Below are positions 1 through 64,000 of a DNA stretch of 64,000 nt, piece after piece; position 1 is the first letter of the stretch; each line of letters begins with the position of its first letter. Made by a program: the position numbers and the translations under genes. Source of the DNA: Azospirillum brasilense (GTDB lineage Bacteria; Pseudomonadota; Alphaproteobacteria; Azospirillales; Azospirillaceae); contig NZ_VITI01000005.1 in the NCBI RefSeq assembly GCF_007827795.1, positions 1 through 64,000 on the forward strand. The letters run 5' to 3'. The notes under the pieces are model-generated. The model worked only from the letters and a program-made list of their open reading frames with translations, searched no databases and was not told the origin of the DNA.

Positions 1-189
1 CCGCAGTCGCCGATCTACGGCATGCCGATCCTCGACGTCGAGAAGGCCAAGACGGTGTTCTTCATCAAGCGCGGCATGGCCGCCGGCTACGCCGGCGTCG
101 AGAACGAGCTGTTCTTCCGCCCCAACACCATGATGCTGTTCGGCGACGCCAAGAAGGTCACCGAAGAGGTCGTGAAGTCGATGGAGTAA
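1..189 (+). CDS. pntB: NAD(P) transhydrogenase beta subunit, C-terminal end (partial)
   Basis: Only the last 62 codons are in the window; the gene starts before it. The visible protein has the C-terminal pattern of PntB, the membrane subunit that carries the NADP(H)-binding domain III of proton-translocating transhydrogenase. Seen motifs are [13 protein letters not shown], a [17 protein letters not shown] stretch and MLFGDAKK. In the family this region contacts the NADP(H) nucleotide, and the enzyme uses the proton gradient to reduce NADP+ with NADH. The TAA stop is followed 26 bases later by a strong hairpin terminator, so pntB is probably the last gene of a pntA-pntB operon lying to the left. 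Confidence 0.93.
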
Positions 190-215
190 CAGCGTCATAG
201 CTGTGGAGTAGGATG

Positions 216-253
216 AACCCCCGGGGCAGGCTCGCCCCGGGGGTTCTTTTTTT
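216..253 (+). terminator. Rho-independent terminator after pntB
   Basis: A perfect 12-bp inverted repeat (AACCCCCGGGGC, 216-227, and its complement at 234-245) with a 6-base loop is followed by CTTTTTTT. This is a textbook intrinsic terminator reading on the plus strand. Confidence 0.93.
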
Positions 254-282
254 GCCATCATAAGAAATGGAGAGAGGACGCC

Positions 283-570
283 ATGCCCGCCTACATCATC
301 GCCGACGTGAACGTGACGAATCCCGCAGCCTACGAGACCTACAAGACGCTGACCCCGAACGCGGTCGCCAGGAATGGCGGGCGTTTCATCGCCCGCGGCG
401 GGCAGGCGGAGGAACTGGAAGGCGGCTGGCAGCCCAACCGCGTGGTCATCCTGGAGTTCCCGGACTATGCCGCCGCGAAGGCCTTCTACGACAGCCCCGA
501 GTACCGCGAGGCGCGCGAGGCCCGGAAGGACGCCGCCGACTTCCGCATGATCGTGGTGGACGGCGCCTGA
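283..570 (+). CDS. DUF1330 family protein
   Basis: This 95-residue protein matches the small DUF1330 family, which has a ferredoxin-like alpha/beta-barrel dimer fold. The diagnostic start is MPAYIIADVNVTNP, followed by ARGG and the stretch RVVILEFPDYAAAKAFYDSPEYR near residues 55-75, which is highly conserved in the family. No catalytic function is established for most members. The ATG is preceded by GGAGAGAGGACGCC, a good ribosome binding site. The gene stands alone between two hairpin terminators, so it is probably transcribed monocistronically. Identity of the family is secure; the role in this cell is unknown. Confidence 0.9.
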   Translation: MPAYIIADVNVTNPAAYETYKTLTPNAVARNGGRFIARGGQAEELEGGWQPNRVVILEFPDYAAAKAFYDSPEYREAREARKDAADFRMIVVDGA

Positions 571-586
571 CGCTCTCCGGAACAAG

Positions 587-618
587 AAAAAAAGCCGTGC
601 GGGGCCGCACGGCTTTTT
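587..618. terminator. Bidirectional terminator between DUF1330 gene and panB
   Basis: GCCGTGCGG (594-602) pairs with CCGCACGGC (605-613). The stem is flanked by a run of A on the left and a run of T on the right, so it can terminate both the plus-strand DUF1330 transcript and the converging minus-strand panB transcript. Confidence 0.9.
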
Positions 619-641
619 CCTTTGGAGAGGGAGGGGTGCCC

Positions 642-1466
642 TTAAGCCTTCTTGATGCCGAAGCAATGCTCCGGGCCGGGGAAGCTGCGGGCCTTCACCT
701 CGGCGGCGTAGGTCGCGGCGGCTTCGCCGATGGCGGTGCCGAGCTGGGCGTAGCGCTTGACGAACTTGGGCTGGAACTCGCCGAACAGGCCGAACATGTC
801 GTCGGACACCAGAACCTGCCCGTCGCAGGCGGGGGAGGCGCCGATGCCGATGGTCGGGACGGCCACATCCTCGGTGATCTGCCGGGCGAGCGATTCCATC
901 GTGCCCTCGATGACCAGCGAGAAGGCGCCGGCGTCGGCGATGGCGCGGGCGTCGGCGCGGATGCGCTCCGCCGCTTCGGGATCGCGGCCCACCGCCTTGT
1001 AGCCGCCGAGCGCGTTGACCGACTGCGGCAGCAGCCCGACATGGCCCATCACCGGAATGCCGCGGGTGGTCAGGTAGGCCACCGTCTCGGCCATCTCCAG
1101 CCCGCCTTCCACCTTCACCGCCTGGGCGCCGCTCTCCGCCATGACGCGGGCGGCGTTGCGGAAGGCCACCTGCGGGCTCTCCTGATAGCTGCCGAAGGGC
1201 AGGTCGACGACCACGCAGGCGTGGCGCGAGCCGCGCACCACGGCGGCGCCATGGGCGATCATCATGTCGAGCGTGACGGGGAGTGTGCTATCGAAGCCGT
1301 AGACCACCATGCCCAGCGAGTCGCCGACCAGCAGCAGATCGACATGGGGGTCGAGCAGGCGGGCGACCGGAGTCGTGTAGGCGGTCAGGCAGACGATCGG
1401 CTCCCCGCCCTTGCGCGCGCGCAGCGCCGGCACGGAGACGCGCGGAGTGTCCTTGGATGCGCTCAT
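642..1466 (-). CDS. panB: 3-methyl-2-oxobutanoate hydroxymethyltransferase
   Basis: PanB transfers a hydroxymethyl group from 5,10-methylene-tetrahydrofolate to 2-oxoisovalerate, giving ketopantoate, the first step of pantothenate and CoA synthesis. The 274-residue protein has the family hallmarks: [15 protein letters not shown] near residues 25-39, [14 protein letters not shown] near 44-57 (metal and substrate site) and [13 protein letters not shown]. The reading frame extends 46 codons further upstream, but the ATG at 1466 is preceded by GGGGAGGGTCGCC and gives the normal family length, so that start was chosen. The 2-oxoisovalerate substrate is an intermediate of the valine pathway encoded at 23.6-27.2 kb. 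rpsU lies upstream on the same strand, separated by about 195 bases. Confidence 0.96.
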
Positions 1467-1612
1467 TGGCGACCCTCCCCATTCTTTTCTTGGCGGACGT
1501 TCTTTTGTGCGGCGAAGCGGACCACAGATGCACCAAAACCGCCCACGCGCAGACGCGGGGCGGCAGGTGCAAGACACAAGAGGGGCAAGCGCGCGAACGC
1601 GCATGGATGCCC

Positions 1613-1654
1613 GGCGCGCCGAAGCGCGCCTGTCAATCCGGCGCGAAACGCGCC
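1613..1654 (-). terminator. Tandem GC hairpins downstream of rpsU
   Basis: Two adjacent perfect hairpins follow the rpsU stop on the minus strand. They are a 6-bp GGCGCG/CGCGCC stem with a TTT loop (1640-1654) and a 7-bp GGCGCGC/GCGCGCC stem closed by a TTCG tetraloop (1613-1630). No T-run follows, so they may act as a 3' stability element or an attenuator rather than a strict intrinsic terminator. Confidence 0.5.
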
Positions 1655-1660
1655 TGAGGA

Positions 1661-1864
1661 TTAATAGCCCTCGCGCTCCATACGCTTGCGGAGCAGCTTG
1701 CGGGTGCGACGCACCGCCTCAGCCTTCTCACGCGCGCGCTTCTCCGAGGGCTTCTCGTAGTTCCGGCGCAGCTTCATTTCCCGGAAAATGCCCTCGCGCT
1801 GCATCTTCTTCTTCAGCGCGCGGAGGGCCTGATCGACGTTGTTGTCTCGGACCAGAACTTGCAC
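1661..1864 (-). CDS. rpsU: 30S ribosomal protein S21
   Basis: S21 is a small basic 30S subunit protein that helps in the base-pairing phase of translation initiation. The 67-residue product begins (M)[19 protein letters not shown] and continues with [19 protein letters not shown], both characteristic of alphaproteobacterial S21. It ends in a very basic helix with many Arg and Lys. The chosen start is GTG at 1864, because AAAGGTGA lies nine bases upstream and the resulting N-terminus matches the family; the frame stays open upstream for a long way but that part has no S21 similarity. The gene is divergent from the peptide deformylase gene, sharing a 216-base upstream region. Confidence 0.95.
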
Positions 1865-2080
1865 GTTAACTGTCACCTTTATCAAGTGAGCCGAGTTGCC
1901 ATGAAGCAACAAACAGGCATGCGACAGGCATGCGCTTTCGGGCGCACCCCTTGTGTGGACCTTTATGTAGCACGGACGGGGCCGCCTGTGAAGCGGAGTC
2001 TTCCGATCCTGCGTGTCCCAGAGCGACAATGCGTGGGCAAAACGGTTGCCCGGCGGCCCGCGACGCCCAGATAATAGGGC

Positions 2081-2623
2081 ATGGCCCTGTTGAAGATCGC
2101 CCGTATGGGGCATCCGGTGCTGCGCAAGGTCGCAGCCCCGGTGCCCGACCCGACGGCCCCGGAGATCCGGCGGCTGGCTTCCGACATGATCGACACCATG
2201 CTGGACGCGCCCGGAGTCGGGCTGGCGGCGCCGCAGGTGCACGAATCGCTGCGCATGATCGTGTTCCGCGTTCCCGCCCTGCGCTCCGGCGGCGAGTCGG
2301 TGGAACCGACGGTGCTCATCAACCCGGTGATCGAGCCGCTGGACGAGGGGCTGGAGCATGGGATGGAGGGCTGCCTGTCGATTCCCGAGCTGCGTGGCAT
2401 CGTTCCGCGATTCGCGCGCATCCGCTACCGCGGCGTCGGGCTGCACGGCGAGCCCATCGAGCGCGAGGCATCGGGATTCCACGCCCGCGTCATCCAGCAT
2501 GAGTGCGATCATCTGGACGGCGTGCTTTACATCGACCGGATGACCGATCTGCGCTATCTGGCCTTCATCGACGAGGCGCATCACGTGACCGAGGCGCTGG
2601 AACAGCACGAGGGGAGAGACTGA
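2081..2623 (+). CDS. def: Peptide deformylase
   Basis: This enzyme removes the N-formyl group from the initiator methionine of nascent proteins. The 180-residue protein carries all three family motifs: GVGLAAPQV (residues 45-53), EGCLSIPE (96-103, with the metal-ligand Cys) and QHECDH (139-144, two metal-ligand His and the catalytic Glu). Many alphaproteobacteria have more than one deformylase. This copy is not beside fmt, the usual partner, but is followed one base later by a COQ9-like gene, so it may be the accessory paralogue; that is an inference from context only. No strong Shine-Dalgarno sequence is visible before the ATG. Confidence 0.95.
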
Positions 2624-2624
2624 C

Positions 2625-3332
2625 ATGGATGCAGCCTTGGACATGGACGCGGTGCGGGACGACATCCTGCTGTCCACCCTTCCCAACATCGTGTTCGACG
2701 GTTGGAGCCTCCAGGCGCTCCGCGACGGCGCTCAGATGGCCGGTTACGACACCGCGACCATGCACCGCGCCTACCCCGGCGGCGTGCCGGAACTGGTCGA
2801 GCATTTCGGCGACTGGACCGACCGCCGTATGCTGGCCGAACTGGACAAGCACCCGCTGGACGAGATGAGGGTGGGCGAGAAGATCGCCTTGGCCATCCGT
2901 ACCCATTTCGAGGTGCTGGAACCGCACATGGAGGCCAAGCGCCGCCTGCTCGCCTACCTCGCCATGCCGCAGAATTTCGGCATGGGGCTGCGGATGCTCT
3001 ACCGCACGGTGGACGCCATGTGGTTCGCGGCGGGCGACACGGCCACCGACTTCAACCACTACACCAAGCGCGCCACGCTGGCCGCGGTGCTCAGCTCCGC
3101 CACCTTCTACTGGCTGGACGACCGGTCGGAGGGCCATGCGGAAACCTGGGCCTTCGTGGACCGCCGGCTGGGCGACGTGATGAGCATGGGCAAGGCGATG
3201 TCCGCCATGGGCCGTGCCGGGCGCCTGCTCAGCCATCTGCCGAGCCCCGCGCGCTTCGCCCGTCAGATCCGCCAGCGCGCCGGCAACGCGCCGGTGGACA
3301 CCGCGTCCGCCCACATGGCGGAAAACATCTGA
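2625..3332 (+). CDS. COQ9 family protein
   Basis: COQ9 proteins are TetR-fold lipid-binding proteins that present ubiquinone intermediates to the hydroxylase COQ7 in mitochondria and alphaproteobacteria. The 235-residue product has the typical pattern: an N-terminal helical region with [18 protein letters not shown] near residues 25-42, a DRRMLAELD segment, and a C-terminal half with [37 protein letters not shown] (broken here only by description) that is the best-conserved stretch. The start codon lies one base after the deformylase stop, so the two are probably cotranscribed. Specific involvement in ubiquinone synthesis here is inferred from the family. Confidence 0.9.
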
Positions 3333-3336
3333 CGGT

Positions 3337-3699
3337 TCAGGCCTTTACCTTCTTGCGGGATGGCTTCTTGGCGGCGGCGGTGCGGATCGCCGCCGCCAAG
3401 GCCGGGCGGGCCCAGAGCAGCAGTTCGTCCGGGTCGTCCAGCGCCGAGTCGGGCGGCGGAAAGTAGGGCAGGACCGTCGGCTTGTCGTCGAAGGGCTTGA
3501 AGGGGCGAAGGCCCAGCGCCTCGTAATCCGAGCGGTTGCCGTCGTCGGCCTTGAAGTACAGGATGTTGCGGGCGACCAGCGCGAAGACGACGCCGTCGCA
3601 ATAGACGGCGTAGCCGCCGAACATGCGGCGGGCGGTGATGGCCCCCAACGGTGTCAGCGACTCGCACAGGAAACGGACGAGTTCGCTGACCGTGGCCAC
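3337..3699 (-). CDS. TfoX/Sxy N-terminal domain protein
   Basis: The 120-residue protein is a stand-alone TfoX N-terminal domain. The region ARRMFGGYAVYCDGVVFALV, followed by LYFKADD and a YEALGLRPF segment, matches that family. The name comes from the competence regulator TfoX/Sxy of gammaproteobacteria, but single-domain versions are common in alphaproteobacteria and no DNA-uptake role is shown for them. A GTG start at 3699 was chosen, because it lies just seven bases after the sspB stop on the same strand and no ATG gives a sensible length; no clear ribosome binding site is present, suggesting translational coupling to sspB. The C-terminus is Lys-rich. Confidence 0.8.
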   Translation of the reverse strand: MATVSELVRFLCESLTPLGAITARRMFGGYAVYCDGVVFALVARNILYFKADDGNRSDYEALGLRPFKPFDDKPTVLPYFPPPDSALDDPDELLLWARPALAAAIRTAAAKKPSRKKVKA

Positions 3700-3706
3700 G
3701 GAGGGC

Positions 3707-4267
3707 CTACTTTTTGCGGAAGGCGTCGAGCGCCACGACCTCGCCGCGCTTCGGCTCCTCGCCGGTGCGGTCCGGGTCGGGCTTGCCGGCGTCGGCCTTG
3801 ACCGAATCGGTCTTGGCGAGCTTCGCGATGGACGGCTTCGCCCCGTCCGCAGCCTTCTTCTCCGGCGCCTCGCGCGCGGGGATGGTGGCGATCTCCGCCG
3901 ATTCGGCGGGCTCCACGGGCTGGAACTGGAGGGCGAAATTCTCCGACGGATCGGCGAAGGTGGTGATGGCGGCGTAGGGAATGACCAACCGCTCATGCAC
4001 GTTGTTGAAGCTCAGCGTCACCTCGAAATGATCGTCGAGCGCCTCCAGCCCATAGAACTGGTACTGGATGACGATGGTCATCTCGTTGGGATACTGGGAC
4101 GACAGATATTCGGGGATGTCGACGCCCGGGTAACCCGTCCGGAAGGTCAGGTAGAAGTGATGATCGCCGGGGAGCCCGCGGTCCGTCACCTGGCGGAGCG
4201 CGTCACGGACGACACCGCGCAGGGCGGCCTCGACCATGCGGTCATAACGCAACTGCTCTCTCGGCAT
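3707..4267 (-). CDS. sspB: ClpXP adaptor protein SspB (alpha type)
   Basis: SspB binds the N-terminal part of the ssrA tag on stalled-translation products and delivers them to the ClpXP protease. The 186-residue protein has the alphaproteobacterial SspB core (about residues 1-125), with HHFYLTFRTGYPGVDIP, YPNEMTIVIQYQFYGLE and FNNVHERLVIPYAAITTF. A low-complexity Ala/Lys/Glu-rich linker follows, and the protein ends in VVALDAFRKK, matching the ClpX-docking tail of the family. The tmRNA gene that writes the ssrA tag starts only about 370 bases upstream on the same strand, so adaptor and tag are genetically linked here. A TfoX-N gene follows seven bases downstream. Confidence 0.95.
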   Translation of the reverse strand: MPREQLRYDRMVEAALRGVVRDALRQVTDRGLPGDHHFYLTFRTGYPGVDIPEYLSSQYPNEMTIVIQYQFYGLEALDDHFEVTLSFNNVHERLVIPYAAITTFADPSENFALQFQPVEPAESAEIATIPAREAPEKKAADGAKPSIAKLAKTDSVKADAGKPDPDRTGEEPKRGEVVALDAFRKK

Positions 4268-4301
4268 TCTTGGGCGGGTCCTTAACGCCAGACGGGTAAG
4301 T

Positions 4302-4329
4302 GTGGGCCTTCTGTTGCTAGGCGGCCCAC
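4302..4329 (-). other. Hairpin at the 3' side of ssrA
   Basis: GTGGGCC and GGCCCAC (7 bp) flank a 14-base loop just beyond the tmRNA coding piece. There is no T-run after it on the minus strand. It could be a processing or termination signal for the tmRNA precursor. Confidence 0.45.
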
Positions 4330-4636
4330 GGCCCCACCCTCAGGTGCTACCCATCGGGGATTGATTTCGGTCAGTTACCGCCGTTAGGCGGCAACAGCGA
4401 CCGGAGCAACGTTGTCGTTGGCAACTATTGCAATGGCCCGATAACGGCGGAACCATGCCGGGCGAAGACCATGCCTTTACCACGCGTGTCGATCCTATTT
4501 CGCCCCCAACGAACCCGCTCCCTACGGCAACGCCCGAGAGACCGGTGGTTTGTTTGGTGGAGGCGCCGGGTACCGCCCCCGGGTCCACAACGCTTATTCC
4601 GCAAGGCGTTTATCGCCATAGTCGGCTGCTGCCGAC
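4330..4636 (-). ncRNA. ssrA: tmRNA, circularly permuted two-piece form
   Basis: The minus strand encodes a permuted tmRNA. The acceptor piece comes first and ends GGCGCCTCCACCA with an encoded CCA (4555-4557). After an intervening stretch of about 47 bases, the coding piece begins GGGGGCGAAATAGGATCGAC at 4507. GGGGGCG pairs with CGCCTCC to form a 7-bp acceptor stem whose third pair is G-U, the alanine identity element. The tag frame (4422-4384) reads ANDNVAPVAVAA then TAA, preceded by ATAGTT. The arrangement is known from alphaproteobacteria. The outer ends are estimated; the right end follows from the promoter and the left end from a hairpin at 4302-4329. Confidence 0.93.
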
Positions 4637-4642
4637 GGACCC

Positions 4643-4671
4643 AATATAGGCCCTTCGCCCGAAGATGGAAA
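4643..4671 (-). promoter_or_regulatory. Sigma-70-type promoter of ssrA
   Basis: On the minus strand TTTCCA (4671-4666) and TATATT (4648-4643) are separated by exactly 17 bases. The predicted start, near 4636, falls just before the first hairpin of the tmRNA acceptor piece. Strength of the -10 (5 of 6 consensus) and correct placement support it. Confidence 0.65.
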
Positions 4672-4770
4672 GGGGGTGCCGCGGATTCTGACCGAAGGCC
4701 CTTGCGAAGGGGGTGACTGTCCCGGTTCGCGGACGTAGAGTGCCGCCCGAATTCAGTCCCCGGAGTACCC

Positions 4771-5709
4771 ATGCCGATCACGCCCGAGCAGCGCGCCGAG
4801 ATCGACCGCCTGCGCGCCGTCACAGCCACCACCCGCCGCGCCACCGTCCCGGCCCTGGAGGACATCCTCTATGAGCCGATCGAGGTCCTGGACCACGGCT
4901 TCGTGCGCGTCGTCGACTACATGGGCGACGATGCGGCCGTCGTCCAGGCGGCGCGCGTGTCCTACGGCAAGGGCACCAAGAAGGTCACCGAGGACGCTGG
5001 CCTCATCAAGTATCTGATGCGCCACCGCCACTCGACCCCGTTCGAGATGTGCGAGATCAAGTTCCACGTCAAGCTGCCGATCTTCGTCGCCCGCCAGTGG
5101 ATTCGCCACCGCACGGCGAACGTCAACGAATACTCCGCGCGCTACTCCATCCTGGACCGCGAGTTCTACATCCCGACGCCCGAGAACCTGGGCGCCCAGG
5201 CCGTCGTCAACCGGCAGGGCCGCGGCGACGTCCTCCAGGGCGACGAGGCGGCGGCCGTGATGAAGCTGCTGCGCGACGATTCGGAGGCGGTCTACGCCCA
5301 TTACGAGGAGATGCTGAACCAGCGCGAGGACGGCACCACCATCGAGGAGGGCCGGCAGGGTCTGGCGCGCGAACTGGCGCGCATGAACCTGACGCTGAAC
5401 TATTACACCCAGTGGTACTGGAAGGTCGATCTCCACAACCTCCTGCATTTCCTCAGCCTGCGCGCCGACCCGCACGCCCAGTACGAGATCCGCGTTTATG
5501 CGGAGGCCATGCTGGACGTGGTGAAGCGCTGGGTTCCCGCCGTGTTCGACGCCTTCAGCGAGTACCGGCTGGGCGGCACCCACATGTCGAAGACCGGGCT
5601 GGAGGTCGTGAAGCGCCTGCTCTCCGGCGAGGCCGTGACCCAGGAGGCCAGCGGCCTGTCCAAGCGCGAATGGCGTGAGCTGATGGACCAGCTCGGCCGC
5701 GCCGAATAA
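4771..5709 (+). CDS. thyX: Flavin-dependent thymidylate synthase
   Basis: ThyX makes dTMP from dUMP using methylene-tetrahydrofolate, FAD and NADPH, replacing the unrelated ThyA. The 312-residue protein carries the ThyX signature [15 protein letters not shown] (residues 112-126), in which the two Arg and His contact FAD and dUMP. It is preceded by a conserved SYGKGTKK segment and RHRHSTPFE near 84-92. Length is somewhat above the shorter archaeal and Thermotoga versions, with an N-terminal extension typical of proteobacterial ThyX. The ATG is preceded by CCCCGGAGTACCC, a usable ribosome binding site. It may be cotranscribed with the TPR protein 31 bases downstream. Confidence 0.96.
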
Positions 5710-5740
5710 CGCCCGTTCCAATCTCCGAAGGATCACCGTC

Positions 5741-7651
5741 ATGACGCCGCCCCCGATGACTCCGCACGAGGCCGATGGACTTCACCGCCAGGGCCTCGTC
5801 GCGGCGCAGGCCGGGCGGTTCGACGAGGCCCTGGATCGGATCGGGCGGGCCATTGCCGCCTATCCCTCGGTTGCCGTCTGGTGGGCCAACTATGGGCTGG
5901 TGATGGAAAGCCTGGGCGACGTCGCCGGGGCGGCCAACGCCTATGCCGGGGCGCTGAACCTCGATCCGTCGCTGGAGATGGCGATGGACGGGCTGCTCAC
6001 CATGGCGGAGGCGGTGCGCCGGGCCGGCGATTCGGGGCGCGCGGAGGCCTTCTTCCGCCGCGCCATCGCGCTGAACCCGAAGACCCTGGCCGCCGTCGCC
6101 AATCTGGGCGTGCTGCTGCGCGCCCAGGCACGGCGGGCGGAGGCGGTGACGCTCTACGGGCGCGCCGGGCGGCTCGATCCGGCCAACTGGGCGCACCCCT
6201 ACAACCTCGGCAACGCTCTGGCCGAAATGAACAGGCTGGGCGAGGCCGACGACGCCTATCGGGCGGCGCTGGCCCTCGCGCCGGGCCGGGCGGAGGTGCG
6301 GGCGAACCGCGCCACCCGCGTGCTCGCCATGCAGGGGCGGGCGGAGGAGGCGCTGGCGGAAATCGAAGCCGTGGTGGCGCAGCACGGCAATGTCGATTCG
6401 CTGCACGCCTCGCGCCTCTATCTGATGCAATTCGTGCCGGGACTGACCATGCCGGCGATCGCCCAGGCCCACGCGGACTGGGGTGCCCGCTACCCCGACC
6501 GTCCGGCGCCCGCGGTGGCCGCTCCGGCGCCGAAGATCCGCATCGGCTATGTCTCGCCGGACTTCCGCGCGCACCCCGTGGGCTTCTTCCTGGAGCCGGT
6601 GCTGGCGAATCATGACCGCACGGCCTTCGAGGTCGTGTGCTACGCCAACACCGCCAACCCGGATTGGAAGACCGAGCGGCTGATGGCCCACGCCGACCAC
6701 TGGGTCTGGACCACGGGCATGGACGACGAGGCCTTGGCCCAGCGCATCCAGGCTGACGGCATCCACATCCTGGTCGATCTGGCCGGGCAGACCTTCGGCA
6801 ACCGCCTGCCGGTCTTCGCGCGGCGCGCGGCGCCGGTGCAGGCGACCTGGGCGGGCTATGTCGGCACCACCGGCCTGCCGGCCATGGATTATCTGATTTC
6901 CGATTCGCGGCAGAGCCCGCCGGGATCGGACGGCTGGTGCATCGAGGGGGTCGTGCGCATGCCCGATGCCTATGTTCCCTGGGCGCCGCCCGAGGACGCG
7001 CCGGCCGTGGCCCCGCTGCCGCTGGCGACGCGCGGTCACGCCACCTTCGGCTCCTTCAACGCTCTGCCCAAGCTGAACGCGGAGGTCGCGGCGCTGTGGG
7101 CGCGCGTGCTGGGCGCCATCCCCGGCTCCCGCCTGCTGCTGCGCACGCCGGGGCTGGACGATACCGGCACCGCGGCGCGCACGCTGGCGTTGTTCGAACA
7201 GGCCGGGCTCGACCCGGCGCGGGTGGATCTGCGGGGCGGGGCGCCGCACCGGGAGTTCCTGGCCGGCTACGGGGAGGTCGACGTGGCGCTCGACCCCTTC
7301 CCCTATTCGGGTGGTCTGACGACTCTGGAAGCGCTGTGGATGGGGGTGCCGGTGGTGACGCTGGGCGGCGACCGCTTCTGCGCCCGCCATTCGGTGACGC
7401 ACCTCGCCTCGGCGGGGCTGTCCGATCTGGTGGCCGACGGGCCGGACGGCTACGTCGCAAAGGCGGCGGCGCTGGTGGCCGACCCGGCGGGGCTGGCGGC
7501 CTTGCGCGGCGGCCTGCGGGACCGGCTGGCGGCGTCCCCGGCGCTGAACGGCGTGCGCTTCACCCGCGCGCTGGAGGCCGCCTTCGGCGTGATGTGGCAG
7601 CGCTTCCAGGCCGGGCAGGGGCGGGCGAGCTTCGCCCTGAGCTTTGATTAA
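5741..7651 (+). CDS. TPR / O-GlcNAc-transferase-like glycosyltransferase (GT41)
   Basis: This 636-residue protein joins an N-terminal array of tetratricopeptide repeats (about residues 5-215, with repeated A..LDP or ALNP endings) to a C-terminal GT41 catalytic region. The latter starts near residue 265 with IRIGYVSPDFRAHPVGFF and continues with VDLAGQTFGNRLPVFARR, GTTGLPAMDYLISD and LDPFPYSGGLTTLEALWMGVPV, all characteristic of SPINDLY/OGT-type enzymes. Family members transfer a sugar from a UDP- or GDP-sugar to Ser/Thr of proteins. In alphaproteobacteria such genes occur in several copies, some tied to flagella or surface structures, but nothing nearby identifies this target. The protein is presumably cytoplasmic. 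Confidence 0.9.
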   Translation: MTPPPMTPHEADGLHRQGLVAAQAGRFDEALDRIGRAIAAYPSVAVWWANYGLVMESLGDVAGAANAYAGALNLDPSLEMAMDGLLTMAEAVRRAGDSGRAEAFFRRAIALNPKTLAAVANLGVLLRAQARRAEAVTLYGRAGRLDPANWAHPYNLGNALAEMNRLGEADDAYRAALALAPGRAEVRANRATRVLAMQGRAEEALAEIEAVVAQHGNVDSLHASRLYLMQFVPGLTMPAIAQAHADWGARYPDRPAPAVAAPAPKIRIGYVSPDFRAHPVGFFLEPVLANHDRTAFEVVCYANTANPDWKTERLMAHADHWVWTTGMDDEALAQRIQADGIHILVDLAGQTFGNRLPVFARRAAPVQATWAGYVGTTGLPAMDYLISDSRQSPPGSDGWCIEGVVRMPDAYVPWAPPEDAPAVAPLPLATRGHATFGSFNALPKLNAEVAALWARVLGAIPGSRLLLRTPGLDDTGTAARTLALFEQAGLDPARVDLRGGAPHREFLAGYGEVDVALDPFPYSGGLTTLEALWMGVPVVTLGGDRFCARHSVTHLASAGLSDLVADGPDGYVAKAAALVADPAGLAALRGGLRDRLAASPALNGVRFTRALEAAFGVMWQRFQAGQGRASFALSFD

Positions 7652-7672
7652 GCCAGCTTTGACTGAGCGGGA

Positions 7673-8077
7673 TCAGGCGCGCTCGGACCCCGGCGCGCCG
7701 GTGCTCCACAGCAGCCCCAGCACCACGCCCTTGCAGCGCGGCAGCAGGAGGCCGGTCAGCAACAGGGTCAGCAACGGCCAGATGGTGAGATGCACCCAGG
7801 TCGCCGGCTCGTAGCTCTGCTCGACCGACAGCACCGCCGGGATGACGATGTGGCCGACGATCAGGATGGTCATCCAGGGCGGGGCGTCGTCGGCGCGCAG
7901 ATGGCCGAACGCCTCGCCGCAATGGGTGCAGTGGTCCACCGGCTTCAGGTAGTTCCTCAGCAGGCGCCCGCGTCCGCAGGCCGGGCAGTTGCCCATCAGC
8001 CCGCGCAGCGCCGCCGTCGTCTTCGACCGCGCGCCGTCTTCCGCCCCATCATTCACCGACCTGTCTTCCGCCGTCAT
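7673..8077 (-). CDS. DUF983 family membrane protein
   Basis: The 134-residue protein has two Cys pairs, CPAC at residues 31-34 and CTHC at 50-53, forming a zinc-ribbon-like motif. Two hydrophobic segments follow, at about residues 70-88 and 97-116. This is the DUF983 layout, a small inner-membrane family common in alphaproteobacteria and sometimes found near cytochrome oxidase assembly genes. No function is established. The gene is convergent with the glycosyltransferase gene to its left. Confidence 0.87.
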   Translation of the reverse strand: MTAEDRSVNDGAEDGARSKTTAALRGLMGNCPACGRGRLLRNYLKPVDHCTHCGEAFGHLRADDAPPWMTILIVGHIVIPAVLSVEQSYEPATWVHLTIWPLLTLLLTGLLLPRCKGVVLGLLWSTGAPGSERA

Positions 8078-8137
8078 GACCGTGCCCCTGCGATCCGCTC
8101 CCCGAAGGGTCTCATATGGGGAGGGAGCGACCGATCG

Positions 8138-8341
8138 TCACGCCGTTCCGTCGTCCGCACTTCGGCGTTGCGCCGCGCGCAGGGCCTCGACGCGGCGGGC
8201 GATGTTCTCCAGCCGCATCTGAAGCTCATGGGCGCACAGCGCGTGTGCGGCGGCGCGGGCTTCGGCCTCGATGTCGGCGATGGCGGATTCGAGTGCTTGG
8301 AGTCGGGCTTGGAGTCGGGCGTCGCGCGGGTCTTCGCTCAT
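8138..8341 (-). CDS. Small coiled-coil protein (SlyX-like, uncertain)
   Basis: The 67-residue product is highly charged and helical, with heptad-like spacing of Leu and Ala through RLQARLQALESAIADIEAEA and a second helix with RLENIARRVEALRAAQ. Length and character recall SlyX-type proteins, but the sequence has no decisive motif. The ATG at 8341 has AGGAAT upstream. It is divergent from the binding-protein gene at 8422. I treat it as a real small gene of unknown function. Confidence 0.55.
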   Translation of the reverse strand: MSEDPRDARLQARLQALESAIADIEAEARAAAHALCAHELQMRLENIARRVEALRAAQRRSADDGTA

Positions 8342-8421
8342 CGGATTCCTGCTCCGGCAGTTGACGGACCGGCCCCTGGGCGTCTACGGGATGCACAAAC
8401 CCCCTCCGGGAGCCTGGAGCC

Positions 8422-9390
8422 ATGACGATCACCCGCCTGTTTCTCGCCGCCGCTACGGCCGCCGTCGCGCTGACCAGCGCCGCCGCCTTCGCCCAGACCA
8501 AGACCGTCGCGATCACCGCCATCGTCGAGCATCCGGCGCTGGACGCCACGCGCGACGGCGTGATCGAGGCGCTGAAGGCCGCTGGCTACACGCCGGGTGA
8601 CACCCTGAAGGTCGAGTATCAGAGCGCCCAGGGCAACCCCGCGACCGCCGCGCAGATCGCGCGCCAGTTCGCCGGCGCCCGTCCGGACGTGATCGTTCCA
8701 ATCTCCACCCCCTCGGCCCAGGCCGTCGTCGCCGCGACCCGCGACATTCCGGTGGTCTTCACCGCCGTGACCGATCCGGTCGGCGCGCAGCTCGTCAAGA
8801 GCCTGGAGAAGCCGGGCGCCAACGTGACCGGCGTGTCGGACATGGCCCCGGTGGCCGAGCATGTCGCGCTGATCCGCGAGATCGTGCCGTCGGTCAAGCG
8901 TCTGGGTGTCCTCTATAACGCCGGTGAGCCGAACTCCGTCTCGCTGGTCAAGGCGCTGAAGGACGAGGCCCAGAAGGCCGGGCTGACCGTGGTCGAGGCG
9001 ACCGCCACCAAGTCCGCCGACGCCCAGCCCGCCGCCCGCAGCCTCGTCGGCAAGGTCGACGCGATCTATGTGCCGCTGGACAACACGGTCGTCTCGGCGC
9101 TGGAGAGCGTCGTGGCGGTCGGCCAGCAGGCCAAGCTGCCGGTCTTCTCCGCCGACACCGACAGCGTGGCGCGCGGCACGGTCGCCTCCATCGGCTTCGA
9201 CTACCGTCAGGTCGGCCGCCAGACCGGCGAGGCCGTGGTCCGCATTCTGAAGGGCGAGAAGCCGGGCGACGTTCCGGTGACCTTCGCCAAGGGCACCGAC
9301 CTGTTCGTGAATCCCAAGTCCGCCGCGGCGATGGGGGTGACCATCCCCGAGGCGGTGACCAAGCGCGCGACCAAGGTGGTCGGGCAGTAA
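8422..9390 (+). CDS. ABC transporter substrate-binding protein (TrpX-like)
   Basis: The 322-residue protein has a signal peptide (about residues 1-24, ending AAAFAQ) and the ABC substrate-binding fold of the TrpX/YtrG type. Typical motifs are VAITAIVEHPALDATRDGV, FTAVTDPVGAQLV and YNAGEPNSVSLVK. Known relatives bind tryptophan or other aromatic or unidentified ligands in the periplasm. The gene is the first of a three-gene importer with the permease at 9535 and the ATPase at 10431. GGAGCC lies just ahead of the ATG. A GC-rich palindromic repeat separates it from the permease gene, so the binding protein may be expressed at a different level. The ligand cannot be told from the sequence. Confidence 0.9.
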   Translation: MTITRLFLAAATAAVALTSAAAFAQTKTVAITAIVEHPALDATRDGVIEALKAAGYTPGDTLKVEYQSAQGNPATAAQIARQFAGARPDVIVPISTPSAQAVVAATRDIPVVFTAVTDPVGAQLVKSLEKPGANVTGVSDMAPVAEHVALIREIVPSVKRLGVLYNAGEPNSVSLVKALKDEAQKAGLTVVEATATKSADAQPAARSLVGKVDAIYVPLDNTVVSALESVVAVGQQAKLPVFSADTDSVARGTVASIGFDYRQVGRQTGEAVVRILKGEKPGDVPVTFAKGTDLFVNPKSAAAMGVTIPEAVTKRATKVVGQ

Positions 9391-9423
9391 GTTGTATCGT
9401 TGAGGGGAGTGGTTGCGGAGGGT

Positions 9424-9506
9424 CCCCCCTCCCAACCCTCCCCCGCTTCGCAGGGGAGGGCTTTTCTCCTTCCCTTGCGAAAGCGGGGGGAGGCCGGGAG
9501 GGGGGG
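9424..9506. repeat. GC-rich intergenic palindromic repeat, copy 1
   Basis: The core CCCTCCCCCGCTTCGCAGGG and a nearby inverted partner (CCCTTGCGAAAGCGGGGGGAGG) can fold into one long hairpin. Related copies lie at 13085, 16723, 27232, 38212, 51506 and 62689. This copy sits between the binding-protein and permease genes of one importer. Confidence 0.85.
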
Positions 9507-9534
9507 CCGACTCGACACTCCCCAAGGACCAATC

Positions 9535-10434
9535 ATGAGTGAAATCGCCTTCTTCGGGGCCGTCGAGATCGGGCTGGTGTACGCGCTGGTCGCCCTCGGC
9601 GTGTACCTGTCCTTCCGGGTGCTCGATTTCCCGGACCTGACGGTGGACGGCAGCTTCCCGCTGGGGGCCGCGGTCTGCGCCACGCTGCTGGTCGCCGGGG
9701 TCAACCCGTGGATCGCCAGCCTCTCCGCGGCGCTGGCCGGCTCGATGGCCGGGCTGGTCACGGCGACGCTGAACGTCCGCTTCAAGATACTGCACCTGCT
9801 GGCCAGCATCCTGACCATGATCGCGCTGTTCTCGGTGAACCTGCGCGTGATGGGCCGCCCGAACGTGGCGCTGCTGATGCAGGACACCGTGCTGACGCCT
9901 TTCTACGGGCTGGGGCTGCCCGACCATGTGGTGCGGCCGCTGGTCGTGCTGGTGGTGGTGGTCGCCGTCGTCCTGCTGCTGTCCCGCTTCCTGAACAGCG
10001 AGTTCGGCCTCGCCATGCGGGCGACCGGCGTCAACGCCCGGATGGCCCGCGCCCAGGGGGTACAGACGGACTTCCACATCTACGCCGGCATGGCCCTGTC
10101 GAACGGGCTGTGCGCCCTGGCCGGGGCGCTGTTCGCCCAGACCAACGGCTTCGCCGACGTGACCACCGGCATCGGCACCATCGTCGTCGGTCTGGCCGCG
10201 GTGATCGTCGGCGAGACGGTGCTGCCGGCCCGCGCGATGCTGTGGGCGCTGGTCGGCTGCGTCGTCGGCTCCATCCTCTATCGTCTGGCGGTTCAGTTGG
10301 CCCTGTCGGCGGACGCCATCGGGCTCCAGGCCTCCGACCTCAACCTCGTCACCGCCGTCCTGGTCGCGGTGGCGCTGATCCTGCCGAGGATGCGGCTGAA
10401 AGCCGCGTCGAAGAAGAGGGAGGCCGTCCGATGA
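9535..10434 (+). CDS. ABC transporter permease (TrpY-like)
   Basis: The 299-residue integral membrane protein belongs to the permease family of TrpXYZ-type importers, which is related to the branched-chain amino-acid permeases. It begins MSEIAFFGAVEIGLVYALVALGVY and has about eight hydrophobic segments. The conserved LDFPDLTVDGSFPLGAAV and VIVGETVLPARAM loops are family hallmarks. An open frame extends upstream through the palindromic repeat, but ATG 9535 is preceded by CCCAAGGACCAATC and gives the family length. Its stop overlaps the ATPase start (ATGA at 10431-10434), implying translational coupling. Confidence 0.92.
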   Translation: MSEIAFFGAVEIGLVYALVALGVYLSFRVLDFPDLTVDGSFPLGAAVCATLLVAGVNPWIASLSAALAGSMAGLVTATLNVRFKILHLLASILTMIALFSVNLRVMGRPNVALLMQDTVLTPFYGLGLPDHVVRPLVVLVVVVAVVLLLSRFLNSEFGLAMRATGVNARMARAQGVQTDFHIYAGMALSNGLCALAGALFAQTNGFADVTTGIGTIVVGLAAVIVGETVLPARAMLWALVGCVVGSILYRLAVQLALSADAIGLQASDLNLVTAVLVAVALILPRMRLKAASKKREAVR

Positions 10435-11228
10435 TCACGGTCAACGGCATCCACGTCACCTTCGGGCGCGGAACCCCGCTGGAGAAGCACGCCCTGCGCG
10501 GCGTCGACCTGACGATCCCGGAAGGGCAGTTCGTCACCGTCATCGGCTCCAACGGCGCCGGCAAGTCCACCTTCCTGGGCGCGCTGGCCGGCGACGTGAT
10601 CGCCGAGGAGGGCAGCATCGCCATCGACGGGGTGGACGTCACCCGCTGGGCGACGCCGAAGCGCGCCGCGCTGGTCGCCCGCGTCTTCCAGGACCCGATG
10701 GTCGGAAGCTGCACCGCTCTCACCATCGAGGAGAACATGGCGCTGGCCGCCGCCCGCGGGCGCCGCCGCGGCCTGGGCTTCGCCCTGCGCGGCGACCGCC
10801 GCCGGCATTTCCGCGAACGCATCGCGGAATTGGGCCTTGGGCTGGAGAACCGGCTGCACGACCGCATGGGCCTGCTGTCCGGCGGGCAGCGGCAGGCGGT
10901 CAGCCTGCTGATGGCGACGCTCGCCGGGTCGAAGATCCTGCTGCTCGACGAGCACACGGCGGCGCTCGACCCCGGAACGGCGGAGTTCGTGCTGGGCCTG
11001 ACCCGCCGCATCGTCGAGGAGAACCGGCTGACCACGCTGATGGTCACCCACTCCATGCGGCAGGCGCTGGACTACGGCGACCGCACGGTGATGCTGCACG
11101 AGGGGCGGATCGTGCTCGACGTGTCGGGCGAGCAGCGCGCCGGGCTGGACGTGCCGCATCTGCTGGCGCTGTTCGCCAAGCAGCGCGGCGGCGAGGACAT
11201 CACCGACGACAGCCTGCTGATCGGCTGA
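10431..11228 (+). CDS. ABC transporter ATP-binding protein (TrpZ-like)
   Basis: This 265-residue ATPase energises the importer encoded by the two preceding genes. It has Walker A GSNGAGKS (residues 39-46), a Q-loop FQDP, the signature LSGGQRQ, and Walker B ILLLDEH followed by TAALDP. The DEHTAALDP variant is typical of the TrpZ-like subgroup. Start is the ATG that overlaps the permease stop. The product is expected to be a cytoplasmic dimer docked on the permease. Confidence 0.93.
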   Translation: MITVNGIHVTFGRGTPLEKHALRGVDLTIPEGQFVTVIGSNGAGKSTFLGALAGDVIAEEGSIAIDGVDVTRWATPKRAALVARVFQDPMVGSCTALTIEENMALAAARGRRRGLGFALRGDRRRHFRERIAELGLGLENRLHDRMGLLSGGQRQAVSLLMATLAGSKILLLDEHTAALDPGTAEFVLGLTRRIVEENRLTTLMVTHSMRQALDYGDRTVMLHEGRIVLDVSGEQRAGLDVPHLLALFAKQRGGEDITDDSLLIG

Positions 11229-11252
11229 GGCCGAGGGAGGGACCGCGCCCGG

Positions 11253-13061
11253 TCAGACGGTCTTGCGGTCCCGCTCCTTCTCCGGTTCCTCGCGGTCGGC
11301 CTCAAACAGGGCCTGAAGCTCGGCGGCGGCCTGGCGGGAGGTCTGGATCAGGCGGTTCTCGTCGTGATGGACGGCGTGCTGCCGGATCAGCGTGCGCTCG
11401 TCATGCTCGCGGAAGGTGTCCAGCGTGTGGCGGGTCTCCTCCGGCGGCAGGCCCAGCGACTCCAGCACGCCGCCGGTCAGCCGCAAGCTGGAATCGTAGG
11501 TCTCGCGCACGAAATGCGTGACCCCGCGGTCCATCAGGAAATGGGCGTGGCGGCGGTTGCGGGCGCGGGCGTGGATGACGAGGTGCGGGAAATGGCGCGT
11601 CGCCAACTCGACCACGCGCAGCGACTGCTCCATGTCCTCCAGCGCCACCACCAGCACCTTGGCCTTGTCGGCCCCGGCGGCGCGCAGCAGGTCGAGCCGC
11701 GACGGGTCGCCGTAATAGACCTTGTTGCCGAAGCGCCGCACGACATCGACCTGCTCGGCGCTCTGTTCCAGCGCCGTGAAGGGGATGCCGCGCAGCCGTA
11801 GCACGCGGCCGACGATCTGCCCGACCCGGCCGAAGCCGCAGATCAGCACCGGCGGTTCCCCATCCGGCGCGATGGTGTCGTAGGGGCGGACCGGCTTCAC
11901 GATCAGGCGCGGCGCCAGCCAGCGCTCCTCCGCCGCGAAGACGAAGGGGGTGGCGATCATCGACAGCGTGACCACCAGCATGGCCGTGGCCGCCTGCCCC
12001 CCGCTCATCGCCCCGACGCCGACGGCCAGCCCGAACAGCACGAAGCCGAACTCGCCGCCCTGGCTCAGCACCGTGGACAGCCGTACCGCCCCGCCGGGGC
12101 GCAGGCCGGACAGGCGGGCCAGCCCGAACAGCGCCGCCGCCTTCAGCGCCATCAACCCGAGCGCCAGCGAGAGATAGCGCACCGGCTCGGCCATCAGCGC
12201 CGCCACGTCGGCCCCCATGCCCACCGACACGAAGAACAGGCCGAGCAGCAGCCCCTCGAACGGCGCGATGTCCGCCTGCACCTCGTGCCGGTATTCCGAA
12301 TCGGACAGCAGCACCCCGGCCATGAAGGCGCCGAGCGACATCGACAGCCCCGCCCAGGCGGCGAACAGGGCGGTGCCCAGCACGATCAGCAGGGCGGTGG
12401 CGGTGAAGATCTCCGGCGTCCGGGCGCCGTCCACGATGCGCAGCACCGGGCGCAGCAGATAGCGCCCGCCGGCCAGGATCGCCGCGACCGCGCCGCCGGC
12501 CTTCAGCACGGCCAGCCACGCTGTCCCGGCGTCGGGGACCTCCCCGGTGCCATGGCCGAGCAGGGGCAGCAGCGCCACCGCCGGGATGATGGCGAGGTCC
12601 TGGAACAGCAGGATGGAGAAGGCGCTGCGCCCGGCGTTGGTGGTCAGCAGCTCCCGCTCCGCCAGCATGGGCAGCACCATGGCGGTGGAGGACAGCGAGA
12701 GGCCGAATCCGGTCACCGCGGCGGCGGCGGGGGTGAATCCCAGAAGGAAAATGGTGGCGGCCGCGATCACGATGGCGGTCACCGCGACCTGCGCGCCGCC
12801 GAGTCCCAGCACCGACCGGCGCATCACCCAGAGGCGGGCGGGGCGCAGCTCCAGCCCGATCAGGAACAGCAGCATGATGACGCCGAGTTCGGAGACGTGG
12901 CGGATCGCCTCGACGTCCGTCACCAGCCCGAGCCCGCCCGGTCCGATGGCCAGCCCCGCCGCGAGATAGCCGAGCGGCCCGCCGAAGCCGATCCGCTTGG
13001 CCACCGGAACCGCCAGGACCACGGCGGCCAGCAGCACCACCAACGTCACGAAATCCGGCAT
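11253..13061 (-). CDS. Cation:proton antiporter of the CPA2 family with RCK domain (KefB/KefC-like)
   Basis: The 602-residue inner-membrane protein has about twelve hydrophobic segments in its first 380 residues. They include GYLAAGLAIGPGGLGL, FLIGLELRP, a LFQDLAIIPAV half-helix and LSQGGEFGFVLFGLA, all hallmarks of CPA2 exchangers. A cytosolic RCK-N domain follows, with the dinucleotide-binding motif VLICGFGRVGQIVGRVL near residue 400 and YGDPSRLDLLRAAGA downstream. Such proteins exchange K+ (or Na+) for protons; KefB and KefC are gated by glutathione adducts, but ligand gating cannot be assigned here. The last 60 residues are charged. A GC-rich palindrome lies between this gene and mrp. Confidence 0.92.
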   Translation of the reverse strand: MPDFVTLVVLLAAVVLAVPVAKRIGFGGPLGYLAAGLAIGPGGLGLVTDVEAIRHVSELGVIMLLFLIGLELRPARLWVMRRSVLGLGGAQVAVTAIVIAAATIFLLGFTPAAAAVTGFGLSLSSTAMVLPMLAERELLTTNAGRSAFSILLFQDLAIIPAVALLPLLGHGTGEVPDAGTAWLAVLKAGGAVAAILAGGRYLLRPVLRIVDGARTPEIFTATALLIVLGTALFAAWAGLSMSLGAFMAGVLLSDSEYRHEVQADIAPFEGLLLGLFFVSVGMGADVAALMAEPVRYLSLALGLMALKAAALFGLARLSGLRPGGAVRLSTVLSQGGEFGFVLFGLAVGVGAMSGGQAATAMLVVTLSMIATPFVFAAEERWLAPRLIVKPVRPYDTIAPDGEPPVLICGFGRVGQIVGRVLRLRGIPFTALEQSAEQVDVVRRFGNKVYYGDPSRLDLLRAAGADKAKVLVVALEDMEQSLRVVELATRHFPHLVIHARARNRRHAHFLMDRGVTHFVRETYDSSLRLTGGVLESLGLPPEETRHTLDTFREHDERTLIRQHAVHHDENRLIQTSRQAAAELQALFEADREEPEKERDRKTV

Positions 13062-13084
13062 CGGTCCCGTCCCCTAAAGGCTTT

Positions 13085-13183
13085 GCCCCCACCCTAACCC
13101 TCCCCCGCTGACGCAGGGGAGGGAACATTAGGCCTTCCCCTGCGAAGCGGGGGAGGGAGGGGACCCACGAAGTGGGGAGGGTG
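13085..13183. repeat. GC-rich intergenic palindromic repeat, copy 2
   Basis: Outer CCCCCACCCT and AGGGTGG arms enclose CCCTCCCCCGCTGACGCAGG and its inverted partner CCCCTGCGAAGCGGGGGAGG. Located between the antiporter gene and the Mrp gene. Confidence 0.87.
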
Positions 13184-13215
13184 GAGGCCGTACGCCCCCT
13201 TACGACACCAGGACC

Positions 13216-14385
13216 TTACGACACCACGATCCGCGGCGCGGTCCGCGCCGGGCCCTGCTCGCCGGCGATCTTCTCCCACACGCGCTTGGCAATTCCGCGG
13301 TACACCTTCGCGTGCTCCGACTCGGGCTGCGACACCACGATGGGCTGGCCCTGGTCGGAGGTCTCGCGGATGTCGAGGTGCAGCGGGACCTCGCCGAGGA
13401 ACTCCATGCCCAGGTCCGTGGCCTCCTTGCGGGCGCCGCCGTGGCTGAAGATGTCCGTGCGGTGGCCGCAGTTGGGGCAGCAGAAGTAGCTCATGTTCTC
13501 GATGATGCCGAGGACGGGGACGTCCACGCGGCGGAACATGTTCAGCCCCTTGCGGGCGTCCAACAGGGCGATGTCCTGCGGGGTGGAGACGATGATCGCC
13601 CCGGCCAGCGGCACCTGCTGCGCCATGGTGAGCTGGGCGTCGCCGGTGCCCGGCGGCATGTCCACCACCAGAACGTCCAGCGTGCCCCAGTTCACGTCGC
13701 GCAGCATTTGCTGGAGCGCGCTCATCACCATCGGGCCGCGCCAGATCATCGGCGTGTCCTCGGCGACCAGGAAGCCCATCGACATCACCTTGATGCCGTA
13801 ATTCTCCATCGGCTCCAGGATGCGGCCGTCCTGGCTGGTCGGGCGGCCGGAGATGCCCAGCATGCGCGGCATGGACGGGCCGTAGATGTCGGCGTCCAGA
13901 AGCCCGACCTTCAGACCGTTCGCCGCCATGGCGAGCGCGAGGTTGCTGGCCGTGGTGGACTTGCCGACGCCGCCCTTGCCCGACGCGACGGCGACGATGG
14001 CCTTCACGCCCGGCACCAGCGGCTTCTGCTCCGCCGGCTGGCCGTGTGAGTGGCCGTGTGAGTGGCCGTGACCGCCATGGGAATGCCCTTGAGCCTGTCC
14101 GTGGCCCTGCTGCGGCGCCGCGCCCTGACCGGCGGGGCGGTGCGCCGTCAGGACCGCGGTGACCGACAGGACGCCCGGCAGGGCCTCCACCGCCTTCTCG
14201 GCGGCGTGACGCACCGGCTCGGCCTGGGCGCCGCGCTTGGGGTCCACCTCGATCGAAAAAGCGACGTGCCCGTCACGCACGACAAGTCCGGACAACATGC
14301 CGAGGCTGACGACGTCCTTGCCCCGTTCCGGATCGACAACCGTCCTCAGAGCTTCAAGGACTTGAGCTTCGCTGACCTGCGCCAT
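13216..14385 (-). CDS. apbC: Iron-sulfur cluster carrier ATPase Mrp/ApbC
   Basis: Mrp/ApbC binds and transfers iron-sulfur clusters to apo-proteins using ATP. The 389-residue protein has an N-terminal DUF59/MIP18-like domain (residues 5-85), a His-rich linker, and a P-loop ATPase domain with the deviant Walker [10 protein letters not shown] (136-144). The cluster-binding CPNC motif follows in [10 protein letters not shown], and [11 protein letters not shown] is diagnostic. The linker (95-114) contains eight His in repeated HSHG units, an unusual feature that could bind metal. ATG 14385 was chosen because the DUF59 domain begins there; the frame stays open upstream. It is divergent from hflK. 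Confidence 0.94.
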
Positions 14386-14569
14386 GGTTGAAAACTCCGC
14401 TTCCTTCCCGATATTGGCGGATATCCGTCGGTGAAATCCTTCCCCGAATGGGATGGGCACTATAGGGCCGGCGGACAATAATGGTAAAGGGATCGGACGG
14501 TCCGGAAACGATTTGTTTTCCGGAATTTCCGTCCCAAGAATTGAGAGAGCGCGAAGGGGAACGAACGGA

Positions 14570-15748
14570 ATGCCGTGGAGCAATCAGGGAGGGGGCGGCG
14601 GTGGCGGCCCCTGGGGTCCTCCGCCGGGTGGTGGCGGTCAGAATCCGTGGGGCCGTCCGCCGGGTGGCGGTGGCAGTGGCGGTGGCGGTGGTGGCGGAGG
14701 GCCGCAGCCGCCGGACCTGGAGGATCTGCTGCGCCGCGGCCAGGACCGCCTGAAACGGGTGATGCCGGGTGGTGTCGGCAGTGGGCGGGGCATCGCGCTT
14801 GTCGTCGGCCTGTTGGCCGTGGTCTGGCTGGCCAGCGGCATCTACCGCGTCGAGGCGGACGAGCAGGGCGTCGTGCTGCGCTTCGGCCAGTGGGTGCGCA
14901 CGGAACAGCCCGGTCTGCGCTATCACATGCCGTCGCCCATCGAAACGGTGCTGATGCCCAAGGTGACGCGCGTCAACCGGATCGAGGTCGGCTACCGCTC
15001 GGCCGGCGACGGCCGCCGCGGCGACCGCGACGTTCCCGACGAGTCGCTGATGCTGACCGGCGACGAGAACATCATCGACATCGACTTCACCGTCTTCTGG
15101 GTCATCAAGGACGCGGGCGAGTATCTGTTCAAGATCCGCGACCCCGAGGCCACCGTGAAGAAGGCGGCGGAAAGCGCGATGCGCGAGGTGATCGGCCGCA
15201 CCGATCTGCAGCCCGCCCTGACCGAGGCCCGCCAGCAGATCGAAACCTCCACCCGCCAGCTCCTCCAGGCCATGCTGGACGACTATGAGGGTGGCATCGA
15301 GGTGACGCAGGTGCAGTTGCAGAAGGCCGACCCGCCGTCGCCCGTCATCGACGCCTTCAACGACGTGCAGCGCGCCCGCGCTGACCGCGAACGCGCCCGC
15401 AACGAGGCCGAGGCCTATCGGAACGACGTGATCCCGCGCGCCCGCGGCGACGCGGAACGGCTGATCCAGGAAGCGTCCGCCTACCGCGAGCAGGTCGTGA
15501 GCCTAGCCCAGGGTGACGCCGACCGCTTCCGCAAGGTCTACGACGCCTACTCGACCGCCAAGGACGTGACCGCCAAGCGCATGTATCTGGAAACCATGGA
15601 AGAGATCCTGAGCGGCGCCAACAAGGTCATCATCGACGGCAACGCCCAGGGCGCCCAGGGCGTGGTTCCCTATCTGCCGCTCGGCCAGCTCCAGCCGTCC
15701 GCCTCCGGTGCGGCGGCGCGGCCCGCCGGCCAGCAACCGGCCCGTTGA
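14570..15748 (+). CDS. hflK: FtsH protease regulator HflK
   Basis: HflK is a prohibitin/stomatin-type membrane protein that, with HflC, forms a cage around the FtsH protease and tunes its activity. The 392-residue protein has a long Gly/Pro-rich N-terminus (residues 3-45, encoded by a run of GGT/GGC codons), one transmembrane segment near 70-90, and an SPFH domain. Diagnostic parts are [18 protein letters not shown] and a repeated Arg/Ala/Glu coiled coil. The ATG has AGGGGA upstream. hflC starts 12 bases downstream and a DegP-like protease lies nearby, making this a membrane quality-control region. Confidence 0.95.
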
Positions 15749-15759
15749 GGAGGGATGCC

Positions 15760-16707
15760 ATGAACCGCAGTCTGTTGGTCGCCGGCATCGGCATCCTCGT
15801 GGCGGGCGTCCTCGCCTCGGCCTCGCTGTTCACGGTGAACGAAGCGCAGCAGGCGCTCGTCCTCCAGTTCGGCGACCCTGTGCGCGTCATCCGCGATCCC
15901 GGCCTCAAGGCCAAGATCCCCTTCATCCAGGAGGTGCGCATCCTCGACCGCCGCGTGCTCGACCTCGATCCACCGGTGGAGCAGGTCATCCTGGCCGACC
16001 AGAAGCGCCTGGACGTGGACGCCTTCGCGCGCTACCGCATCCTGGACCCGCTGCGCTTCTACCAGACCGCCGGCAACGAGGCGGTGGCCGAGACGCGTAT
16101 GAACTCCATCGTGAACTCGGCGCTGCGCCGAGTTCTCGGCAGCGAAACCCTGCTCGCCATCCTGTCGGACGAGCGTCCGCGCGTGATGAACGACATCCGC
16201 GGGCAGGTGAACGACGAGGCGAAGCGATTCGGCATCGAGATCGTCGATGTCCGCATCCGCCGCGCCGACCTGCCGGAGGAGACCAGCCAGTCGATCTTCG
16301 CCCGCATGCGGTCGGAGCGTGAGCGCGAAGCCGCCGAGGCCCGCGCCCAGGGTCAGGAGCAGTCGCAGCAGATCCGCTCCCGTGCGGACCGCGAGCGCAC
16401 CGTCATCCTGGCCGAAGCGCAGCGCGATTCGCAGATCCTGCGCGGTGAAGGCGACAACCAGGCGCTGAAGATGATCGCCGAGGCGACGTCGCAGGACCCG
16501 CAGTTCTACAGCTTCTACCGGACGCTCGAAGCCTACCGGAAGTCGCTGAACAAGGACGACACCACCATGGTGCTGTCCCCGACCGGCGAGTTCTTCCGCT
16601 ACTTCGGTGACATCACCGGCGGCGGCAACGGCCAGCCGGCCCCGGCCTCGGGCAGCGGCCCGGCGCCGCAGCGGGCCCCGGCCCCGGCGACCGCCCAGCA
16701 GCAGTAA
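15760..16707 (+). CDS. hflC: FtsH protease regulator HflC
   Basis: This is the partner of HflK in the FtsH-regulating complex. The 315-residue protein has an N-terminal signal-anchor (about residues 4-24), then FTVNEAQQALVLQFGDPV at the start of the SPFH domain. A long coiled coil with EAEARAQGQEQSQQIRS-like sequence follows, and DTTMVLSPTGEFFRYFGD near the C-terminus is typical of HflC. The last 30 residues are Pro/Ala/Gln-rich. GAGGAGGGATGCC precedes the ATG. The active complex faces the periplasm. Confidence 0.95.
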   Translation: MNRSLLVAGIGILVAGVLASASLFTVNEAQQALVLQFGDPVRVIRDPGLKAKIPFIQEVRILDRRVLDLDPPVEQVILADQKRLDVDAFARYRILDPLRFYQTAGNEAVAETRMNSIVNSALRRVLGSETLLAILSDERPRVMNDIRGQVNDEAKRFGIEIVDVRIRRADLPEETSQSIFARMRSEREREAAEARAQGQEQSQQIRSRADRERTVILAEAQRDSQILRGEGDNQALKMIAEATSQDPQFYSFYRTLEAYRKSLNKDDTTMVLSPTGEFFRYFGDITGGGNGQPAPASGSGPAPQRAPAPATAQQQ

Positions 16708-16722
16708 GACGTCGCGCTCGGC

Positions 16723-16783
16723 TTCCCCTTCCCCCTTGTCCCGGGGGAGGGGGTGGGGTGGGGGCTCCCGTTCTCCCACCCCA
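16723..16783. repeat. GC-rich intergenic repeat, degenerate copy 3
   Basis: CCCCTTCCCCCTTGTCCCGG and GGGAGGGGGTGGGGTGGGGG, followed by CTCCCACCCC, form a shorter variant of the palindrome family. It lies between hflC and the DUF2065 gene. Confidence 0.6.
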
Positions 16784-16831
16784 ATTCTGTCTTCCCGCCC
16801 CGCATTCCTTCTCCGAAACGCCGCCCGACCG

Positions 16832-17020
16832 ATGACGGATTTCCTCACCGCGCTGGCCTTGGTCCTGGTGATCGAGGGCGTGCTCTACGCACTGTTCCCG
16901 TCCGCGATGCGGCGGCTGATCGTCGAAGCGCTGACGATGCCGGAGAACCGGCTGCGCGCCGTCGGGCTGGCGACGGCGATGGCCGGGGTCGGATTCGTCT
17001 GGCTTCTGCGCGGCGCCTGA
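16832..17020 (+). CDS. DUF2065 family small membrane protein
   Basis: The 62-residue protein has two transmembrane helices (about residues 4-22 and 42-60) joined by FPSAMRRLIVEALTMPE, the usual DUF2065 pattern. The family is commonly found directly downstream of hflK-hflC in proteobacteria, as here, so a link to the HflKC/FtsH complex is plausible but unproven. The ATG at 16832 follows GCCCGACCG with a weak ribosome binding site. The gene is too short to be judged by length alone, but the context is conserved. Confidence 0.85.
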   Translation: MTDFLTALALVLVIEGVLYALFPSAMRRLIVEALTMPENRLRAVGLATAMAGVGFVWLLRGA

Positions 17021-17277
17021 CGCCCTTTGCCGCGTGCGCGTCGCTGGACCGCGCCGCCATTTTCCGGCCATACTCCGACTTCTATACTCGCGCGTCCTCC
17101 GTGGCGGATGGGACCCGTGCGCCTTTGCTTGAAGCGGTGACGCGCGGGGATTACATCCGGCACACGGATCGGTGAAGCGCCCCCCTCGGACCGCGATTCG
17201 CTTGAAACCGCGAGCCGATTGGAACAGATGGCCGATTGGAACAAGAAGGTGCCGGATGTCCGGCAGGGAGAGCTGAG

Positions 17278-18807
17278 TTGAACCCGAACCACCCCATCCA
17301 CCGCGCCGATTTTGGCCGCCGGCTGCGCGTCGTGCCGCTGATCGCCGCTCTCCTGTTGGGGCTGTCCGCCGCCGCCGGCACCCCCGCCATGGCCCAGTCG
17401 CGCCCGGCGCCGACCAGCTTCGCCGATCTGTCGGAAAAGCTGCTGCCCGCCGTGGTCAACATCTCGACCAGCCAAGCGGTGGCGCAGCGCCAGCAGGGCG
17501 CCCGTCCCGAGATGCCGCAGTTCCCGCCGGGCTCGCCGTTCGAGGAGTTCTTCCGCGACTTCTTCGACCGCCAGCAGCAGGACCAGCCGCAGCAGCCGCG
17601 CAAGTCGACCTCGCTCGGCTCCGGCTTCATCATCGACGCCAAGAACGGCTACGTGGTCACCAACAACCACGTCATCCAGGACGCCGACGAGATCACCGTC
17701 ATCCTGCAGGACGACACCAACATCAAGGCGGAGCTGATCGGCAAGGACCCGAAGACCGACGTCGCCCTGCTGAAGATCAACACGAACCACCCGCTGGTCG
17801 CCGTTCCCTTCGGCGATTCGGACGCCATGCGCGTGGGCGACTGGGTGCTGGCCATCGGCAACCCGTTCGGCCTGGGCGGCTCGGTCACCGCCGGCATCAT
17901 CTCCGCCCGCCAGCGCGACATCAACGCCGGCCCTTACGACGACTTCCTGCAGACCGACGCCTCGATCAACCGCGGCAACTCCGGCGGCCCGATGTTCAAC
18001 CTGAACGGCGAGGTCATCGGCATCAACACGGCGATCTTCTCGCCGTCGGGCGGTTCGGTCGGCATCGGCTTCGCCATCCCGTCCAACCTCGCCAAGCAGG
18101 TGGTCGCGCAGCTCCGCGAATACGGCAAGACGCGGCGCGGCTGGCTGGGCGTGCGCATCCAGGGCGTGACCCCGGAGATCGCCGAGAGCCTGGGCCTCCA
18201 GGGCCACAAGGGCGCTCTGGTCGCCTCGATCACCCCGAACGGTCCGGCGGCCAAGGCCGGCATCCAGGCGGGCGACGTGGTGACCAAGTTCGACGGCAAG
18301 GAAATCAACGAGATGCGCCGCCTGCCGCGCGTCGTCGCCGAGACGCCGATCGACAAGGCCGTCCCGGTCGAGGTGTGGCGCAAGGGCAAGTCGCAGCAGC
18401 TTCAGGTGAAGGTGGGCGAGCTTGAGGCCGCCGAGGAATCGGGCCTTCTCGCCGCCAATCCGGAGGAGCAGCGCCGCCCGCCGCAGCAGGCCCCGGCCCA
18501 GAAGCCGACCGAAACGCTCGGCCTGAAGCTGACCAACATCACCCCGGAGCTGCGCCAGCAGTTCGAGATCAAGCCCGAGTTGAAGGGCGTGGTGGTGACC
18601 GAGGTGGCGGGCAACTCCACAGCTTCGGAAAAGGGCATTCGTGCCGGCGACGTCATCATCGAGGTCGGCCAGGAGGAGGTCCGCAAGCCGGAGGACGTGA
18701 CCGCCAAGATCCAGAAGGCCAAGGAGCAGGGCAAGAAGTCCATCCTGCTGCTGGTGGACCGTCACGGCGACCTGCGCTTCGTCGCCATCCCGCTCAGCCA
18801 GGGTTGA
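17278..18807 (+). CDS. degP: Periplasmic serine protease/chaperone, DegP (HtrA) family
   Basis: Do/HtrA proteases degrade or refold misfolded envelope proteins. The 509-residue protein has a signal peptide ending near PAMAQS, a trypsin-like domain with the triad in TNNHVIQ (His), DPKTDVALL (Asp) and RGNSGGPM (Ser), then two PDZ domains (about residues 275-370 and 410-500). The chosen start is TTG 17278, because GGGAGAG lies five bases upstream; another in-frame TTG exists at 17236. No in-frame ATG precedes the signal peptide. A 17-codon open frame starting ATG 17228 ends in a TGA that overlaps this TTG. hflK-hflC-DUF2065 lie just upstream. Confidence 0.92.
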   Translation: MNPNHPIHRADFGRRLRVVPLIAALLLGLSAAAGTPAMAQSRPAPTSFADLSEKLLPAVVNISTSQAVAQRQQGARPEMPQFPPGSPFEEFFRDFFDRQQQDQPQQPRKSTSLGSGFIIDAKNGYVVTNNHVIQDADEITVILQDDTNIKAELIGKDPKTDVALLKINTNHPLVAVPFGDSDAMRVGDWVLAIGNPFGLGGSVTAGIISARQRDINAGPYDDFLQTDASINRGNSGGPMFNLNGEVIGINTAIFSPSGGSVGIGFAIPSNLAKQVVAQLREYGKTRRGWLGVRIQGVTPEIAESLGLQGHKGALVASITPNGPAAKAGIQAGDVVTKFDGKEINEMRRLPRVVAETPIDKAVPVEVWRKGKSQQLQVKVGELEAAEESGLLAANPEEQRRPPQQAPAQKPTETLGLKLTNITPELRQQFEIKPELKGVVVTEVAGNSTASEKGIRAGDVIIEVGQEEVRKPEDVTAKIQKAKEQGKKSILLLVDRHGDLRFVAIPLSQG

Positions 18808-18827
18808 TCAGAGATAGCGCTCCAACG

Positions 18828-18867
18828 AAAAGGGCATCGGCGGGAAATCGCCGGTGCCCTTTCTTTT
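18828..18867 (+). terminator. Rho-independent terminator after degP
   Basis: AAAGGGCATCGGCG (18829-18842) pairs with CGCCGGTGCCCTTT (18849-18862) with one G-T pair, and is followed by CTTTT. Confidence 0.88.
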
Positions 18868-18884
18868 CATCCGCCGCCTACGTC

Positions 18885-19154
18885 TCATCCATAGTGATAG
18901 CGGCAGGCCACGATCTCCAGGGTCTGATCCTGCCCCTGGCCGGTCACCCGATAGACCAGCCGATGGTCTCCGGTGATCCTGCGTGACCACCATCCGGACA
19001 GATTTCCGCGCAGTGGTTCGGGCTTTCCGATTCCTTTGAACGGGCTATGCGCGGCGTCGCGGATCAATTCGTTGATCCGTTTCAGAACCGTCCGGTCGGT
19101 TTCCTGCCAATACAGGTAATCGTCCCACCCGTGGGGAGTGAACAGCAGCTTCAT
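18885..19154 (-). CDS. yoeB: YoeB-family mRNA interferase toxin
   Basis: YoeB is a ribosome-dependent endoribonuclease that cuts mRNA in the A site. The 89-residue protein matches the family end to end: LLFTPHGWDDYLYWQETDR at the start, INELIRDAAHSPFKGIGKPE in the middle and SRRITGDHRLVYRV, then ACRYHY at the C-terminus with the catalytic His and terminal Tyr. A short insertion (GQGQDQTLEI) lies between the last two strands compared with Escherichia coli YoeB. Its ATG overlaps the antitoxin stop by four bases (ATGA), the usual coupled toxin-antitoxin arrangement. All key residues appear intact. Confidence 0.95.
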   Translation of the reverse strand: MKLLFTPHGWDDYLYWQETDRTVLKRINELIRDAAHSPFKGIGKPEPLRGNLSGWWSRRITGDHRLVYRVTGQGQDQTLEIVACRYHYG

Positions 19155-19405
19155 GCGTCGTCGAGGTCGCGCACGGCGCCCTGTCCGGCCTCCGCCTGGG
19201 CGATGGAATCAAGCAGGCGCGCGGCGTTCGCCGGGCTTCGGAGCAAATGCAACGTCTCCTGCATGCTCTCGAACTCCTCCTCGGAAATCATGACGACGGA
19301 GCGGGCGTTCTGGCGGGTCACCACCAGAGGCGCGTGGGAATCGCAAACCTCATCCATGTAGCGGGCGAGATTCTGGCGCAGTTCCGAGTAGCTGACGTGG
19401 CCCAT
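19151..19405 (-). CDS. yefM: YefM-family antitoxin (Phd/YefM)
   Basis: YefM neutralises YoeB and represses the operon with it. The 84-residue protein starts MGHVSYSELRQNLARYMDEV and continues with VTRQNARSVVMISEEEFESMQETLHLL, the classic Phd/YefM DNA-binding fold and dimer region, followed by an acidic Ala-rich toxin-binding tail. ATG 19405 was chosen because GGAGG lies five bases upstream; three further upstream in-frame ATGs are less likely. A TGTACA-type inverted repeat lies just upstream, matching the known core operator of the E. coli YefM-YoeB repressor. Confidence 0.94.
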   Translation of the reverse strand: MGHVSYSELRQNLARYMDEVCDSHAPLVVTRQNARSVVMISEEEFESMQETLHLLRSPANAARLLDSIAQAEAGQGAVRDLDDA

Positions 19406-19420
19406 GGCATCCTCCATATC

Positions 19421-19440
19421 CTGTACAGATTTGCGTACAG
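19421..19440 (-). promoter_or_regulatory. Putative YefM-YoeB operator
   Basis: CTGTAC and GTACAG form 6-bp inverted arms separated by eight bases, and the right arm (minus-strand sense) contains TGTACA, the hexamer recognised by E. coli YefM. It lies 16 bases upstream of the yefM ATG. A TTGACG -35-like box at 19456-19451 would place the operator over the -10 region, fitting autorepression. Confidence 0.65.
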
Positions 19441-19467
19441 GTAGCGTGCCCGTCAAGGGTTAGGCCG

Positions 19468-20379
19468 TCAGCCTTCCACGAACTCCCCGATCCGGTAGCC
19501 CTGGGCGAACAGCAGGGCGGTCAGGTCGCCATGGTCGACGCGGGCGCGGGCCTGGGCGGCCACGGTCGGCTTGGCATGGAAGGCGACGCCAAGCCCGGCG
19601 GCCAGCAGCATCGGCAGGTCGTTGGCGCCGTCGCCGACGGCCATGGTCTCGACGGTCGGGACGTGGCGCTCCCCGGCGTAGGCGAGCAGGGCCTCCAGCT
19701 TGCTGTCCTTGTCGAGGATCGGCTCGACCACCGCGCCGGTCATGACGCCGTCCACCACCTCAAGCACGTTGCCGCGGTCGTCGTCGAAGCCGACCCATTG
19801 GCGTACCCGCTCCGTGAAGCAGCGGAAGCCGCCGGAGACCAGCACGCAAGTCGCCCCGTTGGCGCGCATGGTGGAAACCAGCGTCCTGGCGCCCGGCATC
19901 AGGGTGGCGCGCTGCCACACCTCGTCGACGACGCTCTCGTTCAGGCCCTTCAGTAGGGCGACCCGCTCGCGCACCGCGTCCTTGAAGTCGATCTCGCCGT
20001 TCATGGCGCGGGCGGTGATCGCGGCGATGTGGTCCTTCAGCCCGACATAGTCGCCCAACTCGTCCAGCATCTCCTGCTCGATGATCGTCGATTCCATGTC
20101 GGCGATCAGCAGGCGCTTCTTCCGGTTGCCCGGCTTCTGGGCGATCACGTCGATGGCGAGGCCGTCCAGCGCAAGATTGGCCAGCGCGCGGCGGACGGCG
20201 GCTTCGGCCTGCTCGGGCACCAGCCCTTCCTCGGCGATGTCGCAGGCGCGGTCCGGCGCCAGCCAGTCCGGCTTGGCGGTGTCGGCGCCCAGCGCGGTCA
20301 GGGACGCGCGGGCGGCCTGCACGGCCTGCTCGTCGAGAACGGCGGAGGCGGCGGCGATCAGCGTAACGACAGCGCTCAT
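19468..20379 (-). CDS. serB: Phosphoserine phosphatase
   Basis: SerB hydrolyses phosphoserine to serine in the last step of serine synthesis. The 303-residue protein has an N-terminal ACT-like region (residues 1-85) and a HAD phosphatase domain with the nucleophile in IADMESTII, the VSGGFRCFTERV motif II, and GDGANDLPMLLAAGLGVAFHAKP as motif III/IV. The usual HAD DxDxT motif reads DMEST here, so the general acid/base position is Glu rather than Asp. ATG 20379 was chosen from family length; the frame extends 24 codons upstream. Confidence 0.93.
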   Translation of the reverse strand: MSAVVTLIAAASAVLDEQAVQAARASLTALGADTAKPDWLAPDRACDIAEEGLVPEQAEAAVRRALANLALDGLAIDVIAQKPGNRKKRLLIADMESTIIEQEMLDELGDYVGLKDHIAAITARAMNGEIDFKDAVRERVALLKGLNESVVDEVWQRATLMPGARTLVSTMRANGATCVLVSGGFRCFTERVRQWVGFDDDRGNVLEVVDGVMTGAVVEPILDKDSKLEALLAYAGERHVPTVETMAVGDGANDLPMLLAAGLGVAFHAKPTVAAQARARVDHGDLTALLFAQGYRIGEFVEG

Positions 20380-20540
20380 GGCGGGGCGATCCTGGAAGAG
20401 CCGTGGGGAAGGGCGCGCGCGCTCCCTAGCACAGCCGGGACCCTCCGCCAACCCACTCCGCCAAGCGTCGTAGACATTACGCGCCGGGGACCCGGTCGCC
20501 TCCCGCCGTGTTTCCGCTCAAATCGCGGGAGGGTTCGTCC

Positions 20541-21041
20541 ATGATCCAGCGGCCTGCCACCCTTCACACCCTGTCCATTCTCGCCTTCACCCTGGCACCT
20601 GCCTTGTTCTTGGCCGGCTGCGGCGCCGGGACCGACCTGGCGCAGCGCCCGCCGCCCGGCTATGTCGGCGACGTGGGGGCACGTGTCTCGGCGGTGGATT
20701 GGGCACAGGCCCGTCCCGTGACCGTGCAGTTGGACGAGTTCCGGTTCCAGCCCGACCGTCTGGCCTTCGAGCGGGGAACGCCCTACCGCCTGACGCTGGA
20801 GAACCGCGGGAGCGTCGCGCACACCTTCACGTCGGAAGGCTTCTTCAAGGCCATCGCGGTGCGGCGGGTCACCACCGCGCAAGGCGCCGTCGAGACGCCG
20901 GCCCTGGTGAATCTGGAGATTCCGGCCGGCCAGACCGATGTGGTGGAGTTCATTCCGGTCCAGGCCGGAACCTATGACCTAGCCTGCCACGAACCGCTGC
21001 ACAGCGGCTTCGGCATGACCGGGACCATTACGGTTCGCTGA
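20541..21041 (+). CDS. Cupredoxin-domain lipoprotein
   Basis: The 166-residue protein has a lipoprotein signal peptide ending in the lipobox LAGC (Cys near residue 27), so it is probably anchored to a membrane facing the periplasm. The C-terminal half is cupredoxin-like. RLTLENRGSVAHTF contains the first ligand-type His, and the C-terminal loop has Cys, His, His and Met in CHEPLHSGFGM, the type 1 copper-site pattern. It may carry electrons or bind copper. Ribosome binding site GGGAGGG precedes the ATG. It lies alone between serB (divergent) and miaA, with no obvious redox partner nearby. Confidence 0.8.
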   Translation: MIQRPATLHTLSILAFTLAPALFLAGCGAGTDLAQRPPPGYVGDVGARVSAVDWAQARPVTVQLDEFRFQPDRLAFERGTPYRLTLENRGSVAHTFTSEGFFKAIAVRRVTTAQGAVETPALVNLEIPAGQTDVVEFIPVQAGTYDLACHEPLHSGFGMTGTITVR

Positions 21042-21121
21042 GGCGCCGCACCGGTCGGCCTTGCCAAGCCGAGCCTTCCCCTGCCATACGCTGTAGCCGG
21101 AGGAACGTCAGGCAAGGCGAT

Positions 21122-22114
21122 ATGGTTCAGGACAGCCCGCAAATCCGGGATGTGCGGCACCGGCACGTGGTGGTGATCGGCGGCCCGACGGCGTCGGGCA
21201 AGTCGGGCATGGCGCTCGACATCGCCCTGGCGCGCAACGGCACGGTGATCAACGCCGACAGCATGCAGCTCTACGTCGAACTGGACGTGCTGACCGCCCG
21301 TCCGGGGGCGGAGGATCTGGCGCAGGCCCCGCACCGGCTCTACGGCGTGCTGCCGGCGGCGGAGCGCGGGTCTGCCGCGCGCTGGCGCGACATGGCGCTG
21401 GCCGAGATCGCCGAGGCCCACGCCGCCGGGCGCCTGCCCATCGTCGTCGGCGGCACCGGCCTCTATCTGCGCACGCTCATGGAAGGGTTGAGCGCCGTCC
21501 CCGCGGTTCCGGACGAGGTCCGCAAGGCCGCACACGCCCGCCTGCGGGACCTGGGCGGCGAGGCCTTCCGCGAGGAGCTAGTGCGCCGCGACCCGGCCTC
21601 GGCCAAGCTGAACCCCGGCGACACCACCCGTCTGACCCGCGCCTGGGAAGTGCTGGAGGCCACCGGCCAACCGCTGTCCCACTGGCAGACCCAGCGGGCC
21701 GAGGGCGCACCCGAGGGGCTGGCCTTCTCCGTCCTGCTGCTCGACCCGCCGCGTGACGCGCTCTACGCCAATTGCGACCGCCGCTTCCGCGTGATGATGG
21801 GGTTAGGGGCGCTGGAGGAGGTGCGGCGTCTGGACGCGCTCGGCCTCGACCCCAACCTGCCGGCGATGAAGGCGCTGGGGGTGCCGGAACTGCGCGACCA
21901 TCTGCGCGGCGCGCTGACGCTCGACGAAGCCATAGCGCTGGCTCAGCAATCCACGCGCCGCTACGCGAAGCGGCAGGTCACCTGGTTCCGCCACCAGCTC
22001 GCCAGCCGGCCTCCGGCCTCCGCGCTGCATGGCTGCCATACGATCAATTCACTCTACGCAAGACCGCTTAGTGAAGCAATACTGACCTATCTTGAAACGA
22101 CGTTGCGTCGTTGA
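21122..22114 (+). CDS. miaA: tRNA dimethylallyltransferase
   Basis: MiaA attaches a dimethylallyl group to the N6 of A37 in tRNAs that read codons starting with U. The 330-residue protein has the P-loop GGPTASGKS near residue 20, then NADSMQLYVELDVLTARP (the conserved substrate loop), YLRTLMEGL and, near the C-terminus, STRRYAKRQVTWFRHQ, all diagnostic. The N-terminal extension of about 15 residues before the P-loop is short and not unusual. ATG follows GGCAAGGCGAT. Confidence 0.96.
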   Translation: MVQDSPQIRDVRHRHVVVIGGPTASGKSGMALDIALARNGTVINADSMQLYVELDVLTARPGAEDLAQAPHRLYGVLPAAERGSAARWRDMALAEIAEAHAAGRLPIVVGGTGLYLRTLMEGLSAVPAVPDEVRKAAHARLRDLGGEAFREELVRRDPASAKLNPGDTTRLTRAWEVLEATGQPLSHWQTQRAEGAPEGLAFSVLLLDPPRDALYANCDRRFRVMMGLGALEEVRRLDALGLDPNLPAMKALGVPELRDHLRGALTLDEAIALAQQSTRRYAKRQVTWFRHQLASRPPASALHGCHTINSLYARPLSEAILTYLETTLRR

Positions 22115-22132
22115 CCCTCAGGAGGATTGAAA

Positions 22133-23347
22133 GTGACGGTCGATTGGGGAAACGTGTTTGCCGGTCGCGTCGCCGGTATGGGAGCCTCGGAAATCCGGGA
22201 GCTGCTGAAGCTGCTCGAACGGCCGGAAATCATCTCCTTCGCCGGGGGCATCCCGGACCCCGATTTCTTCCCGACGGCGGCCATCGCCCGCGCCTATGAG
22301 AAGATCTTCCAGTCCAACGGCGGGGCCGGCGGCGCGCTCCAGTACACCATCAGCGAGGGCTTCACGCCGCTGCGCGAATGGATCTGCGCCTACATGGGCC
22401 GCCGCGGCATCCAGGCCGGTCTGGACGAGGTGTTGGTAACCAGCGGGTCGCAGCAGGCGCTGGAGTTCGTCGGCAAGCTGCTGATCGGGCCGGGCGAGAA
22501 GATCCTGGTGACCCGCCCGACCTATCTCGGCGCGCTCCAGGCCTTCTCGCCCTACGAGCCGCAGTATCTCTCCGTTCCCGGCGACGCCGAGGGGCCGGAC
22601 TTGGCCGCGGTTGAGGCGGCGCTGGAGCAGAAGCCGAAGTTCTTCTACCTCGTCCCCGACTTCCAGAACCCCAACGGCACGACGATCTCGCTGGCCCGCC
22701 GCGAGGCGCTGCTGGACCTTTGCGCCAAGCACGGCGTGCCGATCGTCGAGGATGCCGCCTACACCGAGCTGCGCTACGAGGGCGAGGCGATCCCGTCCAT
22801 CGCCGCGCTGGACGCCGCCCGCAACGGCGGCAAGATCACCAACGTGCTCTTCTGCGGCTCCTTCTCCAAGACGATGGTGCCGGCGCTGCGCGTGGGCTGG
22901 ATCAACGGCCCGGCGGAGGTCGTCAACCGGCTGGTTCTGATGAAGCAGGCTGGCGACCTGCACACCAGCACCATCAACCAGATCGTGCTGCACGACGTGG
23001 TGTCGCAGAGCTTCGACAGCCACATCCGCCGCCTGCGCGCCGGCTACAAGGAGCGCCGCGACGCCATGCTGACCGCGCTGGCCGAGTTCGCGCCGGCCGG
23101 GGTGACCTGGACCAAGCCGGACGGCGGCATGTTCGTCTGGATCGAACTGCCGGAGGGCACCGACGGGGTGGACCTGCTGGCCCGCGCCATCAAGGACGCC
23201 AACGTCGCCTTCGTCCCCGGTTCGGCCTTCCACGCCGACCGCTCGGGCAAGAACACGCTGCGCCTCAGCTTCTCCAACAACAACCCGGAGCGCATCCGCG
23301 AAGGCATCCGCCGCCTCTGCGGCCTGCTTCAGACCGTCGCGGCGTAA
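22133..23347 (+). CDS. PLP-dependent class I/II aminotransferase (2-aminoadipate/aromatic type)
   Basis: This 404-residue enzyme belongs to the fold-type I aminotransferase group that includes LysN-like 2-aminoadipate transaminases. Seen motifs are FAGGIPDPDFFP near residue 37, VTSGSQQALEFVGK, VPDFQNPNGTT (typical of this group), and the PLP lysine in CGSFSKTMVPALRVGW. The specific amino donor and keto acid cannot be read from the sequence. The chosen start is GTG 22133, since AGGAGG sits at 22120-22125; the TTG at 22127 would overlap it. The next genes are for branched-chain amino acids, so a role in that metabolism is possible but unproven. Confidence 0.9.
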   Translation: MTVDWGNVFAGRVAGMGASEIRELLKLLERPEIISFAGGIPDPDFFPTAAIARAYEKIFQSNGGAGGALQYTISEGFTPLREWICAYMGRRGIQAGLDEVLVTSGSQQALEFVGKLLIGPGEKILVTRPTYLGALQAFSPYEPQYLSVPGDAEGPDLAAVEAALEQKPKFFYLVPDFQNPNGTTISLARREALLDLCAKHGVPIVEDAAYTELRYEGEAIPSIAALDAARNGGKITNVLFCGSFSKTMVPALRVGWINGPAEVVNRLVLMKQAGDLHTSTINQIVLHDVVSQSFDSHIRRLRAGYKERRDAMLTALAEFAPAGVTWTKPDGGMFVWIELPEGTDGVDLLARAIKDANVAFVPGSAFHADRSGKNTLRLSFSNNNPERIREGIRRLCGLLQTVAA

Positions 23348-23366
23348 CCTCTGCCGCTTCTTGCGC

Positions 23367-23401
23367 AACGGCCTGCCTCCGCACCCGCGGGGCAGGCCGT
23401 T
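23367..23401 (+). terminator. Hairpin downstream of the aminotransferase gene
   Basis: AACGGCCTGCC and GGCAGGCCGTT form a perfect 11-bp stem with a 13-base loop, 20 bases after the stop codon. No long T-run follows, so termination is likely but not certain. The rest of the 305-base gap (23402-23652) holds the candidate ilvB promoter. Confidence 0.7.
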
Positions 23402-23501
23402 CGCGTTTGAAGACGGCTTTGCGGGGAGGGCGGTCTTTCCAGCTTGCGAAATATTTGGAAAAACTGCGGCAAAAAATCTTTTCGATCATTCGCAAAATGG
23501 G

Positions 23502-23529
23502 TTGACCGGTGACCGGCGGATTGTCTAGT
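23502..23529 (+). promoter_or_regulatory. Candidate promoter of the ilvBHC cluster
   Basis: TTGACC (23502-23507) and TCTAGT (23524-23529) are 16 bases apart, giving a leader of about 115 bases before ilvB. I looked in the leader for a short peptide rich in Leu, Val or Ile codons ahead of a terminator and found none. Confidence 0.4.
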
Positions 23530-23652
23530 TTGCCGGTCCCGGCCTTCGCCTTTGGGGATAACCCCTTGTTTTCCCAGCAGGCCATCGCCGGGGTTTGAGA
23601 AGGAACAGGGCCGCCCGTGAAAAGAGGGGCCCCCATTGGAAGGTCGTGAGCT

Positions 23653-25416
<1,764 letters not shown>

Positions 25417-25466
25417 TCGCGGCGACCAAGACGAACGGTTGAAGGCCCTCTGGCGGAGTACGGATC

Positions 25467-25973
25467 GTGGAAGAGAAGATCGAGAAGCACACCATCGCCG
25501 TGCTGGTGGACAACGAGCCGGGCGTGCTGGCCCGCGTCATCGGCCTGTTCTCGGGCCGCGGCTACAACATCGAAAGCCTGACGGTGGCGGAGGTGAACAA
25601 CGCCGACCACCTGTCGCGCATCACGCTGGTCACCTCCGGCACCCGCATGGTGGTGGAGCAGATCAAGGCCCAGCTCGACCGGCTCGTGCCGGTGCACAAG
25701 GTGCACGACCTGACGGACGAGGGGCCGTCGGTGGAGCGCGAACTGGCGCTGGTCAAGGTGGCCGGCACCGGCGACCGCCGCATCGAGGCGCTGCGTCTGG
25801 CCGACATCTTCAAGGCGAAGGTCGTGGACGCCACCCTGACCTCCTTCGTGTTCGAACTGACCGGCACGACGGCGGAGGTCGACGACTTCGTTGGGCTGAT
25901 GGCCCAGCTCGGCCTCGTCGAGGCCAGCCGGACCGGCGTCGTCGCCATGTCGAAGGGAGCCACCGGGTTCTGA
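25467..25973 (+). CDS. ilvH: Acetolactate synthase small (regulatory) subunit
   Basis: IlvH activates the large subunit and carries valine feedback inhibition. The 168-residue protein has an N-terminal ACT domain, with VLVDNEPGVLARVIGLFSGRGYN (from residue 11) and TVAEVNNADHLSRITLV, and a C-terminal domain with ELALVKVAGTG and FVFELTG. The start is GTG 25467, preceded by GGCGGAGTAC, and gives the standard length. It lies 50 bases after ilvB. Valine-binding residues in the ACT domain appear to be present. Confidence 0.96.
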   Translation: MEEKIEKHTIAVLVDNEPGVLARVIGLFSGRGYNIESLTVAEVNNADHLSRITLVTSGTRMVVEQIKAQLDRLVPVHKVHDLTDEGPSVERELALVKVAGTGDRRIEALRLADIFKAKVVDATLTSFVFELTGTTAEVDDFVGLMAQLGLVEASRTGVVAMSKGATGF

Positions 25974-26058
25974 TCCCGGTCTCATGACGGCCAGGGATGA
26001 TGGGGGGACAACCCAGCCCGCCGTCCTTTATCAGTCTATCGAACAGTGTTCTGCTTGA

Positions 26059-27156
<1,098 letters not shown>

Positions 27157-27180
27157 TCGGTTCCTGGATCAAGAAACGGG

Positions 27181-27213
27181 AAAGCGCGCCGCGAGGCGCG
27201 CTTTCTTCGTTTT
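27181..27213 (+). terminator. Rho-independent terminator after ilvC
   Basis: AAAGCGCGCC (27181-27190) and GGCGCGCTTT (27195-27204) form a perfect 10-bp stem with a GCGA tetraloop, followed by CTTCGTTTT. Confidence 0.9.
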
Positions 27214-27231
27214 GGGGAGTTCTGCATTGGT

Positions 27232-27338
27232 TTGCCCCCACCCCGGCCCTCCCCCGCTGTGCAGGGGAGGGAGACTATGCGAAGTGGCGGCAGTTCCCTC
27301 CCCTGCGTCAGCGGGGGAGGGTTAGGGTGGGGGCAAAC
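27232..27338. repeat. GC-rich intergenic palindromic repeat, copy 4
   Basis: The outer arms are nearly perfect inverted repeats (TTTGCCCCCACCC and GGGTGGGGGCAAA). Inside are CCCTCCCCCGCTGTGCAGGG and its partner CCCTGCGTCAGCGGGGGAGG. It lies between the convergent ilvC and phoU genes. Confidence 0.9.
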
Positions 27339-27350
27339 GCCGCAGCACGC

Positions 27351-28055
27351 TCACACATCCCCCCGCGACCGGTCCGCCTTCGGCCGCTCGTCGAGAAGCG
27401 GCCGGCCGGTGTGCACGAAATGCACCACCTCAGCGATGTTGGTCGCGTGGTCGCCGATGCGCTCTAGGCTCTTGGCGATGAACAGCAGGTGCATGTGGGC
27501 GGTGAACATCTCCGGCAGGCGGGCCGCCGACCGGTTGATGCTCTCGCACAGGCTGGTGTAGAGCGCGTCCACCTCGTCGTCGGTGCGCCAGACGCGCAGC
27601 GCCAGCTCGACGTCGCCGTCGACATAGGCGTCCACCGCCGTGGTCAGGCGCTGGCGCACCAAGCGGCCCAGATTGGGCAGTGTGCTCATCGCCGGGGATT
27701 CGGGGAATTCCGCCACGGAGACGGCGCGGCGGGCGGTGTTGGCGGCGTGGTCGCCGACGCGCTCCAGATTGCCGGCGATCTTCAGGGCGGCGATCACCTC
27801 GCGCAGGTCGTCGGCCACCGGCTGGCGCAGCACCAGCATGCGCATGCAGTTCGCCTCGATCTCATGCTCGTAGCTGTCGAGCCGCGCGTCGGACTCCACG
27901 ATGGCGCGGGCCTGCTCCGGGTTGCGCTGGGTCAGGCAGGTCAGCGCGCCGTCCAGCTGGGTTTCCGCGGCGCCCGCCATCTGCACGATGCTGGCCTTCA
28001 GCCGCTTCATGGCGTCTTCGAAGGCGGTGACGATGTGCGGGGCGGGGTGCTTCAT
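27351..28055 (-). CDS. phoU: Phosphate signalling protein PhoU
   Basis: PhoU connects the Pst phosphate transporter to the PhoR sensor and keeps phosphate uptake in check. The 234-residue all-helical protein consists of two PhoU repeats. The metal-contact motifs are AGNLERVGDHAANTARR (about residues 93-109) and AKSLERIGDHATNIAEVV (near 193-210), both with the E-R-[IV]-G-D-H pattern. No pst or phoB/phoR genes are in the window, so this copy is separate from them. The start ATG 28055 gives family length, but the ribosome binding site is weak. Confidence 0.95.
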   Translation of the reverse strand: MKHPAPHIVTAFEDAMKRLKASIVQMAGAAETQLDGALTCLTQRNPEQARAIVESDARLDSYEHEIEANCMRMLVLRQPVADDLREVIAALKIAGNLERVGDHAANTARRAVSVAEFPESPAMSTLPNLGRLVRQRLTTAVDAYVDGDVELALRVWRTDDEVDALYTSLCESINRSAARLPEMFTAHMHLLFIAKSLERIGDHATNIAEVVHFVHTGRPLLDERPKADRSRGDV

Positions 28056-28245
28056 GGGTGCGGGCCTTGTTGGTATCGGTGCGGCGGACGGCCGGGAACG
28101 TTACCGTTTCGCGGCCCCACAGGCCAGCCTTCTTGCCACTGGTCGATGCGGTGGGCGCGGCATGGGAACGGTTGATTTCGCAGGTGCGAAATGGCAAGAG
28201 TCCGACCCTCCTACCCCTTATGACCAAGCACGGACGCCGACCCTC

Positions 28246-28788
28246 ATGATCGAACGCCGTTTCGAACAGATCATCTTCGCCAGCCGCTGGCTGCTCGCCC
28301 CCTTCTATCTGGGGCTCGTCGTGTCGCTGGTGCTCCTGCTGGCGAAGTTCATGCAGGAAATCTTCCACATCGTCCCGCATGTGCTGGAGATGCAGGAAAA
28401 GGACGTGCTTCTGGCCGTGCTGACCCTGATCGACCTGTCGCTGGCCGGCAACCTGCTGCTGATGGTGATCTTTTCGGGATACGAGAACTTCGTGTCCAAG
28501 ATCGACGTGGCCGACCACAAGGATCGTCCGGACTGGATGGGCAAGGTCGATTTCGGCGGGCTGAAGCTGAAGCTGATCGCCTCCATCGTGGCGATCTCCG
28601 GCATCCACCTGCTGAAAAGCTTCATGAACATCGACAACACCAGCAAGGAGAACCTGATGTGGATGGTCATCGTCCACATGACCTTCGTGGTGTCGGGCGT
28701 GCTGCTGGCCCTGATGGACCGGCTGGAGGGCAGCCATCACGGAGCGCACGGCAAGGCTGCGGCCGTGGCGAAATCCGATCATCATTGA
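28246..28788 (+). CDS. YqhA/UPF0114 family membrane protein
   Basis: The 180-residue protein belongs to the TIGR00645/UPF0114 family of inner-membrane proteins of unknown role. It starts MIERRFEQIIFASRWLLAPFY and has about four transmembrane helices. Family-specific parts are LLTLIDLSLAGNLLLMVIFSGYENFVSK (between residues 60 and 90) and a conserved HLLKSFMNI. The C-terminus is His-rich (HHGAHG and SDHH). The ATG at 28246 lies inside a longer open frame, but only from here does the protein match the family. Confidence 0.9.
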   Translation: MIERRFEQIIFASRWLLAPFYLGLVVSLVLLLAKFMQEIFHIVPHVLEMQEKDVLLAVLTLIDLSLAGNLLLMVIFSGYENFVSKIDVADHKDRPDWMGKVDFGGLKLKLIASIVAISGIHLLKSFMNIDNTSKENLMWMVIVHMTFVVSGVLLALMDRLEGSHHGAHGKAAAVAKSDHH

Positions 28789-30269
<1,481 letters not shown>

Positions 30270-30359
30270 TTGGTGTATTGCTCGCTTGGGTTCCCCCGGT
30301 GGTACGTCCATTCGCCGGCGTAGCCGGGGGCGGATCGCGTACCTGGACGGGATGATCCT

Positions 30360-31229
30360 GTGAAGCCTCGCAATTCCGGTTCCGTCGTGCGCCTTGCCGC
30401 CCCCCTGCGGGCGCTCGCCCAGCGCTTCTCCTTCCTTCTGCTGGTGCTCGCCTCCGTCGCGCTGATGATGGTGGGCCGGATCGACGCGCTGTCGGTGGAC
30501 AGCGCGCGCGCGCGGGTGACCGACGCCTTCGCACCGATCCTCGACGCGATCTCGCGCCCCGCCGCCACCGCCGCCCACGTCGTGGAGTCGGTGGTCGAGG
30601 TCCAGAACGCCTTCGAGGAAAACCAGCGGCTGAAGGCGGAGAACGCGCGGCTGCTGCAGTGGAAGCAGGCGGCGCTGCGGCTGGAGGCGGAGAACATCAG
30701 CCTCCGTTCGCTGCTGAAGGCGACGCCGGAGCCGTCCTCCTCCTTCATCACGGCGCGCGTCATCGCCGCTCCGGGCAGTTCCTTCCTGCGCACGCTGGTG
30801 GTCACCGCCGGCCGCCGGGACGGGGTGCGCAAGGGGCAGGCGGCGGTCGCCGGCAGCGGGCTGGTCGGCCGGGTGGTCGAGGTCGGGGAGTGGTCGGCCC
30901 GCGTCCTTCTGCTGACCGACATCAACACGCGCATTCCCGTGGTTCTGGAGCGCTCGCGCCAGCGGGCGGTGATGGCGGGCGACAATTCCGACCAGACCCG
31001 GCTGCTCTACCTGCCACCGGAAGCGCCGGTCCAGGTGGGCGAGCGGGTGGTGACCTCCGGTCACGGCGGGCAGTTTCCGCCGGGCCTGCCGGTGGGCGTG
31101 GTGTCCTCGGCCGGTGAACGCGGCGTCCGGGTTCAGCCGAACGTCGATCTGTCGCGGGTCGAGCATCTGCAACTGGTCGAGTTCAGCCTGCCGGGAAGCG
31201 AGGCGGAACCGTCATCCGAAGCGAAATGA
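30360..31229 (+). CDS. mreC: Rod shape-determining protein MreC
   Basis: MreC is a periplasmic bitopic protein that links MreB to the elongation machinery. The 289-residue protein has an N-terminal transmembrane segment (about residues 20-40), a coiled coil (ENQRLKAENARLLQWKQ) and the beta-barrel domains with VIAAPGSSFLRTLVVTAGRRDG and LLTDINTRIPVVLERSRQRAV. The GTG start at 30360 was chosen by position and length, as no ATG precedes the membrane segment. Its stop overlaps the mreD start by four bases. Confidence 0.94.
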   Translation: MKPRNSGSVVRLAAPLRALAQRFSFLLLVLASVALMMVGRIDALSVDSARARVTDAFAPILDAISRPAATAAHVVESVVEVQNAFEENQRLKAENARLLQWKQAALRLEAENISLRSLLKATPEPSSSFITARVIAAPGSSFLRTLVVTAGRRDGVRKGQAAVAGSGLVGRVVEVGEWSARVLLLTDINTRIPVVLERSRQRAVMAGDNSDQTRLLYLPPEAPVQVGERVVTSGHGGQFPPGLPVGVVSSAGERGVRVQPNVDLSRVEHLQLVEFSLPGSEAEPSSEAK

Positions 31230-31738
31230 CGCTGACCTTGTGGCAGCGGCTGGACAAGACGGGGCGGAATCTCGCGCCCTTCGCGGTGACGGTCATGCTG
31301 GCGCTGGGCGGGATGGTTCCGGTGCCGCTGCCCGGCTATGCGTCGGTGGCGCCTTTCCTGACCGCCATCGCCGTCTATTATTGGGCGATCCATAGGCCTG
31401 ACCTGATGGGGCCGGGCACCGCCTTCCTGATCGGGCTGCTGCAGGACCTGCTGACCGGCGGACCGCTGGGGGTGAACGCGCTGGTGCTGGTGCTGGTCCA
31501 CTGGGCGGTGTCCAGCCAGCGGCGGGTGCTGGCGTCGAGCACCTTCGCCCTGATGTGGTTCGGCTTCGGGCTGGTCATGATGGGTGTGGCCTGCATCCAG
31601 TGGCTGGCCTTTGCGGCGCTTCAGGCGTCGGTTCTGCCGTTCCGGCCGGCGCTGTTCCAGGCGCTGCTGACCATGGCCTTCTTTCCGGCGGTCGCCTGGA
31701 TGCTGATCCGCGTCCACCGGGCGTTTCTGCAGGGTTAG
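31226..31738 (+). CDS. mreD: Rod shape-determining protein MreD
   Basis: The 170-residue polytopic membrane protein has about five hydrophobic segments and sits directly between mreC and mrdA. GLLQDLLTGGPLGVNALVLVLVH in the middle is the MreD family motif. It is part of the elongasome scaffold. Start ATG overlaps the mreC stop (ATGA), so translation is likely coupled. Confidence 0.92.
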   Translation: MTLTLWQRLDKTGRNLAPFAVTVMLALGGMVPVPLPGYASVAPFLTAIAVYYWAIHRPDLMGPGTAFLIGLLQDLLTGGPLGVNALVLVLVHWAVSSQRRVLASSTFALMWFGFGLVMMGVACIQWLAFAALQASVLPFRPALFQALLTMAFFPAVAWMLIRVHRAFLQG

Positions 31739-31787
31739 CCGGCAGGGATGAGGCGGCGAGGGATGATGTGGCAGGGGATGTGAGCCT

Positions 31788-33674
31788 TTGACTGCGATGG
31801 ACCGCGACACCGACCGCTACCGCCTGCTGACCCGCCGCGCCGCCGTGCTGGGCGGGCTAAAGCTCGCCGGTCTGTCCGCCCTGGTCGGGCGGCTCTACTA
31901 CCTGCAGGTGGTGGAATCCGCGCGCTACGTCATGCTGGCGGAGGAGAACCGCATCAGCCTGCGGCTGGTCGCCCCGTCGCGCGGCACCATCGTCGACCGG
32001 TTCGGCGCGCCGCTGGCGGTGAACCAGCAGAACTACCGCGTCGTCGTGGTGTCGGAGCGCACGCGCAACATCCAGGACACGCTGGACAAGATCTCCAAGA
32101 TCGTCCCGCTGACCGACGGCGACCGCCGCCGCGTGATGCGCGAACTGCACCGAAAGCGCCGTTTCGTGCCGGTCACCGTGCGCGAGAACCTGACCTGGGA
32201 GCAGGTCGCCACCATCGAGATGAACACCCCGGACCTGCCCGGCGTCGCCATCGAGGTCGGCGAAATCCGCCATTACCCGGAGGCCGAGGCGACCGCCCAC
32301 ATCCTGGGCTATGTCGGCGCCGTGTCGGAGGCGGAGTTGAACGGCGATCCCGTGCTGTCGCTGCCGGGCTTCCGCATCGGCAAGGCCGGGATGGAGAAGT
32401 ATCACGAGAAGGCGCTCCGCGGCACGGCGGGCACCAGCCAGCTCGAGGTCAACGCGGTCGGGCGGGTCATCCGCGAGCTGTCGCGCGACGAGGGGCAGCC
32501 GGGCCGCGAGGTCCAGTTGACCATCGACATCGGGTTGCAGAAATTCGTGCAGCAGCGGCTGTCGCAGGAGGTCAGCGCCTCCTGCGTGGTGATGGACGTG
32601 CACACCGGCGGAATCTACGCCCTGTGCTCCCACCCCAGCTACGACCCCAACCAGTTCACCATGGGCATCAGCGCCGAACTGTGGGAGGAATTGCTGTCCA
32701 ATCAGGCGACCCCGCTGAACAACAAGGCGGTGGCTGGGCAATACCCGCCGGGGTCGACCTTCAAGCCGGTGGTGGCCCTGGCGGCGTTGGAATCCGGCCT
32801 GATCAGCCGCAACCACACGGTCTTCTGTCCCGGCCACATGGACCTCGGCGACCACCGCTTCCACTGCTGGAAGAAGGGCGGGCACGGCACCGTGGACGTG
32901 GTCGGCGCGCTGCGCCATTCCTGCGACGTGTGGTTCTACGACGTGTCGCGGCGCATCGGCATCGACCGCATCGCCGAGATGGCCCACCGCTTCGACATGG
33001 GGCAGCTGACCGGGCTGGACCTGCCGCACGAGCGGCCGGGCCTGATCCCCTCCATCGACTGGAAGAAGGGCGCGCTCGGCAAGCCCTGGGCGCAGGGCGA
33101 GACGCTGATCGCGGCGATCGGGCAGGGCTACGTGCTGTCCACGCCAATGCAACTCGTCGCCATGACCGCGCGGCTGGCCAATGGCGGCTTCGCGGTGAAG
33201 CCCCATCTGACCAAGCAGATTAAGGCGATGTCCGGCGAGCAGACGAGTTGGCCGCCGATCGGGGTGAAGAAGGAGAATCTCGACCTCGTCCTGCGCGGCC
33301 TCTACGAGGTGACCAACGCGCCGAACGGCACCGCCTACAAGTCGCGCATCACCGAACCCGGCTATGAGATGGCCGGCAAGACCGGCTCCGCCCAGGTCCG
33401 CCGCATCACCATGGCGGAGCGCAGCACCGGCGTGAAGAAGAACGAGGATCTGCCCTGGCGGGAGCGCGACCACGCGCTGTTCATCTCCTACGCGCCAGTC
33501 AGTTCCCCGCGCTACGCCTGCGCGGTGTTCGTGGAGCATGGCGGCGGCGGCTCCACTGCGGCGGCTCCGATCGCGCGCGACATCCTGCTGGAATGCCAGA
33601 AACGCGATCCGGGCCGCGCCGCCGTGGCGGAAAGCGCCCCGCCGCCCCCGCCGCCGGGCGGCACCCGGGGCTGA
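31788..33674 (+). CDS. mrdA: Penicillin-binding protein 2 (elongation transpeptidase)
   Basis: PBP2 is the class B transpeptidase that crosslinks peptidoglycan during side-wall growth. The 628-residue protein has an N-terminal membrane anchor (residues 20-42), a dimerisation domain with APSRGTIVDRFG, and a transpeptidase domain with the active-site SxxK in PPGSTFKP, RHSCDVWFYDVS as the second motif and AGKTGSAQV as the third. A TTG start at 31788 follows AGGGGATGTGAGCCT; an ATG nine bases later is the alternative. The C-terminus is Pro-rich. Unlike many alphaproteobacteria, no rodA follows; the next gene is a convergent chemoreceptor. Confidence 0.94.
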   Translation: MTAMDRDTDRYRLLTRRAAVLGGLKLAGLSALVGRLYYLQVVESARYVMLAEENRISLRLVAPSRGTIVDRFGAPLAVNQQNYRVVVVSERTRNIQDTLDKISKIVPLTDGDRRRVMRELHRKRRFVPVTVRENLTWEQVATIEMNTPDLPGVAIEVGEIRHYPEAEATAHILGYVGAVSEAELNGDPVLSLPGFRIGKAGMEKYHEKALRGTAGTSQLEVNAVGRVIRELSRDEGQPGREVQLTIDIGLQKFVQQRLSQEVSASCVVMDVHTGGIYALCSHPSYDPNQFTMGISAELWEELLSNQATPLNNKAVAGQYPPGSTFKPVVALAALESGLISRNHTVFCPGHMDLGDHRFHCWKKGGHGTVDVVGALRHSCDVWFYDVSRRIGIDRIAEMAHRFDMGQLTGLDLPHERPGLIPSIDWKKGALGKPWAQGETLIAAIGQGYVLSTPMQLVAMTARLANGGFAVKPHLTKQIKAMSGEQTSWPPIGVKKENLDLVLRGLYEVTNAPNGTAYKSRITEPGYEMAGKTGSAQVRRITMAERSTGVKKNEDLPWRERDHALFISYAPVSSPRYACAVFVEHGGGGSTAAAPIARDILLECQKRDPGRAAVAESAPPPPPPGGTRG

Positions 33675-33698
33675 GGGGCATTGGAGGCGCCCGGCCGA

Positions 33699-35399
33699 TC
33701 AGGCCGCGCGCACTTCGGACAGGAACTGATCCACCTCGCGCTTCAGGCTCGACGCGCGTTCGGCCAGCTGGTCGGCCGCGGTCTTCACGCTGTGGGTGGC
33801 GGCGCTGGTTTCCGACTCCGCCTGCTGGATGCCGGCGACGTTGCTGGAAACCTCCGCGGTGCCGTTGGCGGCCTGCTGGGCGTTGCGGCTGATCTCGCCG
33901 GTCGCCGCGCTCTGCTGCTCGACGGAAGCGGCCATCTCCGCGGTGGAGCGGTCGATGTCCTCGACCTGGGTGATGATGGCGCGCATCGCCTCCACCGTCC
34001 GGCCGGAGGCGCTCTTCACCGCGGCGATCTGGTTGCCGATCTGCTCCGTCATCGCGTGTGTCTGGTTGGCGAGGTTCTTCACCTCGCTCGCCACCACGGC
34101 GAAGCCCTTGCCGGCTTCCCCGGCGCGGGCCGCCTCGATGGTCGCGTTCAGCGCCAGCAGGTTGGTCTGGGAGGCGACGGCGTTGATCGAGGCGACGATC
34201 TGGTCCACCTGCTCGATGGCGGCGGACAGGGAATCGAGCTGGGTCTGGGCCAGATTGGCCCCCTCGGCCGCGGCCTTGGAACGGGCGGCGGCGCGGGTCA
34301 CGCGCTCTGCCAGTTCGTGGATCGAGGCGGACATCTCCTCCGACGCCGCAGCGACGGTCTGCACGTTGGCGCTGGCCTCCTCCGACGCGCCGGCCACGGC
34401 GCCGCACTGGGCGCCGACTTCCTCGACCGCCGAGGAGAGCTGCGCCGCGGTGGCCTGAAGTTCGGTCGCGGCGCCGCCGACATCGTTCACGATGACCCCC
34501 ACCTGCGACTCGAAGCGGCTGGCCAGCGCGAGCATCGCCGCGCGCTTCTCCGCCTGGGAACGGGCCGCCACCTCCTTGGCTTCGCGTTCCATCTCCTGGT
34601 TGCGGATCAGGTTGCGCTTGAACACCTCGGCGGTTTCTGCGATCTCCCCGACCTCGTCCCTGCGGTCCGTGCCATAGACGACGGTGTCCAGCTTGCTGTC
34701 GGCCAATCCGCGCAGACAGGCGACAATGGCCTTCACCGGCCGGACGATGCCGAACTGGGACACCATCCAACCGAGCAGCAGGCCGGCCAAGATGCCGACG
34801 GCGGCGGCGATGGTGAGTTGGGTCGACCGCGTTTCCGCGAGGTCGGTCGCGTTTTTGGACAGCTGCGACGCCTTGTCGTCGGTGTAGGTCGTGTAGGCGA
34901 CGGTCAGATCCTGGAGCGTCCGCGCGGCGGCGGCGCTGGCCTCCACCGAGGCGAGGATGTCGCGCTGATCCCGGGTCAGATCGCCGCCCCCCTTGATCCG
35001 GCGGGCGACTGCGATCGTGTCTTCGAGTTCCTTTTGGTAGAGCACGAGCGAACTCTCGAAGGAGGCCAACAGGCGACCCTGTTCCGCGTCGCTTGTTCCC
35101 TTGACCTTGGCCAGAAGCCCGTCCATGGCCTCACGGGTCTTGCCGATGGATTGCATGACCTGAGGCAGATCGCTGGGATTGGCGGCCAGTCGATACTCGT
35201 CTCGGCTGAGTTCGACGACCATCCGGTTGATGCGCGCGCCGAGCTTCATCTCCTCGCCGGCCAACTGGAGTTCGTCGGAAGCGCGGCTCAACGCTCCCAG
35301 GCCGGCGATCGACGTGGCGGTGATGCCCGCGCAGATGGCGGCTAGCAGAACGATGATGGATAAAATTTTGGTGGAGATCTTCAGATTACCAAGCTGCAT
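33699..35399 (-). CDS. Methyl-accepting chemotaxis protein
   Basis: The 566-residue chemoreceptor has a transmembrane segment at about residues 10-30, a periplasmic four-helix-type sensor region to about residue 185, a second transmembrane segment ([19 protein letters not shown]), a HAMP domain, and a cytoplasmic signalling domain. The signalling hairpin tip is [20 protein letters not shown] with [15 protein letters not shown], the highly conserved contact region for CheA and CheW. The ligand is unknown. ATG 35399 was chosen because the first membrane helix begins right after it and GGTGGG lies upstream. It converges on mrdA. Confidence 0.93.
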
Positions 35400-35619
35400 G
35401 GCAAAGCCCACCCTAAGAGCCCGGAGGGAACGCGCGGGCTGGGACCGGCAAGAGGCGCCGGGATGAACGGCATTCTCCTGAAGTTCCTGGTAGGGGGCTT
35501 TGATATTGATCAAATCGCAAGGCTAAAGGAGTAATCCGGCTCTTTGTCCCACCGACGAGCCAGGAACCGCCGGCTGCCGAACCCTGTTCCAGAGGCGCAG
35601 AAAATGCGGGTGGACTAAA

Positions 35620-36288
35620 ATGGCAGGCGATCTGACCAACTGGCTGGTTGATGTTTTGCACACCATGGACTACGCGGGTATTTTCCTACTCCTGGTCCTG
35701 GCGCGGGTTTTCCCGCCGGTTCCGGCGGAATCGGTTATTCCATTGGCCGGCATCGCGTCGGCCCAGGGTGAATACAATCTTTTCGCCGTCGCGTTGGCTG
35801 GCGGGCTGGGGTCGCTGACCGGGCAGCTCGTCTGGTTTCTGCCGAGCCGCCTGCTGGGGCGCGACCGGCTGGAAGCCTTTTTGAAGCGCTACGGCCATTG
35901 GCTGACGATCCACCCCAAGAAGGTCAGGCGAAGCACGGAGTGGTTCGGAAAGCATGGCGGCATTGCCGTCTTTCTGACCCAGCCGGTGCCGGGGGTGCGG
36001 ACGCTGATCTCGATCCCGGCGGGGGCCTGCCGGATGTCGATCCCGCTCTATTGCCTCTATTCCGGGGCCGGATCGATCCTGTGGACGCTGCTGCTCGCCT
36101 GGACCGGTTACATGCTGTCCCGCTGGCCCTTCGCGCACAGCTTGGTGGGGTATGTCACCGTTGGGCTGCTGGTGGTCCTGGTCGGGCTGTACCTGTACCG
36201 GCTGGTCAGCCATTTCCACGGCATCCGCCGCGCCCAGAAATCCTCGGGCGGCGACCCGCCGGTGGCGGGCGCCTCGCTCAGCCCTTGA
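35620..36288 (+). CDS. DedA family membrane protein
   Basis: DedA proteins are polytopic membrane proteins with roles in lipid flipping and envelope homeostasis (for example UptA-type undecaprenyl phosphate recycling and related families). The 222-residue protein shows the family traits FPPVPAESVIPLAGIASAQG near residues 30-49, a reentrant-type stretch with GGLGSLTGQLVWFLPSRLLG, and FGKHGGIAVFLTQPVPGVRT followed by SIPAGACRMS. About four or five transmembrane segments are visible. The specific substrate is not assigned. The gene is flanked by a chemoreceptor and a LysE-type gene, both on the minus strand. Confidence 0.92.
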   Translation: MAGDLTNWLVDVLHTMDYAGIFLLLVLARVFPPVPAESVIPLAGIASAQGEYNLFAVALAGGLGSLTGQLVWFLPSRLLGRDRLEAFLKRYGHWLTIHPKKVRRSTEWFGKHGGIAVFLTQPVPGVRTLISIPAGACRMSIPLYCLYSGAGSILWTLLLAWTGYMLSRWPFAHSLVGYVTVGLLVVLVGLYLYRLVSHFHGIRRAQKSSGGDPPVAGASLSP

Positions 36289-36292
36289 GGCC

Positions 36293-36946
36293 TTACCCCA
36301 TGGCCCAGCCGGCCATCCCGGTAACCGCCATGCCGAGCGCCCAGACGCCGAAGGCCGCCAGCGCCACCCCCGTGCAATGGTTCAGCCGGGTCAGCCCGCG
36401 GTCGGAAATGCGGTGGCGCACGGCGGCGACGCCCATGGACAAGGTGAGCCACCACAGCGAGGCGCCGATGAAGACACCGGCCACCAGCGTGGTGGCGTCC
36501 ACCCGCCCCAGATTGCCGCCCAGCCCAAAGCCGGCGAAGATGGCGATGAAGGCCATGATGGTCGCCGGGTTGGTCAGGGTCAGCGACAGGCCGGTCATGA
36601 AGCCGCCGAGGAAGGACGGGGTGTCGGGCGCGCTGGCGGCCTCGCGCTCTTCGTCCTCCGGCTTCTGGCGGAAGGTGCGGATGGCGACGACGATGAGGAA
36701 GATGCCGCCGACGAGCTGGAAGGCGATCTCATGCCCCTGAAGGAAGTCCAGGGCGGCGGACACGCCGAAGGCGGCGATGGCGCCGTAGATGGTGTCGGCC
36801 ACGGCAGCGCCGAAGCCGGTGAAGAAGCCCATCAACGGCCCATGCTGGAGCGTGCGCCGGATGCAGAGCAGGCCGATCGGACCGACGGGGGCGGCGATGG
36901 CGATTCCAAGGACGATGCCCTGCAGCAGCACCACCAGACCATGCAC
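36293..36946 (-). CDS. LysE/RhtB family amino-acid exporter
   Basis: The 217-residue membrane protein matches the LysE/RhtB exporter family. It has an N-terminal GIVLGIAIAAPVGPIGLLCIRRTL, with the conserved PVGP, GFFTGFGAAVADTIYG, and LSLTLTNPATIMAFIAIFAG in the middle. About six transmembrane helices are present. The substrate is probably an amino acid or related metabolite. A GTG start at 36946 was chosen, since GAGGTGA lies nearby and the N-terminus then fits the family; a second GTG at 36955 is possible. The gene is convergent with DedA. Confidence 0.88.
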   Translation of the reverse strand: MHGLVVLLQGIVLGIAIAAPVGPIGLLCIRRTLQHGPLMGFFTGFGAAVADTIYGAIAAFGVSAALDFLQGHEIAFQLVGGIFLIVVAIRTFRQKPEDEEREAASAPDTPSFLGGFMTGLSLTLTNPATIMAFIAIFAGFGLGGNLGRVDATTLVAGVFIGASLWWLTLSMGVAAVRHRISDRGLTRLNHCTGVALAAFGVWALGMAVTGMAGWAMG

Positions 36947-37184
36947 GCCGATCACCTCGTCCAATCTGCGATTCCCCTCCTCCGGGCCCACCTCCGGGCA
37001 ATGGCGGGCGTGATAGCGGCCCACCGCTCTTCCGTCAACCAGCGTCGCGGGGGGAGGTCCCATACGGGCTGTGACCTGCGGCGGCAATCCCCCGTCATGT
37101 GCCCCCTGTCGCGGGATGGGAGGAGCGGCTATCCTGGCCGCCACGACCCGGCGAGCGGGCGCACCGGAACGGGGAAGCGGAACG

Positions 37185-38183
37185 ATGACGATGACGCGCA
37201 TTCTGACCATCCTGGCCCTGTCGCTGACGGCGGCGACCGTTCCCGCCGCGGGCTCCGCCCTGGCGGCGGACGAGTTCATGCCGGCGGTGGTGTTCGACCA
37301 GGGCGGCAAGTTCGACAAGTCCTTCAACGAGGCCGCCTACAACGGGGCGGAGCGCTTCAAGAAGGAGACCGGGATCGTCTACCGCGAGTTCGAGGTCACC
37401 AGCGAGGGCCAGCGCGAGCAGGCGCTGCGCAACATGGCGCGGCGCGGCGCCACCGTCATCACGGCGGTCGGCTTCTCCCAGTCCGCCGCCGTGGACAAGG
37501 TGTCGCGGGAGTATCCCAACACCAAGTTCTGCCTGATCGACGACAAGCTGGACCTGCCCAACGTGCAGTCGGTGACCTTCAAGGAGCATGAGGGCTCCTT
37601 CCTCGTCGGCATGCTGGCGGCGCTGGCCTCGCAGAGCGGGAAGGTCGGCTTCGTCGGGGGCATGGACATCCCGCTGATCCGCAACTTCCTGACCGGCTAC
37701 GAGCAGGGGTTTCGCCATGTGAAGGCGGACGGGGAGGTCTTCACCAACATGACCGGTTCCACCCCCGCCGCCTGGAACGACCCCACCCGCGGGGCGGAGC
37801 TGGCCAAGAGCCAGTTCGGGCGCGGCGCCGACGTGGTCTTCGCGGCGGCCGGCGCGACCGGGCTGGGCGTGCTCCAGGCGGCGGCGGACGCCGGCAAGCT
37901 GGGCGTCGGGGTGGACAGCAACCAGAACTGGATTCATCCGGGCAAGATCCTGACCTCGATGGTCAAGCGGGTCGACGTGACCGTCTACGACTGCATGAAG
38001 TCGGCCAAGGACGGCAGCTGGACGGCGGGCCACCGCGTCGTCGGGCTGAAGGAGGAGGGCGTGGGCTACGCGCTCGACGAGAACAACCGCAAGCTCGTCA
38101 CGGCGGAGATGGAGACGGCCGTCGAGGACGCCAAGCGCAAGATCATCGCGGGCGAGCTGGTGGTGAAGCCGTATCAGCCGTGA
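37185..38183 (+). CDS. BMP-family nucleoside-binding protein
   Basis: The 332-residue protein is a Bmp/PnrA-type periplasmic or membrane-anchored ligand-binding protein, as used by nucleoside ABC importers. It has a signal peptide ending near SALAADE, then VVFDQGGKFDKSFNEAAYNG (from about residue 35), a GFSQSAAVDKVSREYP region, VGFVGGMDIPLIRNFLTGYEQG and VGVDSNQNW. The adjacent ATPase, two permeases and a set of nucleoside-catabolic enzymes point to nucleosides as ligands. ATG 37185 follows GGGGAAGCGGAACG. It is the first gene of the operon, followed by a palindromic repeat and the ATPase gene. Confidence 0.92.
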   Translation: MTMTRILTILALSLTAATVPAAGSALAADEFMPAVVFDQGGKFDKSFNEAAYNGAERFKKETGIVYREFEVTSEGQREQALRNMARRGATVITAVGFSQSAAVDKVSREYPNTKFCLIDDKLDLPNVQSVTFKEHEGSFLVGMLAALASQSGKVGFVGGMDIPLIRNFLTGYEQGFRHVKADGEVFTNMTGSTPAAWNDPTRGAELAKSQFGRGADVVFAAAGATGLGVLQAAADAGKLGVGVDSNQNWIHPGKILTSMVKRVDVTVYDCMKSAKDGSWTAGHRVVGLKEEGVGYALDENNRKLVTAEMETAVEDAKRKIIAGELVVKPYQP

Positions 38184-38211
38184 GCTGAGTTTCTGCGTCG
38201 CCGACCATTGG

Positions 38212-38278
38212 CCCCACCCTGACCCTCTCCCGCCCAGCGGGGGAGGGAGGGGACCCGCGAAGCGGGGAGGGTGGGGGC
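38212..38278. repeat. GC-rich intergenic palindromic repeat, copy 5
   Basis: CCCCACCCTGACCCTCTCCC and GGGAGGGAGGGGACCCGCGA, then AGCGGGGAGGGTGGGGG. Same layout as the copy at 13085 but shortened. It separates the binding protein gene from the ATPase gene of the nucleoside importer. Confidence 0.85.
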
Positions 38279-38290
38279 AAGAACCTTTCG

Positions 38291-39841
<1,551 letters not shown>

Positions 39842-39956
39842 GGCATTCCCCGAACGCTCTCGCTTGCGCTGGCCCCGTGCGCGGGGCACTTTCCTGTGGG
39901 CGAGGACGTTCGAGCCGTCCGGCTTGTGAACGGAAATCACCACGGATGGAGCCGGG

Positions 39957-41105
39957 ATGGCGCAGGACGCGGCGCAGGGGGTGACGGGCCGGGGCTTCGG
40001 CCGGCCGGGCGAGGTGCCCGGCTGGGTCGGCTTCGCGCTTCTGCCGCTGCTGAACCTGCTCGCCGCCCTCGTCCTGTCCGGGCTGGTCATCCTGGTGATC
40101 GGCGAGAATCCGCTGGACGTGCTGGCGCTGCTGGTGACCGAGGCGGTCGGCTATCCCGAGGCCATCGGCTACACCCTCTATTACACGACCAGCTACATCT
40201 TCACCGGGCTGGCGGTCGCCATCGCCTTCCATTGCGGGCTGTTCAACATCGGCGGGGAAGGGCAGGCCTATCTCGGCGGGCTGGGGGCCGGGCTGGTCGG
40301 GCTGGCGCTGACCGGCTGGCCCTGGCCGGTGGCGGCGCTGGGCGCGGTGGCCCTGTCGGCGCTGTTCGGGGCGGTCTGGGGGGCGGTTCCCGGCTGGCTC
40401 CAGGCCCGGCGCGGCAGCCACATCGTCATCACGACGATCATGTTCAACTTCATCGCCGCCGCGATCATGACCTATCTGCTGGTAGACGTGCTGATCCGTC
40501 CCGGATCGCAGTCGCCGGAAACGCGGGAGTTCGATCCCGGCGTCTGGCTGCCGACCATGGACCGGGCGCTCGGCTGGTTCGGCGTCGCCATCCCGGCCTC
40601 GCCGCTGAACCTGTCCTTCCTGTGGGCGCTGGCCTGCTGCGCGCTGTTTTACCTGTTCCTGTGGCGGACCCGCTGGGGCTACGAGATCCGCACGGTCGGG
40701 CGGAACGAGCGGGCGGCGGTCTATGCCGGTATCTCCCCGGCGCGGAACATCATCCTCGCCATGGCGATCTCCGGGGCGCTTGCCGGCTTCGTCGGGGTGA
40801 ACGAGATCATGGGGGTGCAGCACCGCATCCTGCTGAACTTCACCGGCGGGGTGGGCTTCGTCGGCATCGCCGTGGCGCTGATGGGGCGCAACCATCCGGT
40901 GGGGATCGTCCTGGCAGCGCTGCTGTTCGGCGTGCTGGCGCAGGGGGGCGGGCAGGTGTCCTTCGAATACCCCACCGTGAACCGGGAGCTGGTGATGGTC
41001 ATCCAGGGCCTCGTCATCCTGTTCGCCGGGGCGCTGGAGAACCTGTTCAAGCCGCGGGTCGAGGCGCTGTTCCGCCGCCGCGCCGGGGGGACGGCGCATG
41101 GGTGA
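39957..41105 (+). CDS. Nucleoside ABC importer permease 1
   Basis: The 382-residue membrane protein belongs to the BPD_transp_2 permease group (YufP/NupB-like). It has about nine hydrophobic segments. Diagnostic stretches are AIAFHCGLFNIGGEGQAYLG, TTIMFNFIAAAIMTYLL and VGRNERAAVYAGISPARNI, plus GFVGIAVALMGRNHPVGIVL. It forms the pore with the partner permease whose gene overlaps its 3' end by eight bases. ATG 39957 follows GGAGCCGGG. Confidence 0.93.
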   Translation: MAQDAAQGVTGRGFGRPGEVPGWVGFALLPLLNLLAALVLSGLVILVIGENPLDVLALLVTEAVGYPEAIGYTLYYTTSYIFTGLAVAIAFHCGLFNIGGEGQAYLGGLGAGLVGLALTGWPWPVAALGAVALSALFGAVWGAVPGWLQARRGSHIVITTIMFNFIAAAIMTYLLVDVLIRPGSQSPETREFDPGVWLPTMDRALGWFGVAIPASPLNLSFLWALACCALFYLFLWRTRWGYEIRTVGRNERAAVYAGISPARNIILAMAISGALAGFVGVNEIMGVQHRILLNFTGGVGFVGIAVALMGRNHPVGIVLAALLFGVLAQGGGQVSFEYPTVNRELVMVIQGLVILFAGALENLFKPRVEALFRRRAGGTAHG

Positions 41106-42072
41106 CGCCCTGCACGTCGCGCTGCTGCTGGCCGACGCCACCGTCCGCGTGGCGACCCCGCTGGTTCTGGCCGCCTTCGCGGCGCTCTACAGCGAGCGCG
41201 CGGGGGTGGTGGACATCGGGCTGGAGGGCAAGATGCTGGCCGGCGCCTTCTTCGCCGCCGCCGTCGCGTCCTCCACCGGCAACCCGTGGCTGGGCTTGGG
41301 CGCCGCCGTCGCGGCCTCGGTGGCGCTGGCGCTGGTCCATGGCTTCGCCTGCATCACCCACAAGGGCAACCAGGTGGTGTCGGGCATGGCGATCAACATT
41401 CTGGTCGCCGGGCTGGCGCCGACCCTGGCCTACGCCTGGTTCCGCCAGGGCGGCCAGACCCCGCTGCTGCCGGGAGAGGCGCGGTTGCCGCAGATCCATC
41501 TGCCGGGTGTGGAGGCGCTGTCCGGGATTCCGCTCCTCGGACCCGTCTACCGGGAACTGATCGACGACGCCAACGTGCTGATCTGGCTGACCGTCCTGCT
41601 GGTGGTGGCGACTCACTGGGTGTTCACCCGCTCGCGCTTCGGGTTGCGGCTGCGCGCGGTGGGGGAGAACCCCTCGGCGGTCGACACGGCGGGCCTGTCG
41701 GTCACGCGGCTGCGCTATCAGGCGGTGATCATCACCGGGGTGCTGACCGGCATCGCCGGCGCCTATCTGTCCACCGCCCACGGTGCCGGCTTCGTGCGCG
41801 ACATGACGGCGGGCAAGGGCTATCTGGCGCTGGCCGCGCTGATCTTCGGAAAGTGGCGACCCTGGCCGACGCTGTTCGCCTGTCTGCTGTTCGCCTTCAC
41901 CGACGCCGTGCAGGTCCGCCTGCAGGGCGTGCCGCTGCCGGTGGTGGGGGTGATCCCGGTGCAGTTCATCCAGATGCTGCCCTATGTGCTGACCGTGCTT
42001 CTGCTCGCCGGCTTCGTCGGCCGGGCGGTGGCGCCCAGGGCCAGCGGCGTCCCCTATGTGAAGGAACGGTGA
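41098..42072 (+). CDS. Nucleoside ABC importer permease 2
   Basis: The 324-residue partner permease (YufQ/NupC-like) also belongs to BPD_transp_2. The N-terminal part has TPLVLAAFAALYSERAGVVDIGLEGKMLAG and HKGNQVVSGMAINILVAG; the later VGENPSAVDTAGLSVTRLRYQAVI and FVRDMTAGKGYLALAALIFG are characteristic. Start ATG overlaps the end of permease 1, and its stop overlaps the cytidine deaminase start, so the whole operon is tightly coupled. Confidence 0.93.
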   Translation: MGDALHVALLLADATVRVATPLVLAAFAALYSERAGVVDIGLEGKMLAGAFFAAAVASSTGNPWLGLGAAVAASVALALVHGFACITHKGNQVVSGMAINILVAGLAPTLAYAWFRQGGQTPLLPGEARLPQIHLPGVEALSGIPLLGPVYRELIDDANVLIWLTVLLVVATHWVFTRSRFGLRLRAVGENPSAVDTAGLSVTRLRYQAVIITGVLTGIAGAYLSTAHGAGFVRDMTAGKGYLALAALIFGKWRPWPTLFACLLFAFTDAVQVRLQGVPLPVVGVIPVQFIQMLPYVLTVLLLAGFVGRAVAPRASGVPYVKER

Positions 42073-42500
42073 TGAGCGGCCCGCAAGACGCCACGGTTGT
42101 CGACTCTCTGATCGCCGCCGCCCGCGACGCGATGGCGCAGGCCTACGCGCCCTATTCGCGTTTTTCCGTGGGTGCGGCCATCCTGGGCGACTCCGGGCGC
42201 ATCCACGCCGGGGCGAATGTGGAGAACGCCGCCTACCCGCAGGGCCAGTGCGCCGAGGCTTCGGCCATCGGGGCGATGATCCTGGCCGGGGACCGCGGCA
42301 TCCGGGCGATCGTCGTGATGGGCGGCCAGACCGGCGACGGCCGGCTGTGCACGCCTTGCGGCGGGTGCCGCCAGCGCCTGCGCGAGTTCGCCCGACCCGA
42401 CACGCCGATTCATGTCTGTGGACCGGAAGGGCTTCGCCAAACGTTTCGGTTGGAGGAACTGCTGCCGCACTCCTTCGGCCCCGACAATCTCGACTTCTGA
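42072..42500 (+). CDS. cdd: Cytidine deaminase
   Basis: Cdd converts cytidine and deoxycytidine to uridine and deoxyuridine. The 142-residue protein has the zinc-site Cys and catalytic Glu in GQCAEASAI (about residues 57-65) and the two other zinc-ligand Cys in TPCGGCRQRL (near 97-106). The start YAPYSRFSVGAAIL is highly conserved. Its ATG overlaps the stop of the upstream permease (TGATG). It supplies uridines for the downstream phosphorylases, fitting a salvage or catabolic pathway. Confidence 0.96.
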   Translation: MSGPQDATVVDSLIAAARDAMAQAYAPYSRFSVGAAILGDSGRIHAGANVENAAYPQGQCAEASAIGAMILAGDRGIRAIVVMGGQTGDGRLCTPCGGCRQRLREFARPDTPIHVCGPEGLRQTFRLEELLPHSFGPDNLDF

Positions 42501-42515
42501 GGGGAACAGACCGCC

Positions 42516-43349
42516 ATGACCGCCGCACGCGCCGCCGCGGAAATCCTGCACCGGGTCCCCGGCTTCCGCCCGCGGGTGGGGATCGTGCTCGGCTCCGGTC
42601 TGGGCGGGGTCGCCGACCGGATCGAGGGGGCGACCGCCATGCCCTACGGCGATCTGCCCGGCTTCCCGCGGCCCAGCGTGGAGGGGCACATGGGCCGGCT
42701 GGTGCTGGGCCATCTCGGCGGCCAGCCCGTCGCCTGCATGCAGGGCCGCGTCCACGCCTATGAGGGCAACGGCTTCGACGCGCTGAAGACGGCGATCCGC
42801 GCGCTGAAGCTGGCCGGCTGCGACACGCTGGTGCTGACCTGCGCCGCCGGCTCGCTGCGGGTGGAGGTCGGGCCGGGGCAGCTGATGGCGATTTCCGACC
42901 ATATCAACATGCTGGGCGCCAACCCGCTGACCGGTCCCAACGAGGACAGCTTCGGCCCGCGCTTCCCCAGCATGACCGACGCCTGGGACCCCGCCTTGCG
43001 CGCGCTGATGCGGCGCCGGGCGCTGGAGTTGAACATCGATCTGGTCGAGGGCGTGTACGCCGCCTATCCCGGCCCCTCCTTCGAGACGCCGGCGGAGGTT
43101 CGGATGTTGAAGGTCCTGGGGGCGGACGCGGTCGGCATGTCCACGGTGCCCGAATGCATCGTCGCGCGGCATTGCGGCCTTCGGGTCGTGGGCTGCGCGG
43201 TCATCACCAACCTGGGCGTGGGACTCGGCGACGGGCCGGTGGACCATGACCAGACCCTGCGCGCCGCCTCGGCCGCCGCCTCCGACCTGGAGCGGTTGCT
43301 GACCGGCTTTCTCGACGGGCTGAACGTAGACGAAGGACGCCGGTCATGA
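42516..43349 (+). CDS. punA: Purine nucleoside phosphorylase (trimeric type)
   Basis: The enzyme splits purine (deoxy)nucleosides with phosphate into base and (deoxy)ribose-1-phosphate. The 277-residue protein is of the trimeric PNP/MTAP type, with IVLGSGLGGVADRI (residues 22-35, phosphate site), MQGRVHAYEGN, LVLTCAAGSL and YAAYPGPSFETPAEVRMLKVLGAD followed by VGMSTVPECIVARH. All are standard in PunA/XapA-like proteins. It is 15 bases after cdd, and its stop overlaps the deoC start. Confidence 0.94.
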   Translation: MTAARAAAEILHRVPGFRPRVGIVLGSGLGGVADRIEGATAMPYGDLPGFPRPSVEGHMGRLVLGHLGGQPVACMQGRVHAYEGNGFDALKTAIRALKLAGCDTLVLTCAAGSLRVEVGPGQLMAISDHINMLGANPLTGPNEDSFGPRFPSMTDAWDPALRALMRRRALELNIDLVEGVYAAYPGPSFETPAEVRMLKVLGADAVGMSTVPECIVARHCGLRVVGCAVITNLGVGLGDGPVDHDQTLRAASAAASDLERLLTGFLDGLNVDEGRRS

Positions 43350-44191
43350 AACTTCCCGCCGATCTTCAACGGGCACTCGACACTACGACCACCGCCAAGG
43401 CCGACGCCAAGGGAGCCGGGCGGGCCATCGGTCTGCTCGACCTGACCAGCCTGAACGACGACGACACCGACCAGACGGTGGAGGCGCTGTGCAAGCGCGC
43501 CGTCACCCCCGCCGGGAAGGTCGCCGCGGTGTGCGTCTGGCCGCGCTTCGTCAAGACGGCGCGCAAGGCGCTGAAGGGCAGCGGCGTGAAGATCGCCACC
43601 GTCGTCAACTTCCCCTCGGGGGAGGCCGACGCGGCAGTGGTGGCGGCGGAGGCCAAGGCGGCCATCAAGGACGGCGCGACCGAGATCGACGTGGTGCTTC
43701 CCTACCGCGCCTTCATCGACGGCGCCCGCACCCAGCCGATGAACGTGATCCGCGCCTGCCGCGAGGCCTGCGGGACCGACGTGACGATGAAGGTGATCCT
43801 GGAGTCCGGCTGCTTCCCCGATCCGGAACTGCTGGCCTGGGCCGCCCGCGACGCCATCGCCGCCGGGGCGGATTTCCTGAAGACCTCCACCGGCAAGGTG
43901 CAGCCCGCGGCGACGCTGGAGGCGGCGGCGCTGCTGCTGCACGTCATCCACGAATCGGGCAAGCCGGTGGGCTTCAAGGCGGCGGGCGGCATCCGCGACG
44001 CCGACGGGGCGGCGGCCTATCTGGCGCTCGCCACCGCGATCCAGGGCAAGGGCTGGGCCAAGCCGGACACGTTCCGCTTCGGCGCGTCGGGGCTGCTGGA
44101 CTCGCTGCTTGCCACCGCCGGCCATGGTGGCGGCAAAGGCGATGGCAAGGGAGGCGGGGCGGTTGCCCAGCCGGCCGCCGCCGGTTATTGA
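43346..44191 (+). CDS. deoC: Deoxyribose-phosphate aldolase
   Basis: DeoC cleaves 2-deoxyribose-5-phosphate to glyceraldehyde-3-phosphate and acetaldehyde. The 281-residue protein has the Schiff-base lysine in GADFLKTSTGK, preceded by EIDVVLPYRAFIDG and MKVILESG and followed by VGFKAAGGIRDADGA, the second conserved lysine motif. This is the longer DeoC type. The C-terminus (last ~25 residues) is a low-complexity GGGKGDGKGGG stretch that is probably unstructured. A phosphopentomutase would be needed to link it to the phosphorylases; none is in the window. Confidence 0.95.
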   Translation: MKLPADLQRALDTTTTAKADAKGAGRAIGLLDLTSLNDDDTDQTVEALCKRAVTPAGKVAAVCVWPRFVKTARKALKGSGVKIATVVNFPSGEADAAVVAAEAKAAIKDGATEIDVVLPYRAFIDGARTQPMNVIRACREACGTDVTMKVILESGCFPDPELLAWAARDAIAAGADFLKTSTGKVQPAATLEAAALLLHVIHESGKPVGFKAAGGIRDADGAAAYLALATAIQGKGWAKPDTFRFGASGLLDSLLATAGHGGGKGDGKGGGAVAQPAAAGY

Positions 44192-44227
44192 TCCGGGGAA
44201 CAGCTCGACCATAGGACGGACGCACGG

Positions 44228-45550
44228 ATGCTTCCCCAGGAACTGATTCGCAAGAAGCGCGACGGCGCACGCCTGGACGCGGCGGAGATCGGCGCCTTCG
44301 TGCGCGGCATCACGGACGGCTCGGTCACCGAAGGACAGGCGGCGGCCTTCGCCATGGCCGTCTTCTTCCGCGGCATGACGCTGGAGGAGCGGGTGGCCCT
44401 GACGCTGGCCATGCGGGATTCCGGGACGGTGATGCGCTGGGACCATCTCGACCTGCCGGGACCGGTGGTCGACAAGCATTCGACCGGCGGCGTCGGCGAC
44501 AAGGTCAGCCTGATCCTCGCCCCGGCGCTGGCCGCCTGCGGCGGATTCGTGCCGATGGTGTCGGGGCGCGGGCTGGGCCACACCGGCGGCACGCTCGACA
44601 AGTTCGAGAGCATCCCCGGCTACCGCGCCAAGCCAGACCGGGCGACGCTGGAGCGGGTGGTGAAGGAGGTCGGCTGCGCGGTGATCGGCGCCACCGACGA
44701 CATCGCCCCCGCCGACCGCCGGCTCTACGCCATCCGCGACGTGACGGCGACGGTGGAGACCATCGACCTGCTGACCTCCTCCATCCTGTCGAAGAAGCTG
44801 GCGGCGGGGCTGGATGCGCTGGTCATGGACGTGAAGTTCGGCTCCGGCGCGTTCCTGCCCGACATCGCCAAGGCGCGGGAACTGGCCGACAGCCTCGTCA
44901 CCGTGGCCGAGGGCGCCGGGCTGCCCACCGTCGCCCTGCTGACCGACATGAACGAGGTGCTGGGCCTGACCGCCGGCAACGCGCTGGAGATGCGGGAGTG
45001 CATCGACATCCTGCGCGGCGGCACGGCCGACTCCCGGCTCTACGAGGTCACCGCGGCCCAGGCCGCCGAGCTGCTGGTGCTGGCCGGGCTGGTCCCCGAC
45101 GCCGCCGGCGGCCGCGCCCGGTTCGACCAGGCGATGGCGAGCGGGCAGGCCGCCGAGCGCTTTGCCCGCATGGTCCACGCGCTGGGCGGCCCGGCGGACC
45201 TGCTGGACGCGCCGGACCGCTATCTGGACGCCGCTCCCGTCGTCCAGCCGGTCTTTGCCGAACGGGCGGGCGTGGTGGCGGCCATCGACGTGCGGGCGGT
45301 CGGCATCGCCGTGGTGGCCCTGGGCGGCGGGCGGACCAAGACGACCGATCCCATCGACTTCGCCGTCGGGCTGGCCGACGTCGCCGGGCTGGGCGCTTCG
45401 GTGGGGCCGGCGGAGCGCCCCCTCGCCGTCGTCCACGCCCGCAGCGTGGCGCAGGCGGAGGACGCTGCGGCGCTGCTCCGCCGCGCCTTCACCGTGGCCG
45501 ACACCGCCCCGCCGGCCGGGCCGCTGATCGCCGACCGCATCCGGCTGTAA
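44228..45550 (+). CDS. deoA: Thymidine phosphorylase
   Basis: DeoA releases thymine or uracil from (deoxy)nucleosides, giving deoxyribose-1-phosphate. The 440-residue protein has an N-terminal helical domain with [20 protein letters not shown], then the phosphate-site signature [17 protein letters not shown] (about residues 84-100) and [20 protein letters not shown]. The C-terminal PYNP domain has [10 protein letters not shown]. It is the last gene of the nucleoside operon. No terminator hairpin is visible in the nine-base gap to the convergent oxidoreductase gene. Confidence 0.96.
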
Positions 45551-45559
45551 AAGGCGGCT

Positions 45560-47614
45560 TTACGCGGCGCGGCACTGGTCCTCGGCTTGCCGCGCCCGCA
45601 CCGGCCCGACCAGGGCCTCCGCGGCGAGGCGGCCCGAAATGACGCAGGCCTCCACCCCCGGACCGGGAAAGACCCCGCCGCCGGCCAGCAGCAGGCCGGG
45701 CAGCGGCGACTTGGCGTGAAGCGCCGGATCGGTGCCGTAGATCGCTCCGTCCGTCGTGTGGGCGTAGCGGGCGAAGGTGGCGGCGCTGGCCTCCTGCCGG
45801 TGCAGGATGTGGCGCTCCAGATCCGGGATCAGGCCCGCCGCCGCGGCGATCATGGCGTCGCCCTCCCGTGCCTTGCGGGCGCGGTAATCGGGGGCGGAGC
45901 GGTCCCAGGTGCCGCCCGCCGGGTCCAGCCGCATCAGCGTCAGCGAGGCGCAGCCCGGCGGCGCCAGGGTGGCATCGTGGGCGGAGGGAAGGGCCAGTGC
46001 CATCCCTGCATCCCTCAGAAAAGTCATGGCGGGCAGCTCGGGACGGAATTCCAGCGCCAGCGTGACCAGGAAGGCGGAGGTCGTGGGGCATAGCGCGCGA
46101 TATTGGTCCGCGCGACCGGCGGGCAGATGCTCTTCCCCCACCAGTTCCAGCAGGGTCCGCCGGGCGTCGGCGTTGGAAATCACCGCGGCGGCGGCGATGC
46201 GCTCCCCGTCCATGGTTTCCACCCCGGCGGCCCGGCCGTCATCGACCAGGATGCGGCGGACGGAGGTGCGCAGCCGGACCTCGCCGCCCTTCGCATGGAT
46301 CGCCTCGACCAGAGCGTCGGCAAGCCGCTGCGATCCGCCCTCCGGATAGGCGCCGCCGTCGAAAAAGTAGCCGAAGATCGGCGCCATCTGGGTGGCGCCC
46401 AGCCGCTCCGGCCGGTCGGACAGGTAGCCGGTCAGGCTGGACAGCAGGGCGCGGGCTCCGGGGTCGGGCACGTAATGCTCCAGCATCTCCAAGAAGCCGC
46501 GGTCCTGCCAGCGGAAGGCCTGCGGGTACTCCAGCGGATAGGCGCGCATCGCCGCGACGCTGCGCGGGATGTGGGGAAGGCCGGTCTCGGCGCAGCTGCG
46601 GTAGAGGTCGCGGTAAACCCCGCGCATCTCCTCCAGAAAGGCGGCGGCCCCGGCGGCGCTGCCGGGATGCTCCCGTGCGATCAGGGCGGCCAGCCCCGCG
46701 GCGTCGCCGGGCAACGGCTGAAGGGCACCGTTCCGGACGATGCCGCGGCTCACCGGCTGCCAGCGCACGCGGTCCGCCACGCCGACCGTGCGCAGCAGAT
46801 GCCCGACCGGGCCATCCGGACGGGTGCCGCTGACGTCGTGCACCCCGGCGTCGAAGGTGAAACGCCCCACCGTCCCGTCACGCAGCCGCACCCTGCGGTC
46901 CCAGGAGGAGCAAAAGCCGCCCGGACGGTCGTGCGCCTCCAGGACGGTGACGCGGACCCCGGCCTCCGCCAGCAGGGCCGCCGCGGTCAGCCCGCCGATG
47001 CCGGCCCCCACAACGACGACACCGTCCTTTTGTCCGAGGACGGCGGGCGCGGGCCAGGGGTGAGGCTCGCGCTCGGCCAGCCGGCGGGCGACGGCCCGGT
47101 TGACCAGCCAGTCCGGCAATCGGCGATTCCCCAGCAGGCCGGCCAGGGCGGCGAGGGCGGAGGTGACGATGCCGACCTCCGTCGCCACGGCGAAGCCGGC
47201 GGCGCCGGCCAGGAAGACCAATCCCCACAGCGCGGTGATCGCCTTGTTGACGGCGACGAACTGCGGCAGGTGCCACAGGCCGGGTGGTGTCGTCTCGCGG
47301 GCGTAGGGCAGGGTGAAGGGACGGCCCAGCGCGATCGAGGCGAAGGCCATGCCGGCCAGCGCGAGATGGACGGTCACCCCCATGCGCTCCAGCGGTCCGA
47401 TGAGGAGCAGCAGGGCGAAGAAGACGGCGGCCACCAGTTCCGGCGCCTTCAGCGAACCGCCCCGCCAGTCATGCGCACAGAGCGTCAGGCTGAGCAGCAG
47501 CGCCGCCAGCGCGGCCGCCGAATGGCCCGCCGGCTGGAGAAGTCCGAAGGCGATCCAGGGCGAGAAGCCGACGAGGATGCGGATCGAAGGGGGTATCGGT
47601 TTCGGCAGGAGCAT
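45560..47614 (-). CDS. Membrane domain fused to a phytoene-desaturase-like FAD oxidoreductase
   Basis: The 684-residue protein has two parts. Residues 1-165 hold about six hydrophobic segments (near 11-27, 32-48, 58-74, 80-97, 124-143, 147-162). From about 195 it is a phytoene dehydrogenase/carotenoid isomerase-like flavoprotein: the FAD motif VVVVGAGIGGLTAAALLAEA is followed by VLEAHDRPGG, and PGVEACVISGRLAAEAL lies near the end. Such enzymes act on long polyene or other hydrophobic substrates. No crtB or other carotenoid gene is nearby, so the substrate is unknown. ATG 47614 gives a membrane helix right at the N-terminus; the open frame continues upstream without similarity. Confidence 0.78.
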   Translation of the reverse strand: MLLPKPIPPSIRILVGFSPWIAFGLLQPAGHSAAALAALLLSLTLCAHDWRGGSLKAPELVAAVFFALLLLIGPLERMGVTVHLALAGMAFASIALGRPFTLPYARETTPPGLWHLPQFVAVNKAITALWGLVFLAGAAGFAVATEVGIVTSALAALAGLLGNRRLPDWLVNRAVARRLAEREPHPWPAPAVLGQKDGVVVVGAGIGGLTAAALLAEAGVRVTVLEAHDRPGGFCSSWDRRVRLRDGTVGRFTFDAGVHDVSGTRPDGPVGHLLRTVGVADRVRWQPVSRGIVRNGALQPLPGDAAGLAALIAREHPGSAAGAAAFLEEMRGVYRDLYRSCAETGLPHIPRSVAAMRAYPLEYPQAFRWQDRGFLEMLEHYVPDPGARALLSSLTGYLSDRPERLGATQMAPIFGYFFDGGAYPEGGSQRLADALVEAIHAKGGEVRLRTSVRRILVDDGRAAGVETMDGERIAAAAVISNADARRTLLELVGEEHLPAGRADQYRALCPTTSAFLVTLALEFRPELPAMTFLRDAGMALALPSAHDATLAPPGCASLTLMRLDPAGGTWDRSAPDYRARKAREGDAMIAAAAGLIPDLERHILHRQEASAATFARYAHTTDGAIYGTDPALHAKSPLPGLLLAGGGVFPGPGVEACVISGRLAAEALVGPVRARQAEDQCRAA

Positions 47615-47830
47615 GGCGGACCTTTGCGGTGATGGGGATGTCAGCAAGACTGTCCAAGGCACCGGACGGGGCCAGCGCCGATCCGCGAAAGGCCGGGTTC
47701 GCTTCGCCAAACGGCCGACCATCGATTGACGAAGCGTGAAACGCGGGCGTCCCACCGGGTGCCGCCGCGCGGGCCAGATCTGCGGTTGCGGCACTGGGCA
47801 GGGTCCGGGTTGCTCAGATACTGTGCAATC

Positions 47831-48727
47831 ATGACCCAAGCCGCCGCTCTGCCCGCCGCCGAACACAACGATGACACCCGCCGCGCCATCGGCTGCTTCT
47901 TGCTGGCCATCTTCCTGTTCGCGGGCATGGACACGCTCATCAAATATCTGAGCGGCGGCTATCCGGTGGCGCAGCTCATGTTCGCGCGCTCGCTGGTGGC
48001 GCTGGTCCTGGTCGGCGGCATTTCGCTGGCGCGCGGCGGCTGGGGCGGGATGCGCACGCGGCGGCCCTTCGCCCACGTCTTCCGCTCGCTGGCCGGGCTG
48101 CTGTCGATGGGCTGCTTCTTCTACGCCTTCAAGCATCTGCCGCTGGCCGAGGTCTATGTGCTGAGCTTCGCCGGGCCGCTGTTCATCACGGCGCTGTCCA
48201 TGCCGCTGCTCGGCGAGCCGGTGGGCTGGCGGCGCTGGGCGGCGGTGCTGGTCGGCTTCGGCGGCGTGGTGGTGATGGCCCGCCCGGAGGCTGACGCGCC
48301 GCTCCTGCCGATTTTCGTCGGCGTGGCCGCGGCCTTCTTCTACGCGCTGGCGATGATCGCGGTGCGCGGCCTGTCGCGGACGGAGAGCAACACGGCCATC
48401 GTCGTCTATCTGCTGCTGACCACCACGGTGGTGAGCGGTGTGGCGGCGATCCCCGACTGGGTGCAGCCGGGCGGGTTCGACCTGGGACTGATGCTTCTGG
48501 TCGGCACGCTGGGCGGGGCGGCGCAGGTGCTGATGACCCAGGCCTTCCGCCTGGGCCGCGCCGCGGTGGTGGCGCCCTTCGAGTACACGGGGATGATCTG
48601 GGCGACCCTGCTCGGCTTCCTGGTCTTCGGCGACGTGCCGACCCCCACCGTGCTGGCCGGGGCGGGGATCATCATCGCCAGCGGGCTCTACATCCTGTAC
48701 CGGGAAACGCTGCGCCGCGGCGGCTGA
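47831..48727 (+). CDS. DMT superfamily (EamA) transporter
   Basis: The 298-residue membrane protein has ten predicted helices in two EamA repeats. FAGMDTLIKYLSGGYPVAQLMFARSLVA starts the first repeat, with FFYAFKHLPLAEVYVLSFAGPLF and LLGEPVGWRRWAAVLVGFGGVVVMARP, and the second has AFRLGRAAVVAPFEYTGMIWATLLGFLVFGD. These are typical of metabolite or S-adenosylmethionine-type exporters and of RhaT/EamA proteins. The substrate is unknown. It is divergent from the oxidoreductase gene; the 216 bases between them show no clear promoter. Confidence 0.9.
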   Translation: MTQAAALPAAEHNDDTRRAIGCFLLAIFLFAGMDTLIKYLSGGYPVAQLMFARSLVALVLVGGISLARGGWGGMRTRRPFAHVFRSLAGLLSMGCFFYAFKHLPLAEVYVLSFAGPLFITALSMPLLGEPVGWRRWAAVLVGFGGVVVMARPEADAPLLPIFVGVAAAFFYALAMIAVRGLSRTESNTAIVVYLLLTTTVVSGVAAIPDWVQPGGFDLGLMLLVGTLGGAAQVLMTQAFRLGRAAVVAPFEYTGMIWATLLGFLVFGDVPTPTVLAGAGIIIASGLYILYRETLRRGG

Positions 48728-48738
48728 CGGGGTGCCGT

Positions 48739-49116
48739 TCAGGCGGCGACGGGGATCGCCAGGCCGCCATCCATGAAGGGCGGGGCTTCCGTCAGCGCGA
48801 TGATCCGGCTGCGCTCCAGCACGCGGCGGATTCGCGGCGGATGCTTCTCGAAAGCGATGGTGCCTCCGCGGTCGAGCACCGCGTTGCGGAGCGCCAGCAG
48901 AATGCCGATGCCGCAGGAATCGAGGAAGTCCACCCGTCCCAGATCGACGCGCACGGTCAGCGCCGGGGCGTCCGCGACACGGCGGAGCAGGGGCGTCAAG
49001 CCGGACAGGGCGGCGTGGTCGATCCGTCCCGACAGGACGGCGCGCAGCCCGCATCCGCCCTGCGCGGTGGCGAAGGGGTGAAGGGTGACGGTGCTGTGCG
49101 ACGGGATGGGCCGCAT
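48739..49116 (-). CDS. STAS-domain protein (anti-sigma-factor-antagonist-like)
   Basis: The 125-residue protein is a single STAS domain. VDLGRVDFLDSCGIGILLALRNAV contains the phosphorylatable Ser of SpoIIAA/RsbV-type antagonists, in the DSCGIG form of the usual DSSG motif. It probably takes part in partner-switching control of a sigma factor or another regulator, yet no anti-sigma kinase or phosphatase gene is adjacent. ATG 49116 gives the normal domain size; the ribosome binding site is poor. Confidence 0.82.
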   Translation of the reverse strand: MRPIPSHSTVTLHPFATAQGGCGLRAVLSGRIDHAALSGLTPLLRRVADAPALTVRVDLGRVDFLDSCGIGILLALRNAVLDRGGTIAFEKHPPRIRRVLERSRIIALTEAPPFMDGGLAIPVAA

Positions 49117-49284
49117 GCTTCGTGACGACTTTCCGGTTGGGGCCACGGTCCGGGGCGGGCCGGGGGCGGCGGAAGGAACCACGGGAAGCACGACTTTCCG
49201 GTGTCTGTTGCGTTGCGAAATTGTGAAAACGCGCCGGGCCGCCGCTTGACAGCCGGGCGCGGGGCTCACACTGTGCACACGAAC

Positions 49285-49361
49285 GGCTGGGGTGCCTGCC
49301 GCAAGGCGGGCTGAGACCACACCCATCGAACCTGATCTGGGTCATGCCAGCGAAGGGAGCC
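49285..49361 (+). promoter_or_regulatory. TPP (thiamine pyrophosphate) riboswitch, THI-box
   Basis: All conserved THI elements are present in order: GGCTGGGGTGCC, CTGAGA (49311-49316), ACCC, GAACCTGATCTGGGTCATGCC and AGCGAAGGGAGCC. The 5' GGCT (49285-49288) pairs with AGCC (49358-49361) as P1. It is on the same strand as, and 84 bases upstream of, the ABC importer gene at 49445. TPP binding is expected to switch off expression. Confidence 0.95.
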
Positions 49362-49396
49362 AAGCGTTCGAGGCTGTGCCGCCGCTACACCCCTGG

Positions 49397-49434
49397 CCTC
49401 CTCGTCCTCGCGCGGTTCTTCGCCGGGCAGGAGG
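49397..49434 (+). promoter_or_regulatory. Candidate riboswitch expression platform (anti-SD)
   Basis: CCTCCT (49397-49402) is exactly complementary to the Shine-Dalgarno AGGAGG (49429-49434) that precedes the ATG at 49445. The two are 26 bases apart and could form a hairpin that hides the ribosome binding site. There is no T-run, so control of translation rather than transcription is likely. Confidence 0.55.
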
Positions 49435-49444
49435 AGACACATTC

Positions 49445-50587
49445 ATGCGGCGCTTCCTTTCCATCCTCTCGGCAACGGCCTTTTCGGCGGTTTTCTCGGC
49501 GACGCTCCTGCCGGGCGTGGCGCGGGCGGGCGAGGCCTCGGTCCCCGTTCTGGTGCCGCTGACCGGCTTCCTGTCGCTGGAGGGGACGAGCCAGCGCAAC
49601 GGCGCCGTCCTGGCGCTGAAGGACGCACCCGCGGATGTCGCGGTGCGCTCGGAAGTGATCGACACCGGCACCTCGCCGGAGGCCGCCGTCACGGCGCTGG
49701 AGCGCGCGGCGGGCGGCACGGTCACGGCGGTGGCGGCCAGCATGCTGGGCACGCAGATGCTGGCGATGCTGCCGCTGGCCCAGGATTACGGCATTCCGCT
49801 GGTCACCGTGTCGGGCACGGCGAGCATCACCGAGCAGGGCAACCCCTGGGTCTTCCGCTTCTTCCCCGGCGACGCCGTGACCAAGGAGGCCCACGCCCGC
49901 TACGTGACGGAGGAATTGGGGAAGAAGCGCCCGGCGGTGATCTACCAGACGACCGCCTACGGGCAGAGCGGCAAGGCTCATCTGGAGCAGGCCTTCAAGA
50001 CGTTGGGCGTCGAGCCGGTGTTCGAGGAGGGGGTGGACCCTGCCGCCAAGGATCTGCTGCCCGTTCTGACCAAGGCGCTGGCGGCCAAGCCCGACGTGCT
50101 GGTGCTGCATCTGCATTCCGGCCCGACCGCCCTGTTCATCCGGCAGGCGGCGGCCAACGGGGTGGCGGTGCCCATCGTCGCCGGGTCGGCCATGCACCAG
50201 CCGAGCACGGCGGCGCTGCTGGAACCGGCCGAGCTGAAGGGCGTCTGCGCCGAGACGGCGGCCTCGCCGATCTCCGGCGGCAACCCGGAGGTGGAAGCCT
50301 TCACCGCCGCCTACCGCGCCGCCTTCAACGCGGAGCCGGACGCCTTCGCGCTCGGCCAGTATGACGGCATCCGCATGGTGCTGGCGGCGGTGCAGGCCGG
50401 CGCGGGGAACGCGGAGGCGGTGCGCAAGGCCCTGTCCGCCGGGACCCATCAGGGCCTCGCCATGACCTACCGCTCGGACGGCAAGGGCAACATGGCGCAC
50501 TCCGCCGTGATCGTCTGCTACGACGGCGCTTCGCGTGTGCCGGCGATTGCCAAACGGTACGACAATGTGACCGGCGTGGTGAGGTGA
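49445..50587 (+). CDS. HAAT-type ABC substrate-binding protein under TPP-riboswitch control
   Basis: The 380-residue protein has a signal peptide (about residues 1-28, ending GVARAGEA) and the two-lobed Peripla_BP_6 fold of branched-chain amino-acid (LivJ-like) binding proteins. Family-type stretches are PVLVPLTGFLSLEGTSQRNGA near the start, VTVSGTASITEQGNPWVFRFFPGD, VIYQTTAYGQSGKAHLEQAF and ALGQYDGIRMVLAA. The strong ribosome binding site AGGAGG precedes the ATG. It is the first gene after an intact TPP riboswitch and is followed by two permeases and two ATPase domains. I infer that the ligand is thiamine or a thiamine building block rather than a branched-chain amino acid. Confidence 0.88.
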   Translation: MRRFLSILSATAFSAVFSATLLPGVARAGEASVPVLVPLTGFLSLEGTSQRNGAVLALKDAPADVAVRSEVIDTGTSPEAAVTALERAAGGTVTAVAASMLGTQMLAMLPLAQDYGIPLVTVSGTASITEQGNPWVFRFFPGDAVTKEAHARYVTEELGKKRPAVIYQTTAYGQSGKAHLEQAFKTLGVEPVFEEGVDPAAKDLLPVLTKALAAKPDVLVLHLHSGPTALFIRQAAANGVAVPIVAGSAMHQPSTAALLEPAELKGVCAETAASPISGGNPEVEAFTAAYRAAFNAEPDAFALGQYDGIRMVLAAVQAGAGNAEAVRKALSAGTHQGLAMTYRSDGKGNMAHSAVIVCYDGASRVPAIAKRYDNVTGVVR

Positions 50588-50594
50588 GGGGGTC

Positions 50595-51479
50595 TTGATC
50601 ACCCTGCAACTTCTCGTCAACGGCTTGGCCCTGGGTGCGGCCTATGCGCTGGTCGCGCTGGGCTTCGTGCTGGTGCTGAACGCCACCGCGGCGGTGAATT
50701 TCGCGCAGGGCGACCTCGTGATGGCCGGCGGGCTGCTCGGCGTGGCGCTGGCGCCGCATCTGCCGGGGTATCTGCCGCTGCCCGGATTGCTCCTGCTGCC
50801 GGTGGTGCTGGTGCTGATGGCCGGGCTGGGGCTGCTGCTGGCGGCGGCGGCCTATCTGCCGCTGCGCCGCCGCCCGCCGGTGGCGGTCTTCATCAGCACC
50901 ATCGCGGCGGGCATCATCCTGCAGAACGGCGCCTCCGTCCTGTTCGGTCCGGAGCCGCGGGCGGCACCGCCGCTGCTGGGCGGAGGGACGCTCGACCTCG
51001 GCGGGCTGGTGGTGGCGGAGCAGTCGCTGGCCATCATCGCCGTCGCGGCGCTGCTGATCGCCGGGCAGCAATGGCTGTTCGGGCGGACCCAGCTCGGCCG
51101 CCGCCTGCGCGCCACGGCGCAGGACCCGGAGATGGCGCGGGCCTGCGGCGTGCCGGTGACGGCGATGATCCTGATCACCTTTGCGCTGGGCACCGCCTTC
51201 GCCGGGGCGGCGGGGCTGCTGCTCGCCAACCGTTACTTCGTCACGCCGACGGCGGGCGGCGACCTGATCCTGAAAGCCTACATCGCCGTGACCATCGGCG
51301 GCTGGGGTTCCGTCCCCGGCGCGGTGGCCGGCGCGCTGCTGATCGCGCTGTTCGAGGTGGGGGTCTCGTCGGTGCTGTCCTATCCGGTGGCGCTGGGGCT
51401 GCTCTACGCGACGCTGCTGGTCATTCTGGTTGCCCGCCCGCAGGGGCTGTTCGGCGAGGCGGCGCGGCGCCGTGCGTAG
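50595..51479 (+). CDS. HAAT-type ABC permease (LivH-like)
   Basis: The 294-residue membrane protein resembles LivH. It starts ITLQLLVNGLALGAAYALVALGFVLVLNATAAVNFAQGD, in which ALVALGF...NFAQGD is diagnostic, has the cytosolic loop RLRATAQDPEMARACGVPV (EAA-like contact with the ATPase), and ends with LLVILVARPQGLFGEAARR. About eight helices are visible. A TTG start at 50595 is directly preceded by a G-rich ribosome binding site overlapping the binding-protein stop region. It forms the pore with the fused permease encoded next. Confidence 0.9.
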   Translation: MITLQLLVNGLALGAAYALVALGFVLVLNATAAVNFAQGDLVMAGGLLGVALAPHLPGYLPLPGLLLLPVVLVLMAGLGLLLAAAAYLPLRRRPPVAVFISTIAAGIILQNGASVLFGPEPRAAPPLLGGGTLDLGGLVVAEQSLAIIAVAALLIAGQQWLFGRTQLGRRLRATAQDPEMARACGVPVTAMILITFALGTAFAGAAGLLLANRYFVTPTAGGDLILKAYIAVTIGGWGSVPGAVAGALLIALFEVGVSSVLSYPVALGLLYATLLVILVARPQGLFGEAARRRA

Positions 51480-51505
51480 GATCGTGCACAAGGTGTGGGC
51501 GCTGG

Positions 51506-51543
51506 CCCCCACCCTGACCCTCCCCCGCTGGGCGGCGGAGGGA
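51506..51543. repeat. Half copy of the GC-rich intergenic repeat (copy 6)
   Basis: CCCCCACCCTGACCCTCCCC and CGCTGGGCGGCGGAGGGA match the left half of the palindromes seen elsewhere in the window. It lies between the two permease genes and its GGAGGGA end provides the ribosome binding site of the next gene. Confidence 0.75.
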
Positions 51544-53211
51544 ATGATGCTTGCGGTGCTGGTGGCGTACGCGCTGCTGTACGCATCGCCCTACGGGCTG
51601 CGCGTGCTGACCGTGGCGGGGGTGTACGCGCTGGCCGCCATCGGTTTCCAGATCGTGTTCGGGCTGGGCGGGGCGCTGTCGCTGGCCCATGGCGCCTTCT
51701 TCGGGCTGGGGGCCTACGCCACCGGCATCCTGGGCAGCCAGTGGGGGTGGGGCTTCGCGGCGACCTTCCCGGTGTCGTTGCTGGTGCCGCTGCTGCTGGC
51801 CCTGCTGGTCGGGCTGCCGGTGCTTCGGCTGGAATCCCATTACTTCGCGTTGGCGACTCTGGGCATCGCGCAGGTCGTCCATCTGCTGGCGGTCAACAGC
51901 CCCGCCCTGACCGGGGGAGCCAACGGTTTGCCGGGCGTGCCGGGCATCATGCTGTTCGGCTGGGCGGTGCCGCGCGGGCTGCCGCTGGCGGCGGTGGTCT
52001 GGGGCTTCGTGGCGCTGGGCGGTCTGCTGGCCTGGAGGCTGGCGCGCGGGCGTTGGGGACGGGCGCTGACGCTGGTGCGCGACGACCCGCTGGCCGCCGG
52101 CACTCTGGGTCTGGACGTCGGCGGGCTGCGGCTGGCCGCCTTCACGCTGAGCGCCGTCTATGCCGGGGCGGCGGGAGCGCTGGCGGTGCACACCCAGCGC
52201 GTCGTCTCGCCAGAGGTGCTGGAGTTCCCCGTCATGGTTTCCGTCCTGACCATCGCCGTGGTCGGCGGGCGGGGGCGGGTGGCCGGGGCGATCCTGGGGG
52301 CGGTGCTGCTGCTCCACCTGCCGGAGTGGTTCCGTTTCCTGGAGCGCAGCTATCTGATCGTCTACGGCGTGGCGCTGCTCGCCACCATCGTGCTGGCGCC
52401 GCACGGGTTGACCGGCCTGCTCGACCGGCTGTTCCCGGCTCGCCCGGCGCCGTTGCCCAAGCCCGCTGCACCACCGGAGACGGCCAACCCGACGGGTCCC
52501 CTGCTGCGGGTCGAAGGGTTGACCAAGGGCTTCGGCGGGGTGCGGGCGGTGGATGGCGTGTCGCTGACGCTGGAGGCCGGGACCATCACCGGTCTGATCG
52601 GCCCCAACGGCTCCGGCAAGACGACGCTGGTCAACCTGATCTCCGGCCTGGAGATGCCGGACGGTGGGCGGGTGCTGATGGGGGGGACGGATCTCGCTGG
52701 ACAGCGACCCGATCGCATCGCCCGCGCCGGGATCGCCCGCACCTTCCAGGCGGTCAGCCTGCCGGAGGGCGCCAGCGTCCTCGCGGCGGTGGCGGCGGCG
52801 CGGCTGGAGCGCGACGGCTCGATCGCCCAGGCCGAGGCCCACGCCCTGTGGGCGCTGGAGCGGCTGGGCGCGGCGGACCTCGCCGCCAAGCCCTGCGCCG
52901 GCCTGCCCGCGGCACTGCGCCGCCGGGTGGAACTGGCTCGCGCGCTGGCCCGCCAGCCCGCCGTCCTGCTGCTCGACGAGCCGGCGGCGGGGCTAACCGA
53001 CGGGGAGAAGGCGGAACTGGCCGGACACCTGCGCGCCATCGCCGCCACCGGCACCGCGATTCTGGTGGTGGAGCACGACATGGGCTTCCTGCTGCCGCTC
53101 GCCGGCCATGTGCTGTGCCTGGACCAGGGGCGCCCGCTCTACGCCGGCCCGCCGGAGGGGGTGCGCAGCGATCCCGCCGTGGTCGCCGCCTATCTGGGGG
53201 AGGGGGCATGA
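51544..53211 (+). CDS. Fused HAAT permease-ATPase (LivM-LivG)
   Basis: The 555-residue protein joins a LivM-like permease (about residues 1-300: GVYALAAIGFQIVFGLGGALSLAHGAFFGLGAY, and VRDDPLAAGTLGLDV as the ATPase contact loop) to a LivG-like ATPase (from about 320). The ATPase has Walker A GPNGSGKTT, Walker B VLLLDEPAAGL and the D-loop and H-loop VVEHDMGFLL. The usual LSGGQ signature is replaced by LPAALRRRVELARAL. ATG 51544 (or 51547) is preceded by GGAGGGA; an upstream GTG at 51472 that overlaps the previous stop is the alternative, but it would translate the intergenic repeat. Its stop overlaps the next ATPase start. Confidence 0.88.
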   Translation: MMLAVLVAYALLYASPYGLRVLTVAGVYALAAIGFQIVFGLGGALSLAHGAFFGLGAYATGILGSQWGWGFAATFPVSLLVPLLLALLVGLPVLRLESHYFALATLGIAQVVHLLAVNSPALTGGANGLPGVPGIMLFGWAVPRGLPLAAVVWGFVALGGLLAWRLARGRWGRALTLVRDDPLAAGTLGLDVGGLRLAAFTLSAVYAGAAGALAVHTQRVVSPEVLEFPVMVSVLTIAVVGGRGRVAGAILGAVLLLHLPEWFRFLERSYLIVYGVALLATIVLAPHGLTGLLDRLFPARPAPLPKPAAPPETANPTGPLLRVEGLTKGFGGVRAVDGVSLTLEAGTITGLIGPNGSGKTTLVNLISGLEMPDGGRVLMGGTDLAGQRPDRIARAGIARTFQAVSLPEGASVLAAVAAARLERDGSIAQAEAHALWALERLGAADLAAKPCAGLPAALRRRVELARALARQPAVLLLDEPAAGLTDGEKAELAGHLRAIAATGTAILVVEHDMGFLLPLAGHVLCLDQGRPLYAGPPEGVRSDPAVVAAYLGEGA

Positions 53212-53918
53212 TGGGAAACCCCCTGTTGCGTGTGGAGGGCCTGACCGCCGGCTATGGCGGGGCGGTGGCGGTGGACCGTCTGTCGCTGTCCGTGGCGGCG
53301 GGGGAGGCGGTGGCTCTGCTGGGCGCCAACGGGGCGGGCAAGTCGACGCTGCTCAAGGCCATCCTCGGACTCGTCCCGGCGACGGGCGGGCGGGTCCGGC
53401 TGGCGGGCGAGGAGATCGGCGCCCTCGCTCCGGAACGGCGGGTGCGCCGCGGCCTGGGTTATGTGCCGGAGGGCCGGCGCGTCTTTCCCGGCATGAGCGT
53501 GCGCGACAATCTGGAGGTGGCGAGCCGGCTGGGCTGGGCCGAGCGCGCCCGTGACCTGGAGCGTGTCTTCGCCCTGTTCCCGGCGCTGGAGGGCAAGGCG
53601 GAGGAGCGGGCGTGGCGCCTGTCCGGCGGGCAGCAGCAGATGCTGGCGGTGGGCCGCGCGCTGATGGGCCGCCCGCGGGTCCTGCTGCTCGACGAGCCCT
53701 CACTCGGCCTGTCGCCCAAGCTGGCCGGGGAGGTGTTCGCTGCCGTCCGTGCCATCGCCGCCGCCGGAACGGCGGTGCTGGTCGCCGAGCAGAGCGCCGC
53801 GCGAGCGCTGTCCGCCGCCGGGCGCGTCGTGCTGCTGCGCCTCGGCCGGGCGGTCCATGACGGGCCGGTGGAAACCCTCCCCGCGGACGCGCTGCGTGAC
53901 GCCTTTCTGGGCGGGTGA
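53208..53918 (+). CDS. HAAT-type ABC ATPase (LivF-like)
   Basis: The 236-residue protein is the second ATPase of the importer, similar to LivF. It has GYGGAVAVDRLSLSV, Walker A GANGAGKST, YVPEGRRVFPGMSVRDNLEV (a LivF hallmark), signature LSGGQQQMLAVGRAL and Walker B VLLLDEPSLGLSP. Unlike its fused partner, its signature motif is intact. Start ATG 53208 overlaps the previous stop (ATGA), so it is coupled. It is the last gene of the riboswitch-controlled operon. Confidence 0.93.
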   Translation: MMGNPLLRVEGLTAGYGGAVAVDRLSLSVAAGEAVALLGANGAGKSTLLKAILGLVPATGGRVRLAGEEIGALAPERRVRRGLGYVPEGRRVFPGMSVRDNLEVASRLGWAERARDLERVFALFPALEGKAEERAWRLSGGQQQMLAVGRALMGRPRVLLLDEPSLGLSPKLAGEVFAAVRAIAAAGTAVLVAEQSAARALSAAGRVVLLRLGRAVHDGPVETLPADALRDAFLGG

Positions 53919-54065
53919 TCCCGTCGCGGAGGGTGCGCCGGACGCAATTCGGCATTGCGGCAACAGGGCGGGATCTTTGTCGTGACTTTCTCGTCTTGCG
54001 CTTGCCGATCCCAAACGGCGGGGCTAGCTTCCGGCGTCGCCCTGCCCGTAAGGATTACCTCTGCC

Positions 54066-55268
54066 ATGTTGGACAAAGCCGTCGCTGCTGCACTCTCCTC
54101 CCTTCTTCTGCTGGGCGCCGCCGCCGCCCACGCCGATGGGGCGCAGGTGGCGGAACTGGTCCCCGTCAACCCGCCGACCATGTACTACCCGGCGCCATCC
54201 TCCTCCGGCCCCGCACCGGCGCCCCGCACCGTCGCGCCGCCGGCGCCGGCCGCCGCCGATCCGACCGAGAAGACCGGGCCGGCCGAGCTTGAGGACGGCT
54301 GGGAAGGCGGCCCGTCGCGCGACCGGGACGGCAAGTTTGCCTATTGCGCCATCGAGGGCCGCTTCGACACTGGCCATGTCCTGATGATCGCGCGGAACGT
54401 CAAGGGCGAGGTCAACCTGGGCATGGGCATCCCGGGCGCCGAGCTGCCGAACGGCGAGCAGTGGAAGGTCAAGGTCGTGGTGGACGGCAAGCTGACACGC
54501 GAACGGCGCGCGCTGGCGCCCAAGCCGGACATGCTGGTCATCCCCAACGGCAAGGATGAGGAGCTTTACACCGCCCTGATGAACGGCAAGGAGGTGGTCT
54601 TCGCCTCCGACGCCGACCGCATGGCCTTCGCGCTCAAGGGCACCAAGAAGGTGCTCACCGACCTGAAGACCTGCGTGGACAAGGCCGGCGCCGTCCCGCC
54701 CATCGACACCCGCACCAAGAAGGTGGCGACCCGCCCCGACGAACTGCCGGAAGGGCTGGGCGACCTGCTGAAGGCGGCCGGTGTGCGCGACGTCAAGCGC
54801 GTGTCGCTGGAGAATGTGCCGAAGGGCGAGCGCCCCGCCGACATGGCGTGGCGCATCGGCCCGATCGTCGGCGGCATCCGCGAGCGGATGGTGGAAGAAG
54901 GGTCCAAGCTGGAGGACCTGTCCGCCGGCTACGTAGACGCCATGAAGAAGCGCTGCGAGGGCGGCACGCCGACCGCGTCGCTGAGCGCCGTCGAGAACCT
55001 CCCCGGCCTGATGCTGCGCACCGGCTCGGTCGATTGCGCGCTGAAGGAGGGCAAGATGCACGTTTCGCTGACCTTCTTCCTGTCGCCCGGCCGCCTGTTC
55101 ACGATCCTGTTCCACGAGGCGCAGGAGGCCGACATTGGGCTGGCCGACAAGGTGCGCGACAATCTGGCGGAGGTGCTGCGCCGCCTCGCCGTCAACCCGC
55201 CCTCTGCCCAGCCTTCGGCTCAGCCGTCCGGCGCCTCTCCGGCTGCGGCCCAGACGGGCAAGCCCTAA
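54066..55268 (+). CDS. Secreted protein of unknown function
   Basis: The 400-residue protein has a clear signal peptide (about residues 1-24, LDKAVAAALSSLLLLGAAAAHA). A Pro-rich linker follows (about 37-70), then a folded domain with FAYCAIEGRFDTGHVLMIARN and NGEQWKVKVVVDGK that faintly recalls IalB-type or DUF1176-like periplasmic domains, and a second half with ENLPGLMLRTGSVDCALKEGKMH. Two isolated Cys pairs could form disulfides. It ends in a low-complexity Ser/Pro/Gln tail. Function is unknown. It lies between the ABC operon and the ClC gene, on the same strand. Confidence 0.7.
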   Translation: MLDKAVAAALSSLLLLGAAAAHADGAQVAELVPVNPPTMYYPAPSSSGPAPAPRTVAPPAPAAADPTEKTGPAELEDGWEGGPSRDRDGKFAYCAIEGRFDTGHVLMIARNVKGEVNLGMGIPGAELPNGEQWKVKVVVDGKLTRERRALAPKPDMLVIPNGKDEELYTALMNGKEVVFASDADRMAFALKGTKKVLTDLKTCVDKAGAVPPIDTRTKKVATRPDELPEGLGDLLKAAGVRDVKRVSLENVPKGERPADMAWRIGPIVGGIRERMVEEGSKLEDLSAGYVDAMKKRCEGGTPTASLSAVENLPGLMLRTGSVDCALKEGKMHVSLTFFLSPGRLFTILFHEAQEADIGLADKVRDNLAEVLRRLAVNPPSAQPSAQPSGASPAAAQTGKP

Positions 55269-55326
55269 AGGGTTAGGGCCGCGCCGCGCGGTTGACGGCG
55301 CGGAGGCAGGGCACACATTGACCGGC

Positions 55327-57168
55327 ATGCCGGATGACATGACGGGAATCCGGGGCGCCGCGGGGGAAGCGGCCGGCGCCCTGACCAGAGCACGAAACCC
55401 CGGCCGGCGGTTCCTCAGGGTGCTGACACGGCGGAGCCTGCGCGACAGCGTCCTGGGCGTGCTGATGCTCGCCGGGATCATCGGTGCCGGGGTCGGGCTG
55501 GCCGTGGCCATGCTGCACGAGGCTGTGGTCTGGACGCAGTCCTTCGTCTTCTCGGTGGCCCACGGGCAGGATCTGGGCGAGGCCGCGCTGGCCGACCCCT
55601 GGCGGACCCTGCTGGTCCCGGCCGTCGGCGGCCTGCTGCTCGGCGTGATGGTGAAGCTGGTGCGGCGCTGGCGCTCCAACGACATCGTCGATCCCGTCGA
55701 GGCGAACGCGCTCTACGGCGGCAAGATGTCCCTGATCGACAGCCTGCGTCTGACCCTGGCGACTCTGCTGTCCAACGGCTCCGGCGCGTCGGTGGGGATG
55801 GAGGCGGCCTACACCCAGGCGGGGGCGGGCATCGCCTCGACGCTCGGGCAAAAGCTCCACCTTCGGCGGGCGGACCTGCGCACGCTGGTCGGCTGCGGGG
55901 CGGCGGCGGCCATCTCCGCCGCCTATGGCGCGCCGCTGGCCGGCGCCTTCTACGCCTTCGAACTGGTCATGGGCGGCTACACCATCGCCACGCTGGCCCC
56001 GATCGGCGCGGCCTCGGTCGCCGCGGTGGCGGTGGCCCACTGGCTGACCGACCCGTCCCCGGTCCTGTTCTTCGGCCGTCCGGTGGCGGTGGAGGGCTGG
56101 GATTACGTGGCCTGTGGGGTGCTCGGCTTCCTGGCGGGCTGGCTCAGCATCCTCGCCATGCAGGCGGTGACGGTGGCGGAGCGCGGCTTCCGCGCCTTGC
56201 CCATCCCCGTCTGGGGGCGCCCCGCGCTGGGCGGGCTCGCGCTCGGCGCGCTGGCTCTGGCGGTGCCGCAGGTGCTGGGGGCCGGTCCCGGCGCCGACCC
56301 GTCGCAACTGGCCCGCGGGCTGGAGGCCATGGCGGTGCTGCTGGTCGCCAAGATCGTCGCGTCGGCCCTGTCGCTCGGTTCGGGATTTCGCGGCGGGCTG
56401 TTCAGCGCCTCGCTCCTTCTCGGCGGTTTGTTCGGCGGGCTGGCCTATGGGGTGATCGAGCTGCTGGTGCCGGGGCTGGGGCTCGACCGGATGCTTCTGG
56501 TGCTGGCCGCCATGGGGGCGGTCGCCGCCGGGATCATCGGCGCACCGGTCACCATGGTGCTTCTGGTGCTGGAGGCGACGCAGGATTTCTGGGCGGCGTC
56601 CGGCGTGCTGATCGGCGTGGTGGTGTCCACCACCGTGGTCCGGCAGGCCTTCGGCTATTCCTTCGCGACGTGGCGCTTCCACCTGCGCGGCGTGCCGATC
56701 CGCGGCGCCTACGACGTCGGCTGGGTGTCGGAACTGACGGCGATGCGGCTGATGCGCGGCGATGTGAAGACGATCCTGACCACCCAGACCCTGGACACGC
56801 TGCGCCGCCTGCACCCGCTGGGCGCTGCCAAGACCGTCTTCGCGGTCGAGCCGGACGGGTCCTACGCCGGCATCATCGACATGGGCGCGGTGCACGACCC
56901 GTCGCTGGGCGACGAGGACGCGAAGACGCCGGTCGGTGAGCTGGCCCGGCACGCCGACGACTTCCTGCGGCCCGGCGAGGACGTGCGCAGCGTGCTCCAG
57001 CGCTTCTGCAGCGCCGAGGTGGAGTCCTTGCCGGTCGTGACGTCGCCCACCGACCGACGGATTGTCGGCTACGTCACCGAGGCCTACGCCCTGCGCCGCT
57101 ACAGCCAGGAGCTGGAGCGGCAGCGCGGCGAGGAGTTGGGGGAACGCAGTCTCTACGGGCGGGATTGA
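55327..57168 (+). CDS. ClC-family chloride channel/transporter with CBS domains
   Basis: The 613-residue membrane protein has the ClC fold (about residues 25-430), with GSGASVGMEAAYTQAGAG near 158-175 carrying the gating-type Glu, CGAAAAISAAYGAPLAGAFYAFE (very conserved), and SGFRGGLFSASLLLGG near 355. The C-terminal part has two CBS-like segments (about 470-600). The canonical selectivity motifs are altered: the G-R-E-G-P motif reads GMEAA, the GSGIP site appears as SNDIV, and the GxFxP motif lacks its Pro. It belongs to a divergent ClC group whose ion preference is uncertain. ATG 55327 was chosen. Confidence 0.87.
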   Translation: MPDDMTGIRGAAGEAAGALTRARNPGRRFLRVLTRRSLRDSVLGVLMLAGIIGAGVGLAVAMLHEAVVWTQSFVFSVAHGQDLGEAALADPWRTLLVPAVGGLLLGVMVKLVRRWRSNDIVDPVEANALYGGKMSLIDSLRLTLATLLSNGSGASVGMEAAYTQAGAGIASTLGQKLHLRRADLRTLVGCGAAAAISAAYGAPLAGAFYAFELVMGGYTIATLAPIGAASVAAVAVAHWLTDPSPVLFFGRPVAVEGWDYVACGVLGFLAGWLSILAMQAVTVAERGFRALPIPVWGRPALGGLALGALALAVPQVLGAGPGADPSQLARGLEAMAVLLVAKIVASALSLGSGFRGGLFSASLLLGGLFGGLAYGVIELLVPGLGLDRMLLVLAAMGAVAAGIIGAPVTMVLLVLEATQDFWAASGVLIGVVVSTTVVRQAFGYSFATWRFHLRGVPIRGAYDVGWVSELTAMRLMRGDVKTILTTQTLDTLRRLHPLGAAKTVFAVEPDGSYAGIIDMGAVHDPSLGDEDAKTPVGELARHADDFLRPGEDVRSVLQRFCSAEVESLPVVTSPTDRRIVGYVTEAYALRRYSQELERQRGEELGERSLYGRD

Positions 57169-57192
57169 GCGTCCGTCCGGCGGCGGTGATGG

Positions 57193-58155
57193 TCAGTACA
57201 TCTCCGGCACCCAGTTCTGCTTTGACTTCTTCGGCCGCTTGTAGCCGTCGTCGCTCTGTCGCGGCGGAAGGTCCAGCTCGACCGGGGCGATGTCCTGATA
57301 GGGGATCTGCTGAAGCAGGTGGCTGATGCAGTTCAGCCGGGCCTTCTTCTTGTCGTCGGCGTCGACGATGTACCAGGGCGTCAGCTTCTTGTCGGTGTGC
57401 TCCAGCATGGCGTCCTTCGCCTTGGAGTACTCGACCCAATGCTTGCGCGATTCGAGGTCCATCGGGCTGAGCTTCCAGCGCTTGATCGGGTTGCGCATCC
57501 GCTCGGTGAAGCGCTTCTCCTGCTCCTCGTCGCTGACCGAGAACCAGTATTTGATCAGGATGATGCCGGACTGGACCAGCATATCCTCGAACAGCGGGCA
57601 GGCGCGCAGGAACTCCTGGTACTCCGCGTCGGTGCAGAAGCCCATGACATGCTCGACACCGGCGCGGTTGTACCAGCTTCGATCGAACAGGACGATCTCA
57701 CCCTTGGCGGGAAGCTGCGCCACGTAGCGCTGGAAGTACCACTGCCCGCGCTCCTTCTCGGTCGGCGTGCCGAGCGCCACGATCCGGCAGACGCGGGGGT
57801 TGAGGCTTTCGGTGATGCGCTTGATGACCCCGCCCTTGCCGGCGGCGTCGCGCCCCTCGAACAGCACGCAGACCTTCAGGCCATTGACCCGCACCCATTC
57901 CTGCAGCTTGATCAGCTCGAACTGCAGCCGGGCCAGTTCGTCGATGTATTTGAGCTTCTTGCCGCCCTTCGCCGGTTTGCCGCCGCTCAGCGCGCGCCAG
58001 TGGGATTCGATGGCCGCGACCTCCTTGGCGTCGCGCAGCACCTCGCCGCCGGTGGCCGGAACACCGAGCCCGAGGTCCTTCAGCTTCAGCGCCTTGCGCT
58101 TCTTCCGCGGCTTCTCCTCCGCCCCGGCCCCGGCACCCGTCTTGACCTCGTCCAT
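57193..58155 (-). CDS. ppk2: Polyphosphate kinase 2 (first copy)
   Basis: PPK2 enzymes transfer phosphate between polyphosphate and nucleotides, mainly making GTP or ATP from NDP. The 320-residue protein has a basic N-terminal extension (residues 10-40, Lys/Arg-rich) and the PPK2 core: Walker A FEGRDAAGKGGVIKRI, TPTEKERGQWYFQRY, FDRSWYNRAGVEHVMGF and the lid region RMRNPIKRWKLSPMDLESR. It is of the one-domain class I type. ATG 58155 was chosen because it starts the family-like protein; the frame extends 11 codons further. A second copy lies just upstream on the same strand. Confidence 0.94.
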   Translation of the reverse strand: MDEVKTGAGAGAEEKPRKKRKALKLKDLGLGVPATGGEVLRDAKEVAAIESHWRALSGGKPAKGGKKLKYIDELARLQFELIKLQEWVRVNGLKVCVLFEGRDAAGKGGVIKRITESLNPRVCRIVALGTPTEKERGQWYFQRYVAQLPAKGEIVLFDRSWYNRAGVEHVMGFCTDAEYQEFLRACPLFEDMLVQSGIILIKYWFSVSDEEQEKRFTERMRNPIKRWKLSPMDLESRKHWVEYSKAKDAMLEHTDKKLTPWYIVDADDKKKARLNCISHLLQQIPYQDIAPVELDLPPRQSDDGYKRPKKSKQNWVPEMY

Positions 58156-58262
58156 CGAACGCACCCTGCTTATTGTTTTCCCCACCAACCAACGCTAGGA
58201 GATGCCGGCGCGTCAGGCAACCACCTGTGCGCCCACCGCGACGAAGTGACCGGGGGGAATGT

Positions 58263-59090
58263 TCAATCCTTCCCGTTGCCGTCGAAGGTCAGGTGGACAC
58301 CAAGCACCTCCGCGGCGATCCGGGCGACGGTCAGGTCGATGGGAGGCGGCGCGACGTTGACGCCCCGGCTCAGCGCCTCGGTGACGATCTCCATCACGTT
58401 CAGGCGGGCGTGCCATTTGGAGTTGGCGGGAACGACCCGCCAGGGCGCCGTCTCGGTCGAGGTCTTCTCGAACATCGCCTCGATGGCCTTGGTGTAGTCG
58501 TCCCAGCGGGCGCGGTTGCGCAGATCCTCCTCGGTCAGCTTCCAGCGCTTGTAGGGGTTGCTCAGCCGCTCGCGGAAGCGGTTGAGCTGCTCGTCGGGCG
58601 TGATGTGCATGAAGATCTTGATGATGCGGACCCCGTCGTCGGTCAGCATCGTCTCGAACTGGTTGATCTCGTCATAGGCGCGCTTCCACTGCTCCCTGTC
58701 GGCGAAGCCCTCCACCCGCTCCACCAGCACGCGGCCGTACCAGGAGCGGTCGAAGATGGCGAAGGTGCCGGGGGCGGGCAGCCTGGTCCAGAAGCGGTAG
58801 AGGTAGTGCTTGCCCTGCTCCTCCGCCGTCGGGGTGCCGATCGGCCAGACGTGGAAGCCGCGGGGGTCGAGCGGTTCGGTCAGGCGGCGGATGCAGCCGC
58901 CCTTGCCGGCGGCGTCCCAGCCCTCGAACACCAGGATGGCCCGGCGCTTCTCGTGCCAGTAGGTCTGCTGGATGTGCAGCAGGTCCTTCTGGAGTTTGGC
59001 GAGGCGGCGTTCATAGTCGTCCTTGCTGCCGATGCCCTCCGCCGTCATATCGAGCTTGTCGAGACGGATCTTGCCGTTTCCGTTGCCCAT
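58263..59090 (-). CDS. ppk2: Polyphosphate kinase 2 (second copy)
   Basis: The 275-residue protein is a second PPK2-family kinase, with Walker A FEGWDAAGKGGCIRRL, TPTAEEQGKHYLYRFW, FDRSWYGRVLVERVEGF and SNPYKRWKLTEEDLRNR. It differs clearly from the neighbouring copy (for example in the N-terminus and in RSWYGR versus RSWYNR), so it is not a recent duplicate and may prefer another nucleotide. ATG 59090 gives the full domain; upstream in-frame codons show no similarity. It is divergent from the glucan-metabolism fusion gene, which starts 232 bases away. Confidence 0.93.
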   Translation of the reverse strand: MGNGNGKIRLDKLDMTAEGIGSKDDYERRLAKLQKDLLHIQQTYWHEKRRAILVFEGWDAAGKGGCIRRLTEPLDPRGFHVWPIGTPTAEEQGKHYLYRFWTRLPAPGTFAIFDRSWYGRVLVERVEGFADREQWKRAYDEINQFETMLTDDGVRIIKIFMHITPDEQLNRFRERLSNPYKRWKLTEEDLRNRARWDDYTKAIEAMFEKTSTETAPWRVVPANSKWHARLNVMEIVTEALSRGVNVAPPPIDLTVARIAAEVLGVHLTFDGNGKD

Positions 59091-59321
59091 GCACGCACCT
59101 TTCGAAATGTCTGGCCCAAGTGTCAGGTTTCGGAACCTTCGCGCTTCGCAGGGGTTGAGCGCGTGCGCCCCGCAGGGTGCGCGTTGCAACCTCGCGATGG
59201 TCCTTCCGGTGATGGTCCCTTGGCCGGCGACGGCCTGTTCGGACGATCCACGTGAGGCGCCACGCTTGTCAACCAGCGGCGACCGGCTGGCGTGCCGCTG
59301 CCGACCAGGAGGATTTCCCCG

Positions 59322-62300
59322 ATGGCCACCGCCGGACCGCGCATCTACAACCTGTTTCCCACGCTCGTCGGCCCGATGCGCGACTGGGCCGGGCATCTGC
59401 CCCGCATCCAGGGCATGGGATTCGACTGGCTGTTCCTGAACCCGATCCATTATCCCGGCTTCTCCGGCAGCCTCTACGCCGTGAAGGACTATTACCGCCT
59501 GCACGACCGCATCCAGGGCGGCGCGCCGGAGCATCCGGACGAGCTGCTGCGCGGCTTCATCGCCGAGGCGGGGCGGCACGGCCAGTCGGTCATGCTCGAC
59601 CTCGTCATCAACCACACCGCCAAGGACGCGATCCTTGTTGGCGAGCATCCGGACTGGTACCGGCGCGATTCCAGCGGCGACCTCTACAGCCCGCGGGCCG
59701 TCGACCCGGTGGACCCGTCGCGGGTGACCATCTGGGGCGACCTCGCCATGCTCGACTACGAGCGGTCGGATGTGCGGGCGGGGCTGACCGACTATTGGAC
59801 GCGCTACCTGCGCCATTGCATCGGACTGGGGGTGAAGGGCTTCCGCTGCGACGCCGCCTACCAGATCCCGGCGGAGGTGTGGAAGACGCTGATCGACCGC
59901 TCCCGCGAGGTCGATCCGGAGGTGAAGTTCTTCGCCGAGACGCTGGGCTGCACGGTGGAGCAGGTGCGCGACCTGTGCGGGGCGGGCTTCGACTTCCTGT
60001 TCAACAGCGCCAAATGGTGGGACTTCAAGTCCGACTGGCTGCTCGACCAGTATGACGAGTTCCGCTGGATCGCCCCCTCCATCGCCTTCCCGGAAAGCCA
60101 CGACACCGACCGTCTGGCCGCGGAGGTCGGCAGCCAGGACACCGAGCGGTTGGCCGCCCAGCTGAAGATGCACTACCTGTTCGCCGCCTCCTTCTCGACC
60201 GGCGTGTTGATGCCGGTGGGGTACGAGTACGGATTCACCCGCAAGCTGGACGTGGTGAACACCACACCGGACGATTGGGAGGACCCGAAGCTGGATCTGA
60301 CCGGCTTCATCGGAGCGGTCAACGCCATGAAGGCGGACAGCCCGGCGCTGAACGTCGAAGGGCGGCAGCGGCGGGTGACCTCTCCCCACAATCCGGTGAT
60401 CGGGCTGATCCGCGACACCGGTGGCTGGGCCAACGGGAGCGGAGAGGGTTGCAACGTCCTGCTCATCAACCCGGATGAGAACCAGCCGCACGCCATCGAC
60501 CCCGGCCCGCTGCTGGCCAGCACCGGCGGCGGTTTCGCCGATTTCGAGGACGTGACCCCAGAGGCCGAGCCGCTGCCCTTCGAGCCGGGCCACGACCTGC
60601 GCCTGCGCCCGCTGGAGATGCGCGTCTTCCGCGCCCGCCCGGCGCAGAGCCGACCCATCGAGCTGAATCATCTGGGCGAGCGCGGGGCGGAGCACGACGC
60701 CGGCACCCGCGCCTGGATGGATGAGTTGGCCTCCCGCCGCGTCACCATCGAGAACGTCTATCCGGAGTTGGACGGCGGGCGCTTCCCGGTCAAGCGGGTG
60801 GTCGGCGACGTGATGGAGGTGTGGGCGGACATCTACACCGACGGCACTTTCGTTCTGGGTGCCGCCGTCACCTACCGCCCGGTGGACGAGGAGGAATGGC
60901 GCGAGGCGCCCATGACCTTCTTCAACAACGACCGCTGGGTAGGCAAGCTGCCGCTGACCCGCAACACGCGCTACCAGTACAGCATCCTGGCGTGGCGCGA
61001 CGTGTGGGAGAGCTGGCGCGCCGACTTCAAGAAGAAGCACGACGTCGGCATGGACGTCAGCCTGGAACTGATCGAGGGCCGCCGCTTCGTCGAGCACGCG
61101 GTCGGGCAGAATGAATGCGAGGGCCGCGCCGCGCTGGAGCGGGTGGTGGAGCGGATGACCAGCCTCCATGGGCCGGAGCTGATCACCTATGCCCTGTCGG
61201 ACGAACCGCGCCACGCCATGGCGAAGTACGGGGAACGGCAATATCTGTCCCGCTACGGCTGCGACCTGGAGGTCTATGTGGACCGCACCGCGGCCCGCTA
61301 CTCCGCGTGGTTCGAAATCTTCCCGCGCTCGGCCTCGCCGGACCCGTCGCGTCCCGGCACCTTCGACGACGTGTCGACCATGCTGCCCTTCATCCGGGGC
61401 ATGGGCTTCGACGTGCTGTACTTCCCGCCGATCCACCCGATCGGGCGCAGCTTCCGCAAGGGGCGCAACAACACGCTGAATCCCGGCCCGAACGATCCAG
61501 GCGTGCCCTACGCCATCGGCGCCACCGAGGGCGGGCACGCCGACATCGACCCGATGATCGGCGACTTCGAGGGCTTCCGCCGGCTGGTCAAGGAGGCGCG
61601 GCGGCACGGCATCGAGATCGCGCTGGACTTCGCCGTCCAGTGCTCCCCCGACCATCCCTGGATCAAGTCTCACCCGCAATGGTTCTACTGGCGTCCCGAC
61701 GGCACCATCCGCTACGCCGAGAACCCGCCGAAGAAGTACCAGGACATCGTCAACGTCAGCTTCTACCGCGAAGCCTATCCGGACCTGTGGTACGCGCTGC
61801 GCGACGTTGTGCTGTTCTGGTGCGACGAGGGGGTGCGCATCTTCCGCGTCGACAACCCGCACACCAAGCCCTTCCCCTTCTGGGAATGGATGATCCGCGA
61901 GGTGCAGGACCGCTACCCCGACGCGCTGTTCCTGGCCGAAGCCTTCACCCGGCCCAAGCTGATGCGGCGGCTGGCGAAGATCGGCTTCACCCAGTCCTAC
62001 AGCTACTTCACCTGGCGCAACACCAAGGCGGAGCTGACCGAGTATCTGACGGAGCTGACCCAGGGCGAGTCCAAGGACTACATGCAGCCCAACTTCTTCG
62101 CCAACACGCCGGACATCCTGCCGCCGATCCTGGTGCATGGCGGGCGGCCCGCCCACATGATGCGCGCCGTGCTGGCCGGCACCTTGTCGAGCGTCTACGG
62201 CCTCTACGCCCCGTATTTCGTCTGCGAGGCCGACCCCTATCCGGGCAAGGAGGAGTACAACCATTCCGAAAAATACGAAATCCGGCACTGGGACTGGAGC

Positions 62301-62669
62301 AAGCCCGGCAACATCGTCGATTACGTCACGCGGCTGAACAAGATCCGCGCGGAGAATCCGGCGCTCCACACATTCACGAACCTGAAGTTCTACAACGCCT
62401 ACGACGACAACATCCTGCTCTACGGCAAGATGACCGACAGCAAGGACAACGTCATCCTGATCGCGGTGAACCTCGACCCGCACAACGGCCATGGCGGCAC
62501 CATCGAGGTTCCGCTGTGGGAGTTGGGGCTGGACGACGGCGCCCATGTCCAGGTGGAGGATCTGTTCACCGGCCAGCGCTTCACCTGGATCGGCAAGTTC
62601 CAGCATGTCTGGCTGGACCCGCAGCAGAACCCGGCGGCGATCTGGCGCATCCGTCCGCCGGGGCGGTGA
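59322..62669 (+). CDS. glgE: GH13 domain fused to GlgE-type maltosyltransferase
   Basis: The 1115-residue protein has two alpha-amylase-family halves. The first (about residues 1-440) is a GH13 domain with MLDLVINHTAKD, the nucleophile region KGFRCDAAYQIP, FFAETLG and FPESHDTDR. The second (about 465-1110) is GlgE-like: ENVYPELDGGRFPVKRVVGD, YFPPIHPIGRSFRKG, the nucleophile FRVDNPHTKPF and LAEAFTRPK, with a final beta domain. GlgE extends alpha-1,4-glucan from maltose-1-phosphate. All key acidic residues are present in both halves. ATG 59322 has AGGAGGA upstream. Single-chain fusions of this kind occur in some alphaproteobacteria; the first half's substrate is unclear. Confidence 0.9.
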   Translation: MATAGPRIYNLFPTLVGPMRDWAGHLPRIQGMGFDWLFLNPIHYPGFSGSLYAVKDYYRLHDRIQGGAPEHPDELLRGFIAEAGRHGQSVMLDLVINHTAKDAILVGEHPDWYRRDSSGDLYSPRAVDPVDPSRVTIWGDLAMLDYERSDVRAGLTDYWTRYLRHCIGLGVKGFRCDAAYQIPAEVWKTLIDRSREVDPEVKFFAETLGCTVEQVRDLCGAGFDFLFNSAKWWDFKSDWLLDQYDEFRWIAPSIAFPESHDTDRLAAEVGSQDTERLAAQLKMHYLFAASFSTGVLMPVGYEYGFTRKLDVVNTTPDDWEDPKLDLTGFIGAVNAMKADSPALNVEGRQRRVTSPHNPVIGLIRDTGGWANGSGEGCNVLLINPDENQPHAIDPGPLLASTGGGFADFEDVTPEAEPLPFEPGHDLRLRPLEMRVFRARPAQSRPIELNHLGERGAEHDAGTRAWMDELASRRVTIENVYPELDGGRFPVKRVVGDVMEVWADIYTDGTFVLGAAVTYRPVDEEEWREAPMTFFNNDRWVGKLPLTRNTRYQYSILAWRDVWESWRADFKKKHDVGMDVSLELIEGRRFVEHAVGQNECEGRAALERVVERMTSLHGPELITYALSDEPRHAMAKYGERQYLSRYGCDLEVYVDRTAARYSAWFEIFPRSASPDPSRPGTFDDVSTMLPFIRGMGFDVLYFPPIHPIGRSFRKGRNNTLNPGPNDPGVPYAIGATEGGHADIDPMIGDFEGFRRLVKEARRHGIEIALDFAVQCSPDHPWIKSHPQWFYWRPDGTIRYAENPPKKYQDIVNVSFYREAYPDLWYALRDVVLFWCDEGVRIFRVDNPHTKPFPFWEWMIREVQDRYPDALFLAEAFTRPKLMRRLAKIGFTQSYSYFTWRNTKAELTEYLTELTQGESKDYMQPNFFANTPDILPPILVHGGRPAHMMRAVLAGTLSSVYGLYAPYFVCEADPYPGKEEYNHSEKYEIRHWDWSKPGNIVDYVTRLNKIRAENPALHTFTNLKFYNAYDDNILLYGKMTDSKDNVILIAVNLDPHNGHGGTIEVPLWELGLDDGAHVQVEDLFTGQRFTWIGKFQHVWLDPQQNPAAIWRIRPPGR

Positions 62670-62688
62670 GGGAAGGGGGCGCGTAGGG

Positions 62689-62828
62689 CCCCCACCCAAC
62701 CCCCCCCGCTTTGCAGGGGAGGGCTTTTCTCCTCCCCTACGCAGCACTCGCGCAAACCAAAGGTTTGCGCTGACGCGACAGGCGGACCGCCGGTCCGCCG
62801 AGAGCGGGGGGAGGTTGGGTGGGGGGGC
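62689..62828. repeat. GC-rich intergenic palindromic repeat, extended composite copy 7
   Basis: The outer arms CCCCCACCCAACCCCCCCCG and GGGGGGAGGTTGGGTGGGGG match the family. Inside are two further perfect hairpins: GCGCAAACC-AAA-GGTTTGCGC (62750-62770) and GGCGGACC-GCC-GGTCCGCC (62781-62799). At 140 bases this is the longest copy. Confidence 0.85.
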
Positions 62829-62933
62829 TCGTAGCAACCACTCCCCCCGCCACCTCACCGAAACGCTGGCATTCCCGCCCAACCCAAGCTAGAACCCGGC
62901 CGGTTCGTGACGGTTCTTCCTTGCGAGGGACGG

Positions 62934-63230
62934 GTGCAGTACCGACTCGACGACGAGGCGTCCCTGTGTTCGATCGACATCCTGGCTCAGGCGGTCGAGC
63001 GCATCTGCGTCAAAGGCGTGCTGGAACTGCGCATGCTGCGCAACGCGCTCCGCGAGGCGGCCACAAGCCCGACCCCCGACGCGGTGAAGTTTGCCTTTGC
63101 CATGTTCTCGCGGGTGGACCGCGACTACCGCCGCCTGATCGCGCATGAGGCGCTGACCCTCGCGACCGAGCAAAGGGGGCGTTACGCCGCGCCCCGGCCG
63201 CGAGCGGTGCGCCGCCCGCGGATGCTGTAG
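62934..63230 (+). CDS. Conserved-looking small protein of unknown function
   Basis: The 98-residue product has an acidic start (DDEASLCSIDILAQAVERICVK), a helical middle with LELRMLRNALREAA and a very basic C-terminus (PRPRAVRRPRML). I do not recognise a family. The GTG start at 62934 follows GAGGGACGG; another in-frame GTG exists at 62907. Codon use is strongly GC3, consistent with a real gene. It is convergent with the EAL-domain gene. Confidence 0.55.
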   Translation: MQYRLDDEASLCSIDILAQAVERICVKGVLELRMLRNALREAATSPTPDAVKFAFAMFSRVDRDYRRLIAHEALTLATEQRGRYAAPRPRAVRRPRML

Positions 63231-63235
63231 CCCGC

Positions 63236-64000
63236 TCAGGCCACCGCCGGTTCGAAATCCATGGCGGGCGACACCAGCCGTTCCACCGCCGGACGGGCGA
63301 ACAGATAGCCCTGCATCAGCGTGATCCCCAGATCGCGCAGCGCCTTCGCCTCGCCCGGCGTTTCGATGCCCTCCGCCACCGGGGTGATCCCCAGGTCGCG
63401 GCACACGGTGAGAATCGCGCCGACGATGCTGCGGCGGGCGCGGTCGGTGTCGATGGCGCGGGTCAATTCCATGTCCAGCTTGATGATGTCGGGCTGGAAT
63501 TCGGCGAGCAGGTTCAGGCCGGAATAGCCCGACCCGAAATCGTCGATGGCGGTGTGGAACCCCTGGCGCTTGTATTCGGTGAAGATGGCCTTCAGATGGG
63601 CGCCGTCGACGACCCGCTCGTTCTCCGTCACCTCGAAGATGATGCGCTCCGGCGGGAAGCCGGTGCGCCTGGCGGCGGCCAGCGTGGCGCGGATGCAGGC
63701 TTCGGGCTGGTAGACGGCGTTGGGCAGGAAATTGATCGACAGCCGGGTGTCGGCCTGCTGGCTCATCCCCAGCCAAGCTGCCAACTCGATGGCCTTGACC
63801 CGGCAGGCCTGATCGAAGGCGTAGCGGTTGGCCTCGGTCACCTGGCCCAGCACCCAGCCGGCCCCCTGTCCGTCGAGACCGCGCACCAGCGCCTCGTGCG
63901 CCCAGGGCCGCCCGCTCGCGACATCGACGATCGGCTGGAAGGCCATGGTGAAGTCGAACCCCAAACCCTCGGTGCACAACCCGCCGCACCCGCCGCCCTT
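63236..64000 (-). CDS. EAL-domain protein (c-di-GMP phosphodiesterase-like), 5' end outside window
   Basis: The 255 visible codons form an EAL domain. FDFTMAFQPIVDVASG is followed by the EAL motif as AHEALVRG, then SINFLPNAVYQPE, FEVTENERV, AIDDFGSGYSGLNLLAEFQPDIIKLD (metal-binding Asp pair in DDFG) and VAEGIET. The motif set suggests a catalytically competent enzyme that hydrolyses cyclic di-GMP. In-frame coding continues to the window end with a Gly/Cys-rich GGGCGGLC stretch, so the true start lies beyond 64000. No GGDEF domain is visible in the part present. Confidence 0.9.
   Translation of the reverse strand, partial: KGGGCGGLCTEGLGFDFTMAFQPIVDVASGRPWAHEALVRGLDGQGAGWVLGQVTEANRYAFDQACRVKAIELAAWLGMSQQADTRLSINFLPNAVYQPEACIRATLAAARRTGFPPERIIFEVTENERVVDGAHLKAIFTEYKRQGFHTAIDDFGSGYSGLNLLAEFQPDIIKLDMELTRAIDTDRARRSIVGAILTVCRDLGITPVAEGIETPGEAKALRDLGITLMQGYLFARPAVERLVSPAMDFEPAVA

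Follow-up and report, generated by a model that had tools for sequence, protein, structure and literature searches.

Where PMC10881298, PMC12236431 and PMC12442306 list bacterial transporters for vitamin B1, the systems named between the three are ThiB, ThiT, ThiXYZ, ThiV, CytX, Yko, ThiPerm, Omr1 and PnuC; the lists cover uptake of thiamine and of pyrimidines, and neither a HAAT system nor a thiazole importer figures in them. In the passages of PMC6478431 that concern it, ThiW of Firmicutes is presented as a predicted candidate for thiazole transport. We found no description of a dedicated thiazole importer in the alphaproteobacteria considered here. A search of the open-licence literature returned no paper linking a HAAT/Liv importer to a TPP riboswitch, an earlier mention being possible; PMC3766115 counts 19 TPP-regulated transporter ortholog groups in its supplement, so the importer described below may already be listed there.

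The locus lies in a 64,000-nt stretch of Azospirillum brasilense DNA (the window) and comprises the following features:

49278..49375, + strand: TPP riboswitch aptamer (THI element), RF00059, scoring 62.8 bits (gathering score 54.3)
49398..49436, + strand: predicted hairpin sequestering the Shine-Dalgarno sequence AGGAGGAG (49429-49436), likely expression platform (predicted fold)
49445..50587, + strand: LivJ-like periplasmic binding protein, 380 aa, Peripla_BP_6 (PF13458)
50595..51479, + strand: LivH-like permease, 294 aa, TTG start, BPD_transp_2
51472..53211, + strand: fused LivM-like permease and LivG-like ATPase, 579 aa, GTG start, BPD_transp_2 + ABC_tran + BCA_ABC_TP_C
53208..53918, + strand: LivF-like ATPase, 236 aa, ABC_tran

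A preliminary description of this DNA had claimed an intact TPP riboswitch on the same strand as, and 84 bases 5' of, the first gene of a complete HAAT-type importer. Both statements on the riboswitch are borne out: the Rfam covariance match scores above the gathering threshold, covers the full-length model (1-105; E 2.2e-10) and is the one TPP riboswitch between 40000 and 64000 of the window; the conserved GGGAGCC end of the aptamer, at about 49361, is separated by 84 bases from the ATG at 49445. Genome-wide, four TPP riboswitches were found, including that of the importer, the other three lying upstream of thiC (C9), of a LuxE-LuxC-ABC importer operon (C16) and of a thiO-thiG operon (C17). 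In genome G274, the importer operon is adjoined by an operon that resembles the other TPP-controlled operon of the LuxC/ABC kind in G274 (LuxC 63% and binding protein 74% identical).

The segment 49395-49450 has a predicted folding energy of -22.2 kcal/mol, and six of the eight Shine-Dalgarno bases (49431-49436) are predicted to pair with 49398-49403 (probability 0.83-0.85). Folding of related loci recovers the hairpin in L112 and L117, both close relatives; in the more distant ones folded alongside it is not evident. Such a hairpin over the Shine-Dalgarno sequence fits what is expected of a translational switch. A promoter scan gave no sigma-70-like promoter (0.1 expected) and one terminator-like site, upstream of the riboswitch at 49182-49200 (1.9 expected).

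All components of a HAAT-type ABC importer are encoded downstream, each above the Pfam cut-offs: a Peripla_BP_6-type binding protein, two BPD_transp_2 domains and two ABC ATPase domains. The importer is thus complete as claimed, except that the first ATPase domain is fused to the LivM-like permease in a single 579-aa polypeptide (BPD_transp_2 at residues 43-303, ABC_tran at 361-505, BCA_ABC_TP_C at the C-terminus). With the starts chosen here, the GTG of the fusion being our choice, livJ and livH are separated by 7 bases and the following genes overlap by 8 and 4 bases. The LSGG signature is absent from the LivG half in all 52 homologous stretches parsed (67 matched); LivG proteins commonly lack this motif, and its absence was dropped as a distinguishing feature.

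Measured against curated models, every component falls well below the NCBIfam cut-offs listed for the branched-chain Liv system (score/cut-off: binding protein 55.7/477, LivH-like 95.3/379, LivM 141.2/366, LivG 175.3/362, LivF 174.8/441). Those of the UrtABCDE urea importer are likewise missed (UrtB 128.6/250.3, UrtD 158.5/304.1, UrtE 203.2/285.8). The AlphaFold2 model of the binding protein (mean pLDDT 91.9) has the HAAT binding-protein fold. Its structurally close entries bind Leu/Ile/Val, amides or aromatic acids, so the fold leaves the ligand undecided; reading a ligand from the structure ranking was rejected, the fold being common to HAAT binding proteins at large.

In E. coli LivJ we take Ser79, Tyr202 and Glu226 (mature numbering; Glu226 as the alpha-ammonium glutamate), together with Thr102 and Tyr150, to belong to the ligand site; the residue identities were checked in LivJ from NC_000913, and no paper was found for their role in ligand binding. 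When 53 homologues were aligned with LivJ and LivK of E. coli (NC_000913), not all of these presumed ligand positions held: the Ser79 column is Gly and the Tyr202 column His in all 53, and Glu226 is mostly replaced (S in 21, T in 10, E in 9, A in 5), a nearby gap making this last column uncertain. Thr102 and Tyr150 are retained in all 53.

Within the order, a LivJ match at E 1e-30 is present in 51 of 82 genomes (50 of them below 1e-100), spread over 3 of 13 genera. One member of the window's genus, G005, has no close match; it has three listed riboswitches, where most of its genus has four. When the class was sampled evenly, matches at E 1e-40 came from 31 of 385 genomes, our own included, the other 30 being 50-81% identical, and a draw of the phylum gave 2 of 398 at E 1e-50, our own genome plus a second one from the class. 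By Rfam's model, the riboswitch stands immediately 5' of livJ in 13/20 and 17/20 loci; in G460, G194 and G453 a riboswitch upstream of livJ scores 48.6-53.4 bits, below the Rfam cut-off. A second model was built from 25 of these livJ riboswitches, and the counts obtained with it are for that reason partly circular: a riboswitch directly 5' of the LivJ homologue in 65 of 80 named loci (including some from Azospirillum, Skermanella, Nisaea, Thalassobaculum, BAL199, SAR116 and metagenome bins of Rhodospirillales) and in 52 of 60 genome loci, that is 30/30 from the order draw and 22/30 from a class-wide set that includes two loci of the window's own family. In both the 80-locus and the 60-locus search, this model matched only at livJ. 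The 24 importer genomes with the riboswitch span 12 alphaproteobacterial family codes.

The preliminary description had proposed to look for the pairing in other Rhodospirillales, and had taken homologous operons devoid of the riboswitch to count against the proposal. Such operons do exist, in 15 of the 80 named loci (several titled Betaproteobacteria, and three, L147, L152 and L181, with the gene near the contig start) and in 8 of the 30 class-wide loci. That the pairing of riboswitch and importer is real, conserved and related to thiamine can be stated with high confidence. The further suggestion of an undescribed thiamine-related importer gains support from the spread of the riboswitch across 12 family codes and from the missed Liv and Urt cut-offs.

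Some of the riboswitch-free homologues, mostly from Betaproteobacteria bins, adjoin genes for an iron-dependent alcohol dehydrogenase, an aldehyde dehydrogenase and TctC; in the same clusters is a protein with a weak resemblance to the ribonucleotide reductase small subunit (22.5 bits, Pfam cut-off 33.6), and in one case UbiD lies beside the homologue. Scanning covered the members from L146, L156 and L174, and the remainder were read by eye. Such neighbours would fit a pathway that degrades HET or another alcohol, or else some unrelated compound, and are offered as a lead only. In 9 of the 48 stretches, an orotate phosphoribosyltransferase gene (PyrE) is a neighbour of the operon. Since this PyrE is the only match (E 1e-10) of its genome in 17 of the 20 genomes searched, its proximity was read as positional and a functional link was rejected.

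The most telling clue came from assigning every TPP riboswitch found at E 0.1 in 14 genomes: ten that had shown no livJ-upstream riboswitch in the first Rfam scans, G435 (unscanned), and G385, G167 and G187, which had one. Thirteen genomes hold 28 riboswitches and G271 none. By coordinates, with thiG lying 1.2-1.4 kb further down the same strand, and by reading of the stretches, all 28 could be assigned: seven to thiC, eight to ThiXY(Z), six to the thiG operon, six to livJ and one to a lone SBP_bac-type binding protein (G167). The eight ThiXYZ stretches all encode ThiX and ThiY, and six encode ThiZ; the other seven ThiY proteins are 58-71% identical to that of G453, and the binding protein is NMT1/THI5-like in all three scanned.

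A pyrimidine source under TPP control, either thiC or ThiXYZ, is present in all 13 genomes. On the thiazole side, TPP control falls on the thiG operon in G136, G265, G261, G432, G355 and G435, and on livJ in G460, G194, G453, G385, G167 and G187; the two are never found together in these 13 genomes, and G140 has neither. In G194 and G460, which lack thiG, thiC and livJ carry the only two TPP riboswitches found; in G453 and G385, which lack both thiC and thiG, the riboswitches found are confined to ThiXYZ and livJ. Thus, with thiC or ThiXYZ serving as the pyrimidine arm everywhere, the importer by elimination would fill the place of thiazole synthesis. Exceptions, in which thiG is kept together with the riboswitch-controlled importer, are G000, G011, G079 and G159; the Azospirillum genome of the window is of this kind.

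Thiamine gene inventories were compared between 32 importer genomes (our own, the 30 others of the class draw and G055) and 12 importer-free genomes chosen by hand, not at random. ThiC (PF01964) is present in 12/32 and 6/12, respectively, and ThiG (PF05690) in 10/32 and 10/12, counting ThiG only at E < 1e-90, since many genomes also give weak matches of 18-33 bits. ThiG is absent from 20 of 24 genomes with importer and riboswitch, from 2 of 8 with the importer and no riboswitch and from 2 of 12 without importer (Fisher p 0.005 and 0.0002 for the first group against the other two, uncorrected for relatedness). These values overstate independence, since a tree-based test found two independent pairs and hence had no power. 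The corresponding figures for absence of ThiC are 16/24, 4/8 and 6/12, with no significant association (Fisher p 0.43 and 0.47). The importer riboswitch tracks the loss of ThiG, not that of ThiC.

Thiamine pyrophosphokinase (TPK, PF04263) is found in none of the 32 importer genomes and in 2 of the 12 importer-free ones. The ThiE/TenI family (PF02581) is present in 31 of 32, the exception being G192 (81% complete), and in all 16 importer genomes lacking both ThiC and ThiG; in three of these (G453, G167, G385) the best copy passes the ThiE equivalog TIGR00693, and a second, thiG-linked copy in G136 falls below it (123.5 against 145.1). ThiL exceeds its cut-off in 30 of 32, G192 and G207 being incomplete. 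The absence of TPK and the retention of ThiE-family and ThiL genes suggest that importer hosts still seem to join pyrimidine and thiazole, without the usual kinase for whole thiamine.

Starting from the observed riboswitch, operon, conservation and gene inventories, we infer by comparison the substrate of the importer, the direction and affinity of transport and its translational control. The preliminary description had left a list of candidate ligands (thiamine, its phosphates, HMP, the thiazole or a degradation product), which the accompanying thiamine genes narrow to the thiazole half. On balance, the substrate is probably the thiazole moiety of thiamine, as HET, its carboxylate cHET or a phosphate. 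Within this group, cHET is a tentative choice, favoured because structurally close HAAT proteins are known to bind aromatic carboxylates, of which cHET is one. In E. coli, cHET sustains growth of a thiG mutant at sub-picomolar concentrations, and the HET requirement exceeds 100 nM (PMC5899164). The operon might, as a possibility short of even chances, provide a dedicated high-affinity cHET importer in marine and soil alphaproteobacteria lacking thiG; it also occurs, with its riboswitch, in SAR116. Standing against thiazole as the substrate are the riboswitch-free homologues, G140 (thiC, no thiG and no riboswitch on the importer), the four genomes (G000, G011, G079, G159) that keep thiG alongside a riboswitch-controlled importer, and the rarity of thiazole auxotrophs in one coastal survey (PMC10881298).

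If thiazole is imported, high cytoplasmic TPP would fold the riboswitch and sequester the livJ Shine-Dalgarno sequence, and no importer would be made. At low TPP, the importer would be produced, the periplasmic protein would capture environmental thiazole and the ATPase-driven permease would bring it inside, where ThiE would join it to HMP-PP and ThiL would then make TPP. Salvage of HET or cHET needs ThiM, and THI4 could replace ThiG. In relatives without thiG, such as Nisaea, the importer would be the sole TPP-regulated supply of thiazole; Azospirillum has retained thiG, and there the importer would act as a salvage route sparing synthesis.

Uptake of intact thiamine or its phosphates would agree with control by a TPP riboswitch and with the absence of both ThiC and ThiG in 16 of 32 importer genomes. 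It would, however, make unnecessary precisely what these genomes retain, a ThiE-family gene (including all 16 double-negative genomes) and a TPP-controlled pyrimidine arm (13/13 genomes), and TPK, taken here as the enzyme for whole thiamine, is missing from all 32; whole thiamine is thus an unlikely substrate. Import of the pyrimidine half (HMP, AmMP or FAMP) could be invoked for the 20 of 32 importer genomes that lack ThiC, but in eight genomes a ThiXYZ-type system is already there under its own TPP riboswitch, other importer genomes have thiC and lack thiG (G055, G140, G187, G192, G194 and G460), and riboswitch control of the importer does not follow ThiC loss, all of which renders this alternative decidedly improbable. 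An importer of amino acids or another metabolite that merely gained a TPP riboswitch, for instance to feed thiamine synthesis, is suggested by the HAAT fold, the Liv-like architecture and the catabolic-looking clusters of riboswitch-free Betaproteobacteria homologues, and is nonetheless very improbable given the retention of the riboswitch across the family codes, the missed cut-offs, the mostly replaced alpha-ammonium glutamate presumed for LivJ and the tracking of ThiG loss.

If thiazole uptake is correct, the operon would be, to our knowledge, the first HAAT-family importer of a vitamin precursor, extending this family to vitamins and, should the thiazole be cHET, supplying the missing uptake step for a compound already called a microbial nutrient currency. 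We put it forward as a candidate thiazole importer and as a marker by which genomes from soil and ocean could be scored for thiazole uptake. Annotation by similarity would label it an amino-acid transporter. Thiazole auxotrophs exist and are called rare at the coastal site surveyed in PMC10881298, which points to a narrow rather than a general need.

Among known systems, the aromatic-acid HAAT binding proteins of Rhodopseudomonas palustris (4eyg, 4evs, 4f06) share the fold of the present binding protein, rank close to it in structure and bind aromatic carboxylates, chemically near cHET; sequence identity is 16-22%, and we know of no thiamine link for them. ThiW is a small membrane protein of Firmicutes and differs from the present importer in having no periplasmic binding protein. 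ThiXYZ, the importer of pyrimidine (HMP/FAMP), is also an ABC importer under TPP riboswitch control and occurs in some of the same genomes, where it holds the pyrimidine arm; it differs in having one permease, one ATPase and an NMT1/THI5-like binding protein of PF09084, a family not among the matches listed for the present operon, whose binding protein belongs to PF13458. Finally, LivJHMGF and LivKHMGF of E. coli have the same subunit architecture and folds and the same order of binding protein, permeases and ATPases. From these the present operon is set apart by the fusion of LivM and LivG, by scores below the Liv cut-offs, by replacements at the presumed ligand positions and by its control through a TPP riboswitch.

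A second TPP riboswitch of the Azospirillum brasilense genome, on contig C16, scores 70.6 bits and precedes genes for LuxE-like and LuxC-like proteins, an ABC ATPase, a permease and an NMT1/THI5-like binding protein, as well as one for a short-chain dehydrogenase:

Contig C16, about 49.8-55.8 kb (locus L036, 3795-9824), minus strand: TPP riboswitch and LuxE-LuxC-ABC operon

The gene set looks like one for importing a carboxylic acid and then reducing it to an alcohol; the substrate is perhaps an oxidised thiamine fragment. A LuxC-ABC-SDR set resembling this operon adjoins the LivJHMGF operon in another genome, G274 (L106). Genome G167 carries its third TPP riboswitch immediately 3' of thiL, upstream of a binding protein gene whose product may belong to a further thiamine-related importer:

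L195, 5615-6770, minus strand: riboswitch and SBP_bac_6/8-type binding protein gene

The housekeeping orotate phosphoribosyltransferase gene, pyrE, lies near the importer operon in several families (L086, L087, L088, L091, L096, L099, L102, L108 and L109), overlapping livF by one base in L099. This proximity probably reflects an old gene neighbourhood. Upstream of the importer region, positions 43346-45550 of the window hold a deoC-like gene, recognised by eye, and a thymidine phosphorylase gene (TIGR02643, 641.9 bits against a cut-off of 570.7), which are apparently unrelated to it.

In two related genomes lacking the riboswitch (L098 and L103), a gene assigned by eye overlaps the livJ start by 4 bases:

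L098, 9523-10614, minus strand: threonine aldolase/beta-eliminating lyase-like gene
L103, 7107-8423, plus strand: threonine aldolase/beta-eliminating lyase-like gene

Two riboswitch-free bins (L141 and L148) have siroheme-synthase-like and sulfite/nitrite-reductase-like genes, as judged by eye, upstream of livJ; in L141, a TPP-dependent enzyme (PF02775/PF02776) is encoded downstream of livF. Seven further LivJ homologues that lack the riboswitch, mostly from Betaproteobacteria bins (L146, L147, L156, L158, L160, L171 and L174), are accompanied by genes for Fe-ADH, aldehyde dehydrogenase, a protein weakly resembling ribonucleotide reductase, TctC, UbiD or an amidohydrolase. Clusters of this kind could be catabolic, serving the same or a similar ligand.
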